Source of the DNA: Salinivenus lutea
GTDB taxonomy: Bacteria; Bacteroidota; Rhodothermia; Rhodothermales; Salinibacteraceae
Length of the DNA: 49,613 nt
Direction of reading: 5' to 3'
NCBI GenBank assembly: GCA_002894685.1
Contig: NCRC01000027.1
Span: 1 to 49,613 of the forward strand
Below the pieces are notes generated by a model that was given only the letters and a program-made list of their open reading frames with translations, ran no database searches and was not told where the DNA came from. A program made the translations under genes and the position numbers. This document shows positions 1 to 49,613 of this stretch, piece by piece; position 1 is the first letter of the stretch, and each line of letters begins with the position of its first letter.

Positions 1-212
1 CCCGTCGCCCCTCCGCGCCCCCCGCCGCCCTGCGGAGTCCTGGCGCGTTTCGAGCACCGCCAACGGCGTGTGAGGGGCGTACGGCCGGATGATTCTGCGT
101 GAGAAGAGTGCAACGTGCACGAAAGGTCTCCATTTCCCCGAAATATTTCTCTGGCCTTGAGCGTTGTGCCGAGTGCTTTTCAAGCATCCTTTTCATCACT
201 CAACCCCGAGCT

Positions 213-737
213 ATGCACAACTCTCGACTTATCACTGCGTGCTTATCCCTCGCTCTGTTTGCGTTCCTGGCCGTTCCGGCCCAGGCCCAGCAGAGCGAAG
301 ACACGCAACCGAACATCGTCCAGACGGCCCAGCAGGCCGAGGGCTTCAACACCCTCGTGGAGGCCCTTCAGGCCGCCGGCCTCGTAGAGGCGCTTGAGGG
401 CGAGGGCCCGTTCACGGTCTTCGCGCCGACGGACTCGGCCTTCGCCGCCCTCGGAAGCACGCTGGACCAGCTCCTGGAAGAGGGCAATCGCGACCAGCTG
501 CGCTCCGTGCTGCAGTACCACGTAGTCTCCGGCAAAGCAATGGCCAGTGACGTCGTGGGCATGGAGTCCGCCACCACGCTGGCAGGCCCCTCCGTGGGCA
601 TCCAGGTGAACGATGGCACCGTGACGCTGCAGGGCCGCAACGAGGCCACTGTGGTGCAGGCAGACATTGAGGCGTCCAACGGCGTCATTCACGTGATCGA
701 CACGGTCCTCCTGCCGCCCGAAGAAGGCGACATGTAG
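213..737 (+). CDS. Secreted fasciclin (FAS1) domain protein
   Basis: A 174-aa protein with an N-terminal signal peptide (about residues 1-26, hydrophobic core then a PAQAQ cleavage area) followed by one FAS1 domain. The FAS1 H1 box is visible as FTVFAPTDSAFAAL, and the second conserved box as SNGVIHVIDTVLLPP near the C-terminus. FAS1 proteins are exported or cell-surface adhesion-like proteins; no enzymatic role is implied. The ATG at 213 was chosen because it starts the signal peptide directly; an in-frame ATG at 99 would add an implausible basic leader. It converges with the Blh gene across a shared hairpin terminator. The domain call is secure, the biological role unknown. Confidence 0.9.
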   Translation: MHNSRLITACLSLALFAFLAVPAQAQQSEDTQPNIVQTAQQAEGFNTLVEALQAAGLVEALEGEGPFTVFAPTDSAFAALGSTLDQLLEEGNRDQLRSVLQYHVVSGKAMASDVVGMESATTLAGPSVGIQVNDGTVTLQGRNEATVVQADIEASNGVIHVIDTVLLPPEEGDM

Positions 738-769
738 GATCGTCGCGTTTCACATCGGAAGTGAGCCCC

Positions 770-797
770 GGCCGTCTGTCCTTTGTGACGGACGGCC
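770..797. terminator. Shared hairpin terminator between convergent genes
   Basis: An 11-bp stem (one G:T pair) with a 6-nt loop CTTTGT between GGCCGTCTGTC and GACGGACGGCC. It lies between the stop of the fasciclin gene and the stop of the convergent Blh gene, so it could serve both. Only a weak T run (CATTTT) follows on the + strand. Confidence 0.6.
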
Positions 798-800
798 GTC

Positions 801-1781
801 TCATTTTCGGTTCGCACGGACGGGGGTCCGCCCCCGCCGCTCGCGCTGCCGATACAGCCGCTCCACGATAATCATGTGCGGCAGCGTCATCACCGCAATC
901 AGGATAAAGAGGAGCGCAATCATTTCGTCCCGGTCCCCAAACGCCTGCAGTCCGGCGTACAGCCCCCCCAGCAGAACGAACGAGAGTACGGTGAAGAGAG
1001 CCGCCTTCTGGTAGAAGTCGACAATCGACAGTTCGTGGCCCTGGTTGCGGAAAAACCGGATCAGCTCGAGAATGTGACCGAGCGAGTGCCAGAGGCCAAA
1101 GTACACCGCAAAGGCGATCAGCGGATGGACAAATCCGAAGAGTGCCGTGAGGAGGACCACATTCAGGGCTTCGCGCCCGCCCTTCCACGCAGGCACGGTC
1201 CCCGTCCCGTACGCAAGAAGAAGCGCCCCCACGTGCTGCCCCACCAGCCCGAGGAGCGTCGCCGTCTGGTAGGTCGTCGCCAGCGACCAGTCCAACACCC
1301 GCACGCCCCCGATGGCCTCGAAGATCGGGTCGACGAGGCCCGGGAAGGCGACGATCGGGAGGCCGATGAGGAAGAGCCCCCGTGAGGCGTACAGGAGGCG
1401 GGCCGGAAGGGGCGACAGGTCCCAGTACGCCATGTCGGCCTGCCCGAAGTGGTACATCGTCATCGCCAAAAAGACGGCGAGACAGCCCCCCGGCGCGATG
1501 GGCCACAAGGCGCCGTACGCGGCCATTAACGCCAGGTACGTCCCGTAAAACGTCGCCTGGTCGCGCCACGTGAACTGCAGGTCGTAGAGACGGGCCGCCA
1601 CCAGGTGATCGATGGCCCCGTGGGGAATGCCCGTGAGGGTGACGGCCACAAAGAGCACGACGAGCGCCGTCTCTTCGCCAAACGATCCGCCCCACCCGGC
1701 CACGACAGCCACAACGGTGGCGAGCACAACGGCAGCGTACAATCGGGGCGTGCGAAGGGACGGCGCGGGGGAATCAGGCAC
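801..1781 (-). CDS. blh: Brp/Blh-family beta-carotene 15,15'-dioxygenase
   Basis: A 326-aa polytopic membrane protein of the Brp/Blh family, which cleaves beta-carotene into two retinal molecules. The conserved histidine motifs are visible: GIPHGAIDH near residue 55, YHFGQAD near 110, FGLWHSLGH near 230 and LPHMIIVERLY near 300; these histidines ligate the iron. Hydrophobic segments alternate throughout. Retinal is the chromophore of microbial rhodopsins (for example xanthorhodopsin and halorhodopsins in Salinibacter), so the product feeds light-driven pumps in the same membrane; no rhodopsin gene lies in this window. It stands alone on the minus strand, divergent from pckA. The length is normal for the family. 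Confidence 0.93.
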   Translation of the reverse strand: MPDSPAPSLRTPRLYAAVVLATVVAVVAGWGGSFGEETALVVLFVAVTLTGIPHGAIDHLVAARLYDLQFTWRDQATFYGTYLALMAAYGALWPIAPGGCLAVFLAMTMYHFGQADMAYWDLSPLPARLLYASRGLFLIGLPIVAFPGLVDPIFEAIGGVRVLDWSLATTYQTATLLGLVGQHVGALLLAYGTGTVPAWKGGREALNVVLLTALFGFVHPLIAFAVYFGLWHSLGHILELIRFFRNQGHELSIVDFYQKAALFTVLSFVLLGGLYAGLQAFGDRDEMIALLFILIAVMTLPHMIIVERLYRQRERRGRTPVRANRK

Positions 1782-2040
1782 GACAGGTCGGGACGCGATT
1801 CAAGTGTTCGGATGATGGCCGTAAGGTATCAATTGTGACGGGGTGGGTCCAACGCCTCGGTCTTGTGGCGCCACGTTCCGACAGAGACGTTGCATTCGGG
1901 CCCCGAAGACCGTCCAGCCTCGGGGACCTGTGCCCCGGCGCTCCGTCCGTGAATCTGTCGGCGCCCGTCTGCAATCGAGATCTCTGCCTTTTATCCTTCA
2001 AGTGTTCACCTCTACTGTTCACGCATCTCCTCGCCCCCTC

Positions 2041-3633
<1,593 letters not shown>

Positions 3634-3654
3634 CCCGTTGCTCCGCCCGTCGAC

Positions 3655-3844
3655 GGCGCACCCCCGAACAGGTCGAAGCTCCCCTCCCGGGTGCGCCAAT
3701 CTTCCCGGGCCCCAATCGGGTGTCCGCCGTACCCTGCGTGTGTCCTCCTTCGGGATGCGCCTTCCGGGCACCTACGACTTTCACCGAAGGGGGTGAAACC
3801 GGTGTGAGGGAGCTTCGGCTGACTCACGCCGGGGGCTTTGCAAG
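3655..3844 (+). ncRNA. Possible structured RNA downstream of pckA
   Basis: The 3' region of pckA holds several consecutive inverted repeats before the terminator. There is a perfect 9-bp stem GGCGCACCC/GGGTGCGCC (3655-3663 with 3689-3697). A 7-bp hairpin TTTCACC/GGTGAAA follows around 3780-3799, then an 8-bp stem GGTGTGAG/CTCACGCC around 3801-3830. In addition CGAAGCTCCC near 3674 is complementary to GGGAGCTTCG near 3808. No protein in this stretch looks real. It could be a 3'-UTR-derived small RNA, an independent ncRNA or just a folded tail; I do not recognise a known family. Confidence 0.3.
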
Positions 3845-3876
3845 AACCGGGTGGTCCACGGACCGCCCGGTTTTTT
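3845..3876 (+). terminator. Rho-independent terminator after pckA region
   Basis: A GC-rich hairpin with arms CCGGGTGGTCC and GGACCGCCCGG (one wobble) is followed immediately by six T residues and further T-rich sequence. It ends transcription of pckA or of the structured RNA before it, and separates them from the minus-strand gene that ends at 3883. Confidence 0.8.
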
Positions 3877-3882
3877 GCGTTT

Positions 3883-4329
3883 TTAGGACCCCGACTCCTC
3901 GGTCGGCCACCGCGTCTCCTCCGGCAAATCGCCGTCGGGCGGCTGCAGCAAAAGCTCTTCGGGCAAATCGTTCACCTGATCGTCCGGGTTCACCACGGCA
4001 ACGATGGGGAGGGCCAGCGCGGTGAAGAACTTCCCCAACGCCGCAATCAAGAACTCCTGCTGGAATTCGACCATGTCCTCCACAAAGCGGCCGTCGTCGT
4101 TCAGGTGCCCCTGGATGTCGAGGTACAACACGCGGGGCCAGTCGGGGAACCGGTCCTGCGCCTCCGTGAGCAGGTCGAACACGTCGTGGGCGGCCGTTTC
4201 AAAGTCGTCGCCCTCGTCCACGATGTGATAGAGAGACACGGTGTTGTCGAAGTTCATGTGGATGCCCGGCGCGTCCGGCTTGTTGTAGTCCGGAATAAAC
4301 TCCGGCGCCTCATCGCTCGACGTGCTCAT
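3883..4329 (-). CDS. Conserved hypothetical acidic cytoplasmic protein
   Basis: A 148-aa soluble acidic protein with no signal peptide or membrane segment. It contains a predicted alternation of helices and strands (for example WPRVLYLDIQGHLNDD and LPIVAVVNPDDQ) and an acidic, proline-rich tail. I do not recognise a family. It lies directly downstream of the chorismate mutase gene on the same strand (82-bp gap), so it may be co-transcribed with it, but nothing in the sequence gives a function. Confidence 0.7.
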   Translation of the reverse strand: MSTSSDEAPEFIPDYNKPDAPGIHMNFDNTVSLYHIVDEGDDFETAAHDVFDLLTEAQDRFPDWPRVLYLDIQGHLNDDGRFVEDMVEFQQEFLIAALGKFFTALALPIVAVVNPDDQVNDLPEELLLQPPDGDLPEETRWPTEESGS

Positions 4330-4411
4330 ACGACTGGTACGAAACGGTGAAAAGAGTGCGGGCGGTTGAATGTCCGCACAGGGCGTGAGATTCCAGTGCC
4401 CGCCCTCCCGC

Positions 4412-4723
4412 CTAAGACGCCTCCGGCACTGCGTGCGCCTCGTCCGTCCGGCGCCGGCGCCGCTGCCGCTCCACCGACTGGGACAGCACCTCCTCGTAGA
4501 TCTGCCGGGCCACCTCCGGGGCCAGGCCGTGCTCTTCGGCGAGGGTCGTCACCCGGTCCAGGAGCTCTTGCTCGCGATCGGGATCGCGCACCGAATCGCC
4601 GTTCTCGGCCTTCGTCTCACAGAGCTCATCGACGAGGGCATAGCGCTCGGCCAGCAGTTCAACGACGCGGCGGTCGATTTCATCGATGGTCTCGCGGGCG
4701 TCGCGGAGGGAAGGAGTCGACAT
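4412..4723 (-). CDS. aroQ: Chorismate mutase, AroQ class (type II)
   Basis: A 103-aa all-helical AroQ-fold chorismate mutase, converting chorismate to prephenate at the entry to phenylalanine and tyrosine synthesis. The N-terminal signature is clear: LRDARETIDEIDRRVVELLAER, then a second segment (residues about 45-75) with DPDREQELLDRV, and the closing helix PEVARQIYEEVLSQSVERQRR. Monofunctional length; a basic tail of consecutive arginines follows. The ATG at 4723 starts right at the first helix; the longer in-frame extension reads through the regulatory leader and is not homologous. Upstream on the same strand lie a short leader peptide rich in Tyr and Leu ending in Phe and an intrinsic terminator, suggesting transcription attenuation by Tyr/Phe-tRNA supply. 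Confidence 0.9.
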   Translation of the reverse strand: MSTPSLRDARETIDEIDRRVVELLAERYALVDELCETKAENGDSVRDPDREQELLDRVTTLAEEHGLAPEVARQIYEEVLSQSVERQRRRRRTDEAHAVPEAS

Positions 4724-4794
4724 GGGTGGAAGCAACGGGTATGAACGAAAGCGGAGGAATGTCCACCGACGTTGGCCTTCGCTCCCACACATAC

Positions 4795-4909
4795 AAAACC
4801 CGCCGGGACCGAAGGCGATCGACCGGCGGGGACAACACAGGAATGCGGGTGCGTGCGTGCTACGAACCGCCGGCTGGGGGAAACAGATACAGATAGAGAT
4901 ACCCCAGCC
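4795..4909 (-). promoter_or_regulatory. Four-segment transcription attenuator of aroQ
   Basis: Read on the minus strand in transcript order. Segment 1 is GGCTGGGG (plus 4902-4909). Then come the Tyr/Phe codons of the leader peptide. Segment 2 is CCCCAGCC (4872-4879), which pairs perfectly with segment 1 and continues as CCGGCGG (4867-4873). Segment 3 is CCCGCCGG (4823-4830) and segment 4 CCGGCGGG (4799-4806), followed by TTTT (4795-4798). 3:4 is a perfect 8-bp intrinsic terminator; 2:3 gives a perfect 7-bp antiterminator; 1:2 and 2:3 are mutually exclusive. A ribosome stalled at the Tyr/Phe codons would cover segment 1 and favour read-through, the classical amino-acid attenuation layout. Confidence 0.7.
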
Positions 4910-4976
4910 CGGCACGACCGAGGGCCCGGCGCGCCGTGAATGCGGAGTCCGTAAGCGTTGGAGCACGCAGATTCAT
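4860..4976 (-). CDS. Leader peptide of the aroQ attenuator
   Basis: A 38-aa reading frame beginning MNLRAPTLTDS and ending GYLYLYLFPPAGGS before a TAG stop. The run Tyr-Leu-Tyr-Leu-Tyr-Leu-Phe is encoded with TAT, TAT, TAT and TTT, although this genome strongly prefers C-ending codons. The run lies exactly in the loop of the 1:2 hairpin described for the attenuator. Stop to terminator stem is 29 nt and the aroQ ATG is 136 nt downstream. No homology is expected for such a peptide; the call rests on position, composition and the RNA structures. The start ATG at 4976 is the nearest upstream; a longer frame to 5048 exists. Confidence 0.6.
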   Translation of the reverse strand: MNLRAPTLTDSAFTARRALGRAGLGYLYLYLFPPAGGS

Positions 4977-5117
4977 GATGATCAAACGGTAGGGACTGCG
5001 GGACGGGATGTCAAGGCCGAGCCCGAAAATCCGTCTTTTTCGAGCCAATGTGCCGTCCGACCGAAATTGTTGAGGCGAGCGACGAGCCGGGCCGTACGAC
5101 CAACGCCCGGCGTGGCC

Positions 5118-5606
5118 CTACCCTTCCGAGCGGTGCGTGTGCGGGCGCGACGCCGCATCCGGACGTCGCTGTTGCACCAGGCCTCCCAAAATGGCGAGGG
5201 CAAAGCCGAGCCCGGCCACCGCAATGGCCACACTGGAGCCTGACAGCGCCCAGCCAACGCCCGCCGCAATCACGACGGTGCCGCCAATGCCCATGAGGCC
5301 GAGCCCGAGGGCCCGCCACACGTCCTGCCCGTCCCCCACCACCGTGCCGCCCGTTCCGGCGGCGTCCGGCGGCAGCATGTCCAGGTCATCGAGCATGTGC
5401 CAGGCGCGGTGCGCCTCCTGCCCCGACACCACCAGCCGCACGCCCTGCGTTCGCTGCATCTGGGGATAGGCGCCCCCGGCATCGTCGGTGGCCAGCACCG
5501 CACGAATGCCCTGGGCATCGAGTCGCCCCTTCGCCATTTCCGCGTCGTAGCGGGCGGTGTACGTGGCAATGACGGTCGGGTCATCGAAAGACAAATGGAC
5601 AGGCAT
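5118..5606 (-). CDS. DUF2007-type protein with two membrane helices
   Basis: A 162-aa protein. Residues about 10-80 resemble the DUF2007 'putative signal transducing protein' fold (YDAEMAKGRLDAQGIRAVLATDDAGG and VRLVVSGQEAHRAWHMLDD), which is PII/ACT-like. Two hydrophobic stretches follow (about residues 95-145, ALGLGLMGIGGTVVIAAGVG and VAIAVAGLGFALAILGGLV), so it is probably anchored in the inner membrane with a short basic tail. Function unknown. It precedes the aroQ leader on the same strand but with a long gap, so it is probably a separate unit. Confidence 0.75.
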   Translation of the reverse strand: MPVHLSFDDPTVIATYTARYDAEMAKGRLDAQGIRAVLATDDAGGAYPQMQRTQGVRLVVSGQEAHRAWHMLDDLDMLPPDAAGTGGTVVGDGQDVWRALGLGLMGIGGTVVIAAGVGWALSGSSVAIAVAGLGFALAILGGLVQQRRPDAASRPHTHRSEG

Positions 5607-5737
5607 GGCCCCGACAGGTGGTCATGGAGCAAACGGTGGGTCTCCTGCTTCCCCAAGCAGTACGCTGGGAAAGGACGGTAGGTACGCCTGTCCCCACGCA
5701 GTCGATCCCTGCGCGTGGGAGAACCTTCTCCCGCCCC

Positions 5738-6499
5738 TCAACACGACGGCGGGGAATCGAGGGAGAACGAATCGAGCGTCGCGGCCGACCCGTCCGCCGC
5801 GTACGCCAGCAGATCAAACTGTGCCTCCACCCGGTCCTTCACCCGAATGAGCCCAAAGGCCTTGCTGGGCGGCTCCACGTTGAAGTCGGTCATCTTGAGC
5901 GGCGTGCACCCGCGCAGCCGAAAGTGACTCGCGTCCAGGGCGTGCCCGATCGCCTCCAGGCGCACGACCCGCTTCGTGCCCGAGATGGAGAGCGCCCCGA
6001 TCGCGTTCACCTTCCGCCACTGCCGCGACGTGTCGGTGGGCGCCCCCACGGTTGCGTGGATGAGCTCAAACCGAATCTCGGGGTGCTCCTCCATGTTCAG
6101 GGCCTCCTGGAGATCGTCCGTCATCCGGTCGTTCCCACAATCGAAGGCCTGAACCGGCATCTGCACAACGACCTCGGTCTGTTGCTCGGGCACGGTGTCG
6201 GGCACCGTATCGCGCTGCGCCGGAAGCCGCGCCCGACCGTCGACCTGCTGCACCGCACACGTAAACGACCGAATCGATGCGTTCCCTTGAATCTGAAACT
6301 GACTCTTCGGGTGAAGGACGAGGCGCATTTCCTCCGTACGAGTGGAGTCCTGGCCCCGGGCCCGGTCCTGCGTGCCGGCGAGATCCTGCGTGCGGGAGAG
6401 GTCCTGCGTACGAGCAGGGCCCGGAAGCAACAGGAGCCCCACAAGCAGCCCCACTAGACCGCCGATCGTCCACGCTCGAATGCGCATAATAGGCCTCAT
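5738..6499 (-). CDS. YceI-like exported protein with a TQD repeat linker
   Basis: A 253-aa protein with a signal peptide (MRIRAWTIGGLVGLLVGLLL, from the second ATG at 6487; the first ATG is at 6499). Next comes a short tandem repeat of 6-residue units ending TQD/GQD (about residues 31-50), then a YceI-like beta-barrel domain. The YceI hallmarks are partly visible: a start region of FQIQGNASIRSFTC, a middle segment DDLQEALNMEEHPEIRFEL, and the end KMTDFNVEPPSKAFGLIRVKDRVEAQFDLLA. YceI proteins are periplasmic lipocalin-like proteins that bind polyisoprenoids or amphiphiles. It follows another YceI gene with a 16-bp gap, so the two form an operon. The divergence and the two extra cysteines are notable. 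Confidence 0.8.
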   Translation of the reverse strand: MRPIMRIRAWTIGGLVGLLVGLLLLPGPARTQDLSRTQDLAGTQDRARGQDSTRTEEMRLVLHPKSQFQIQGNASIRSFTCAVQQVDGRARLPAQRDTVPDTVPEQQTEVVVQMPVQAFDCGNDRMTDDLQEALNMEEHPEIRFELIHATVGAPTDTSRQWRKVNAIGALSISGTKRVVRLEAIGHALDASHFRLRGCTPLKMTDFNVEPPSKAFGLIRVKDRVEAQFDLLAYAADGSAATLDSFSLDSPPSC

Positions 6500-6515
6500 G
6501 TCCGCTACGGGAAAA

Positions 6516-7115
6516 CTATTGGGCTTGCAACATCACGTCGAAGGTCAGCCGGATGCCGTCCGAGACCGTCAGGGCTCCCAGAAGGGCCGACGGACGCTCC
6601 ACATTGAATTCGCTCAGCTTCAGTTCGTGCTCGCCACGGACGTGATACCCGTTGTCTCCCTGCGAGGCTCCCTTCGCGCGCAACGTGACGGTTCGGGTCT
6701 CGCCCGCAATGGTGAGGTCCCCGTTGGCAATCACGGCAAACGAGTCCGCCTCGGCCGTAGCCACGGTCACCGAATCCGAGCGGAACTGCACCGTGGGATA
6801 TTCTTCTTTTTTGAGCGCCTTGTGGGCCTTCTCCTGCATCGAGCTGCGGTTCGCGACGAGCGCCTCGACCGGCACCTCGACGGAGATCGAGTGAATGGCC
6901 GGGGAGCCGCTTTCGACCGGACTGAAGTCGGCCTGCCCACTGAACGACTCGACGTCCATCGTCCAGTCGCGCACATTCGAGGAGCCGTGCACGGTCATCT
7001 CACCCTCCTCGTGAAGTTGAAAAGTCGTCGTATCGGCCGGCGCGGTAGCCGAGGCCGCCGGGGCGACGCCAGCAAACAACAGGCCGATCAGGGCAAAAAG
7101 GAACGAGAGTCTCAT
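6516..7115 (-). CDS. YceI family periplasmic protein
   Basis: A 199-aa protein with a clear signal peptide (residues 1 to about 23, ending PAASATA) and a complete YceI domain. The motifs are VHGSSNVRDWTMDVESFSG, SISVEVPVEAL, KAHKALKKEEYPTVQFRS, LTIAGETRTVTL and the closing LKLSEFNVERPSALLGALTVSDGIRLTFDVML. The family binds isoprenoid-type lipids in the periplasm and often sits beside electron-transfer or envelope genes. It is the first gene of a pair with the next YceI paralogue and lies downstream of the porin on the same strand (109-bp gap). Confidence 0.92.
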   Translation of the reverse strand: MRLSFLFALIGLLFAGVAPAASATAPADTTTFQLHEEGEMTVHGSSNVRDWTMDVESFSGQADFSPVESGSPAIHSISVEVPVEALVANRSSMQEKAHKALKKEEYPTVQFRSDSVTVATAEADSFAVIANGDLTIAGETRTVTLRAKGASQGDNGYHVRGEHELKLSEFNVERPSALLGALTVSDGIRLTFDVMLQAQ

Positions 7116-7224
7116 AACAAATCGGAGATTGGTGTACGGAATGCTGCCCCCGCGGCGGGCCGCCTCGATTCAGGCAACCCGCCAAAGCGGATCGAGCAGC
7201 GCTTGAGAGTGGATACAGGGATGG

Positions 7225-8478
7225 TTAGAAGGACACAACGCCCTCAATCATCACACCGTCGAATTCGGCGCCTACTTCCGGACCGGTTGGGTAGTCATCG
7301 TACGACTGCGTGACGTATTCGGCCTTCACGACGATGTTCTTCGTCATGAACCACCCGGCGCCCAACTGCCAGCGGTCGATGGACACCTCGTTCCAGTTCG
7401 GCGTGTCGGTGCCGAGGTCGCGGTCGGACGTCACGGTGTTGTACCGGGCCCCGACGTACAGGTCGTCGTCCAGGAACCGGTAGATGGCCTCCGCGGCGTA
7501 CTGGTTCGTGGTGGCGTCGTCATTGCCGGTTGCCTCGCCGGTGATCGTTTCGATCGTGCCGAACAGCTCCAGGCCGCCGACCTTCACGAACGGATTCAGC
7601 ATAAAGGCCGTCGTCTGCTCGCCGTAATTCACCCGAAGGCGGCCCGACCAGTCTCCGCCCGAGACGACGTTGTAGTAGCGCGAGCCGGCCCGGTCGCCCG
7701 AGTGCAGTTGCCCATCGTTCGAGTTGGCCGTGTAGTACGCTGACCCCGTCAGGCGAACCCGTGCGAGATTCCCGACCCGGGTGTCGTATCCCACTTTGCC
7801 GTGGAAGGAGGGTGCCCGGTCGTCCGGGTTGGTAACCGTGGGGTTCAGCGCTCCGCCAAAGCCCCCAACCACGAGGAAGCCGTTCGACTTAACGGTGGCT
7901 TCCGCGCCAACCTCTGTCGTAAAGGCATCCACGATGTTGTTTCCGACAAACGGGTTCTGAATCGCGTCCGCATTGTCGGTGCGGCGGTAGTGTGCGTCTC
8001 CGTAGTTCGGCATGAAGTGCCCGGCCCGGATCGATATGTTCCGCATCAGGCCTTCCGCGCCCTCAATCGGCAGCTCGTTCACCTGAAGGTATCCGCCCTT
8101 TACCCAGGCCTCGGGGTGGTGTCGGGACGACAGGTAGGTACGCACGTGCAACCGAATGCCCCGGGCCATCTGCGCGTCGAGGTCGAGGTTGGCCGTCGCA
8201 AGGTTAAACCCTCGGCCAATGTCATCCAAATTGCCGGCGTCGTTGCTCTGGGTAATGCCCTGCAACTGCTGCGTGAACGCTCCGCCGAGCTTCACCGCAA
8301 AGCCATCGTAGGCCGTGTCGTCCTGCATGGGCGACTCAAAGATGTTGATCCCATCTTGGCCCACGGGTCGGTTGTACCGTAGGACGTCGTCCATAATCTC
8401 AACCGACTGGCCCATTGCCGACAGGGGAAGCGCGGCGGCCAATATTAAAAGTGTAAGAGTGCGAGTAAAGGTATTCAT
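7225..8478 (-). CDS. Outer-membrane porin, OprO/OprP-like beta-barrel
   Basis: A 417-aa protein with a signal peptide (MNTFTRTLTLLILAAALPLSAMGQS) and repeated alternating hydrophobic/polar segments of a 16-18-stranded barrel. The barrel ends in ...FDGVMIEGVVSF with a C-terminal phenylalanine, the usual outer-membrane insertion signal. Features typical of phosphate-selective-porin-type proteins include ...RAGHFMPNYGDAHYRRTDNA in the N-terminal half and WQLGAGWFMTKNIVVKAEYV near the end. Substrate cannot be told from sequence. The ATG at 8478 starts the signal peptide; the longer frame upstream is not homologous. Two direct repeats lie upstream and may be an operator. Confidence 0.85.
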   Translation of the reverse strand: MNTFTRTLTLLILAAALPLSAMGQSVEIMDDVLRYNRPVGQDGINIFESPMQDDTAYDGFAVKLGGAFTQQLQGITQSNDAGNLDDIGRGFNLATANLDLDAQMARGIRLHVRTYLSSRHHPEAWVKGGYLQVNELPIEGAEGLMRNISIRAGHFMPNYGDAHYRRTDNADAIQNPFVGNNIVDAFTTEVGAEATVKSNGFLVVGGFGGALNPTVTNPDDRAPSFHGKVGYDTRVGNLARVRLTGSAYYTANSNDGQLHSGDRAGSRYYNVVSGGDWSGRLRVNYGEQTTAFMLNPFVKVGGLELFGTIETITGEATGNDDATTNQYAAEAIYRFLDDDLYVGARYNTVTSDRDLGTDTPNWNEVSIDRWQLGAGWFMTKNIVVKAEYVTQSYDDYPTGPEVGAEFDGVMIEGVVSF

Positions 8479-8543
8479 GGTGTCGGAAGGGATAATGATA
8501 CGGTAAGCGAAACGATGCACGCCGTGGCTCCAGCGCTTTTGTT

Positions 8544-8581
8544 TTAGGATGGTTACATGATTGTGCCTTAGGATGGCTACA
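8544..8581. promoter_or_regulatory. Tandem direct repeat upstream of the porin gene
   Basis: The sequence TTAGGATGG(T/C)TACA occurs twice (8544-8557 and 8568-8581) with a 24-bp period, 66-103 bp upstream of the porin start. Two same-orientation copies spaced about two helical turns apart resemble a binding site for a tandem-binding regulator such as a PhoB/OmpR-type protein. No regulator was identified. Confidence 0.35.
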
Positions 8582-8697
8582 AGGTGCCCCCTCGCGGGGC
8601 CCGGTGTTGACAGCAACACCCCGATGCCCTCCCCCGGCTTCGCCCCGCCGTGGGGTAGGTGCATTCCCCACAGGGGTAAGGGTACCCCCCACACGCC

Positions 8698-9477
8698 CTA
8701 CCGGCCCGCCCGCACCAGCACCACCGGACCGGACCGGTCGCGCATCACCTGGGCGACCCACGCATCCACTGGGGGCTCGTCGGACGCGTGCTCTCCGGTG
8801 AGGGGAAGCATCAACAGGTCTATGTCCTGCTGAGCACACACGTCGCGAATTTGGCGGGCCGGAACCCCCGACCGGATCAACAACTCCACGTCTTGATCGT
8901 CCCCAAACTGCCCCGCCATCCACTTCTGCAGCCGCCGGCGCGCCCGGTGTTCAGGGAGGGCCGTGCGGCTCATCGACAACCGGTCGCGGCGGGTGAGGGC
9001 CACGTACGGATTGTCGTCCACCACATGCAGGAGAATCACCTGGGCGTCGTACACGGAGGCCAGGCCCCGAGCGTACCGCACCCCCTGCGCCGCCGAGTCC
9101 GACACATCCACCGGCAACAGAATCCGGCGGACGGTGTCGGGGCAAGTGTCCGAGTGCATCACGAACACCGAGCAGGGCATCGTGTCGAGCACGGTTCGAA
9201 GCGGCGGGTGGGCCCACACGTCCGTCTCGTCCTCCGTAGGCCCGCTGAGCATCGCCAGGCAGTCCCCTTCCGGCCCCTCGTCCGGGACGGCCTCCCATTC
9301 CTCCTCCCCGGCACAGTGGGCCGCCATCCACTCCTGGACGACCGCCGGGGACGTGCCCGGCGTCGGCCCCACGTACAACCGCCCCTTCGTCACAGCGCGG
9401 AGCCGGCCTCCTTCCCGGAGCACAACGGCTCCGGTGGCCGGCGACACGAGAGCCAGTAGGGAGTCGAACGACTGCAT
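8698..9477 (-). CDS. Universal stress protein (UspA-fold) with N-terminal extension
   Basis: A 259-aa protein. The C-terminal half (about residues 115-258) is a Usp domain: RRILLPVDVSDSAAQGVRYA, AQVILLHVVD, LLIRSGVPARQIRDVCAQQDIDLLMLPL and the end SGPVVLVRAGR. The usual ATP-binding GxxG-x9-GS loop is not visible (TGEHASDEPPVDAW instead), so it is probably a non-nucleotide-binding type. The N-terminal 110 residues resemble a degenerate second Usp unit without clear motifs. The ATG at 9477 begins MQSFDSLLALVSP; the very long open frame upstream is a shadow of the kinase gene. It is divergent from the PAS kinase, hinting at shared control. Confidence 0.82.
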   Translation of the reverse strand: MQSFDSLLALVSPATGAVVLREGGRLRAVTKGRLYVGPTPGTSPAVVQEWMAAHCAGEEEWEAVPDEGPEGDCLAMLSGPTEDETDVWAHPPLRTVLDTMPCSVFVMHSDTCPDTVRRILLPVDVSDSAAQGVRYARGLASVYDAQVILLHVVDDNPYVALTRRDRLSMSRTALPEHRARRRLQKWMAGQFGDDQDVELLIRSGVPARQIRDVCAQQDIDLLMLPLTGEHASDEPPVDAWVAQVMRDRSGPVVLVRAGR

Positions 9478-9535
9478 TGTGCCAAACCACACCGGATGGG
9501 AACGAGGCACGGGCGTGGCGTGAGAGAAGTTAAAA

Positions 9536-9572
9536 TTGACTGTGCAGTAACAAACGAACGGGACATTTGTAA
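9536..9572. promoter_or_regulatory. Candidate promoter/operator between usp and the kinase
   Basis: The 201-bp divergent region is locally AT-rich here. TTG at 9536-9538 and GACATTTG at 9562-9569 resemble the Bacteroidota -33/-7 pattern (TTG, TAnnTTTG) for the + strand kinase, with a somewhat long spacing. TAACAAA (9548-9554) and TTTGTAA (9566-9572) form an imperfect inverted repeat. Suggestive only. Confidence 0.25.
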
Positions 9573-9678
9573 AGTGGTCGGCTCTCACCCGGCCTTTCCG
9601 TAGGATGAAAAAGATCCAACGTGTGGGGGCTTTTCCCACGCCCCGCGCCCTCTGCTCGCCGCTGGCCCCGCCCGCCCG

Positions 9679-11091
9679 ATGCACGCCCCAACCCGTCCGG
9701 CCCTGCTTTACGGCGTCCTGGCCGCCCTGTCGGCCGTCCTCTTCGCGCTCGACAGCCTGCTGCCCGCGGCCCTGCCCGTAGAGATGCTTCAGGTCGCAGT
9801 CGTCCTCCTCACCCTGTTCGCCGAGGGGCGGCGCCCGACCCTCGTGTTCGGCGGCCTCACCACCCTGTTCGTGGCGGGCGGGTACGCGGTGCACCTCGAA
9901 CAGGGCGACCAGGGCACCTCGGCCGAGGTGCTCGTGAGCTACGGCATCGTGCTGCTGGGCCTGTGGGTCGCCGTGGGGGTCGTCCTGGCCTTCAAGCACC
10001 TGCGCCGGGCCCAGTACGAGAGCGAGGCCCGCGCGCAGGCCATCCTCAACACCACCGTCGACGGCATCATCACCATCAACGCCGACGGCATCATCCAGTC
10101 CTTCAACCCGGCCGCCGAGGACATCTTCGGGTACGCCGCAGAGGAGGTGATCGGCAAAAACGTGAAGGTCCTGATGCCCTCTCCCTACCACGAGGAGCAC
10201 GACGAGTACCTCCGCAGCTACCACGAAACGGGCCGGCGCAAGATCATCGGCATTGGCCGCGAGGTGCGCGGGCGTCGCAAGGACGGCTCGACCTTTCCCA
10301 TGGACCTGGCCGTCAACGAAGTCGACCTCGACGACCGCCTCATCTTTACTGGCATTGTCCGCGACATCAGCGAGCGCCGCCGCCTCGAAAAGGAAATCCT
10401 GAACATTAGCGAACAGGAGCGCCGCCGCATCGGGCAGGACCTGCACGACGGCCTCGGGCAAATGCTCACCGGCATCGGCCTGCTAAGTCAGGACCTGGCC
10501 CGCCACCTCGAGGACGAGGGCCACGAGCGCGCCGACGACATGGCCGAAATCACCGAGCACATCAAAGAGGCCGACCAGTACGCCCGCGACCTCTCGCACG
10601 GCCTCATCCCCGTCGATGTCGAGGCGAACGGCCTGTCGGAGGCCCTGCGGCGCCTCTCCCAGAACGCCGAGCGCCTGTTCGACGTCGACTGCACCTTCCA
10701 GGAGGTGGGCACGGCCCGCGTCCACGACACCACCACCGCCTCGCACCTTTACCGCATCGCCCAGGAGGCCGTCAACAACGCCGTGCGCCACGGGGAGGCC
10801 GACCATCTCAAGCTGTCGCTGGCCACGGGCGAGGAGCAGATGCGCCTCCAGGTGCGCGACGACGGAAGCGGCTTCGAGACCACCGCCCTCGACGACGCCG
10901 GCATGGGCATCCGCATCATGAACTACCGGGCCCGCATCATCGGCGGCACGCTCGACCTCAGCAGCACCCTGGGCACCGGCACCACCGTCACCTGCACCCT
11001 GCCCCGAACCGCCTCGACCTCGGATGCCCCTGCGTCCACCGACGACAACCCTCTGGCCGCGGCCCGGGGCCGCCCGGTCTCACGCGAGTAG
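9679..11091 (+). CDS. PAS sensor histidine kinase (NarL-type), FixL-like haem pocket
   Basis: A 470-aa membrane kinase. Two to three hydrophobic helices lie at about residues 8-105. A PAS domain (about 115-235) is followed by a HisKA_3 dimerisation domain with the phosphoacceptor in RRRIGQDLHDGLGQ (His256), then an HATPase_c domain (N-box EAVNNAVRHG about 363-372, G1 DDGSGF about 395-399). The PAS segment is close to FixL: EEHDEYL places His174 at the FixL haem-ligand position and IIGIGR places Arg194 at the oxygen-switch arginine. This makes it a candidate oxygen or redox sensor, though related non-haem PAS domains share parts of the motif. Its response regulator follows after 85 bp. Confidence 0.92.
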   Translation: MHAPTRPALLYGVLAALSAVLFALDSLLPAALPVEMLQVAVVLLTLFAEGRRPTLVFGGLTTLFVAGGYAVHLEQGDQGTSAEVLVSYGIVLLGLWVAVGVVLAFKHLRRAQYESEARAQAILNTTVDGIITINADGIIQSFNPAAEDIFGYAAEEVIGKNVKVLMPSPYHEEHDEYLRSYHETGRRKIIGIGREVRGRRKDGSTFPMDLAVNEVDLDDRLIFTGIVRDISERRRLEKEILNISEQERRRIGQDLHDGLGQMLTGIGLLSQDLARHLEDEGHERADDMAEITEHIKEADQYARDLSHGLIPVDVEANGLSEALRRLSQNAERLFDVDCTFQEVGTARVHDTTTASHLYRIAQEAVNNAVRHGEADHLKLSLATGEEQMRLQVRDDGSGFETTALDDAGMGIRIMNYRARIIGGTLDLSSTLGTGTTVTCTLPRTASTSDAPASTDDNPLAAARGRPVSRE

Positions 11092-11176
11092 TTTTTCCGG
11101 GCGGGCCGCTTTGGTGCCCCGCTCGCACTACTTTTTTGAGCCTTGCCTGTTCTTCCACACCCGTTCCCCTGAATCT

Positions 11177-11830
11177 ATGATTGACATCGTGCTGGTCGAC
11201 GACCACCCCCTCATGCGCAAGGGCCTGGCCCGCACCATCGAGGCGGAGGCCGACCTGAACGTGGTCGGGCAGATGGACAGTGCCGAGGAGGCCCTGGAGG
11301 CGCTGGACGACCTCGCGCCCGACCTCGCCGTCGTCGACATATCGCTCCCCGGCATGAGCGGGCTGGAGCTCATCAAGCACCTGCAGTCGCGCTTTTCGGA
11401 CCTGGCGACGCTCGTGGTGTCCCGCCACGACGAGTCGCTCTACGCCGAGCGGTGCATCCGGGCCGGCGCCAAGGGGTACGTGATGAAGCAGGAGGCGGGC
11501 GACGTCATCGTGCAGGCCATTCGCAAGGTGCTGGACGGCCGCATCTTCGTAAGCGAGGAGATCAACGAGCGCCTCCTGCAGCAGATGGCCGAGGGGGGAC
11601 AGGACCGCCTCATGCAGTCGCCCCTGGAGGTGCTAAGCGACCGCGAGCTGGAGGTGTTCGAACTAACGGGCAAGGGCTCCACCACCCGCGAGATTGCCGA
11701 CCGGCTCCACCTCTCCGTCAAAACCATCGAGTCCTACCGGGCCCGCATCAAGAACAAGCTGAATCTGGACTCCGCAAACGAGTTTATCCAGCACGCCGTG
11801 CAGTGGGTCGAAAGTGAGGACGCCCTGTAG
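11177..11830 (+). CDS. NarL/FixJ-family response regulator
   Basis: A 217-aa DNA-binding response regulator. The receiver domain (residues 1 to about 120) has the acidic pair VDDHP (Asp8/9), the phosphoacceptor Asp54 in VVDISLPGMSG and the Lys in GYVMKQE. A linker leads to a LuxR-type HTH (about 150-210): LSDRELEVFELTGKGSTTREIADRLHLSVKTIESYRARIKNKL. The ATG at 11177 is the natural receiver start. It is the cognate partner of the upstream PAS kinase and probably controls transcription in response to oxygen or redox; the divergent usp gene is a plausible target. Confidence 0.94.
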   Translation: MIDIVLVDDHPLMRKGLARTIEAEADLNVVGQMDSAEEALEALDDLAPDLAVVDISLPGMSGLELIKHLQSRFSDLATLVVSRHDESLYAERCIRAGAKGYVMKQEAGDVIVQAIRKVLDGRIFVSEEINERLLQQMAEGGQDRLMQSPLEVLSDRELEVFELTGKGSTTREIADRLHLSVKTIESYRARIKNKLNLDSANEFIQHAVQWVESEDAL

Positions 11831-11910
11831 CGCCGGTGCCGAGAACTCCCCCGTCGTCGCCCCACCGAAACGAATCTCCCTACGTCCCCGGAACTGCCGC
11901 ACCGCTGCGG

Positions 11911-12294
11911 TCAGCTACAGTCGATGATCCGGGCAATCTGTCCGTCCGCGAACTCAAACGTGGATCGCCCCTCCCGCCAAACGGTATCGCCGGCCGTCCT
12001 GCCGTCCGGGAGGTCCTGCGCAAGTTCGCCCTCGTAGGTGACCTCAATGGAGACCGCCCCGCCGTCCGTCCCCTCAAACGATGGGACGGTCTGCTGTCGG
12101 GACGCGAAGAGGTCCGTGGCCCGCTCCGCCATCGCACGAAACTCCTCGACGCCCGAGGCGGCGGCTCCCCCTCCTCCCGACACGTTTTCGAACTCCACGT
12201 CCGGGTGGAGCGTCTCGACCCTGCCGTCCACGTCGAAGGCATTGTAGGCATCGAGGTAGCGGCGGATCAGGGCGCGCTTCTCCTGCTCGGTCAT
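11911..12294 (-). CDS. SnoaL/NTF2-like protein
   Basis: A 127-aa soluble alpha+beta cone-fold protein. The N-terminal helix and hairpin (ALIRRYLDAYNAFDVDGRVETLHPDVEFENVSGG), the middle segment VEEFRAMAERATDLF and the strand-rich end (TVWREGRSTFEFADGQIARIIDCS) are typical SnoaL-like ester-cyclase/isomerase-family sequence. The ligand and reaction are unknown. It stands alone between the convergent response regulator and the integron cassettes, 60 bp beyond the last cassette gene. Confidence 0.8.
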   Translation of the reverse strand: MTEQEKRALIRRYLDAYNAFDVDGRVETLHPDVEFENVSGGGGAAASGVEEFRAMAERATDLFASRQQTVPSFEGTDGGAVSIEVTYEGELAQDLPDGRTAGDTVWREGRSTFEFADGQIARIIDCS

Positions 12295-12354
12295 AGACCC
12301 TCAGTTCCTGGAAGGAAACTCTGTTCGTATAAGGCCAAAGCTCACCGGCGGTGT

Positions 12355-12957
12355 TCACGCCACGCCACGCCACGCAGTGAGCGATTGAGACGCGGCGGTC
12401 ATTTCAACGCTCACGCAGACACCATCCGGTGCAGCGCTTGGTTGTACCGCCTCATTGATCGCACTGCGCACGGCCTCGAACACCTGTCGGTTGATTCGGC
12501 CACGGACTTTCAGTTGAACCAACATCTCGTTCCCCTCGGCAGGCGACACCACACTGATCCGCACAGCCCGGAGTACTTGACCGGCAATCCCTGAGATTTT
12601 AAGGTCCAACTCGCGAGCAACCTCACGTCCTGCCTGCTCCTCAACCAAAAGCGGAAGACCTGTTTCCAACGCAAGGCGAAGGGCCTGTCGCTCGCCTTCA
12701 TCCAAGCGTCGCGTGACCGCACCTTCAGACTCTGACTGCGTCGGGACACGCACCTCTATCAGATCTCCGATCTCATAATGTCGGAGGTAGGCCGCCTCAC
12801 TCTCAAATGCTCCGGCAGCCAGTTCGTGCAATACAGCCGGAGGCACCAATAGCTGGTCATAGAGGCCCCGGATAAAGCGATATCCGCCTGAAATCTTTTC
12901 TAGTGAAATCAGCGGACCGGTGTCGGACACAATGCGTCTCGGGGCGTCTTCGCTCAC
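12355..12957 (-). CDS. PIN-domain toxin (DUF3368-like) with extended C-terminus
   Basis: A 200-aa PIN-fold nuclease. The N-terminal acidic motif (RRIVSDTGPLISLEKI), the central acidic LDEGERQALRLALETGLPLLVEEQAGREVARELDLKISG and the following helices match the DUF3368 family of RNase toxins paired with UPF0175 antitoxins. It overlaps the antitoxin gene by 4 bp (ATGA), so the two are translationally coupled. The family normally ends near residue 170. The last about 30 residues cross an attC-like palindrome (12405-12444), so the tail is probably read-through into the cassette recombination site. Toxicity is inferred from the family. Confidence 0.82.
   Translation of the reverse strand: MSEDAPRRIVSDTGPLISLEKISGGYRFIRGLYDQLLVPPAVLHELAAGAFESEAAYLRHYEIGDLIEVRVPTQSESEGAVTRRLDEGERQALRLALETGLPLLVEEQAGREVARELDLKISGIAGQVLRAVRISVVSPAEGNEMLVQLKVRGRINRQVFEAVRSAINEAVQPSAAPDGVCVSVEMTAASQSLTAWRGVA
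12405..12444 (-). other. Degenerate attC-like palindrome (candidate attC5)
   Basis: A 40-bp imperfect palindrome with CAAC/GTTG ends and an inner CACC-ATCC-GGTG hairpin, resembling a short attC. On the minus strand GTACAAC stands for R'' and GTTGAAA for R', each one base off consensus. It lies inside the C-terminal coding extension of the PIN toxin gene. Confidence 0.3.
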
Positions 12958-13181
12958 GCGTTTAGCTCGGTCTCAATATTCTTGGGCGTGTCCACCAGGA
13001 TGGAGAAGCCGTAGCGTGGGAGCATTTCCTCGAACCCACGGCGCGTCATACCGAGCACCTCGCGGGCTTCGCGTCCGGAGAGCTTCCCATTGGTGTAGAG
13101 TGTTGCAACCAACGCCTCCTTTGCGTAGTGCTCATCAACGCCAAGGTCGTCCCGGTCTGGAAGATCGATGGTAACCTTCAT
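12954..13181 (-). CDS. UPF0175-family antitoxin
   Basis: A 75-aa protein of the UPF0175 family: a short N-terminal strand (MKVTIDLPDRDDLG), then helices EHYAKEALVATLYTNGKLSGREAREVLGMTRRGFEEMLPRYG, including the helix-turn-helix-like LSGREAREVLGMTRRGFEEML. Such proteins are the antitoxin and DNA-binding half of UPF0175/PIN modules. It precedes the PIN toxin gene with a 4-bp overlap. It is the first gene of the last recognisable integron cassette, about 70 bp after the attC4 junction, and may carry its own promoter there. Confidence 0.87.
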   Translation of the reverse strand: MKVTIDLPDRDDLGVDEHYAKEALVATLYTNGKLSGREAREVLGMTRRGFEEMLPRYGFSILVDTPKNIETELNA

Positions 13182-13209
13182 AGCAGGTAGCGAAGCGATT
13201 GGGAAATAG

Positions 13210-13767
13210 CTACTTCATAAACGGCAGCAACAGGCGAACGGTTCGTCGATGTGGTATAACGAGAAAACTCACCTGACCCGGGCGGGAAAAACATTCAACG
13301 CGAACCGACACCGCCCACGACGGAACCGTAGGGCGCAGTTTCCATCCTCTCGCGTCGCCACTCTCGGTCAGCGAAGTCGGACCGCTCCAACTGGGCCGCA
13401 CGAAAGCGGCAACTGCCCGGGGGGCCGGTGTAGTGGACGTGTTATGGCGCCCCAGAAACAACCCTCCCAGTCTCCCCCCCTGGAGCGCTGTAACGATGTC
13501 CGAGACAAGCGGAAGCAAGGTCTCGTGCTCGTTATCCGGAGCCACAATAGTCACGACGCCAAGCGCACGACTCTGGATGTTCTTCTGATGTTCGATCCCC
13601 TGATCCATCGTAAGAAGAGCGTCAAACTCTCCTTCAGCACGGTTCAACCACTCTCCATTGGTTACTCCCGCCCATCCGCGATCAGGAACCGTGCCCCCCG
13701 CACCCCCTCGCTCCTTCAAACGCCATTGGAGCTTGCGGGGAATGTTCTCGTCGCGAAGGACGTTCAA
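13210..13767 (-). CDS. DUF5615 PIN-like toxin, reading through an attC site
   Basis: A 185-aa frame. Residues 1 to about 106 are a complete DUF5615 (PIN-like) toxin: MNVLRDENIPRKLQWRLKERG, DRGWAGVTNGEWLNRAEGEFDALLTMDQGIEHQKN, ALGVVTIVAPDN and LLPLVSDIVTALQGG. The family ends about where the codons CGC CAT AAC of the attC R'' box begin; a TAA is present there but one frame off. The frame therefore runs on for about 77 residues through the whole attC, giving a basic, serine/arginine-rich tail with no homology. It overlaps the DUF433 gene by 4 bp. A small indel that removed the natural stop is the simplest explanation. Confidence 0.8.
   Translation of the reverse strand: MNVLRDENIPRKLQWRLKERGGAGGTVPDRGWAGVTNGEWLNRAEGEFDALLTMDQGIEHQKNIQSRALGVVTIVAPDNEHETLLPLVSDIVTALQGGRLGGLFLGRHNTSTTPAPRAVAAFVRPSWSGPTSLTESGDARGWKLRPTVPSWAVSVRVECFSRPGQVSFLVIPHRRTVRLLLPFMK
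13254..13447 (-). other. attC recombination site (attC4)
   Basis: The boundaries are GTATAAC (13254-13260) and GTTATGG (13441-13447). The flanking arms are imperfectly complementary: AACTCACCTGACCCGGGC on the left resembles the reverse complement of the right arm CTGCCCGGGGGGCCGGTGTAGTG. Length 194 bp, long but within the range of large attC sites. It follows the DUF5615 domain end and precedes the UPF0175/PIN cassette. Confidence 0.6.
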
Positions 13768-13979
13768 CGGTCTTCACGCAGGAGTTCGGTCTCAGCAAGG
13801 TCTACAAACGCCTCCGCTTGTTCCCGACGCACAGACGGAAGGTCACCCAAAAACTCCTCAAGGCGCTTCCCATGCTTTAGATGCTGAACGAGGGAGTCGA
13901 CCGGCAGACGCGTGCCCACGAAGACGGGCGGTCCCCCGAGAATCTCCGGGCCGCGGTGCACGATTTGCTCGCGTTCCAT
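13764..13979 (-). CDS. DUF433-family antitoxin
   Basis: A 71-aa DUF433 protein: IVHRGPEILGGPPVFVGTRLPVDSLVQHLKHGKRLEEFLGDLPSVRREQAEAFVDLAE. The central helix-turn-helix (LPVDSLVQHLKHGKRLEEFLGDLPSVRREQ) is the DNA- and partner-binding part typical of VapB-like antitoxins paired with DUF5615 toxins. Translation is coupled to the downstream toxin by a 4-bp overlap. It is the first gene of integron cassette 4, beginning about 85 bp after attC3. Confidence 0.9.
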   Translation of the reverse strand: MEREQIVHRGPEILGGPPVFVGTRLPVDSLVQHLKHGKRLEEFLGDLPSVRREQAEAFVDLAETELLREDR

Positions 13980-14063
13980 AGCTGGCCCACGGTTTTTGGA
14001 TCAGAGCGGTGGAAATGAGACCCTCAGCCAACCCCCAGATGATTCAGGGTGTAGGTTCGGGCG

Positions 14064-14189
14064 CCATAACGGGAGAGCTCTGCGGACCTGGGCACTTCCA
14101 GGTTGCGATCTGGAGGGAGAACGTGCAAGAAACCTGACAGCGGGCAAATTTGGCATCGGCCCAGGTTCCGCAGTAGCGCATGGTTATGT
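14064..14189 (-). other. attC recombination site (attC3), strongly palindromic
   Basis: This is the clearest attC of the array. The outer boxes are CCATAAC (14064-14070) and GTTATGT (14183-14189). The inner arms are CTGCGGACCTGG (14081-14092 region) and CCAGGTTCCGCAG (14161-14173), complementary except for one unpaired base, as expected for the extrahelical base that sets strand choice. About 70 bp of variable terminal sequence lie between the arms. Confidence 0.8.
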
Positions 14190-14226
14190 GGTGGAACCTG
14201 GGCCCCCCGTTCAAATGTCTTCGAGC

Positions 14227-14562
14227 TCAGATGTGCTCGACCCGACCTCGCATCTCCTCCGCATCGCTCACCTGTGCCAACAGGTCCAGCAGCCGCACCA
14301 GTTCGCCAATCGACCGGCCTTGCGGCGCGTACACTACACCCGGGTGATCTCTTTTTGCTTCCGCCGCGAGCCGGAGAAAGTCCCGGTCCTGCGTCACCGT
14401 CACGCGGCTTTTCTCTTCTCCAAAAGCAAGCAGGTCCTCGTCCTCGGCACCGAGTAAGCTGGCTTCGGCGATGGTGATTGCATCGATACCGCGCTTACGG
14501 AGACCGGTAGCAACCGCCTTGGCAACGTGCTCGTCGACCAAGTAGCGAATCGGTCTGTTCAT
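14227..14562 (-). CDS. DUF5615 PIN-like toxin
   Basis: A 111-aa PIN-like toxin of normal family length: RYLVDEHVAKAVATGLRKRGIDAITIAEASLLGAEDEDLLAFGEEKSRVTVTQDRDFLRLAAE, then GVVYAPQGRSIGELVRLLDLLAQV. The acidic residues Asp9-Glu10 and Asp60-Asp62 would bind the catalytic metal; the target is presumed to be RNA, by family. It starts at a TAATG junction with the DUF433 gene (1-bp overlap), so the two are coupled. Unlike its paralogue in the neighbouring cassette, its stop is intact, 38 bp before the attC. Confidence 0.87.
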   Translation of the reverse strand: MNRPIRYLVDEHVAKAVATGLRKRGIDAITIAEASLLGAEDEDLLAFGEEKSRVTVTQDRDFLRLAAEAKRDHPGVVYAPQGRSIGELVRLLDLLAQVSDAEEMRGRVEHI

Positions 14563-14870
14563 TAGGACTTGGTGCTTCGACCGAGCTTCTCCTCCAGCAG
14601 CGAGGGCGTCTCCTCGCGAAGGCGTCTGGTAAAGTCTTCGCCCTCTCGGATCGACCGGTCGATCTCCTCACGGTGGGCGAAGTAGTAGGCAAGCGCAGCG
14701 TAGACATCCGCCAGTTCGAGATCGTAGTCACTGGCGATCTTGTCGGCACTATCGCCGAGGCGCTCGTGCCAAATGACGATGTGTTCGACGGCGATGCGGC
14801 GCCCAGAAATGCAGGGCTTGCCGCCGAGGACGCCGGTGCGGGAGGTGATGCGTTCGTCAAGCGTCTTCAT
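14562..14870 (-). CDS. DUF433-family antitoxin
   Basis: A 102-aa DUF433 protein: MKTLDERITSRTGVLGGKPCISGRRIAVEHIVIWHERLGDSADKIASDYDLELADVYAALAYYFAHREEIDR. The C[IV]xGRRIxVEHIV core and the helix-turn-helix segment after it are diagnostic. An extended acidic/basic C-terminal helix probably wraps the toxin. It forms cassette 3 with the downstream DUF5615 gene and begins about 73 bp after the attC2 junction. Confidence 0.9.
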   Translation of the reverse strand: MKTLDERITSRTGVLGGKPCISGRRIAVEHIVIWHERLGDSADKIASDYDLELADVYAALAYYFAHREEIDRSIREGEDFTRRLREETPSLLEEKLGRSTKS

Positions 14871-14942
14871 CGGTTCGGCCCGTCGAGTTCACAGGATGCT
14901 TACCTAAGATACGAGGGTGGGAGGAAGCGGTTGCACTCCACC

Positions 14943-15055
14943 ACATAACGATTGAACTCTGTCGCGGAGGGCATGAAAAGTTGCGAATCAAGCAACCGAA
15001 GCGTCATTGCTGTAATCCGTTTTAGCCCTTCATCGGAAGCAGTGTTGTGTTATGC
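14943..15055 (-). other. attC recombination site (attC2)
   Basis: Outer boxes ACATAAC (14943-14949) and GTTATGC (15049-15055), 113 bp. Inner arms GGAGGGCATGAAAA and TTTTAGCCCTTC are complementary with mismatches. The TAA stop of the HNH nuclease gene lies inside the GTTATGC box (minus strand GCATAAC). Confidence 0.7.
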
Positions 15056-15892
15056 ATCTTCGTTCGATTCCATCTCACCGAGGCTCTTCGTCAATCTTGC
15101 GTTGTACTCTTCTCCGTTTTGTCCGTGGTGCACCCGTCGATGGCAACTCGGGCACAGTGCAATTACCCATCGAGGGTGATCCGGACCACCGTCTGAAACG
15201 CGGCTCACGTGGTGTGCCTCCAGGTAGGGGCGCCCTTGAGATGTCACAAAAGGGGCTTCTTTTGCACACCCCTCGCAAACACCACTCGCCCGCTTCATCA
15301 CGTAGGCTCGAATAGCCTGCGAGCGCTGCCGCACAACGATCCTGCGTTCCGACGCTGACGCCGACGGTGATGCTCTTTGCAAGGCAAGCTGTCTCAGCTC
15401 CTCCAACGAACGGTTCTGAAGGCGCCGCCTGGTCACATACTCAGCATTGGGTTCAGCGACGTCGCTCGACTCTTCACTTCTAGGATCGACCGCCAATTCA
15501 AAGACAATTGCACGGCGCAGATTATCGTTTGCATCCCGACGTTCCTCCCAGTGATGAGTCAGGTAAGAGGCTTTTCCAACATATCGAACCTCTCCATTTC
15601 CGACTGCCTCGAAAAGGTGAAGCTCTCTGCCGTCGGCGGCGTGATCGCGGATGGCTCGGTTTCCCCGGTCCATCGACATGTCTCCCACCTGGCCCTCACC
15701 CGTGTACCAAAAAGTCCCATCCGGGCGAAACTCGTCTTCGTAACCATATTCCGAACCCGACGCTCCCGTAAATAAAAAGATGAGTGGATGATCGGCTGGA
15801 GTAGATATTCCACCTTGTTCCTGGCCACCGTAATGGCCATGCAAATCTTCACGGCGGTTGTAGACCTGCCCGATTTCGAAGGACATACTCAT
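15050..15892 (-). CDS. HNH endonuclease, McrA-like, with N-terminal reader-type domain
   Basis: A 280-aa protein. The N-terminal part (about residues 1-135: FEIGQVYNRREDLHGHYGGQ, HPLIFLFTGASGSEYGYEDEF, FWYTGEGQVGDMSMDRGNRAIRDHAADGRELHLFE) resembles the modified-base-binding domain of ScoMcrA-type enzymes. The C-terminal part is an HNH nuclease with a zinc knuckle (CEGC...LEAHHVSRVSDGGPDHPRWVIALCPSCHRRVHHG). Such proteins cut DNA carrying modified or phosphorothioated bases, so this is probably a type IV-like defence nuclease. Start ATGs are at 15892 and 15886; the longer frame covers the upstream attC. It ends GAT GCA TAA inside attC2, the hallmark of a cassette gene. Confidence 0.85.
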   Translation of the reverse strand: MSMSFEIGQVYNRREDLHGHYGGQEQGGISTPADHPLIFLFTGASGSEYGYEDEFRPDGTFWYTGEGQVGDMSMDRGNRAIRDHAADGRELHLFEAVGNGEVRYVGKASYLTHHWEERRDANDNLRRAIVFELAVDPRSEESSDVAEPNAEYVTRRRLQNRSLEELRQLALQRASPSASASERRIVVRQRSQAIRAYVMKRASGVCEGCAKEAPFVTSQGRPYLEAHHVSRVSDGGPDHPRWVIALCPSCHRRVHHGQNGEEYNARLTKSLGEMESNEDA

Positions 15893-15926
15893 GAAGTAAC
15901 GATTTGGAATTAAAGTTATTGAGGAC

Positions 15927-16040
15927 GCATAACGATGACAATCAGCCGCGACAGGCTTCGGAACGTATGAAGAAGGGTGAGGAGTTATCGATTTCCGAAA
16001 ACAGCAACCGTCCGTCGTTAGCCGAAATGCAGGGTTATGC
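15927..16040 (-). other. attC recombination site (attC1)
   Basis: Outer boxes GCATAAC (15927-15933) and GTTATGC (16034-16040), exact complements of each other, 114 bp. An inner 7-bp stem TTCGGAA (15957-15963) / TTCCGAA (15993-15999) adds to the palindrome. The TAA stop of the AT-rich cassette gene is inside the right box. Confidence 0.75.
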
Positions 16041-16733
16041 CTCTTGAAGACAGAACTTGTAGAATCGTATCCCAAGTGGGCTAATTTCGACAAATCGATT
16101 TATTCTCTCATCGTCAAAATCTCCTCCCTCTTCTGGGGAGTTACCTAGCGCGACGACATTTACAGATCCGACCTTAAGAAATCCAAACGACTCAAGCCTA
16201 CCTGACGAAGCAAAGAGAGAGAATACATTTTCCTCATTGTCAGTGTCGATCACATCAAGATCAATAACCCTGCTCCTTTCTTCCTGAAAGCATTCGTGCA
16301 TTACAGCAAGGTCAAGTCGAGTCATTTCCCGAAGCGCATTCAGAAAGCTATGGCGGCGATCATAATTTTCTATTGTCGTCGGCTCAGATAAGGAGTTGAC
16401 GGCAATGTTCTTTAGGCATTCTAGTTTTTCTTCTATCACTTCTCGCTCGACCTGATTATTAACCTGCTCGACCAGTGCAAACAAAGCTTCTTTATCGTGT
16501 TCATCTATGTCTACTAGACTAATGTCTTCTTTTTCTATTTTTTCAGCCATTTCTTTATAAAATTGCTCAAGTCTCTTGAATCGGATCTCTTGCTTATAAC
16601 CGAAGTAAGCCGTGGAAAGCGAACCACCAACATATGGTATTACTTCAAGTAATGACTGAGTAGCTAGACGCATCTTCTCGCGTCCAGACAGTGATTCGTC
16701 TTCGGGAGCAGAAGTAAATTTGTCGGAATTCAT
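16035..16733 (-). CDS. Unknown AT-rich cassette protein
   Basis: A 232-aa protein whose gene is visibly AT-richer than all its neighbours, with Lys/Glu/Ile-rich composition and A/T-ending codons, indicating recent foreign origin. A short hydrophobic segment (LLEVIPYVGGSLSTAYFGY, about residues 29-47) is followed by a long, probably coiled-coil helical region (EIRFKRLEQFYKEMAEKIEKED) and an alpha/beta C-terminal half. I recognise no family. It is the integrase-proximal cassette and ends GAG GCA TAA in attC1. Its position next to a defence nuclease and TA modules makes a stability or anti-phage role possible, but that is inference. The promoter-like TATATTTG just upstream suits its own transcription. 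Confidence 0.75.
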   Translation of the reverse strand: MNSDKFTSAPEDESLSGREKMRLATQSLLEVIPYVGGSLSTAYFGYKQEIRFKRLEQFYKEMAEKIEKEDISLVDIDEHDKEALFALVEQVNNQVEREVIEEKLECLKNIAVNSLSEPTTIENYDRRHSFLNALREMTRLDLAVMHECFQEERSRVIDLDVIDTDNEENVFSLFASSGRLESFGFLKVGSVNVVALGNSPEEGGDFDDERINRFVEISPLGIRFYKFCLQEA

Positions 16734-17010
16734 ATCTTATTAGATACAAATATATATAACACATCTTATGCCGACTAATTCGGTCACATTACATTATGCG
16801 GATCGGCATAACACGGGTTCCCAATTCCGCTAAATATGTGTCTTCCAACAGGTCATAAAATCCTCAGGAGGATTATGCCGAACGAGACACGTGTGCCTGT
16901 AGCATACAGTTTTCTTTTGCGCTCATCACCCCCAGTGCGTTCCCTTTCTCGCCATTGCTGGTTCGTCTTCGAGTGGCTCGCCCTCATTTTTGGATCGCGT
17001 CCGGGCGGCC
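16734..17010 (-). other. attI / first-cassette junction region
   Basis: Between the first cassette gene and the integrase remnant. GCATAAC at 16807-16813 (minus GTTATGC) is a plausible recombination point, and CGGCATAA/TTATGCCG copies nearby form inverted repeats. On the minus strand TATATTTG just before 16733 resembles the Bacteroidota TAnnTTTG -7 element. No coding region is seen. Confidence 0.45.
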
Positions 17011-17554
17011 GGTCGCTGAAAAGGATACACCCACCGGACCGAGAAGACATATCTCCGTTGGATTGTCCGCGACGTCAAGTATCACGGGACGCAGCACCCA
17101 CGTGCGTTCGGAAAAGAGGAGGTCCGCGACTATCTCTCTTACCGTGCCACAGACAGAACCGTCGCCGCCTCCACGCAGAATCAGGCCTTGAATCCCCTCC
17201 TGTTTCTCCATCGTGACGTGCTCGGTGCGGCGTGGGATGCCGTGTCCGACTTCGACCGGGCCAACGAGCCGAAGCGAGAACCGGAGGAACGGAGACATCA
17301 AGCGGCACCACCGCTCGCTGTCCGCCCTGCAGAAGGTCGTAAAACGAGCGGTGGACGCGACCGACATCCCCACGTCCGCCAGTTGCCATGCCCTCCGGCA
17401 CGCGTTTGCCCCCCATCTCCTGAAGCGGGGGACGGACATCCGCACCGTTCAGGAACTCCTCGGGCACCAGGAGCTGCGCACCACGCAGGTGTACACGCAC
17501 GTCCTTCAAGATGGACCGGCCGGCACGCGCAGCCCGCTGGCGGCGCTCACGTGA
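17011..17554 (+). pseudogene. intI: Integron integrase remnant (IntI), internally deleted
   Basis: A tyrosine-recombinase fossil in two frames. Frame 1 (about 17020-17290) encodes the N-terminal core-binding part: [61 protein letters not shown]. From about 17295 frame 2 encodes the C-terminal end: [62 protein letters not shown] and the IntI-typical [12 protein letters not shown]. About 130 residues in between are missing, including the first catalytic Arg and Lys, while HxxR, the second His and the Tyr remain. No intact start is visible (a TGA sits at 17017). The enzyme cannot be active. It points away from the cassettes, as integron integrases do. Confidence 0.85.
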
Positions 17555-17670
17555 AGCCCGCACATGAACAAAAACCCCTTGAACCCCGGCCCACTGCTTT
17601 CAGGGCGCGGTCCGCTTCCGTAGCTTGGGGACGCTTTGTTCACGGGACGCTCACGCCCTGCCCTCTCCCC

Positions 17671-19362
17671 ATGCGCGACTACCTTCAGGCTCAGCTCCGC
17701 GCCGTCCTCGACACCCTCGGCGACGTGCCGCCCGACTTCGAGATCGCCCTCGAAACCCCCGACCGCCCCGAGCACGGCGACCTCGCCACCAACACGGCCC
17801 TCCGCCTCGGCAGTGTGTTAGACGACAATCCGCGGGCCATTGCCGAAACCATCGCCGAGCGGCTGCGCGAGCGCGTCGACCCCGCCCGCATCCAGTCCGT
17901 GGAGGTGGCCGGGCCCGGCTTCATCAACGTCCGCTTCGCGCAGGACTACCTGTTCGACGGCCTGGCCGACCTCCTGGCGCAGGGCGACGCCTACGGCCGC
18001 TCGGACGCCGGCGACGGGCAGCGCGCCCTCGTGGAGTACGTGAGCGCCAACCCCACCGGCCCGCTCACCGTGGGCCACGGCCGCAACGCCGTCCTGGGCG
18101 ACACAATTGCGACCCTGCTCGACTGGACCGGCTACGACGTCACGCGCGAGTACTACTACAACGACGCCGGGCGCCAGATGCGCGTCCTCGCCCAGTCGGT
18201 GCGCGCCCGCTACGAGGCCCTGGCCACCCCCGACCTCGACACCAAAACGCTCACGCTCGATGACGACACGACCGTGGAGGTGCCCGAGGGCTTTCCGGAG
18301 GACGGGTATCTGGGCGAGTACATCACGGACATTGCCCGCTCCCTCTACGACGAACACGGGGCCAAGCTGCTCACCACCGAGTCCCTCACGCCCTTCCAGG
18401 AGGCCGCGGAAGAGGCCATCTTCGCCGACATTGAGGCCACGCTGGCCCAGCTCAACATTGAGATGGACGCCTTTGCCGACGAGCAGTCCCTCCACGACGA
18501 GGGGCGCGTGGAGGCGGTCCTCGACGGCCTCACGGAGGCCGGGCTCACCTACGAAGAGGACGGCGCGCTCTGGCTGAAAACGACGGCCTTCGGCAAGGAC
18601 CAGGACACGGTGCTCGTCAAAACATCGGGGGAGCCCACCTACCGCACGCCCGACATTGCCTACCACATTACCAAGTTCGAGCGCGACTACGACCTGATGA
18701 TCGACATCCTCGGGGCCGACCACCACGCGGCCTACCCGGATGTCCTCAACGCGCTCGACGCCCTCGGCTACGACGCCGACCGGGTGGACGTGGTGCTCTA
18801 CCAGTTCGTGACGCTCGTGCGGGGCGACGAGCCGGTGAAGATGAGCACGCGCCGCGCCAACTACGTCACGCTCGACGACCTGATCGAAAAGGTGGGGGCG
18901 GACGTGACGCGCTTCTTCTTCCTCATGCGCTCGCCAGACACCCACCTGAACTTCGACCTGGAGCTGGCCGAGGAGGAGAGTGAGAAGAACCCGGTGTTCT
19001 ATCTGCAGTACGCCCACGCCCGCATCTGCTCGGTCGTCGACAAGGCCGAGGAGGTGGGCTTTTCGTACGACGAGGACGCGGACCTGTCCCTCCTCACCCA
19101 CGAGGCCGAGATCGCCCTCATCAAGGAGCTGCTGCGCTTCCCCAAGGCGCTCCGGGACGCCGCGGACGCGCGGGCCCCTCACCTCGTCCCCAACTACCTG
19201 GAGGACGTGGCGACGGCCTTCTCGCAGTTCTACGACAATTGCCAGATCATTGGGGTGGACGACGACCTGGCGACGGCCCGGATGCAGCTGGCCCTGGCCG
19301 CCAAGACGGTGCTCAAGAATGGGCTTACGGTCCTCGGGCTCTCTGCCCCGCGCCAGATGTAA
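17671..19362 (+). CDS. argS: Arginyl-tRNA synthetase
   Basis: A 563-aa class Ia aminoacyl-tRNA synthetase charging tRNA-Arg. The N-terminal Add1 domain, the HIGH-type motif in SANPTGPLTVGHGRN (about residues 128-142), the KMSKS-type motif as VKMSTRRANYVTLDDL (about residues 390-405) and the C-terminal DALR anticodon-binding domain ending LKNGLTVLGLSAPRQM are all present. Length is normal for bacteria. The ATG at 17671 follows a clean intergenic segment; the frame is open upstream only because it runs into the integrase remnant. Being essential and vertically inherited, it marks the right edge of the integron. Confidence 0.97.
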   Translation: MRDYLQAQLRAVLDTLGDVPPDFEIALETPDRPEHGDLATNTALRLGSVLDDNPRAIAETIAERLRERVDPARIQSVEVAGPGFINVRFAQDYLFDGLADLLAQGDAYGRSDAGDGQRALVEYVSANPTGPLTVGHGRNAVLGDTIATLLDWTGYDVTREYYYNDAGRQMRVLAQSVRARYEALATPDLDTKTLTLDDDTTVEVPEGFPEDGYLGEYITDIARSLYDEHGAKLLTTESLTPFQEAAEEAIFADIEATLAQLNIEMDAFADEQSLHDEGRVEAVLDGLTEAGLTYEEDGALWLKTTAFGKDQDTVLVKTSGEPTYRTPDIAYHITKFERDYDLMIDILGADHHAAYPDVLNALDALGYDADRVDVVLYQFVTLVRGDEPVKMSTRRANYVTLDDLIEKVGADVTRFFFLMRSPDTHLNFDLELAEEESEKNPVFYLQYAHARICSVVDKAEEVGFSYDEDADLSLLTHEAEIALIKELLRFPKALRDAADARAPHLVPNYLEDVATAFSQFYDNCQIIGVDDDLATARMQLALAAKTVLKNGLTVLGLSAPRQM

Positions 19363-19369
19363 CGTCCCC

Positions 19370-19744
19370 TCATGCCTCAGAGACCGGCCGCGGCCCGTCG
19401 TTGCCCACCCCCGAGGGGTCGATTGACGCGGCATCGAGAATGTCGTGGAGCTCCAGCATCACGAGCGCCCCACGGAGCAGGGAGTGGAGCCGCAGCACCT
19501 CGTCGGTGCCCAGCACGACGGTCGCGCCATCGTCCACGCGCAACTGCCACCGGCAGTCGCAGTTGCAGCGGTACACCTGCGCGGCCAGCGACTCCAGCCC
19601 CTCGTGCAGGGCCGACACCTCGTCCGGGTCCATCGTCAGGCACTCCCCGGACAGAGGCAGGGACAGCTGCCCATCCGGGGCCCACCGCACCGCACCATAA
19701 TCGGTGGAAAAAAGCACAGCGTCGTCGGAGGACATGCGATCCAT
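19370..19744 (-). CDS. Hypothetical acidic protein with a CNCDC motif
   Basis: A 124-aa protein without signal peptide or membrane segment. Beta-rich N-terminal half (VLFSTDYGAVRWAPDGQLSLPLSGECLTMDPDEV), a cysteine cluster VYRCNCDCRWQLRVDDG at about residues 58-74, then a C-terminal helix LHSLLRGALVMLELHDILDAAS. The three cysteines could bind a metal. It converges on argS with a 7-bp gap between stops. No family recognised; the start may be the second ATG (19735). Confidence 0.65.
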   Translation of the reverse strand: MDRMSSDDAVLFSTDYGAVRWAPDGQLSLPLSGECLTMDPDEVSALHEGLESLAAQVYRCNCDCRWQLRVDDGATVVLGTDEVLRLHSLLRGALVMLELHDILDAASIDPSGVGNDGPRPVSEA

Positions 19745-19915
19745 CGCCGGAAGGCGTCTGGTCGTTAGCGAAGCGGGCTATTTAGATCGAATGTAAACAA
19801 TCAAAGTTTCTGCGCCGCGTTTTTTCGATGTAAAGGTTGAACGAAGCCTCGAACGCGGGCGGGCGGAATCGCTTGGTACACCGAACGCACTGTCCCTCAC
19901 CCTCCCCTTCTCCGT

Positions 19916-20743
19916 ATGCTGCTGCAGATGCACTGGGACGTCGACCCTACGATTTTTCGACTCGGCCCCTTGGCGCCCCGCTGGTACGGCCTCCTGTTTG
20001 CACTCGGCTTTCTGATCGGCTTCTTCCTGATGCAGCGCGTCTTTCGGCGGGAGGGCAAGCCGGTGCAGGACCTCGACTATTTGTTGCTTTATCTGCTGGG
20101 CGGCACCGTGATCGGGGCGCGGCTGGGACACGTCCTCTTCTACGCGCCGGGCTACTACCTCCTGCGCCCCTTCGAGATTATCGCCATCTGGGAGGGCGGT
20201 CTGGCCAGCCACGGCGGCCTCATCGGCGTCCTGCTTGCCATTTGGCTGTACTGCCGCCGGCGCGAGGACCAGCCGTTCGTGTGGCTCCTCGACCGATTGG
20301 CCGCCCCCGTGGCCCTCACCGGGGCCCTCATCCGCCTCGGCAACTTCTTCAACTCCGAGATCCTGGGCGTGCCCACCGACCAGCCGTGGGGCGTCGTGTT
20401 CGAACGGGCGGCCCGCCTGCGGGCGGACATCGAGGCCGTGCCCCTGCACCCGGTGCAGATGTACGAGTCGATCAGCTACGCCCTCATCGCCGCCCTGCTG
20501 TGGGTCCTCTACAGCCGCTACGGCGAAGACACGCCGCGCGGCCTGCTCATAGGGCTCTTCATGACGCTCATCTTCGGGGCTCGCATCGTGCTCGAAACGT
20601 TCAAGCGGGAGCAGGCCCACTTCGAGGTCGGCCTGCCCCTCAGCATGGGGCAGATGCTGAGCATCCCCGCCGTGCTCTTCGGGCTGTGGTTGCTCTGGCG
20701 GGCGTACCGGGCCTCGTCCGGGGCACCCACCGAAACGGAGTAA
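19916..20743 (+). CDS. lgt: Prolipoprotein diacylglyceryl transferase
   Basis: A 275-aa inner-membrane enzyme that moves diacylglycerol from phosphatidylglycerol to the lipobox cysteine of prolipoproteins, the first step of lipoprotein maturation. Seven hydrophobic helices are visible. The key motifs are ASHGGLIGVLLAI (about residues 99-111, catalytic His), the Lgt signature as LIRLGNFFNSEILG (about 140-153) and HPVQMYESISY (about 178-188). Two ATGs lie close together (MLLQM); the first is used. Several lipoproteins in this window (PhoD, the kinase-like lipoprotein, the M1-linked lipoprotein) are its substrates. Confidence 0.96.
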   Translation: MLLQMHWDVDPTIFRLGPLAPRWYGLLFALGFLIGFFLMQRVFRREGKPVQDLDYLLLYLLGGTVIGARLGHVLFYAPGYYLLRPFEIIAIWEGGLASHGGLIGVLLAIWLYCRRREDQPFVWLLDRLAAPVALTGALIRLGNFFNSEILGVPTDQPWGVVFERAARLRADIEAVPLHPVQMYESISYALIAALLWVLYSRYGEDTPRGLLIGLFMTLIFGARIVLETFKREQAHFEVGLPLSMGQMLSIPAVLFGLWLLWRAYRASSGAPTETE

Positions 20744-21040
20744 CCCGGCGACCGCCCTCCCTGCGACGCCCCCCTCCCTTGTGCGGCCCGGCCCCGAACC
20801 GGGGGGAACGAGCAACGGCTCAATACGTCCCCGCATTGAAGTCGTCGAAGGCATTGGAGCCTGCGTAACGACGGGCGGCCCCCGAAAACAAAGGGCCGGC
20901 GGATTCTGGTCTCGCCCTCTCAGCCTCCGTCCTTCGCACGCCATTCCGGGACCGTGCCCGTCCGTCCCCCTCCTCCCGGCGGTTCGCCCTGCGCTCGCTT
21001 CCCCGCTTCTCATCGTTCCGGCCTCGACCGTTCGCTTCGG

Positions 21041-22153
21041 ATGTCCGCCGCCGAGTCGTCTCCTTCTGCCGCACAGTCGCGCTCGCCCGACGCCGCCCCC
21101 GAGGAGGCGACCAACCGCCGGCCCTCGCTCCTGAACGTGGCCCTGTCGGTCCTCCTGAGCCTCCTCGTCCTGGGCGTCATCGGGTATCTTACCTTCGATG
21201 CCTCGGCCTTCTGGAAGATGGTCGGGCAGGTCCAGCCCCTCATTCTCGGGGCGGCCGTGGGCGTGGCCTTTGCCCGCATTGGCCTCGGCGGCGCACGGTT
21301 GAGTTACGTGTCGCAGGGCCGCCTCTCCCTCCGGGGCGGCACCCGGGGCCAGCTTGCGTGGGACTTCTTTTCGAGCGTGACGCCGTCGGTGGTGGGCGGG
21401 GGCCCCATCGCGGCCTTCTACGTGGCGCGCGACCAGAACATCACGGTCGGCGAGTCCGCGGCGTTTATGTTCTTCTGCATCCTGCTGGACCAGCTCTGGT
21501 TCGTCGCGGCCATCCCGGTACTCATCGGCGCCAACTTTTACGTCGACCTGTTGCCGGAGGCCGCGGGGGCGGTGGGCCTGTGGAGCCTGATGATCTACTT
21601 TGCCGGATTGCTGGTGTGGGCGGCCGTCTACGCCTACGCAACCCTGTTTCGTCCCCGCCTGCTCCTCGGCATTGTGCACTGGTGCCTCCAGTGGCCCTAC
21701 CTCCGGAAGGCCCGGTCCCGCGTGATGAAAGAGATGCGGTCGTACGTCCGCAGGGCCCGCACGCTGGGTACTCAGTCGGCCTCGTTCTACATCAACGGGT
21801 TCCTCCTGACCGGGGTCAGTTGGGTGGCGCGGTACGCCCTCGTCGTCCTGATCGTGCAGAGCGTGTACCTGAACGTCGACGCCCTCACCCTTTTCCTCCG
21901 CTCCGCCGCGATGATGCTCGTGGGCCTCATCATGCCCACGCCGGGCGGCTCCGGCGGCCTCGAAGGGCTGTACGCCCTCTTCGTGGGGCCGCTCATCCCG
22001 CCATCCCTGGTCGCCCCCACCCTCCTCACGTGGCGCCTGCTGGGCTACTACCTGTTCATCGCCTTCGGGGCCTACCTGTTCATGCACCAGATCCACACCC
22101 ACTCGCCGCCCGACTCCACGCCGTCGCCGGCTGCTCCCTCTTCCTCGTCGTAA
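21041..22153 (+). CDS. Lysylphosphatidylglycerol synthase-like transmembrane protein
   Basis: A 370-aa integral membrane protein with about eight helices, of the LPG_synthase_TM (UPF0104/AglD-like) family. The family motif region is present: LRSAAMMLVGLIMPTPGGSGGLEGLYALFVGPLI (the PTPGGSGG(L/V)E loop at about residues 304-314), as well as VTPSVVGGGPIAAFYVARD earlier. The MprF lysyltransferase soluble domain is absent, so this is the membrane module alone, probably a lipid or glycolipid flippase. The ATG at 21041 is preferred over 20954 because the latter would add a proline-rich non-homologous segment. It ends 72 bp before the PhoD gene, same strand. Confidence 0.88.
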   Translation: MSAAESSPSAAQSRSPDAAPEEATNRRPSLLNVALSVLLSLLVLGVIGYLTFDASAFWKMVGQVQPLILGAAVGVAFARIGLGGARLSYVSQGRLSLRGGTRGQLAWDFFSSVTPSVVGGGPIAAFYVARDQNITVGESAAFMFFCILLDQLWFVAAIPVLIGANFYVDLLPEAAGAVGLWSLMIYFAGLLVWAAVYAYATLFRPRLLLGIVHWCLQWPYLRKARSRVMKEMRSYVRRARTLGTQSASFYINGFLLTGVSWVARYALVVLIVQSVYLNVDALTLFLRSAAMMLVGLIMPTPGGSGGLEGLYALFVGPLIPPSLVAPTLLTWRLLGYYLFIAFGAYLFMHQIHTHSPPDSTPSPAAPSSSS

Positions 22154-22225
22154 CCGACGCGGACGGCCCACTGCGTGACGGCGCGACGACCCGGCGCCCC
22201 CACTCCCCAACTGTTCCCCTGTGCC

Positions 22226-23593
22226 ATGCCTCTCCCTTCCGTCGCCCGCCTCCGCCTGGGCCTGGCCGTGCTGATCCTGGCGGCCGGGGGCATCGCCTGC
22301 CAGCACCTCGGGGGCGCCTCGGCCCCCGCCCCGACGGCAGACACCGTGCTGTGGGCCGGGGCCGTGACGCCGACCTCGGCCCGCGTCCACGCCCGGGCGC
22401 CGGACGGGGATACAACCGGTGTCCGCCTCGCCGTTACCGCCAGTGACTGGGCCGACGCGACGACCTACCCGGGCACGGCGTCCGCCACCAACCCGGCGGT
22501 CCTGCAGGTGGCCCTCGACGACCTGACCCCCGACACGCGCTACCGGTATGCCCTCCAAATCAACGGCCGGCTCGACACGACGCGCAGCGGCCGCTTCCGC
22601 ACCTTCGCCGACGGGCCGTCCTCGTTTCGGGTAGCGATGGGCGCCTGCGCCAGAACGGGCTCCACGCACCCGGTCTTCGACGCCATCCGACGCACAAACC
22701 CCGACCTCTTTCTGCACCTCGGCGACATGCACTACGAGGACATCGTCGCGACTCGCCCCACCCCGTTCCGAACGGCATACCGGCAGGTGCACGGCTCGAC
22801 GCCACAGGCCGAGCTGTACCGCTCCACCCCCCTCGCCTACATGTGGGACGACCACGACTACGGGCCCAACAACAGCTCTCGTCGGGCCCCGGGCCAGACA
22901 TTTGCCCAGCAGGTGTACCGCGAGTACGTGCCGCACTACCCGCTCGCACGGGCCGAGGACGCGCCCATCTACCAGGCCTTTACCGTGGGCCGCGTCCGCT
23001 TCCTCCTCACCGACCTCCGGTCGGCCCGCACGAGCAACCAGGCCCCCGACTCGGCAAAGACCATGATGGGCCCTCGGCAGAAGCGGTGGTTCAAACGACA
23101 ACTCCGACAGGCTCGCGACCAATACCCGGTCATCGCGTGGGTGAGCAGCGTGCCCTGGGTCGGGCCGGAGGGCTCCTCGGAGGACCACTGGGGCGGCTTT
23201 GCCCGCGAACGGCGCGAGCTCGCCACCTACATCGACTCGATCGGCGTGAACGACCAGCTGGTCGTCCTCTCGGGCGACGCCCACATGGTGGCGCTCGATG
23301 ACGGCACGAACAATCACTACGGAACGCCGGGCGGCGGAGGCTTCCCGGTCGTGCACGCCGCGTCGCTGGACCAGACGGGCTCGGTGAAAGGCGGCCCCTA
23401 CACGCACGGCCCCCACCGCACCCCCCTCACGCTCTTCGGGCGGCGGCCGGGGCAGTTCGTCCTCATGGACGTGACGGACAACGGGGGCGAGGAGGTGTGC
23501 GTGTCGTGGACCGGCAAGCGCTACGACCCGGGCCGCGAGCGGCTCTCCACGCTGCTGGACTGGAGCACCTGTTTTCCCGTGCCGGACGCGTAG
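22226..23593 (+). CDS. phoD: PhoD-family alkaline phosphatase, lipoprotein
   Basis: A 455-aa metallophosphatase. The N-terminus has a lipoprotein signal (LILAAGGIAC, lipid-attachment Cys at about residue 25). Next is a PhoD N-terminal beta domain (TPTSARVHARAPDGD), then the catalytic domain with LFLHLGDMHYEDI (metal Asp), MWDDHDYGPNNSS (metal and phosphate ligands), and VLSGDAHMVALDDG with the final metal His. PhoD enzymes hydrolyse phosphomonoesters and phosphodiesters with Ca/Fe and are made under phosphate limitation. Together with PhoA in this window it suggests phosphate scavenging from organic phosphate. Confidence 0.9.
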   Translation: MPLPSVARLRLGLAVLILAAGGIACQHLGGASAPAPTADTVLWAGAVTPTSARVHARAPDGDTTGVRLAVTASDWADATTYPGTASATNPAVLQVALDDLTPDTRYRYALQINGRLDTTRSGRFRTFADGPSSFRVAMGACARTGSTHPVFDAIRRTNPDLFLHLGDMHYEDIVATRPTPFRTAYRQVHGSTPQAELYRSTPLAYMWDDHDYGPNNSSRRAPGQTFAQQVYREYVPHYPLARAEDAPIYQAFTVGRVRFLLTDLRSARTSNQAPDSAKTMMGPRQKRWFKRQLRQARDQYPVIAWVSSVPWVGPEGSSEDHWGGFARERRELATYIDSIGVNDQLVVLSGDAHMVALDDGTNNHYGTPGGGGFPVVHAASLDQTGSVKGGPYTHGPHRTPLTLFGRRPGQFVLMDVTDNGGEEVCVSWTGKRYDPGRERLSTLLDWSTCFPVPDA

Positions 23594-23614
23594 GCAGGTC
23601 CCCGCCCCGCCCTT

Positions 23615-24955
23615 CTACCCGACGAAGGCCGGCTCGCCCTCCTTCCGCTCTTCGTAGTGGTCGCCCAGGTAGCGGATCGTGGCGATCCAGGCAATCAACA
23701 GGACGCCCACCGCCACCGAGAGCCACCGCACGTCCGCAATGACGAGCGCCGTGAGGCCGAGGTTGAGCACGACGGCCGCCACCTTGGCCGCCCGCTGCAC
23801 GAACATGTCGATGAAGGACTTGGCCTTGTACTTTTCGTCTTGCGTCGTCGGGGTGTAGAGGGCCTCCTTGGCCGACTGGTTGATCGAGTAGTTAAGCGCG
23901 TTGTCGCTCACCGACATGAAGCCGACAAACGCGAGCGTGGGCAGCGCCACAAAGCCGATCGTGCCGCCCAGAATGGCGATCGGCAAAAAGAGCAGGGCCA
24001 TCTTTACGCCGTAGCGCTTCATCACAAACGACGTCAGAAAGAGCTGTACTCCGATCGACACGAGGCTCGTGGCCTGCCCGACCAGGCCGAAGAACTCGTC
24101 GCGCTCAACCGACGACGAAATCTGGTCCTCGACGATTACGGCCAACTGAAAGTCGACGACGTTGGACACCATCTCGTAGAGCCCCAGGACCGCAGCGATG
24201 CCGAGCAGGTATTTCGACTGGAAGACGATCTTCCCCCCTTCCAGGAACGCGTTGTCCTCGTCGACGACCGTCTCGGTGTCCGGCGCACAGGGAATGTCGG
24301 GGTTGGCCCCGCACTCCCGGTAGTGGATCCAGTAGGCCAGCCCGCCGATCACGGCCGTCGGCACCACACAGGCAAAGAGCAGCGGCGTGCGCCCGGCCGA
24401 CTCCACGAGGCCCGAGACAAAGCTCGCCCCCACAAACCCCCCAATCACGCCGCCGAGCCCCACAATGCCGTAGAGCCGCTCCGCCTCGTCACCACTGTTG
24501 AGGTCATTGGCGAAGGCCCAGAAGGTGGCGACCATCACCGTCGTCCAGATGTCCCCCAGCACGTAGAAGCTCCACACCCCCGGCGCGCCGAGGCTCTCGA
24601 TGTGTCCAATGACGCTTCCGAAGAAGAGGAAGAGCGCCCCAAAAATTCCGCAGAAGATGAGGATCAGGTAGTGCCGGGCGTAGCGGCGCACCAGCCAGGT
24701 AAACAGCCCGACCACGGCAAACGCCACGATCATGTTGAGCACCTTGCCGAGCTGCTCCGCCTGGGCCCCGGACATCACCCATCCGGCGATGTTGATTGGG
24801 TGCTCACCGAAGTAGCTAATCACGAGGCCCCGTTTCATCGGCTTCAGGACCCAGAAGACCGCGATGACGAGAAAGAAATACAGGGACAGGCTGAGGGCCT
24901 TCGGCCACTCGCCGGGGCGGACGTCGAAAAACTCCTCCTTGATGCGCTGGAGCAT
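23615..24955 (-). CDS. ATP/ADP-translocase-like (NTT family) carrier
   Basis: A 446-aa polytopic protein with about 11-12 membrane helices, of the Tlc/NTT major-facilitator-like family. The N-terminus (RPGEWPKALSLSLYFFLVIAVFWVLKPMKRGLVISYFG) carries the motif found in rickettsial and plastid ATP:ADP antiporters, and NYSINQSAKEALYTPTTQDEKYKAKSFIDMFVQRAAK is the conserved C-terminal segment. In free-living bacteria such proteins are not energy parasites; their substrate is unknown. The neighbour on the same strand is a second family member with a HEAT-repeat tail, 153 bp upstream, suggesting an operon and possibly a joint transporter. Confidence 0.83.
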   Translation of the reverse strand: MLQRIKEEFFDVRPGEWPKALSLSLYFFLVIAVFWVLKPMKRGLVISYFGEHPINIAGWVMSGAQAEQLGKVLNMIVAFAVVGLFTWLVRRYARHYLILIFCGIFGALFLFFGSVIGHIESLGAPGVWSFYVLGDIWTTVMVATFWAFANDLNSGDEAERLYGIVGLGGVIGGFVGASFVSGLVESAGRTPLLFACVVPTAVIGGLAYWIHYRECGANPDIPCAPDTETVVDEDNAFLEGGKIVFQSKYLLGIAAVLGLYEMVSNVVDFQLAVIVEDQISSSVERDEFFGLVGQATSLVSIGVQLFLTSFVMKRYGVKMALLFLPIAILGGTIGFVALPTLAFVGFMSVSDNALNYSINQSAKEALYTPTTQDEKYKAKSFIDMFVQRAAKVAAVVLNLGLTALVIADVRWLSVAVGVLLIAWIATIRYLGDHYEERKEGEPAFVG

Positions 24956-25108
24956 GACGGTCGGGACTGGGAGCAGAAGTACGCGACGATTTCGGACCGG
25001 TCTCTCCTCCCGGACACAGCGGACAACGCAGACAACGTTCCTTCGTCCGCGGATGGGAAAGGCCGTTACACCCGCCGCCGCGGCGTTCGGGACGGAACGG
25101 CCCAGCGC

Positions 25109-27832
25109 CTATTCATCGGTCGCAGACGAGTACACGACCGACTCGGACGGGGCGCCGTTCCCCCCCAGGCCGAGTGAGCGCGGGTCCGCCCCCGAAAGGA
25201 GAGAGTCCAGCCGCGGGTCGTCAACCGATCGAAGGTAGCGGCGCGCCGCCTTTGGGGTGCGGATCTCCAGGTCAAAGTACTGCTGCCCGATGGCGAGGGC
25301 CTGGTCCCCCTCCGGATCGTCCAGGAGGGGAAGCAGGACGCGCCGGGTGCTGTAGTCGACGAGGTTGTCGACAAACTCGACGGCGCTGTCGCGCAGGGCG
25401 GGGTCGGGGCTCGTGATGCCGAGGTAGGCGTCGTAGATGTCACGCTGATCGTACCGCAGCCCCAGGAGCCGAAACACTCGCTCCAGGGCCTCCTCGCGGA
25501 GCGATTGGACCTGGGCAGAGGAGACCGACAGATCGCTCTCTTCGCCGGCAAGACGGAGGATTTGCCCGAAGGCCGCGTAGTGGGCAACGTCTCGTTCGAT
25601 GGCCCTGTCGATCGGGCCCGGGTCGGCGGAAAAGTCGCTGGCCTTGTGGATTTTGCTGAGCGCCCGAACGACCGCGTGCCGAACGGGCACCGGCACCTGC
25701 CGCAGGCTCCGCACCAGCAGGACGAGCCCGAGGCGGCTGGGGTGGGCCGGAAAGACGTCCGGCAGGCGACGGCGGGCCGGAAGCGGGAGCGACTCGTCGA
25801 TCAGATGGTCGTAGAGCGTCCCAAAAATGCCCTCCCCATAGGCCGCAAGGGCCTGCTTCGCCACCGATTCGTAGGGGGCCTCTCCCAGCCGGCGCACCAG
25901 CCCGTGCACGAAGGACGGATCCGCCGTTTGCCCGGCGGAGCGGATCGCCGACCGCACAACCGGGGCGGCCTCGTCGCGGAGCAGGCGATGCAAGAGTTCA
26001 TTTCGGTATGGACGATCGAGCGCCCCCAGGATCCGGGCCACCTGCGTTCGGGCCTTCACTCCCCGCTCGCCCTCCGTTTCCACCAACCGGCGGAGCAGCG
26101 ACTCAGACACGAGCCGGTATTCTTCCACGTCGCCCTCCTCGGCAATGAGCCCGACGGCCGCCGATCGGATCTGCGGGTCCTCGTGCTGCAGGGCCGCCTG
26201 GAGGCGGTCGAGATGGTTGTCCGTTAGGTCGCAGTAGAGGTAGCGGACGGCCTCAAGCTGAACGTCCGGGTCCGGATCGCGCAGCAACTCGGCCACCTCG
26301 TCTCCCACGTCCTCCACTTCTCGGACGCGGAGGATGCGAAGGGTGTGGGCCCGTACCGGCGCGGACGGATGATCTAGCAGGCAGAGCAGGGCGTCGACGG
26401 GCACGGGGCCGCTCCGGTGCTCCAGTTCCTCCAGGGCGCGAAGGGCATCGGCCTCGGCGTGACTACAGAGTGCATCCAGCAGGTCGTCGAGCTCCACCGA
26501 CGACGCATCCTCCTCCCGGGAGTCCTCCGCCTCGGAATCGTCGGGGGCCTTCCGCGCCCGCAGCTTCTCCCGAAACTGGTCGACGTATGTGTGCCGTACG
26601 CCGTAGGTCATGGCGCCCCACAGGGCAATGAGCACGAGGGTGACGGCGCTGACGCCCTGCACGCCGAAGCCGGCCCCGTAGGTGAGCACCAGCAGCAGCC
26701 CGCCCCCAAGCCCCTGCGCCCCCTGGTCCACGAATAGATCCACGAACACCTTCACGCGCTTCTTCTTCTCCAGGGGCACCGGCACAAACAACAGCTCGCG
26801 CCCCGTCTTGTCGAGGGAGTGCTTCAGGCTCTGCCCCGCCCCCCGCAAGAAGATGCCCGCCGCCAGGCCCGGCACGACCAGCATGCCCCCGGCCCCGAGC
26901 CCCAGCATAAGGGGCAGTACCGACAGGGCCCCGCCGATGCCCACCACACGCAGCAGGCGGGGCGCCAGCACGAACTGTACCAGCAACGCGATGATGCTCA
27001 CGCGACCGTAAAATTGCCCCATGAAGGTCGTAAGGCCGTCTTCGGTCGGGTACGCGCGGGCCGCCACCGTCTTGAACTGATAATCCACCAGCGTCGTCAC
27101 CACCACCATCACCGTGAGAATGCCCACGATCAGCTGGATGTGGTTCGACTCCCGGATGATGGAGAGCGCCCCCCCGGCTTCCGGGGCCTCCTCGGGCTCC
27201 TCATCCGGCGCCGTCCGTCCCGCGCCCCGTTGCTGATGGAGGTTCCGGATCCAGGCCCCCAGCCCGGTCGCCCCAAGGAGCACGCCCCCGGCGCCCCACA
27301 GCAGGTTTTCACTCCGGAGCCCGAGCCCTTCGACGAGCAGGCCCGTGACCTCCCCCCCGGCGATGGCCCCCAGGATGGCCCCGACGCTAAGCAGCGTAAA
27401 GACTCGCTTCGACTGCGAGGCGGTAAAGAGGGCGTTGGCCAGCAACCAGAACTGGGCCGTCACCACGAGCCCGTAGATACTGACCCAGGCGTAGAGCAGA
27501 TACGCGACCCACTCGCCCCCTATCCCCATCAGGCCGCGCAGGCCCACGAGGCTCCCCACCAGCACGAGCGAGGCCCCGTCGGTGAGGGCCCCCACATTCA
27601 TGCGCCGGCTCGCCCGGGTGTGCAAAAACGCCACCGGCGTCACGACCGCCGTCGTCAGGAGAAACACGAACGGCAGCTCCTCCGGCCCCCGGCTCGAGAG
27701 AAAGAGGCTGTCCCGCACGGGCTTCAGCAGGTACAGCGACACCAGGAGGAGAAAGTGGTACACCGCCATCATGATGGCCATCCGGCGCTCGTCGGGCCGG
27801 AGGTCAAAAATGGAACCGAGCAGGCGTCCCAT
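25109..27832 (-). CDS. NTT-like membrane carrier fused to a HEAT-repeat domain
   Basis: A 907-aa protein. Residues about 1-425 form an NTT/Tlc-like carrier with about 12 helices (start LRPDERRMAIMMAVYHFLLLVSLYLLKPVRDSLFLS, later SLDKTGRELLFVPVPLEKKKRVKVFVDLF). An acidic linker at about 430-455 follows. Residues about 455-900 are HEAT/armadillo-like helical repeats (for example HPSAPVRAHTLRILRVREVEDV, DPDPDVQLEAVRYLYCD, HEDPQIRSAAVGLIAEEG). The domain order matches the NTT-HEAT fusions of several non-parasitic bacteria. The soluble repeats probably scaffold a partner or sense something in the cytoplasm. The ATG at 27832 is the natural start (MGRLLGSIFDLRPDER). Confidence 0.85.
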   Translation of the reverse strand: MGRLLGSIFDLRPDERRMAIMMAVYHFLLLVSLYLLKPVRDSLFLSSRGPEELPFVFLLTTAVVTPVAFLHTRASRRMNVGALTDGASLVLVGSLVGLRGLMGIGGEWVAYLLYAWVSIYGLVVTAQFWLLANALFTASQSKRVFTLLSVGAILGAIAGGEVTGLLVEGLGLRSENLLWGAGGVLLGATGLGAWIRNLHQQRGAGRTAPDEEPEEAPEAGGALSIIRESNHIQLIVGILTVMVVVTTLVDYQFKTVAARAYPTEDGLTTFMGQFYGRVSIIALLVQFVLAPRLLRVVGIGGALSVLPLMLGLGAGGMLVVPGLAAGIFLRGAGQSLKHSLDKTGRELLFVPVPLEKKKRVKVFVDLFVDQGAQGLGGGLLLVLTYGAGFGVQGVSAVTLVLIALWGAMTYGVRHTYVDQFREKLRARKAPDDSEAEDSREEDASSVELDDLLDALCSHAEADALRALEELEHRSGPVPVDALLCLLDHPSAPVRAHTLRILRVREVEDVGDEVAELLRDPDPDVQLEAVRYLYCDLTDNHLDRLQAALQHEDPQIRSAAVGLIAEEGDVEEYRLVSESLLRRLVETEGERGVKARTQVARILGALDRPYRNELLHRLLRDEAAPVVRSAIRSAGQTADPSFVHGLVRRLGEAPYESVAKQALAAYGEGIFGTLYDHLIDESLPLPARRRLPDVFPAHPSRLGLVLLVRSLRQVPVPVRHAVVRALSKIHKASDFSADPGPIDRAIERDVAHYAAFGQILRLAGEESDLSVSSAQVQSLREEALERVFRLLGLRYDQRDIYDAYLGITSPDPALRDSAVEFVDNLVDYSTRRVLLPLLDDPEGDQALAIGQQYFDLEIRTPKAARRYLRSVDDPRLDSLLSGADPRSLGLGGNGAPSESVVYSSATDE

Positions 27833-27970
27833 GGTCGGAGTCGGAGCGGGAGAAACGTGAAGGTCAGGCTTCAAACGCCCCGCCTCCGGGATTGATCGGC
27901 GCGACAAGACTCCGCAGCAGTCCCTTCCGTTGCCCCGCCCGTCCGGGGTCCACACGCTGGGCCGGGAGGC

Positions 27971-29791
27971 CTACAGACGCTCGATTCCCACTACGCGGCC
28001 CGCCTCCTGATCCCCGTCCGGCAGGTAGAGGTAGACCCGCGTGGGAGCGCTTGTCTCCCCGTTTTGCCGTGTCCGCAGGTCCAGGCGCACGACGCGCTGA
28101 TGCTCCCCCTTCCGGCCGCGCTCATCCAGGACGGTTCGCAGGGGGGTGCCGTCAACCGTCAACGAGACACGACTGGCCTCGACCGTCCGCTGGGCCCCGA
28201 GGGGCTCGCCGTCCAGGTGCGCCTGCACCGTGTACTGGCGCTCCCCGGCCGGCTCGAGGTCCCCCGTGACCGCCAGGTCGTCGAAGTGCAGGACCAAGCG
28301 GTCGGCGGGCGCCGCGCTGGAGCCCCCACTCGATCCGCCGTGTCCCTCAGCCACAGGGGAGCCCTCCCGTTCCACAGAAAAGCGGTCGAGCGGATTGATG
28401 CGATCGAACCAGTAGCGCCCGACCTTGTCCCGCCGCTTCCGGAGCACATCGACGAGATGGGCCTCCGCCTCCGGGTCGCGAATTCGCCCCGTCTCCACGA
28501 TGGCGCGCAGGTCCTCGTCGGAGAAACTCATCACGAGCTTCGCGCCCCAGAACGCGTCCCGGCGCGTCATTTTCTCAAAGGCCGGGTTCGGATAGGTGGG
28601 CACCCACTCGCCGGGCCGAAACACGTCGGCGCGAAAGTACCCCACGGCCTTGTAACGGGGCGTGGGATCGTAGTCCCACCACGGAAAGCGGTACGTGCCG
28701 AGCCCGAGGATCGCCATCGGAATTTTCCGCTGGTCGATCATGTAGGCCTGCCCGTGAATGGGCCGGTGGGGCCCTCCCGCATTGGCCCCGAGTGTCGACC
28801 CCATGTCCAGAATGTAGTGCTTTACGTACTGCTCCTCCGTATAGGCCGCGAGGGTGTTGGCGTGGCGCCGGTCGGCATCGTTGATCCACGACCCGAGGAC
28901 GCGCAGGCCCCGGAGCTCGCGCCGCTGCTCGTGACGCACCCGGTCGTTTTTGTCGCCGTCGCGGGTGCCCTTAAAGTAGATGGGGCCCAGGGGCTCTCCG
29001 TCCACAAACTTGCTGGCCACGCCGCGGATGGGCTCGCCGTCTCCCGTCTGGTAGGGAGACAGGAGGGTGTCCAGGTCCTCGCGGGTCATGGGCCGCTGCT
29101 GGGCGCCAGCCTGCACCATGGCCTCCTCTCCGACCTTCAACTGATCGGGCGAGAATCGCGTGATCGTGTTCTGCGGGACGTGATAGCCGGCCCCGTAGAA
29201 GAGTTTCGTCGAGATGACCTCCGCCGCGCTCATCAGCTCCGGCCACTCCGGGTGATCGAGCTTAATGAGGTAGCGGTCGCCGCGAGCGTCTTCGATCTGA
29301 AAGCCCCGGGAGGCCCCCTGAAACTTGCCGCTCGTCACCGTCCAGGGCCCGTCCGCCGGCCCGGCCGCCGCCCCAGTCGTGTCCTGCTCGTTGGGGCCGA
29401 CGGCCAGCTCGTCGGGCGTCATCTCGTCGTAGAAGTGCCGTCGGGTCCACCAGCTGGAGTTCGGGGGCTCGTCCATCACGTTCACGTTGTCGGCCTCGTC
29501 GGCGTCGGCCACGCCGAGGGCCTTCCCCAGGGTGCGTCCCGTCCAGTTGAGGTTGAGCGGTTTTTCGAGCTGGTGAAAGACGCTCATGTCGACCCGATCC
29601 CAGTACATGCTCTCGACCGTCTCCTCGGGGCGAGGCGTGGGCCGGTCGTCCGGGTCCTCGGTCTTGACGGGGCCGAGGGTGTAGGGCCGGCTGCTGGTGC
29701 ATCCGGCAAGCCCCACGAGGGCGAGCCCCCCGACCAGTAGTCCCGCGAGGCGGGCCAGCGAACGGGTGCGGAAAACCATCGTAGCGTGCAC
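27971..29791 (-). CDS. Lipoprotein with a kinase-like domain
   Basis: A 606-aa lipoprotein: signal with lipobox LVGLAGC (Cys about residue 31). The central part (about 160-365) looks like an atypical kinase fold. It has a substrate/ATP-binding start DRYLIKLDHPEWPELMSAAEVISTKLFYGAGYHVPQNTI, a FKGTRDGDKNDRVRHEQRRELRGLRVLGSWINDADRRHANTLAAY segment containing a catalytic-like D...H..N, and ILDMGSTLGANAGG with a DxG-type metal motif. This resembles HipA/FAM20-type catalytic motifs rather than a known lipoprotein family. The C-terminal about 110 residues are beta-rich. It is followed by an Omp85-like barrel gene 38 bp away on the same strand, a conserved-looking pair. The activity is inference. Confidence 0.7.
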   Translation of the reverse strand: MHATMVFRTRSLARLAGLLVGGLALVGLAGCTSSRPYTLGPVKTEDPDDRPTPRPEETVESMYWDRVDMSVFHQLEKPLNLNWTGRTLGKALGVADADEADNVNVMDEPPNSSWWTRRHFYDEMTPDELAVGPNEQDTTGAAAGPADGPWTVTSGKFQGASRGFQIEDARGDRYLIKLDHPEWPELMSAAEVISTKLFYGAGYHVPQNTITRFSPDQLKVGEEAMVQAGAQQRPMTREDLDTLLSPYQTGDGEPIRGVASKFVDGEPLGPIYFKGTRDGDKNDRVRHEQRRELRGLRVLGSWINDADRRHANTLAAYTEEQYVKHYILDMGSTLGANAGGPHRPIHGQAYMIDQRKIPMAILGLGTYRFPWWDYDPTPRYKAVGYFRADVFRPGEWVPTYPNPAFEKMTRRDAFWGAKLVMSFSDEDLRAIVETGRIRDPEAEAHLVDVLRKRRDKVGRYWFDRINPLDRFSVEREGSPVAEGHGGSSGGSSAAPADRLVLHFDDLAVTGDLEPAGERQYTVQAHLDGEPLGAQRTVEASRVSLTVDGTPLRTVLDERGRKGEHQRVVRLDLRTRQNGETSAPTRVYLYLPDGDQEAGRVVGIERL

Positions 29792-29829
29792 GATCAGTGA
29801 GGAGCGAAGACGAGAGTCTGAAGGGCGAT

Positions 29830-31134
29830 CTACCGGGCGAGCCGGGTGAGCAGGGGGTCAACCGTCAGGATGGTGCGAACCCCCTCCGTGCTTCCGGCAA
29901 CCTCGAGGCGGAAGCTGAGCCCGTTCTGGTTGAGCATGTGGAGCCCCCCGCCGTAGCTCCAGTGGAAGCGATCAACCGCCACCCGGCTCAGCTTTGGAAA
30001 GACCTGCCCGGCATCGACGAAAAAGAGCGCGTCGAAGTTCGACCAGACCGGGTACCGGTATTCGGCGTTCAGGACCAGCGAGCCGTCATCCTGAAACCGA
30101 CTGTACTGAAACCCACGGACGAGATTCTGCCCCCCCAGGCTGGGTCGCTGATAGAACGGCACCTCCTCTCCCTCAAAGAGGGGCTCGGCCTGTTCGAGGC
30201 GGGCCCGAAGCAAAAGGCGACGTGAATCCGGCAGCAGGCCGAGGGGCAGGTACTGCCGCACCTCGGCGACGTAGCGCCCGTACCGAAAGCGGTCGGCGGT
30301 GAGGTCCTGAGTGTAGTCGAGCCGGAGCAGGACCTCGGTGCCGTGGGCCGTGCGCGGCGCCCCCGACGTGTGGTCGAGCCCCAGGCTCAGGCGCGTGGTG
30401 AGCAGGTCGGCCGTTCCCGTGCCGGCGGGGGCGGCCTGCCGAAACCGCTCGCCCCGCACGTCCTCTCCCGGGCCGGTCTCGATGTGCTCGTAGAGCGCCG
30501 TGAACTGGCCGCGGAGGCCCCGTTCGGACGGGGCCACGCTCAGGCTCGCCGTCACGTCGAACTGATCCCGATCGAAGACGGTCTCATCGACAGTCTCGTC
30601 GCTGTCGTTTCCGTTGAGGAAGAACTCGCTCTCCGGATCGGAGAAGATGTTGGCCCGCACGTCGAGCCGCGTTCGGGCGCCGAAGGGCGAGGGTATCGCG
30701 TAGGAGGCCTCGCCCTCGAAGGTATCCGGGCCCCCGTAGAGTCCTTCGATCCGGGCCGAGTGATTGGTCCCCAGGAAGGCGTTGTCGTACAGGGCGAGTC
30801 CGCCGAGCACCCCCGCCGGGCCCCCGATTTCCACAATCGGGAGGATGCCCGCCGGTGGCCGACGGCCCTCGAACAGGTTCGGGAATCGCTGGGTCACGTA
30901 CTGAATGCCCCACCCCAGCGGGCGCGTCACGCCGTGGAGCACGTAGGCCGGCGTGGCCAGGGCGTGGTAGGCCAGGCTGCGGTCGGTCGTGTAGGGGGTC
31001 TGGTTGGGATGATTGCTGCTATCGGCCGCCGGATCCGCGGACTGAGCGGTTGCGTCGATCGAAGTCGTCAGAAGCAACGCCCCCCCACAAAGCAACATGA
31101 GAAGCGCTCGACACGACGATCGAAGAAGCGACAT
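29830..31134 (-). CDS. Omp85/BamA-type beta-barrel without POTRA domains
   Basis: A 434-aa outer-membrane protein with signal peptide (MSLLRSSCRALLMLLCGGALLL...) and a barrel rich in alternating strands. The C-terminal part carries the Omp85 substrate-exit motif as PSLGGQNLVRGFQYSRF (about residue 345) followed by VLNAEYRYPVWSNFDALFFVDAGQVF, typical of the D15/surface-antigen barrel. There is no POTRA region, so it matches the short 'surface antigen' subgroup used for lipoprotein or protein export or as a channel. Being adjacent to the kinase-like lipoprotein, it may deliver or anchor that protein at the surface; this is inference. Confidence 0.85.
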   Translation of the reverse strand: MSLLRSSCRALLMLLCGGALLLTTSIDATAQSADPAADSSNHPNQTPYTTDRSLAYHALATPAYVLHGVTRPLGWGIQYVTQRFPNLFEGRRPPAGILPIVEIGGPAGVLGGLALYDNAFLGTNHSARIEGLYGGPDTFEGEASYAIPSPFGARTRLDVRANIFSDPESEFFLNGNDSDETVDETVFDRDQFDVTASLSVAPSERGLRGQFTALYEHIETGPGEDVRGERFRQAAPAGTGTADLLTTRLSLGLDHTSGAPRTAHGTEVLLRLDYTQDLTADRFRYGRYVAEVRQYLPLGLLPDSRRLLLRARLEQAEPLFEGEEVPFYQRPSLGGQNLVRGFQYSRFQDDGSLVLNAEYRYPVWSNFDALFFVDAGQVFPKLSRVAVDRFHWSYGGGLHMLNQNGLSFRLEVAGSTEGVRTILTVDPLLTRLAR

Positions 31135-31421
31135 AATCCGAAACGGGGCCCGGTGTCTGCGAGGTATAGCATGCTCAATCCGCCCGCTCCGTGCAGTGCA
31201 CAGGCGGAGCGTTACTTCCCTCTATGCACCACAGAACTGCGGGGTCCCCAGAAGGGCTGGGTTCGGAGCCGGATGGGGCCGAGGCCCCCCGTGAGCCCCG
31301 ACAGGCGCCCCTTCTGATTCCCCCGACTGAAAGGCCGTGGGAACCAGGATTGATATTTTCTGTGAAGAGGACGATCTTTATTTTCCGGATTGTGCCCGCC
31401 AACGCCGTTCAGAGACCCGAC

Positions 31422-32306
31422 ATGCCCCGTTCTCTCTCGTGTCCGTGCGGCTGGGTCCGCCTCGTTCTGGGGCCGCTGTGTGGCCTCGGCCTGCTCCTTG
31501 CCTGCCCCCCGTGTGCCGTCGCACAGGAGGCGCCGCCCCCTTCCCTGCACGTCACGGAGCAGCCGACGGGCTGGATGCCCTCCCTCCGCACCCTGGGCCA
31601 GGATGCCCTCGACATTGCTCGCGCGCCCTTCACGCTCACCCCGTCCGAGCAGCTCATGACGCTCGGGGCCACCGGCCTCATCGCAAGCACAACAATGGTG
31701 CTCGATGAGCCCGCCCACCGGCGCTTTCACGTCCAATCGGGATCGGCCGCCGCCGTGTCTCGCCCGATCGCCGGGCCCGGCCGATGGTACGACCGCGTGG
31801 GCCCCGACCGGTTTGCCCTCGGCACCGCCGGGCTGCTCGCCGTGGGGGGCGTGGCCCTTCAGCGCAAATCCTGGACGCGCACGTCCGTCCGCGTCGTAGA
31901 AGCGCTCGTCTACACGAAGGCCGTGACGGGCCTTGCCAAGAGTGCCATCAATCGGTCGCGCCCCTTCGCCACACCGGACCCGCTCACGGCCAATCCGGGC
32001 GGGTTCGACAGCGCCCACGACAAGCTCTCGATGCCGTCGGGACACACGGCCCGCGCGTTCGCCGTTGCGTCGGTGCTGTCCCACCAGGCAAATCGCTGGT
32101 ACGTGTCGGTTCCGGCGTACGGCCTTGCCGGGTCGGTGGCCGCCGAACGCGTGCGGAGCGGCGACCACTGGCTCACCGACGTCATGGTCGGAGGCGCCCT
32201 CGGCTATCTGATCGGCCGGACGGTCAGCTCTTCCTCTCCCCGGGCCGACGTGACCTATACGCCCATCCTCAGCACCGACCGCGTCGGCCTCTCGGTCCGT
32301 TTCTAA
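31422..32306 (+). CDS. PAP2-family membrane phosphatase
   Basis: A 294-aa protein with signal-like N-terminus (MPRSLSCPCGW...LGLLLACPPCAVAQEA). The PAP2 triad is visible: motif 1 KSAINRSRPF (KxxxxxxRP form), motif 2 MPSGHTARAFAVAS (PSGH) and motif 3 RVRSGDHWLTDVMVGG (SRxxxxxHxxxD form). PAP2 enzymes dephosphorylate phosphatidic acid or isoprenoid pyrophosphates; here an outer-face lipid or undecaprenyl-PP role is likely. Upstream (31340-31420) is an AT-rich promoter stretch. The ATG at 31422 begins the signal sequence. Confidence 0.9.
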   Translation: MPRSLSCPCGWVRLVLGPLCGLGLLLACPPCAVAQEAPPPSLHVTEQPTGWMPSLRTLGQDALDIARAPFTLTPSEQLMTLGATGLIASTTMVLDEPAHRRFHVQSGSAAAVSRPIAGPGRWYDRVGPDRFALGTAGLLAVGGVALQRKSWTRTSVRVVEALVYTKAVTGLAKSAINRSRPFATPDPLTANPGGFDSAHDKLSMPSGHTARAFAVASVLSHQANRWYVSVPAYGLAGSVAAERVRSGDHWLTDVMVGGALGYLIGRTVSSSSPRADVTYTPILSTDRVGLSVRF

Positions 32307-32317
32307 ACAGCGACCTC

Positions 32318-33121
32318 CTACATCGCAGCGACGGAGCCGCCGTCCACTCGGTAGTTCGATCCGTTGATGAAGGAGGCGTGCTCGGAAGCGAGGAACGCCA
32401 CGAGACGCCCCACCTCATCGATGCGCCCCGATCGGCCCACCTCGATGTGCGGGCGATTCTCGTCCAGAAAGCCCGCCACGGCCTCCTCTTTGCTGATTCC
32501 CTGCGCCTCGGCGGCGTCTTCCATCATCTCCGAGACGAGCGGCGTCTCGATGAACGCGGGGCTCACGGTGTTCACGAGAATCCCGTCGTCGGCCACGTGC
32601 TTTGAGAGCGCCTTGCCGAAGTTGTTGACCGCCCCCTTCGAGGCGCTGTAGTGGATCATGTCCGGGTAGGGCTGCTCGCCGTTCTCCGACGAGATGTTGA
32701 TGACGCGCCCCCAGCCCTGCCGCCGCATGTGGGGCAGGAGTTTCCGCGTGAGCGTTACGACGGCGAAGACGTTTAGCTCAAAGAGGTCGCGCCACGCCTG
32801 CGTCGAGAGCTCCTCGATGGGGCCGGGCGTGCCGACCGTGCCGGCGTTGTTCACCAGGATGTCGGGCGGGCCGAGGGCGTCGATCGTGGCCTCGACGAGA
32901 TGATCGATGTCCTCGTCGCTCGTCAGGTCGGCCCGGATGGGCTCCACCGGCACGTCGTGCGTTTCGCGGAGCGCGGCGGCCGCGGCCTCCAGCTCGTCCT
33001 CGTGGCGGGCACAGATGGCGAGGGCGCAGCCTTCGGCGGCCAGGGCGTCGGCACAGCCGTAGCCGATGCCCTTGCTGCCACCGGTCACGAGCGCCGTCTT
33101 GTCGTCCAGGTGCAGATCCAT
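32318..33121 (-). CDS. Short-chain dehydrogenase/reductase (SDR)
   Basis: A 267-aa classical SDR with Rossmann fold. The cofactor motif TGGSKGIG (about residues 14-21), NNAG (about 92), active-site ISSENGEQPYPDMIHYSASKGAV with the catalytic Ser and YxxxK, and the C-terminal FINGSNYRVDGGSVAAM are complete. NAD(P)H dependence follows from the family; the substrate is not inferable (the acyl-carrier and sugar-dehydrogenase subgroups share these motifs). The gene converges on the PAP2 gene with an 11-bp gap and is divergent from the M15 gene. Confidence 0.92.
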   Translation of the reverse strand: MDLHLDDKTALVTGGSKGIGYGCADALAAEGCALAICARHEDELEAAAAALRETHDVPVEPIRADLTSDEDIDHLVEATIDALGPPDILVNNAGTVGTPGPIEELSTQAWRDLFELNVFAVVTLTRKLLPHMRRQGWGRVINISSENGEQPYPDMIHYSASKGAVNNFGKALSKHVADDGILVNTVSPAFIETPLVSEMMEDAAEAQGISKEEAVAGFLDENRPHIEVGRSGRIDEVGRLVAFLASEHASFINGSNYRVDGGSVAAM

Positions 33122-33341
33122 GATGCAGGAACGTTGAGTGCAACGTCACGAGAAGGGGCAGCGGATTCTGTTCCGCCGTCCGTATTCCAAACACGGCGCC
33201 CCGGCGCACGATCCGTACGCACGTGACAGAGAGCCCGCCCCTCGTGCCCTCACCCGATCCCCCGACGGGCCGACCGGAACCGCAGAAGGGGCCCTGACTT
33301 TTCACCGATCCAGCCGCTTCGTTCTCTCGTTCCGTGCCGCC

Positions 33342-34289
33342 GTGCTCCGGACCCTCCGTCTTCTGCTCCCGCTGCTCGTGCTGATCGCCGCCCTTCCGCG
33401 CCCCGCGCCCGCCGCCCCGGCGGAAGACGCGGCCGCTCCGTTTCGGGTACAGTTCGGCGAGACCTCCGTGACCCACCGGATCATGGCGGTGCTCTCGATG
33501 CCGGGCGAGTCCGTTCGCCTCGCCGTCTCGGATTCCTCCGCCGGCGGGTACCGCGTCGAGGCCTCCGAGCACGAGGTCGCCCCCCTCTCAAACGCCCAAT
33601 GGCGCGTTCGTCCCCCGAGCCGGCCGGGCCTTTACCCCCTCACCGTCACCGACACGACGCGCGGGGCGTCCGTCCAGCTGCAGGTGTTCGTCCTGTCTCC
33701 CTGGGACCACGAGGGACGGTCGCTCAATGGCTACCGCATCGGGGCGTACGAGGAGACGGCCCGCGACGGGCGCGAGCGCTACGAGCCCCCCGAGGGCTTC
33801 GTTCGCGTGACCGAGGCCACCCAAAACGCCCGCGTCTCGCCGAACTTTCGGCTCCACCAGTTTCTCTGCAAACAGACCGACGACACGCCCCAGTACGCCC
33901 TCGTGCAGCCCCGCCTCCTGCGCACCCTCGAAGCCGTGCTCGCCGCCGTCAACGAACAGGGACACGCGGCCTCGACGCTCCATATCATGAGCGGCTTTCG
34001 CACCCCGTACTACAACCGCGCCATCGGCAACACCACGGAGTACAGCCGGCACCTATACGGCGACGCCGCCGACGTTTTTGTCGACACGGACCGCAACGGC
34101 CGCATGGACGACCTCACCGGCGACGGGCGGGTGACGACGGCCGACGCCGAGCAACTGGCCACCATCGTGGCCGACATTCCCACGGAGGGGCGCGACGCCT
34201 TCGTGGGCGGCCTCAGCACGTACGGCCCCGCCTCGCACCGCGGCCCCTTCGTGCACCTCGACCTCCGCGGCACGCGGGCCCGGTGGTAG
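33342..34289 (+). CDS. MepK/YcbK-like M15 peptidoglycan peptidase
   Basis: About 315 aa from the GTG at 33342, which directly starts an export signal (LRTLRLLLPLLVLIAALPRPAPAAPAED). The next 130 residues form a beta-rich domain. The M15/DUF882 metallopeptidase follows at about residues 165-315: SGFRTPYYNRAIGNTTEYSRHLYGDAADVFVD gives the zinc His and Asp, and RGPFVHLDLRG the last His. The E. coli homologue MepK (YcbK) cleaves 3-3 cross-links made by the LdtD transpeptidase. Here the gene lies tail-to-tail with an LdtD-like gene (19-bp gap), a context that supports the call. Upstream ATGs exist (33138) but would add a poor leader. Confidence 0.8.
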   Translation: MLRTLRLLLPLLVLIAALPRPAPAAPAEDAAAPFRVQFGETSVTHRIMAVLSMPGESVRLAVSDSSAGGYRVEASEHEVAPLSNAQWRVRPPSRPGLYPLTVTDTTRGASVQLQVFVLSPWDHEGRSLNGYRIGAYEETARDGRERYEPPEGFVRVTEATQNARVSPNFRLHQFLCKQTDDTPQYALVQPRLLRTLEAVLAAVNEQGHAASTLHIMSGFRTPYYNRAIGNTTEYSRHLYGDAADVFVDTDRNGRMDDLTGDGRVTTADAEQLATIVADIPTEGRDAFVGGLSTYGPASHRGPFVHLDLRGTRARW

Positions 34290-34308
34290 CCCCCGGCTCG
34301 TGCCCGCG

Positions 34309-36009
34309 CTACGGGGACCAGCGGGCGCCCCCCGCGTCGGGGCGATCGCGGGGATCGGGCGGAACCGCGTCCAGGGCCGAGGCCACCGCCCCGTCGCGCT
34401 GGTAGATGTCGTTCCGAAACTGCATCTGCCCGTCCTCGACCCACGACGTCCAGTAGAGCAGGTGGACGGGCACCTTTTCCTGGAGCACCACGCTCTGCTC
34501 CCGCGACTGGCCCATCGCCCGCCGCACTCGGTCCGCCGTCCACCCTTCATTTTCCCGGAGCAGGTACGTCGCCAGCTCCACCGGCCGCTCCACCCGGATG
34601 CACCCCGAGCTGAAGCCGCGCGCGCTGCGCTGAAAGAGCGACTGCGAGGGGGTGTCGTGGAGATACACGTTGTGGCGATTCGGAAACATGAACTTGACCT
34701 GGCCCAGCGCATTCTGCGGGCCCGGGCGCTGCCGCAGCCGGTACGGGAAGCTGCGGGCCGAGAGGCTGTTCCAGTCAATCGTGGAGGGATCAATGGGACG
34801 TGCGTCCGCCCCCCATCCCCGAAACACCTCGAAGCCCTGCTGCGAGACGAGGCCCGGATTCCGCTGAAACTCCGGCAGCTTGTCGCGGGTCGCCAGGCTG
34901 TGCGGCACGTTCCAGTAGGGACTGAAGGAGAGGTACGAAATCTGGTCGGAAAAGATAGGGGTCTGCCGGTAGGGACGTCCGGTGACCACCCGCATCTGGA
35001 GTTGCTCCTCGCCCTCCTCCATCACGCGCAACTGAAAACCGGCGATGTTCACGAGCACGTACCGCGTGCCCAGATCCTGCGGCAGCCATCGCCACCGCTC
35101 CAGGTTGACCTCGAGCTGCTGAATGCGCCGGTCGACCGACACGTTGAGGGCCGCCCGACTCGCAGGGCCGACGACCCCGTCCGCCTCCAGCCCGTGGCGC
35201 TCCTGGAACCGAACGACGGCGGCCCGAAGCGCGTCGTCAAATTGGCGGGGCGCCGCCGACGCGTCAACGGCGAGGTCGCCCGTCACGCGAAGCCGGGCCC
35301 GGAGGGCCTCCACCTGGTCGTGCGCCACGCCGACCTCCAGCTTCGGTCCGTCCGGCACCGTGGGCCAGCCGCCCGACGCGGCGATGTCGCGGTAGCGCTG
35401 CAGGGCCTCCCGAAGCGCCTGGTACCCCGGCTGCTGGGGGCGAAGGGCGTGGAGGACGCCCCGAATCGTTCCCTCGTCGACCGCTTCGTCGAGCCGCTGG
35501 GCGAGGTCCCGCTCCCGCCGGTCGAGCGTCCAGGAGGGCACCATCTCCACCGGGTCGACACGGCCCCGGAGCAGGTGGCGCGCGTAGAGCAAAAAGGCAT
35601 CCGTACACAGGAGCTCGAAATCGGCGAGGCGCCGTTCGTTCATGTCCTGCGTGCCCGACGCGGCCCGTCGGAGGTGCTCCCGCAGAGAGTCGAGCGTTGC
35701 GAGGTGATAATCGCTCGGGCGCAGCCCGTCCCGATCCGCGTCGCGGAGCACGGCAATCAGGCTGTCGGCCTGCGCGGTGGGGCCGGCGGCGGTGATCCAT
35801 CTGGGTTCTGCTCCGGTCCGGTACACGCGGTCCACAGCGTCCGCCGCGCCCAGCATGGATCCGGGAGCCTGAAGTCGGAGGCGCAGGGTCTCCTGCAGGG
35901 ACGCAGGGGCGCCCCCCCCGGCCCCGAGCACTCCGCCGAGAAGGAGAATCGCAAGTCCCCGGAGGGCCCAGTGACGTCCGGCCGACGGGGGAAAGCACGC
36001 ACACGTCAT
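34309..36009 (-). CDS. L,D-transpeptidase, YcbB/LdtD-like
   Basis: A 566-aa periplasmic enzyme making 3-3 (meso-DAP to meso-DAP) cross-links in peptidoglycan. It has a signal anchor (MTCACFPPSAGRHWALRGLAILLLGG), a helical scaffold region, a PG-binding domain (DALRAAVVRFQERHGLEADGVVGPASRAAL, about residues 260-290) and a YkuD catalytic domain with HDTPSQSLF and SSGCIRVERP, the nucleophile Cys at about residue 470. The YcbB-type capping subdomain lies between. Length and order match LdtD. The ATG at 36009 starts the signal; the upstream frame adds a non-signal leader. Confidence 0.92.
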   Translation of the reverse strand: MTCACFPPSAGRHWALRGLAILLLGGVLGAGGGAPASLQETLRLRLQAPGSMLGAADAVDRVYRTGAEPRWITAAGPTAQADSLIAVLRDADRDGLRPSDYHLATLDSLREHLRRAASGTQDMNERRLADFELLCTDAFLLYARHLLRGRVDPVEMVPSWTLDRRERDLAQRLDEAVDEGTIRGVLHALRPQQPGYQALREALQRYRDIAASGGWPTVPDGPKLEVGVAHDQVEALRARLRVTGDLAVDASAAPRQFDDALRAAVVRFQERHGLEADGVVGPASRAALNVSVDRRIQQLEVNLERWRWLPQDLGTRYVLVNIAGFQLRVMEEGEEQLQMRVVTGRPYRQTPIFSDQISYLSFSPYWNVPHSLATRDKLPEFQRNPGLVSQQGFEVFRGWGADARPIDPSTIDWNSLSARSFPYRLRQRPGPQNALGQVKFMFPNRHNVYLHDTPSQSLFQRSARGFSSGCIRVERPVELATYLLRENEGWTADRVRRAMGQSREQSVVLQEKVPVHLLYWTSWVEDGQMQFRNDIYQRDGAVASALDAVPPDPRDRPDAGGARWSP

Positions 36010-36117
36010 GGGCAGCTGCTGAATTGAGCGTACAGATAAAAGCCTGCAACCCACGATTCTGCAGGGGCGTTCCCCTTCATCGAGCGGCTTCCCTCCGGCC
36101 CGTCGGGCCGCCGCTTC

Positions 36118-36999
36118 TTAATCCGCCCCGCCATCCGGGGACGGCCGCCCCTCCGCTCCCCCCGGCGAGGCCACCGGCTCAACCGGGAAGGGATCGGTTT
36201 CGCTGCCCGTGTAGAGCGTGCGATGGGGAAACGGAATCTCGATGTCGTGCGCGTTGAACGCCTCCTTGATTTCGAGCGGGATGCTGTTGCGGAGCTCCAG
36301 AAAGTTGTCGGTGGAGGCCCACACCGAGAACTGGTGGTTGATGGACGAGTCGCCGTAGCCCTGAAAGATGATGAGGGGCTGCGGCTCCTCGAGGCACAGG
36401 GGATTGCGATCGGCCACCTCCATGAGCACCCGGCGCACCTCACGCAGGTCTTCCTTGTAGGCCACCCCCACCTGCAGGTCGACGCGCCGGATGGGAAAGC
36501 GCCGCAGGTTGGTGACCTCGGACTTGATCATCGTCTCGTTCGGGATGCGCACGAACAGGTTGTCGAACGTGCGGAGCTTGACCGACAGCAGGTCGACCGA
36601 CAACACCTCGCCCGTGGTCCCGCTCACCCGAATGACGTCCCCCACCGCGAAGGGCCGTTCGCCCAGCAAAAACAGGCCGCTGATGACGTTCGACGCCGAG
36701 GTCTGGGAGGCGAACCCAATGGCGACCGTCAGGATGCCGGCGGCCCCGAGCAGCACGCTGAGCTCGAACCCCAGCTCGGTGAGGGCCGAGGCCGCAAAGA
36801 GCCCGCCAATGCCGTAGAAGGCGATGCGGCGAAGGATCATGGCCCGTTGCGGGTCCTCCTGGCCGAAGACGCGCGCCAGGCCGTTGCCCGCCAGGCGCCC
36901 CAGGCCCAGGCCAATGGCAATCTTCACCACGGCCCGCAACAGGGCCACGGCCTGGGGGCCGGTCAGGTACTCCAGAATGAGGGTCCACCACTGCTCCAT
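36118..36999 (-). CDS. mscS: MscS-type mechanosensitive channel
   Basis: A 293-aa channel protein. It has three membrane helices (about residues 15-110), the pore helix ELGFELSVLLGAAGILTVAIGFASQTSASNVISGLFLLGERPFAVGD with the Gly/Ala packing pattern, then the MscS beta domain (VRIPNETMIKSEVTNLRR) and the C-terminal alpha/beta domain (SVWASTDNFLELRNSIPLEIKEAFNAHDIEIPFPHRTLY). It opens on hypo-osmotic shock to release solutes, an obvious need in a halophile subject to dilution. The neighbour is a DUF432 gene, an association also known from archaea. A 19-residue acidic tail follows the domain. Confidence 0.93.
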   Translation of the reverse strand: MEQWWTLILEYLTGPQAVALLRAVVKIAIGLGLGRLAGNGLARVFGQEDPQRAMILRRIAFYGIGGLFAASALTELGFELSVLLGAAGILTVAIGFASQTSASNVISGLFLLGERPFAVGDVIRVSGTTGEVLSVDLLSVKLRTFDNLFVRIPNETMIKSEVTNLRRFPIRRVDLQVGVAYKEDLREVRRVLMEVADRNPLCLEEPQPLIIFQGYGDSSINHQFSVWASTDNFLELRNSIPLEIKEAFNAHDIEIPFPHRTLYTGSETDPFPVEPVASPGGAEGRPSPDGGAD

Positions 37000-37085
37000 G
37001 ACGTGCTACGGGAGGTGAGTGCTCATATTCGCTGTAGATGGCCCTGAATCGGCCTTTCGCCATTTCGGGAAGGTTGCGTATTTCG

Positions 37086-37157
37086 TATTGCGTATTTCGT
37101 ATTGCGTATTCATTCGAGCGAGCTCCCAACTCGATACGCAATACGAAATACGCAATA
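37086..37157. repeat. Perfect 24-bp inverted repeat of ATACG/CGTAT units
   Basis: Left arm 37086-37109 and right arm 37134-37157 are exact reverse complements over 24 bp, separated by a 24-nt spacer. The arms are themselves built from alternating GCGTATTT and CGTATT units, with one further partial unit upstream (37074-37085). The element is AT-rich in a GC-rich setting and could form a large cruciform or RNA hairpin between the MscS and DUF432 genes. Confidence 0.8.
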
Positions 37158-37220
37158 TAAGTTCATGCCCGTTCGCTTCGTGCTCGGCCACCGGGCACCG
37201 CGGTGCCATAGATCGGGGCA

Positions 37221-38078
37221 TCACGGGCCAAAGAGCGCCCCAAACGCACCAAAGGTGCTCGTGAACAGGCCTTTCCGATTCGGCTCGCGGGGCGGCTGCA
37301 CGCGCTCTGCCTCCGGCACCGCCGAGGGCGGGCCTTCGTCGACCGTGACCGTGGCGCCCTCCCCGGCCGTGGTGTGCCGCATGGAGACGGCGTTGGTCCA
37401 GAGCGTATCGGAGGGGGCCCGGTAGAGGGACAGGTGCGGCGCCGGCAGCTGCACGCGTTCCAGGTCCAGGGCCTCCGCGGCCCGGTTGCGCACGTGCAGG
37501 GGGGTCACCGCCCGGTGGAGGCGAAGGGGCAGCTTGTCGAGCTGGAGGCGCCCCGCCGTGCGCGTCGCGTAGCAGAGGGTGCCCTCCCGCGTCGAGGCCC
37601 CGAACCAGGTGTCCGACATCCGATGCGACGGCATCTCGTGGAGCCAGCCGTCCCGGTCGGGAAGCACCACGCGCACCCACAGCGCCGTGCTCAGGTAGAG
37701 CGTCACCGACTCGCCGGGCGGCACGTGGAGGGGGTGCTCGGGGCGCGAGACCACCGGGCGGTCGGCCAGGGCGGGCGCCAGGGTCACCTGCGCCGCGGTG
37801 CGGCGAACGCTGTACCGATCGGTCTTCCAGTCCGGCTCGTCGGCGTGGAGGACCTCGTCCATCTCCGCCGGGGGCACCGGCACCGTCACGCGGCTCCGGT
37901 GCTCCATGGGATCGGTGCTGGTGGCGGCCGTCGACGGGCGGTGAATGACGCGCCAGTCGCGGGCCGACCGGTAGAGCCAGACGGTCGAGGGGCCAATCTC
38001 CCACTGTCCTCCCTCATCCTCCTCCAGGGTGTAGGTGCCCCACCAGGGCGTCACAGACTCGGCGGGCGGCACGTCCAT
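37221..38078 (-). CDS. DUF432 family protein
   Basis: A 285-aa soluble protein of the DUF432 family: beta-rich throughout, with SVTPWWGTYTLEEDEGGQWEIGPSTVWLYRS at the start, VTLAPALADRPVVSRPEHPLHVPPGESVTLYLSTALWVRVVL in the middle and LPLRLHRAVTPLHVRNRAAEALDLERVQLPAPHLSLYR towards the end. The family has no known function but is repeatedly found beside MscS channels, as here; it may modulate the channel or act in the same osmotic response. The ATG at 38078 is preferred over the longer arginine-rich extension. The 24-bp inverted repeat lies just downstream. Confidence 0.83.
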   Translation of the reverse strand: MDVPPAESVTPWWGTYTLEEDEGGQWEIGPSTVWLYRSARDWRVIHRPSTAATSTDPMEHRSRVTVPVPPAEMDEVLHADEPDWKTDRYSVRRTAAQVTLAPALADRPVVSRPEHPLHVPPGESVTLYLSTALWVRVVLPDRDGWLHEMPSHRMSDTWFGASTREGTLCYATRTAGRLQLDKLPLRLHRAVTPLHVRNRAAEALDLERVQLPAPHLSLYRAPSDTLWTNAVSMRHTTAGEGATVTVDEGPPSAVPEAERVQPPREPNRKGLFTSTFGAFGALFGP

Positions 38079-38122
38079 AGGCACAGGCCGGCAACAGGAA
38101 AAAGAACGAGCGGGCAGGACGT

Positions 38123-38344
38123 CTACTCCTCGTCCGGGTCGAAGAAAAAGCCCTCGCCATCGTCCTCCTCGTCCGAACGGTCGTCTTCCTCCTCGTAGAC
38201 CGCGTCGTCGTCTTCCCAATCGACCCAGTCGTCCTCGTCCTCCAGCTCGTCTTCGTCCTCCTCGTCGTCAATGTCCCAGTTGTCGTCGTACTCGAGGGGC
38301 TCGTCCTCGTCAGTTCCATCCTGGAGGGAAAACGAGTCGGGCAT
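38123..38344 (-). CDS. Small, extremely acidic protein
   Basis: A 73-aa protein in which more than half of the residues are Asp or Glu, in runs such as DIDDEEDEDELEDEDDW and YEEEDDRSDEEDDGEG, with a few tryptophans and phenylalanines (GFFFDPDEE at the end). It is too short and biased for family assignment. Such proteins are typical of halophiles and may bind divalent cations or basic partners. It is upstream of the DUF432 gene on the same strand (44-bp gap), so it may belong to the MscS/DUF432 unit. A spurious frame is possible but the codon pattern and position look real. Confidence 0.6.
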   Translation of the reverse strand: MPDSFSLQDGTDEDEPLEYDDNWDIDDEEDEDELEDEDDWVDWEDDDAVYEEEDDRSDEEDDGEGFFFDPDEE

Positions 38345-38436
38345 GGGACTATCGGGCGTAAGAAGACAGGGGGCAGAACAGTGTCAGGGTACGCACCAGC
38401 GCCCTGAAGGACAACCCGCGTGGGAGCCCCCCCGGC

Positions 38437-40860
38437 CTAGAACGGCACCGACAGACTCACGCGCAGGTCGCGACCGGGCGACAGGGCATAGCCCTTGTAG
38501 GTGTCCAGGAAGTCGCGGTACGTGGTGTCGAACACGTTGCGCACGGCCAGGCGGAGCGACGGATCCACGCCGAGGCCGAGGGCAAAGCGACTCTCGGCGG
38601 ACACGTCGACCGTCGTATAGGCCTTCGTCGAGGCCGTACCGAACGGGGGATTGGGGCCCGCCGTGTCCAGGTCGTCGAACTGCGAGAAGGGCTCGAAGCG
38701 ACCCGCCGCGTCTTTGTCGAGCCCGTGTTTCAGGTCCACCTCGACGCGGGGGCTACGGAGCGGGCCCGGCCCCTCGGGCGTGAGGTGAACGAAGCCCTTC
38801 ACGTTGTTCGCCGGGAGCAGCGGCAACTCGCCGTCCGCGCCGTCGGTCCCGAGCCCGTCGCCGGTGCCTCCGAGCACGGCGAGCTGGCCCCCCACGTGCA
38901 GCCACGGCCGCAGCTGCGTCTCCACCCGCGCCTCGACTCCCGGAATCACGGCATCCGTCTGGTCGGCCTCATAGATGAGCAGTGGCCCGTTTGGCTGGGT
39001 TGTGCCGGTATTTCTCAGGTAGACGTAATTGTTGATGACGTTGACGTAGCCGGTCACTTCGGCCGTCACCCGATCCCGCCGGACCCGCACCGATGCGTCG
39101 GCACTGTAGGCCCGTTCGGGGTTGAGGTCCGGATTGCCGCGCTGGAATGCCGCTACGCCGCCGTGCACGCCGTTCGCGTACAGCTCAAACACGCTGGGCG
39201 CGCGGAAGCCGCTGCTGAGGTTGGTCGCCAGGGCCACACCGTCGGCCACCTGGACGTTGGCGCCCAGGGCCCCCGAGAGCGTCCAGTACTCGTTTTGGAG
39301 GGCGTCCGGGTCGCTGGTGCGGTCGTTCGGCTCCGCGTCGATGGTGCGATAATCTCCGCGCAGGCCTGCATTCAGCGTCCAGGGGGCCAGGTCGATTTCC
39401 TCAAACACGAAGAGCCCGACATTCCAGGTATCGGCCGTCGGCTGCAGCTCGGCCGGGCCGCGGGTATTGGCGTCCTGGAGCTGCACCTCGGCCCCAAGGG
39501 TCCCGCTTACCGAGCCGATCGCCGGGTGGACCACCTCCAGGCGCCCGGTGTAGATGTCGGTCTTCAGGTCGAGGGGGTAGTCGAAGCCGCCGTACCCGCC
39601 GTTGTCCTCGATGACCCCGAGCGTCTGGGTGCCGCTGCCGTTGCCGGACTGGCGGATCGACGTCTGGAAGCTAAGCCGGGGCCGGATCACGAAGCCGTCG
39701 GCCACGAGGGTGCCCTTCGCCACGAGGTTGCCGTGCTCCAGGTTTTGCCCGAGGCCGTCCGGCGGATTGGTGTCGCTGCCGTCGGGCCCGCCCGTGGGAA
39801 GCAGAAAGTTGTGTCGGTTCACCCAGTAGTCGCCGTACACCTGCACGCTGCCGAAGTCCCCCTGCGTGCCCACCTGGGCGTAGCCGGTCCACTGCTCGAA
39901 ATTGGTGAAGGGGATCTCTCCCGTGTACTTCGGATCGCCGAACGTTCCGCCCTGCTGGGTCTCAAAGAACGTCGGCGCCTCGGGGGCGGTGTAGTTGCCC
40001 GATACGCGGCGCTCGACGCCCGCCCGGACCCCCACATTGCCCTGGGCCCCCTGCAGGTCCAGTCCCACGGCCCGCTCATTGTTGTTCGTGAAGTACTGGG
40101 AGCGAAACTTGCCGCCGAAGCGGGACTCGCCCAGGTCGGCGGTCGGGGCGTTTTTGGTGATCACGTTGATGGCGCCGCCGAGGGCGTCGGAGCCGTACTG
40201 GATGCTGCTGGGCCCGCGCACCACCTCAATCCGCTCGGCCTCGTTCGAGGACGTGGTGGGAAAGTGCCGCACGCCGAACTGGTAGTACTCCTGCCCGATG
40301 CCGTCCTTGAGCACGCGGATGCGGTTGCCCGAGAGGCCGCGCAGGACCGGTTTGCCGGCCTGCGAGCCCGTCTGGATGGACGATACGCCCGCCACGTTTT
40401 CCGACAGGACATCGCCGAGGGACGCGCTGCGGTTGATGTCGAGATCTTCGGTCCCGAGCACGTCCACGTTCTGGGGCGTCGTGAGTGTGCTGCGGGCCCG
40501 GGCGGTGCCGGTCACGGTCACGCCGTCGGTCTCCAGCACTCGCTCCTTGAGGGAAACGTTCAGGGTTGTCTGCCCCCCGGCCGTCACGGTGACCTCCCGG
40601 ATGGCGGTCTGGTAGCCGACGAAGCGAAATTCGAGGGTGTGGGCGCCCGTCGGGAGGCCGCTGAGGGTGTATTGGCCGTCGGCCCCGGTGGTGGTGCCGC
40701 GCTGGAGGGAGGGATCCACGACCTGGACCCCGGCCACCGGCGCGCCGTCGGTGTCGGTAACGGTGCCCTCGACGGTCCCGCGGCTGGACTGGGCGTGGGC
40801 GAGGAAGGGCGCACAGGCGAAAAGGAGGGCAACGGAAATCAGGAAAACGGGTCGGCTCAT
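38437..40860 (-). CDS. TonB-dependent outer-membrane receptor
   Basis: An 807-aa receptor. It has a signal peptide (MSRPVFLISVALLFACAPFLAHAQ), an N-terminal carboxypeptidase-regulatory-like domain (GTVTDTDGAPVAGVQVVDPSLQRGTTTGADGQYTLSGLPTGAHTLEF, about residues 28-105), a plug domain (about 115-230, PVLRGLSGNRIRVLKDGI, RIEVVRGPSSIQYGSDALGGAINVI) and a 22-strand barrel ending ...DLRVSLSVPF with a terminal Phe. The plug is complete. The ligand is unknown; an adjacent His/Cys-rich exported protein hints at a metal or metal complex. The start at 40860 is the signal peptide; the longer frame includes unrelated leader. Confidence 0.93.
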   Translation of the reverse strand: MSRPVFLISVALLFACAPFLAHAQSSRGTVEGTVTDTDGAPVAGVQVVDPSLQRGTTTGADGQYTLSGLPTGAHTLEFRFVGYQTAIREVTVTAGGQTTLNVSLKERVLETDGVTVTGTARARSTLTTPQNVDVLGTEDLDINRSASLGDVLSENVAGVSSIQTGSQAGKPVLRGLSGNRIRVLKDGIGQEYYQFGVRHFPTTSSNEAERIEVVRGPSSIQYGSDALGGAINVITKNAPTADLGESRFGGKFRSQYFTNNNERAVGLDLQGAQGNVGVRAGVERRVSGNYTAPEAPTFFETQQGGTFGDPKYTGEIPFTNFEQWTGYAQVGTQGDFGSVQVYGDYWVNRHNFLLPTGGPDGSDTNPPDGLGQNLEHGNLVAKGTLVADGFVIRPRLSFQTSIRQSGNGSGTQTLGVIEDNGGYGGFDYPLDLKTDIYTGRLEVVHPAIGSVSGTLGAEVQLQDANTRGPAELQPTADTWNVGLFVFEEIDLAPWTLNAGLRGDYRTIDAEPNDRTSDPDALQNEYWTLSGALGANVQVADGVALATNLSSGFRAPSVFELYANGVHGGVAAFQRGNPDLNPERAYSADASVRVRRDRVTAEVTGYVNVINNYVYLRNTGTTQPNGPLLIYEADQTDAVIPGVEARVETQLRPWLHVGGQLAVLGGTGDGLGTDGADGELPLLPANNVKGFVHLTPEGPGPLRSPRVEVDLKHGLDKDAAGRFEPFSQFDDLDTAGPNPPFGTASTKAYTTVDVSAESRFALGLGVDPSLRLAVRNVFDTTYRDFLDTYKGYALSPGRDLRVSLSVPF

Positions 40861-41132
40861 CGGATGCAGAATCGGTGGGACACTGTTGGGGAGGACCGTC
40901 GTGCGCAGATCCACACGACGAGAACGGGCAGGCCTCGGACTCGGCCCAGGCCCCTGCACGCGGCCTCCGTCGCGGATGCGACGAACGCCGGGGGCGGGCT
41001 CCGGGCTGCCTCATGCAGATGCGTACCCCCTCCACGACGGAGGCGATACGGGACGGGACGGATCCGCTCCGTCGACGGCACGCGAGGTGGGGCTCACGAG
41101 CCGGCGCACGAATCCACTGGGCCCCGTCCGGC

Positions 41133-41480
41133 CTACCCGAGCGTCGGCGGGCCGCGGATGAGCGGCGCGGCCACAACAAGGGACGAGGTGAGGTGTGCGC
41201 GCGTCGCGTCCCAGGCCGTCGCCAGCTCGTGGGGCGCATCGGCCCGGGCCTCCGCCGGCGGCACGATCACCAGACGGGTGGTGCACAACACGCAGTCCGG
41301 AGCGACGACCGCTACGGACTCCCCGCACCACACGGGCCCGTCGGCCGACGTGTGACTGTGAGCGGACGCCGACGCCTGATCGACCGCGTGCTGGGTCTGG
41401 TGCGCAACGGGCCCCACGGCGCCCCCCACGACGAACGTCGCGAGGAGGATCCACACTGCAATGTGGTGGAGCCGCTGCAT
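41133..41480 (-). CDS. Small exported His/Cys-rich protein
   Basis: A 115-aa protein with an N-terminal signal segment (MQRLHHIAVWILLATFVVGGAVG) followed by a histidine-rich stretch HQTQHAVDQASASAHSHTSADG and a cysteine pair WCGESVAVVAPDCVLCTT (about residues 52-69), then a variable tail. The layout (exported, His and Cys clusters) suggests metal binding, reminiscent of small DUF2946-type proteins next to metal-related TonB receptors. It lies 272 bp upstream of the TonB receptor on the same strand; the gap shows no clear riboswitch. Function is inference. Confidence 0.6.
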   Translation of the reverse strand: MQRLHHIAVWILLATFVVGGAVGPVAHQTQHAVDQASASAHSHTSADGPVWCGESVAVVAPDCVLCTTRLVIVPPAEARADAPHELATAWDATRAHLTSSLVVAAPLIRGPPTLG

Positions 41481-41669
41481 AGACGACGGGCACACCGGGA
41501 TTGATAACGACAGGGGGCCTGTATGGTAGCCCCCGAGACGGGGTTCCTCATCCGCAGAAGACCACATATGAACATATCCGCGGACGTTGCTCTCCCGTGG
41601 CGTCGACACTTCGCCGTGTGGCCATTACGTTCATCAAGCGCACGTTCTGCCCCGTTCCCTCCCGCCCCG

Positions 41670-42122
41670 ATGCCCGACTCTTCGATTCGTGTCGTCGACG
41701 TGTATCCCTACCGACACCGCTCCGTGAACCCCGAGTTTCTGCTGCTCCGGCGCGCGGCGGGCACGCCGTACGAGGGGCAGTGGCGCATGGTCGGGGGCAA
41801 AATCAAGGCCGACGAGGCCGCGTGGGAGGCCGCCCTCCGGGAGTGTCGTGAGGAGACCGGCCAGTCGCCCGATCGGTTCTGGACACTGCCCTCCGTCAAC
41901 ACGTTCTACGAGTGGGAAGAGGACCGCATCAACCTTGCCCCAGCCTTTGCCGCGGCCCTCTCCGCTCCGCCCACCCTCGACGACGAGCACGACGCCTTCG
42001 GCTGGTGGCCCGCCCAGGAGGCCGCCGACCGGCTGGCCTGGCCCGAGCAGCGCCGCCTCCTCCGCCTCACCGACCGCACCCTCCGCGACGGCGTGCCCCC
42101 GTCCCTCGTGATCGATCCCTGA
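41670..42122 (+). CDS. Nudix hydrolase
   Basis: A 150-aa Nudix protein. The Nudix box is complete at residues 43-65 (G-x5-E-x7-REUxEE-x-GU: GKIKADE, then AAWEAALRECREETGQ). The box follows QWRMVGGK and precedes a typical helix-strand end (WPEQRRLLRLTDRTLRDG). Family members hydrolyse nucleoside diphosphates linked to other moieties; the substrate cannot be read from sequence. The ATG at 41670 is the natural start; upstream in-frame sequence belongs to the intergenic region. The first degenerate CRISPR repeat begins 16 bp after its stop. Confidence 0.9.
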   Translation: MPDSSIRVVDVYPYRHRSVNPEFLLLRRAAGTPYEGQWRMVGGKIKADEAAWEAALRECREETGQSPDRFWTLPSVNTFYEWEEDRINLAPAFAAALSAPPTLDDEHDAFGWWPAQEAADRLAWPEQRRLLRLTDRTLRDGVPPSLVIDP

Positions 42123-42138
42123 TGCCTCCAATCCCTCG

Positions 42139-42227
42139 GGGCTATCTCCGCGTGTGCGGAGGCATCCGGGGGCCACGTGCGTCCTCACCGTCCTCCGGAG
42201 ATCTATCTCCGCGTGTGCGGAGTTATA
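42139..42227 (-). CRISPR. Two degenerate CRISPR repeats (trailer end)
   Basis: Two copies of the main array's repeat unit 61 bp apart. The first (42139-42166) has one change in the leading GGTC (GGGC); the second (42200-42227) starts GATC and ends GGAGTTATA instead of GGAGGCATC. Degeneration at this end fits the leader-distal end of an array read from the right. A toxin-antitoxin module separates them from the main array. Confidence 0.8.
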
Positions 42228-42336
42228 GCCACCGGAAATTTGGGGGACCTGCGTCACACGAACGCTGCCGAATTCACAATAACGGCCTTGGTGACAAAAG
42301 GGCCTGCTGCCCGGCTTAGAGTGAATCGTGAGACAG

Positions 42337-42603
42337 CTAGAGCCCCTCACCAATCAAGCGCTCGTATTCGTCGTGGTTGCCAATCCAGAACCACGTGATA
42401 ACGCCCGGTTCATCCATCACGCCGAGCGCACGGTAACTGCCAGTGACGCGGGCGCTCCAGAGATCCCCGTGGACATTCTTCAGGCGAAGAGACGGATGAG
42501 AGGGGCTCTCTTCGAGACGGTCGTGCTGTTTTCGGGCCCTCTCCTGGATGGGGAGAGGGAGCTTCCGGAAAGACGTGCGGAAGCGACGGGTCGTCTCGTG
42601 CGT
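42337..42603 (-). CDS. RelE/ParE-type toxin with an ACG in place of the start codon
   Basis: An 88-codon toxin: ETTRRFRTSFRKLPLPIQERARKQHDRLEESPSHPSLRLKNVHGDLWSARVTGSYRALGVMDEPGVITWFWIGNHDEYERLIGEGL. This is the full RelE-like fold used by mRNA-cleaving or gyrase-poisoning toxins, with the WSARVTGSYRALG strand and the IGNHDEYERL end. At the expected position the antitoxin stop and toxin start would overlap as TAATG; here the sequence is TAACG, so the ATG has become ACG. No other start lies close by. The toxin may be silenced, poorly translated, or initiate at ACG. Confidence 0.75.
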   Translation of the reverse strand, partial: THETTRRFRTSFRKLPLPIQERARKQHDRLEESPSHPSLRLKNVHGDLWSARVTGSYRALGVMDEPGVITWFWIGNHDEYERLIGEGL

Positions 42604-42731
42604 TAAGGAAGAGGCGTCGTCTCGCCTTTCCTGTGCGCCTCCCGCGCCTCCTGAATCAGATCGTCGAGCTTGCCCGCCTTGGCGTCCTTCTCGATCTCCG
42701 CGTCCCATTCGCTCTCTGTCTGCCGGTCCAT
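42603..42731 (-). CDS. Antitoxin of the RelE-like module
   Basis: A 42-aa acidic helical protein (MDRQTESEWDAEIEKDAKAGKLDDLIQEAREAHRKGETTPLP), matching the short antitoxins that pair with this RelE subfamily. The ATG at 42731 has a perfect GGAGGT Shine-Dalgarno six bases upstream, which is why it is preferred over an in-frame ATG at 42821 that would give 72 aa with a Ser/Asp-rich leader. Its TAA stop overlaps the toxin's (mutated) start. The 245 bp upstream contain AT-rich stretches that may hold the promoter. Confidence 0.75.
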   Translation of the reverse strand: MDRQTESEWDAEIEKDAKAGKLDDLIQEAREAHRKGETTPLP

Positions 42732-42976
42732 ATCTTGACCTCCAGTAGTAGAATCGGACTCGGAGTCGGAGTGTGCCGCGTCGCTGGCCCGTTCGTCTTT
42801 TTCGGTGGTGTGGCTCGTCATGGCATTGGGCCCGATGTTTACAGTGTGTACAGCTGTTAAACACGTATAGACAATCCGTTCCGGACCGTCACATGTCGAT
42901 GCTCCGGTTTCCGCTGCCCTGACAATCCGGACCACACGAACTGGCCCCCTCCCAGGGGCCGACGGAGTCACTCTCG

Positions 42977-43553
42977 GGTCTATCTCCGCGTGTGCGGAGG
43001 CATCGTGGTCGTGAAGCTCACGGCTAAAAGAGCTTGAGGTCTATCTCCGCGTGTGCGGAGGCATCCTATCAGGTCCGCATTGTCGACGTGGTTCGGGTGG
43101 TCTATCTCCGCGTGTGCGGAGGCATCCGCGTGCCATTACTACACCCTCCGCATGCCCTGGGTCTATCTCCGCGTGTGCGGAGGCATCTAGTATCGCCGCA
43201 GGTCGCGGCGGGCCGCGATGGGTCTATCTCCGCGTGTGCGGAGGCATCCTCCAGAAACTCCCGGCGCGTCTCCTGAAACAGGGTCTATCTCCGCGTGTGC
43301 GGAGGCATCCGTGACGGACATGAGCTTCATGTTCCGAAACACGGTCTATCTCCGCGTGTGCGGAGGCATCCTCTATTGCGGGGCACGGCATGAACTGGCA
43401 GCAGGTCTATCTCCGCGTGTGCGGAGGCATCGAGCCACTCACGGCCTACTACGCGCACGAGCAAGGTCTATCTCCGCGTGTGCGGAGGCATCTGAACGTG
43501 GCTGTGCCGTTGTTCACGTTCACGGGGTCTATCTCCGCGTGTGCGGAGGCATC
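42977..43553 (-). CRISPR. CRISPR array, type I-E-like repeats (10 repeats, 9 spacers)
   Basis: Ten 28-bp repeats begin at 42977, 43038, 43099, 43160, 43221, 43282, 43343, 43404, 43465 and 43526, identical to one another, with nine 33-bp spacers (61-bp period). Each starts GGTCTATCTCCGCG and ends TGCGGAGGCATC as written on the + strand; the reverse complement (starting GATGCCTCCGCACACG) aligns with known type I-E repeats with its inner palindrome CTCCGCACACGCGGAG. That orientation and the decayed repeats on the left put the leader on the right and transcription leftward. No cas genes are in the window, so Cas proteins must be encoded elsewhere. Confidence 0.95.
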
Positions 43554-43649
43554 CCTGCGTCACTTTGTCACACAGGGAGCATTCAAACAATGTGATTTCC
43601 GCGAATCGATCAACAGGGCGGGCCGCTCGCGGGGCGTCGGCCTCGGGCC
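43554..43649 (-). promoter_or_regulatory. Candidate CRISPR leader
   Basis: The 96 bp between the last repeat and the zinc ribbon gene include an AT-richer stretch (43565-43612) next to the intact repeats. Position and orientation fit the leader of a leftward array. No sequence motif was identified. Confidence 0.4.
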
Positions 43650-43913
43650 CTACTCCTCCGTCTCCACCCCCAGCGTAAACTCCTGCCCGCAGAAGTCGCA
43701 GCGCAGCTCGATGGCCTTCTGTGGACCGTCCTCCAGCCCTGTTTCGCGGAACTCCGGCGTGCCGTCGGGGCTGCTGGAGGTGGGCGTCACGTTCTCGAAC
43801 GTAAAGTCGCCGGTGAGCACGTTGGCGTGGCCCACCGTGCGGTCGCACTCGGGGCAGGAAAAGGGTTGCTGAGCGGCACCGTCGCCGCCGGCGGGCCGGC
43901 TGGGATCGTCCAT
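43650..43913 (-). CDS. Small zinc-ribbon protein
   Basis: An 87-aa acidic protein with two CxxC pairs: FSCPECDRTVGH near residues 18-29 and IELRCDFCGQEF near residues 67-79, spaced as in a zinc ribbon. Between them lie about 40 polar residues. It may bind nucleic acid or a protein partner; no catalytic motif. It lies between the CRISPR leader region and the SnoaL-like gene, on the same strand as both. Confidence 0.75.
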   Translation of the reverse strand: MDDPSRPAGGDGAAQQPFSCPECDRTVGHANVLTGDFTFENVTPTSSSPDGTPEFRETGLEDGPQKAIELRCDFCGQEFTLGVETEE

Positions 43914-43962
43914 AAGCTGTACGGAGGGAGTTTGGTCGGCAATTGGATCGGAGTCACGCCCC

Positions 43963-44496
43963 TCATACGTCCCCCGCGCCGGTATGGTCTGTGTCCCGGA
44001 GACTTCCTCCGTTTTCCACCTCCGGCGGCACGTCGCAGTCCGAGCGGCGGGTGTCGGTAAGCTGCGTAATGCGCCACCCGTCCGCGGTCCGAACGAACTG
44101 CACGGCGTTCACGCCACAGTGCGAGAACGCCTCGCCGACGTAAAACGCGTAGGGCACCCAGGCGTGGGCCAGCGGCCCGTCCGTGCGCACCTCCACGTCC
44201 CAGATGCGCTCGTCCCACGGCCGGTCGCGCGGCTGCCCCACGGCACGGGCGAACTCCTCGATGGGGGTGCGGTCCACAGACGCAGAGTCCGACGCCCCAA
44301 GGGCCGTGTACAGGCGCGCCTCGGGGTAAAAAACGGCCCGCACCGCCGCGCTGTCGCCCGCCCGCATGCCGTCGAAGAGGGCGCCGAGGGTGGCGCGCAC
44401 GCTGTCCGCCGCCGACGCGGAGGGCGTGGGCTGGGCCGTGGCCGGGAGCGCCCCCGCAAGACCAAGGGCCAACAGAATCGACAAGCGAAGGGTCAC
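43963..44496 (-). CDS. Exported SnoaL/NTF2-like protein
   Basis: About 177 aa from a GTG at 44496, which begins a signal peptide (TLRLSILLALGLAGALPATAQP). The mature part is a SnoaL-like cone fold: DSVRATLGALFDGMRAGDSAAVRAVFYPEARLYTALG, then VDRTPIEEFARAVGQPRDRPWDERIWDVEVRTDGPLAHAWVPYAFYVGEAFSHCGVNAVQFVRTADGWRITQLTDTR. The family includes many lumazine/SnoaL-like proteins with unassigned function; export is unusual for them. The longer frame (to 44646) has no signal and is not preferred. Confidence 0.75.
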   Translation of the reverse strand: MTLRLSILLALGLAGALPATAQPTPSASAADSVRATLGALFDGMRAGDSAAVRAVFYPEARLYTALGASDSASVDRTPIEEFARAVGQPRDRPWDERIWDVEVRTDGPLAHAWVPYAFYVGEAFSHCGVNAVQFVRTADGWRITQLTDTRRSDCDVPPEVENGGSLRDTDHTGAGDV

Positions 44497-44653
44497 GGCG
44501 ACCTCACAGGAGCGTGTCAGAAGAAAGCGAACGTCTCGTCCCCCGCCGCGCCGGCCGTACGCGGCCCTCGTGCCATCTGCGTCCCCCAAAACAGGCCCAG
44601 AGCGGCTCCGGCGTGCGGTGGGCCCGCTGCAGAGGCCGGCTCCCACGCCGGGC

Positions 44654-46309
44654 CTACTCCCGCTCCATCGACCATTCGGCCAGCACCTCCGTCTCCGGAT
44701 CCAGCGTGACCGACGTCGGGGCCTCCGGGCAGTCCACCTGCGCCGTGTGCGACCGGCTGTTCAGAGAGAGGGTGGTCGTCTGCCCTCCTGTGCCCGACAG
44801 GGACACCGTCACCGGCACCCGGAACGGCGCCCCCTCCTGCACCTGTCGCAGGGTCACCGCGCAGGCCCCCGCCGCCTCGTCGTAGCGCCAGGTGCCCTCC
44901 ACCACAGGATGGCCGGCGCGGCGCGTCCACTGCGCAAAGAACCATCCGAGCGCCTGCCCGGACACGTCCTCCATTACGCGCCGAAAGTCCGCCGTGCTGG
45001 CGTTTCGGTTGCGGTAGCGATCGTAGTAGGCCCGCATGCCGTCCCAGAAGGTGTCGGTCCCCACCTCCTGGCGAAGCATGTGCAGCACCCACGCGCCCTT
45101 CTGATAGGGATTTGCGGTGAGGAGCTCGTTCGGGTCGGTGTAGGTCGTATCCACGAGGGGAGTCTCCGGGTTTTGCTCGTGGAAGCGGACCACGCTCTGC
45201 CGGGCATCGCGCATGTACTGGGCGAGGCGGTCCGGGCCCTGGGCGTGCTCCAGATAGAGGCCGGTCAGGTAGGTGGCCACGCCCTCGCTGAGCCACAGGT
45301 GGGGCCAGTCGGCCTCGGTGACGGTGTTGCCGTACCACTGGTGAGCAATCTCGTGGGCCAGGAGGGACGTGTCGTCCTCGCCATCGGCCACCGCCTCCTC
45401 GCTGTAGAAGATAGCGGAGGCGTTTTCCATGCCGCCGTAGCGGGTGGTCGACTGCACGTTGGCCAGTTTCTCGTAGGGGTACGGGCCCAGGTTCTCCTCA
45501 AAAAACCGAAGGATGGGCGGGGCCTGCCCCAGGTCCCGAAAGCCCGCGGTTCGGTCCTCCGGGTACACCCAGCTCTGCACCGGCACGCCGTCGACCGTCG
45601 CCACGGTGTCGACGGCAAAATCCGCCACGCCAATCACGATCACTTTCGGCGGCAGCGGCACGTCGGTGCGCCAGTGGGTGATGCGCCGGTCTCCGGCGGT
45701 GGAGTCCTGCACGAGGGCGCCGTTGCTCACCACCTCGTACTGGGCCGGCGCCGTCACCCGAAACTCGACCGTGGCCTTGTCGGCCAGGTGATCGACCACC
45801 GGCAGCCAGTGGCGCGCCCGGTTCGGCCAGTTGTCTCCGAAGAAGGTGCGGTCGCCGTGTCGGTTCGTGCCGATGATGAGGCCGTCGGCCGGGACGCCGC
45901 CGTAGCGCACCTCGAACGTGCGGGTCTGCCCCGCCTGGAGGCCGGACCGGGGCCGGATGTGCAGCCGGTCGTCTCGGTGATCGAAGGAGACGTCGCGCCC
46001 GTCTTCCGTGACCTCGGTCACCCGCATGCCGGTGCCCCCCGATGCGGGAGGCCCGATCAAGTCGAGGCGCACGGCCGAGAGGGTGTCCGTCGTCACGCGA
46101 AGGTGTACCGTCGCCGCGCCCCGAATGCGGTCCGTCGTGTCGGACAGGACGAGGTCAAAGTCGTAGTCCTGCACGTCGATGCCCGGCTGCGGCTTCGCCG
46201 CCGGGCCCAGGGCCGGTTGCGCCGCGGCCCCAGACGCGAGCAGAAGGGCCGTACACACCCCAAGCAGCACGACACGGCCCCACGCCCGGCCCAGAGAACA
46301 TGTTGTCAT
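44654..46309 (-). CDS. M1-family zinc aminopeptidase, exported
   Basis: A 551-aa exported metallopeptidase: signal peptide (MTTCSLGRAWGRVVLLGVCTALLLASGAAAQ), an N-terminal beta domain, the GAMEN-type exopeptidase motif as YGGMENASAIFY (about residue 291), the zinc motif HEIAHQWYGN with the downstream glutamate in LWLSEGVATYL (about residues 317-345), and the C-terminal helical part shorter than in PepN. It releases N-terminal amino acids from peptides, probably in the periplasm. The start is the ATG at 46309; a GTG at 46327 overlaps the stop of the lipoprotein gene (TAGTG), so coupling with that gene is likely. Confidence 0.92.
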   Translation of the reverse strand: MTTCSLGRAWGRVVLLGVCTALLLASGAAAQPALGPAAKPQPGIDVQDYDFDLVLSDTTDRIRGAATVHLRVTTDTLSAVRLDLIGPPASGGTGMRVTEVTEDGRDVSFDHRDDRLHIRPRSGLQAGQTRTFEVRYGGVPADGLIIGTNRHGDRTFFGDNWPNRARHWLPVVDHLADKATVEFRVTAPAQYEVVSNGALVQDSTAGDRRITHWRTDVPLPPKVIVIGVADFAVDTVATVDGVPVQSWVYPEDRTAGFRDLGQAPPILRFFEENLGPYPYEKLANVQSTTRYGGMENASAIFYSEEAVADGEDDTSLLAHEIAHQWYGNTVTEADWPHLWLSEGVATYLTGLYLEHAQGPDRLAQYMRDARQSVVRFHEQNPETPLVDTTYTDPNELLTANPYQKGAWVLHMLRQEVGTDTFWDGMRAYYDRYRNRNASTADFRRVMEDVSGQALGWFFAQWTRRAGHPVVEGTWRYDEAAGACAVTLRQVQEGAPFRVPVTVSLSGTGGQTTTLSLNSRSHTAQVDCPEAPTSVTLDPETEVLAEWSMERE

Positions 46310-46326
46310 GGAAGCAAAAGGGGGCA

Positions 46327-47139
46327 CTATTCAGTGTCGACCTGGATTTCTCGGGTGGTGTCGTTGAAGTCGCCGGGCACCACCTCTCCCTCCGCGTTCA
46401 GCAGCTGGAGCTGCACGGTGTACGTGCCGCTCTCGAGCCCCGTTACGAAGGCCGGCGCCCACTCCGTAAGCGTGGTGGAGACAAGCTCTTCGCCGTTCGC
46501 GTCGGCCGACCGAATGGTGTACCGGGCCTTGTAGCCGTCTTCGCTCAGCTCCACGTTGTGAAGGTAGAAGTCGAGCATGATCCGCTCGGCGTCCGCCCCG
46601 CTGTACGTGCCCTTCGGCCGGCTGTAGATGATCGCCGGATCGTCCGGGGCCAGCATAAACGTTCCGGTGTCCTCCTCCACGTAGAAGTTCACGAGGTCGT
46701 AGGCGTCCGCCCGCTTCACGCTCTCGTGGTAGGATCGACTCGGCAGCACGACCAGGGTGTGCGGGCCGGGCTCCAGGGTCCCAATATCGAAGGGCGTGCC
46801 CGCCTCGTAGTTGGCCATGTAGGGCTGGTTGTCCAGAATGACGTGGAAATGCTGGCCGTTGGCGGAGTTGGCAATCTCCTGGGCGCGCTCCGTATCCGTC
46901 TGAATGCCCGTTTCAAAGCTGTCGGCCTCCACGACCACGTCGACGTCCGCACTGTCGAGGACGGCACTGTCGGCGGGCGTCGTCACTCGGGCCGTCGCGC
47001 CCTCAATGGCGGGCGATCGCTCCCCCTGCTGAATCTGCACGCCGGGCCCGCTGTCTCCGCCCCCACACCCGACGACGAGGAAGAGCACAGCGACACTGAA
47101 CAGCACCGGAGCAAACGGTCGAAGCGAAGATCCAATCAT
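46327..47139 (-). CDS. Exported lipoprotein, unknown function
   Basis: A 270-aa lipoprotein: signal with lipobox VLFLVVGC (Cys about residue 24) and GGGDSGPG just after, then a beta-rich mature part: SPAIEGATARVTTPADSAVLDSADVDVVVEADSFETG, NGQHFHVILDNQPYMANYEAGTPFDIGTLEPGPHTLVVLPSRSYHESVK, and a final domain FVTGLESGTYTVQLQLLNAEGEVVPGDFND. It resembles the FN3/Ig-like lipoproteins that accompany secreted peptidases. It overlaps the M1 peptidase gene at TAGTG, so the two form an operon. The ATG at 47139 is preferred as the lipobox-proximal start. Confidence 0.82.
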   Translation of the reverse strand: MIGSSLRPFAPVLFSVAVLFLVVGCGGGDSGPGVQIQQGERSPAIEGATARVTTPADSAVLDSADVDVVVEADSFETGIQTDTERAQEIANSANGQHFHVILDNQPYMANYEAGTPFDIGTLEPGPHTLVVLPSRSYHESVKRADAYDLVNFYVEEDTGTFMLAPDDPAIIYSRPKGTYSGADAERIMLDFYLHNVELSEDGYKARYTIRSADANGEELVSTTLTEWAPAFVTGLESGTYTVQLQLLNAEGEVVPGDFNDTTREIQVDTE

Positions 47140-47441
47140 AGGACACAAGGCAGTCAGCAACGGAAAAAAGTGAAGGCCCCCGGAGGCGCACCGCACGGCG
47201 GGGACTCTTTCAGAAGGTAGGGGGCACGGCCCCGCCTGTCAACGACACAAGGTCGCGGGGCACGACGCGCGGGGCGGACGTTTCAGTTGCGGACGCTACG
47301 TTTTATCATTCTGTTGTCTACACGATCCCGCACCGGGCCCACGGAACTGCCCCGCGCAGGGGTGGATAGGACGTCCCGAGGTTGGATGTTCGTGCTCCGG
47401 CCCGTGCCTTTTCGCTGGTTTTGCTCTGCGACGCTTCCCCC
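47140..47441. promoter_or_regulatory. Divergent intergenic region (lipoprotein / PhoA)
   Basis: 302 bp between the divergently transcribed lipoprotein-M1 operon and phoA. Short AT-rich runs such as ACGTTTTATCATTCTGTTG at about 47297-47315 may hold promoters. No repeat, RNA or coding signal is visible. Confidence 0.3.
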
Positions 47442-48869
47442 ATGCTCCGTTCCGCCTTTGCCGTCTGCCTCGCCCTTCTCCTCGCCGTGGCCCTCCCCAG
47501 CCGCGCCCAGGTTGCCCCCGAAACCCTCGGACAGGGCGAGACGCCGACGAACGTCATTCTGATGATCCCGGACGGCTACGGGCCCGCCAGCGTCACCATG
47601 GCGCGCGACTACCTCCGCTGGCGCGACGGCACCACGGAGCTGGCCTACGACAGCCTCCACATTGGGAGCATCCGTACGTTCTCCTCCTCCAGCCGCATCA
47701 CGGACTCGGCCGCCGGGGGCACCGCCCTCGCGACTGGCGAAAAGACGTACAACGGCGCCATCTCGGTCGACACGTCCAAGCAGGCCGTCGCCACGCTCCT
47801 GGAGGGGGCCGAGCGCGAGGGCATGGCCACCGGCCTGGTCGTCACGAGCCGCATTACGCACGCCACGCCCGCCGTCTTTTCCGCCCACGTTGCGGATCGC
47901 GGACAGGAAAATCGGATCGCCCGCCAGCAGCTGAACCAGGACATGGAGGTCCTCCTGGGGGGCGGGCGGCGCCACTTCGTGCCGCAGTCGGTGGACGGCA
48001 GCGCGCGCGATGATCGCCGCAACCTTCTCCGCACGGCCCGCGACCGCGGCTACACCATCGCCGAAACGGCCGACGAGCTCGCCCAGGCCGGCGACGGACC
48101 CCTCCTCGGCCTGTTCAGCGACAGCCACATGGCCTATGAACTCAACCGCGACGACACCCAGCAGCCCAGCCTGGCAACGATGACCGAGGCCGCCATCGAC
48201 CGCCTCTCCACCGAAGAGGGCGGGTACTTCCTGATGGTCGAGGGCAGCCGCATCGACCACGCCGGGCACGGCAACGACGCCGCCGCCCACCTTCACGACA
48301 TCCTGGCCTTCAACGAGGCCGTAAAAACAGCCCTCAACACCGCGAAGGCCGACGAGAATACGCTCGTCCTGGTGGTGTCCGACCACGAAACCGGCGGGCT
48401 CAGCCTGGGCCGCAACCGCGACGGCGAGGGGATCTACTCCTGGCACCCCGACGTGCTGTCCAACGTGACGGCCTCCAGCGGCGTGATTGCGGACAGCATC
48501 CGCACAATCCGCAGCTCGGACGCCGCCGAGGACGAGAAAGAGCGCCGGATTGTCGGCGCGCTCAGCCACTTCACCGGGATCTCGGACGTTGAGGACGACG
48601 CCGTCGAGAAACTCATGAGCGCCGACGGCTCCTTTGCCCTCAGCAGAACGGTGGCGGCCATCGTGAATCGCAAGGCCCTGGTGGGCTGGACGAGCCACGC
48701 CCACACGGCGGTTGACGTGGGCGTCTACGGCTACGGCCCGGGCGCCTACCAGTTTATCGGGAACCAGGACAACACCGAGATTGCCCTCACCCTGTCCGAC
48801 CTTCTCGACGCCGACCTGCGCCCCCTCACGAAGGAGATGCGGTCCGAGCGCGCCGCCGTGGGCCGGTAG
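47442..48869 (+). CDS. phoA: PhoA-family alkaline phosphatase
   Basis: A 475-aa exported enzyme: signal peptide (MLRSAFAVCLALLLAVALPSRAQ), the metal motif VILMIPDGYGPAS (Asp/zinc), the nucleophile RITDSAAGGTALATGEKTYNG with Ser about residue 89, and the zinc-binding ligands DHAGHGNDAAAHLHD and VVSDHETGGLSLG, ending with the last metal His in GWTSHAHTAVDV. It hydrolyses phosphomonoesters in the periplasm or outside and is normally phosphate-starvation-induced. The ATG at 47442 starts the signal; the upstream in-frame ATG at 47382 is less suitable. Confidence 0.95.
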   Translation: MLRSAFAVCLALLLAVALPSRAQVAPETLGQGETPTNVILMIPDGYGPASVTMARDYLRWRDGTTELAYDSLHIGSIRTFSSSSRITDSAAGGTALATGEKTYNGAISVDTSKQAVATLLEGAEREGMATGLVVTSRITHATPAVFSAHVADRGQENRIARQQLNQDMEVLLGGGRRHFVPQSVDGSARDDRRNLLRTARDRGYTIAETADELAQAGDGPLLGLFSDSHMAYELNRDDTQQPSLATMTEAAIDRLSTEEGGYFLMVEGSRIDHAGHGNDAAAHLHDILAFNEAVKTALNTAKADENTLVLVVSDHETGGLSLGRNRDGEGIYSWHPDVLSNVTASSGVIADSIRTIRSSDAAEDEKERRIVGALSHFTGISDVEDDAVEKLMSADGSFALSRTVAAIVNRKALVGWTSHAHTAVDVGVYGYGPGAYQFIGNQDNTEIALTLSDLLDADLRPLTKEMRSERAAVGR

Positions 48870-48885
48870 GGCCCAACGGGGCGGC

Positions 48886-49613
48886 TCATCCGGCGATGAC
48901 CCACCAGGCCACAAAGACAAGCAGCCCGCCGATCGACGTGCTGGCAACGGCGTGCAGACGCAGGCGATCGAGCAGGTGATGCTGGGCGTTGAACGGCGCC
49001 TCCCCCTCCCCTCCTTCCGAAAACCCGGCCACCTCCATTAGCTCCCCGCCGATCTCGCACTGCGGCAGAAAGTCGAGGGCCACGTGCAAGAACACGCCGG
49101 TGGCGACCCCAAATACCAGCGCGTGCGCCACCGGCGGGCCCGGAACGGCCAGAACCCCCACGGGCACCGCCGTGACGGCCACGGCCGCCGCCGGCACCAG
49201 CAGCCCGGCCACCGAGCGCCCGCTTCGTCGCAGTCGGCTGGCCGCGGCGTACCCCGCCGGCCCCTTGTGCGATACAATGGCGAGGCCGAGCGTAAGCCCC
49301 AGCGCCGGCATCGTGGCGTAGACGGCCCCAATCACCAGCCCGGCCGTGAGCGCGTGGACCGTCAGCTCCAGCGTCGTCCGGTCGAAGGGCAGCGGCAGGT
49401 GCGCCATCTGGTGCTGCACCACGTGCAGGGCAAAGCCGATGAGCACGCCGGCGGCAATGCCAAACCCCCCGAAGGCCGCGTGGTGCCCAATTGCGCTCGG
49501 GATGAGGAAGACCGCGGTGCTCGTAATCATGGCCCCGCTCGATAGCCCGTACCCCCACACCAGTCGCCGGGCCGCGTCGGCCCCGCCATCCGGCCCCACC
49601 GGCGCCGCCCGTC
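48886..49613 (-). CDS. ZIP-family metal transporter (5' end outside window)
   Basis: About 240 residues of a ZIP transporter, still open at the window edge, so the N-terminus is missing. Membrane helices run through, with LSSGAMITSTAVFLIPSAIG, HVVQHQMAHL, the transport-site segment VIGAVYATMPALGLTLGLAIVSHKGPAGYAAASRL (the HxGPxG-type metal site of the family) and VFLHVALDFLPQ near the C-terminus. ZIP proteins import zinc or other divalent metals. It converges on phoA (16-bp gap). Confidence 0.88.
   Translation of the reverse strand, partial: RAAPVGPDGGADAARRLVWGYGLSSGAMITSTAVFLIPSAIGHHAAFGGFGIAAGVLIGFALHVVQHQMAHLPLPFDRTTLELTVHALTAGLVIGAVYATMPALGLTLGLAIVSHKGPAGYAAASRLRRSGRSVAGLLVPAAAVAVTAVPVGVLAVPGPPVAHALVFGVATGVFLHVALDFLPQCEIGGELMEVAGFSEGGEGEAPFNAQHHLLDRLRLHAVASTSIGGLLVFVAWWVIAG

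Follow-up and report, generated by a model that had tools for sequence, protein, structure and literature searches.

Transcription attenuation by a translated leader peptide is a classical mechanism, and the one that we propose here for the chorismate mutase gene aroQ of the salt-loving bacterium Salinivenus lutea would work in the manner of the trp, phe and his attenuators; the points of interest are the lineage of the aroQ switch, its Tyr/Phe content and its probable leaderless start. Structurally, the pheL-pheA system of Escherichia coli has a conventional 5′ UTR that includes a ribosome binding site. Like the locus studied here, pheL-pheA places a leader peptide and competing hairpins before a gene, in that case for a chorismate mutase (CM)-prephenate dehydratase, as outlined in PMC11802643. 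It is Phe-specific, however, whereas our leader carries Tyr and Phe codons, and the whole stretch of DNA analyzed (49,613 nucleotides, contig NCRC01000027.1 of assembly GCA_002894685.1, hereafter the window) gave no Rfam match at gathering score; four matches below threshold within 4720..5030 were far under the gathering score and look like chance. Among the systems described in the portions of the literature cited here, the closest functional parallel is aroR-aroF of Corynebacterium glutamicum, in which a leader with Phe-Tyr-Phe precedes an operon with a DAHP synthase gene, although this organism is an actinobacterium and the target is DAHP synthase instead of chorismate mutase; according to the same account, Phe limitation acts on this leader and Tyr availability does not (PMC11802643, citing Neshat et al. 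2014). The nearest in form are leaders of Streptomyces lividans (trpL1, leuL, ilvL and others), which likewise precede amino acid genes on mRNAs without a 5′ UTR, but which belong to an actinobacterium and include, among the eight tabulated, no Tyr/Phe leader before a chorismate mutase gene (PMC8079986). The initial annotation of the window held that attenuation is little described in the Bacteroidota, and the record is indeed thin, except that clues to leader attenuation upstream of amino acid biosynthesis operons have been reported in an account of Flavobacterium psychrophilum (PMC9723704); short ORFs reminiscent of leader peptides are mentioned for Bacteroides thetaiotaomicron (PMC7366714). 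The main text of a 2010 survey of premature terminators names no Salinibacter, Bacteroidetes, aroQ or chorismate mutase (PMC2965389), and PMC4833913, as excerpted, concerns leader genes near structural genes, which is a separate matter. Open-licence literature contained no report joining Salinibacter with leader-peptide attenuation or Rhodothermus with a leader-peptide attenuator, and none combining ‘tyrosine codons’ with ‘leader peptide’, which is weak evidence of absence. The aroQ leader, as a candidate Tyr-responsive attenuator, would add a deep branch near the Bacteroidota to the lineages in which leader peptides control aromatic amino acids.

All features of the locus lie on the minus strand of the window. 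The aroQ gene (4723..4412, ATG at 4723) encodes a type II chorismate mutase of 103 aa that matches Pfam CM_2 (PF01817) above cut-off with an E-value of 3.6e-24; against NCBIfam, the product is under cut-off for all models matched, the best chorismate mutase model scoring 65.2 bits against a cut-off of 77. As the initial annotation had stated, a leader ORF of 38 codons (4976..4860 including the stop; ATG at 4976, stop codon TAG at 4862..4860) is present upstream. Its 38-aa translation is MNLRAPTLTDSAFTARRALGRAGLGYLYLYLFPPAGGS, the C-terminal part of which reads Gly-Tyr-Leu-Tyr-Leu-Tyr-Leu-Phe-Pro-Pro-Ala-Gly-Gly-Ser and includes the control codons Tyr-Leu-Tyr-Leu-Tyr-Leu-Phe at 4901..4881. Segment 1, the protector (4902..4913), consists of the core GGCUGGGG (4909..4902) extended by GCC; the core lies upstream of the Tyr run and can pair with CCCCAGCC (segment 2a, 4879..4872) downstream of the run. 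Segment 2 as a whole (4867..4879) comprises 2a and 2b, the latter being the antiterminator strand CCGGCGG (4873..4867), which is read inside the Ala-Gly-Gly codons and can pair, as had been proposed, with CCGCCGG in the 5′ arm of the terminator. This arm is segment 3 (CCCGCCGG, 4830..4823), at once antiterminator partner and terminator arm, and its terminator 3′ partner is segment 4 (CCGGCGGG, 4806..4799), directly followed by a TTTT tail (4798..4795). The terminator hairpin (4830..4799, or 4830..4795 with TTTT) stands between the leader and aroQ, in agreement with the annotated 8-bp stem and T tail ahead of the gene. A simple consensus terminator scan over 4400..5300 listed none, because the 8-bp stem encloses 16 nt and the rule allows loops of 3-8. 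The pattern CCCGCCGG-N8..20-CCGGCGGG has a single occurrence in the window, where 0.02 would be expected, and folding of the 201-nt region gave -81.3 kcal/mol (z -2.39), a value equalled by 3 of 200 shuffles. All four of the annotated segments are thus present; their mutual exclusivity needs a qualification, in that segments 2a and 2b overlap by only 2 nt, and therefore the exclusivity of 1:2 and 2:3 comes only through the extended pairing GCCGGGCUGGGG:CCCCAGCCGGC.

From this anatomy we infer that aroQ is under ribosome-mediated transcription attenuation that responds to charged tRNA-Tyr and tRNA-Phe and operates on an mRNA starting about 1-4 nt before the leader AUG, and we hold this reading with high confidence. 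When Tyr/Phe are scarce, the ribosome would stall on the Tyr/Phe run and leave free segment 2, which is placed in the leader frame just after the run; the free segment 2 would pair with segment 3 as it emerges, the terminator would be blocked and aroQ would be transcribed. When Tyr/Phe are plentiful, the ribosome would reach the stop codon and cover segment 2, leaving segments 3 and 4 to form the terminator. If no ribosome is present, segment 1 would, in this genome, capture segment 2, and transcription would again be expected to terminate.

With the aroQ protein as query, 18 loci (our own and 17 others) were obtained from 18 of the 27 genomes of the family, with aroQ relatives in 13/13 genomes of the genus; the nearest named relative is Salinivenus iranica CB7 (98%). 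The results showed that a Tyr/Phe-rich leader of 38-52 residues, an antiterminator strand inside the leader frame, and a terminator stem with a T-rich tail between leader and gene occur in all 18 loci. Stop-to-gene distances, N-terminal halves of the leaders and spacers all vary, and therefore the conservation is not mere recent identity. The initial annotation had made its attenuator before a chorismate mutase gene depend on the conservation of leader frame, stems and Tyr/Phe codons in relatives; leader, antiterminator strand and terminator recur in diverged sequence, and this recurrence together with the pairing supports the attenuator at the level of sequence. In an alignment (A2) of the loci, 96.8% of segment 2:segment 3 cells are in standard pairs, with slid versions reaching at most 54.0%, and 97.2% of segment 3:segment 4 cells are paired, with slid versions at most 63.2%. 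The annotation had also pointed to compensatory base changes, and one such event was found: in L017, a single position is altered in segments 2, 3 and 4 together (CCGAUGG/CCGUCGG/CCGACGG in place of the usual CCGGCGG/CCGCCGG/CCGGCGG), so that both alternative pairings are kept. This amounts to one compensatory change per structure (2:3 and 3:4), equalled in 57 and 30 of 500 shuffles, respectively; the near-invariance of the stems makes the base-change statistics weak. Exceptions to the pairing are one broken 2:3 pair in L011 and loss of the last 2:3 pair in L005, L006 and L007. The mean energy of the 2:3 duplex is -23.1 kcal/mol compared to -15.1 ± 0.67 kcal/mol with segment 2 shuffled, and since the stems are nearly invariant, duplexes formed across loci are almost as stable (-21.9 kcal/mol). 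The 1:2 pairing is better than with shuffled segment 1 (0/200), but own and cross-locus energies hardly differ (-26.7 and -26.0 kcal/mol). The perfect 1:2 hairpin described around the control codons does exist in the window, but that form is not conserved beyond L003, a near twin with 98% aroQ identity whose leader is longer by two in-frame codons, Phe-Leu; judged by sequence, the protector appears strong in these two, its same form is not kept elsewhere, and we claim no conserved protector.

The geometry of the putative switch was followed in a model in which the RNA was folded for each codon in turn, beginning 13 nt beyond the first A-site base and ending just before segment 4. In this folding model, the pairing probability of segments 2 and 3 is 0.0 in all 18 loci with the ribosome at the stop codon, and with the ribosome upstream it reaches a maximum of 0.62-1.0, with a plateau in most loci. 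The point at which the predicted 2:3 pairing has dropped by half is no more than one codon away from the last Tyr/Phe in 16/18 loci and is off by 2 in L003 and by 4 in L019; L003 is uneven, with 2:3 reaching only 0.63 and 0.1 at some positions. The modeled switch point thus coincides with the last aromatic codon, so that the aromatic run ends roughly at the point beyond which a stalled ribosome would no longer leave segment 2 exposed. The distance from the last aromatic codon to the stop is 7-8 codons in 17/18 loci and 11 in L019. When the ribosome is placed on the last Tyr codon and the full-length transcript is taken at equilibrium, the terminator probability (P34) is at least 0.84 in 16/18 loci; equilibrium thus favours the terminator in most loci, and so the choice would have to fall during RNA synthesis. 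For the complete RNA without a ribosome, the terminator fails in L018 (P34 0.00) and is partial in L007 (0.35). When the ribosome is left out, segment 1 of the window is predicted to hold segment 2 with a probability of 0.85 as long as segment 3 has not emerged, and 2:3 stands at 0.01; among the relatives the ribosome-free 2:3 probability spans 0.05 to 1.00, and the effect of segment 1 differs among loci.

The aromatic codons of the leaders differ in composition from those of other genes. Over the 18 leaders, Tyr is encoded by TAT 65 and TAC 19 times, whereas seven ORFs of the window use these codons 7 and 38 times (Fisher p 9e-12); Phe is encoded by TTT 49 and TTC 21 times in the leaders and 17 and 47 times in those ORFs (Fisher p 5e-7). 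The counts for the chorismate mutase genes at these loci are TAT 4/TAC 17 and TTT 3/TTC 13. The annotated excess of T-ending Tyr and Phe codons against host preference therefore extends to all 18 leaders taken together, with host preference represented by those seven ORFs. Such codons are likely to keep the loop free of structure or to slow decoding. Among the 13 leaders of the genus, Tyr codons outnumber Phe codons in 8, equal them in 3 and are fewer in 2, and because Tyr exceeds Phe in just 8/13, a response to both Tyr and Phe would be as likely as a response to Tyr alone. A leader preceding a CM-prephenate dehydratase gene (assigned by Pfam; L018 = L118, genome G022) contains 2 Tyr and 6 Phe codons. 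Differences at the three codon positions among six loci compared numbered 69, 72 and 74, with third-position excess absent; therefore the coding status of the leader rests on its frame and composition.

A feature absent from the initial annotation is the probable leaderless start. A -35 element TTGACA (5009..5014) and a -10 element TACCGT (4986..4991), spaced by 17 nt, precede the leader, and the latter ends 9 nt before the leader ATG. Transcription starts 6-8 nt past a -10 box, and here the start probably falls about 1-4 nt before the leader ATG, making the leader mRNA probably leaderless as judged from the boxes; a 5′ UTR of this length would have no room for a Shine-Dalgarno sequence. A ribosome on a 5′-terminal AUG could translate once the RNA emerges, which would ease the coupling that attenuation needs. 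Genes of Salinibacter ruber, in this branch, are reported to lack the Shine-Dalgarno sequence (PMC3155529). The same attenuator could instead operate from an ordinary 5′ UTR with a start farther upstream and an incidental likeness to TTGACA/TACCGT, which we regard as unlikely. The start site is deduced from the boxes, and the -10 box is poor: TACCGT matches three of six positions of TATAAT where the rule asks four, because of which a simple consensus promoter scan of 4400..5300 listed none. Moreover, no such promoter was scored in L018, and a search of 60 genomes of the class for TTGACA-N17-TANNNT-N8..11-ATGAA gave 12 matches (in 11/60 genomes) against 10 in a reversed control, so that class-wide it means little. 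Against an incidental likeness, box sequence, spacing and distance to the ATG are conserved in 17/18 loci: among the 17 with a scored promoter, the -35 is TTGACA in 16 and TTGATA in 1 (L004), the spacer is 17 nt (18 in L010), and the TANNNT box ends at a distance of 9 or 10 nt from the downstream leader ATG where 5-12 nt were allowed. The looser pattern TTGACA-N16..18-TANNNT-N6..11-ATG occurs just 3 times in the species' own 3.55 Mb genome, and the four of the 60 genomes that belong to the genus contain 5 matches to the stricter pattern against 0 in the control, 4/5 of them being the aroQ leader, one per genome.

Leaders can also act through their peptide, as TnaC and ErmCL do by nascent-peptide arrest, and a leader of this kind would sense a free amino acid or a drug rather than codon starvation. 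The last part of the genus peptides is much alike (F-Y-L-G-Y-x-Y-x-Y-F-Y-L-x-T-A-G-G, with small changes, in L008 and L011-L013), a likeness within the genus that exceeds the needs of a bare Tyr run; yet the Ala-Gly-Gly end of the leader is dictated by segment 2, and outside the genus (L015-L019, other families) aromatic richness and distance to segment 2 are kept with no fixed motif, leaving arrest by the peptide very improbable. Still less credible is that the hairpin is a mere terminator of an upstream transcript and the Tyr-rich frame a chance one, with aroQ served by a promoter of its own downstream. There is a same-strand ORF upstream, at 5606..5118, and at least 4 Tyr/Phe in 12 residues, 4 being the density of the window's own leader, occur in some frame of 26/81 chorismate mutase upstream regions, accepted leaders included, but leader, stop spacing and antiterminator strand recur jointly in 18/18 loci. 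Aromatic density by itself is unremarkable, and the case for ribosome-mediated attenuation is carried, at the sequence level, by recurrence with fixed geometry.

Leaders before other amino acid genes were also sought. A Trp leader with 2-5 Trp codons precedes trpE in 10/10 regions read in the genus (L138-L140 and L142-L148; the count leaves out L141, and L149 also has a Trp leader). The trpE leader of our own genome (L147) is MILKANSTFWTWRWWPLSRVTSPFRVW, and its trpE matches TIGR00564 above cut-off. In the trpE leaders, a TANNNT box lies 8-10 nt before the ATG, followed by a terminator and an antiterminator; a leader stretch, e.g., GGGUC..GAGCC, has its pairing partner (GGCUC..GACCC) inside, or immediately ahead of, the terminator 5′ arm. 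No such leader was found upstream of tyrA in 13 loci or upstream of prephenate dehydratase genes in the 11 usable of 13 loci, and upstream of hisG in 12 loci no leader was convincing. In one of these 12 genomes, a weak frame that is rich in His and starts with TTG precedes the gene (L168).

An order-wide search of 103 genomes with a completeness of 80% or more found 99 matches, spread over 94 of these genomes. Of the matches, 14 were already in the set; of the remaining 85 (our own gene included as L046), 81 were read, and G082, G051, G098 and G027:C37 were left out as contig ends or fragments. Leaders were accepted in at least 10/81 regions: L046 (own), L084, L093, L094, L097, L098, L099, L102, L103 and L105. 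The figure is a lower bound, in that the density scores considered were those of 5 or more and the window's own leader scores below. In L105 the leader is aromatic, but no terminator follows it in the stretch examined. Frames in L025, L028-L030, L033, L035, L040, L051, L055, L056, L066-L068 and L078 had passed the density threshold (4 aromatic residues in 12, or a score of 5 or more) and were rejected by eye, the rest of the anatomy being absent. Before the other chorismate mutase genes read, some of them from genera g5, g8 and g9 within the same family, no leader was accepted.

In other families of the order, a Tyr/Phe leader, a terminator and a copy of segment 2 precede eight long CM frames (L084, L093, L094, L097, L098, L099, L102 and L103), in which fusion is assigned from Pfam in three, these being proteins named in the next sentence, and from frame length only in five. 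In three genomes (L109, L115 and L116), Pfam confirmed single proteins of 673-674 aa that unite CM, prephenate dehydratase and DAHP synthase, with an ACT domain above cut-off in two of the three and Tyr/Phe leaders upstream, and CM-DAHP synthase fusions were assigned by Pfam in L117, L119 and L120. These data lead us to favour, by a slight balance, a leaderless attenuation system across this order of the Rhodothermota, in which the two branch-point enzymes of chorismate, chorismate mutase (Tyr/Phe) and anthranilate synthase (Trp), are governed by leaders at mRNA 5′ ends, with a CM switch that is older than the present gene order and behind which the enzyme has been swapped (CM, CM-DAHP synthase, CM-prephenate dehydratase, CM-prephenate dehydratase-DAHP synthase), and with an origin apart from that in Actinobacteria. 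Related switches before differently fused enzymes would allow codon content to be compared with enzyme content. Of the 13 genomes of the genus, one (G007) yielded a class I DAHP synthase and all 13 yielded class II, a pattern that would fit loss of a DAHP synthase once placed behind the same switch.

Downstream of aroQ in the window, an ORF of 148 aa (3883..4329, minus strand), which gave no hit in the Pfam scan, may be co-transcribed with aroQ on the regulated transcript, and the start of a similar ORF is seen downstream of aroQ in L121. In G007, the class I DAHP synthase is present as two separate pieces (L123 and L124) just downstream of the chorismate mutase gene.
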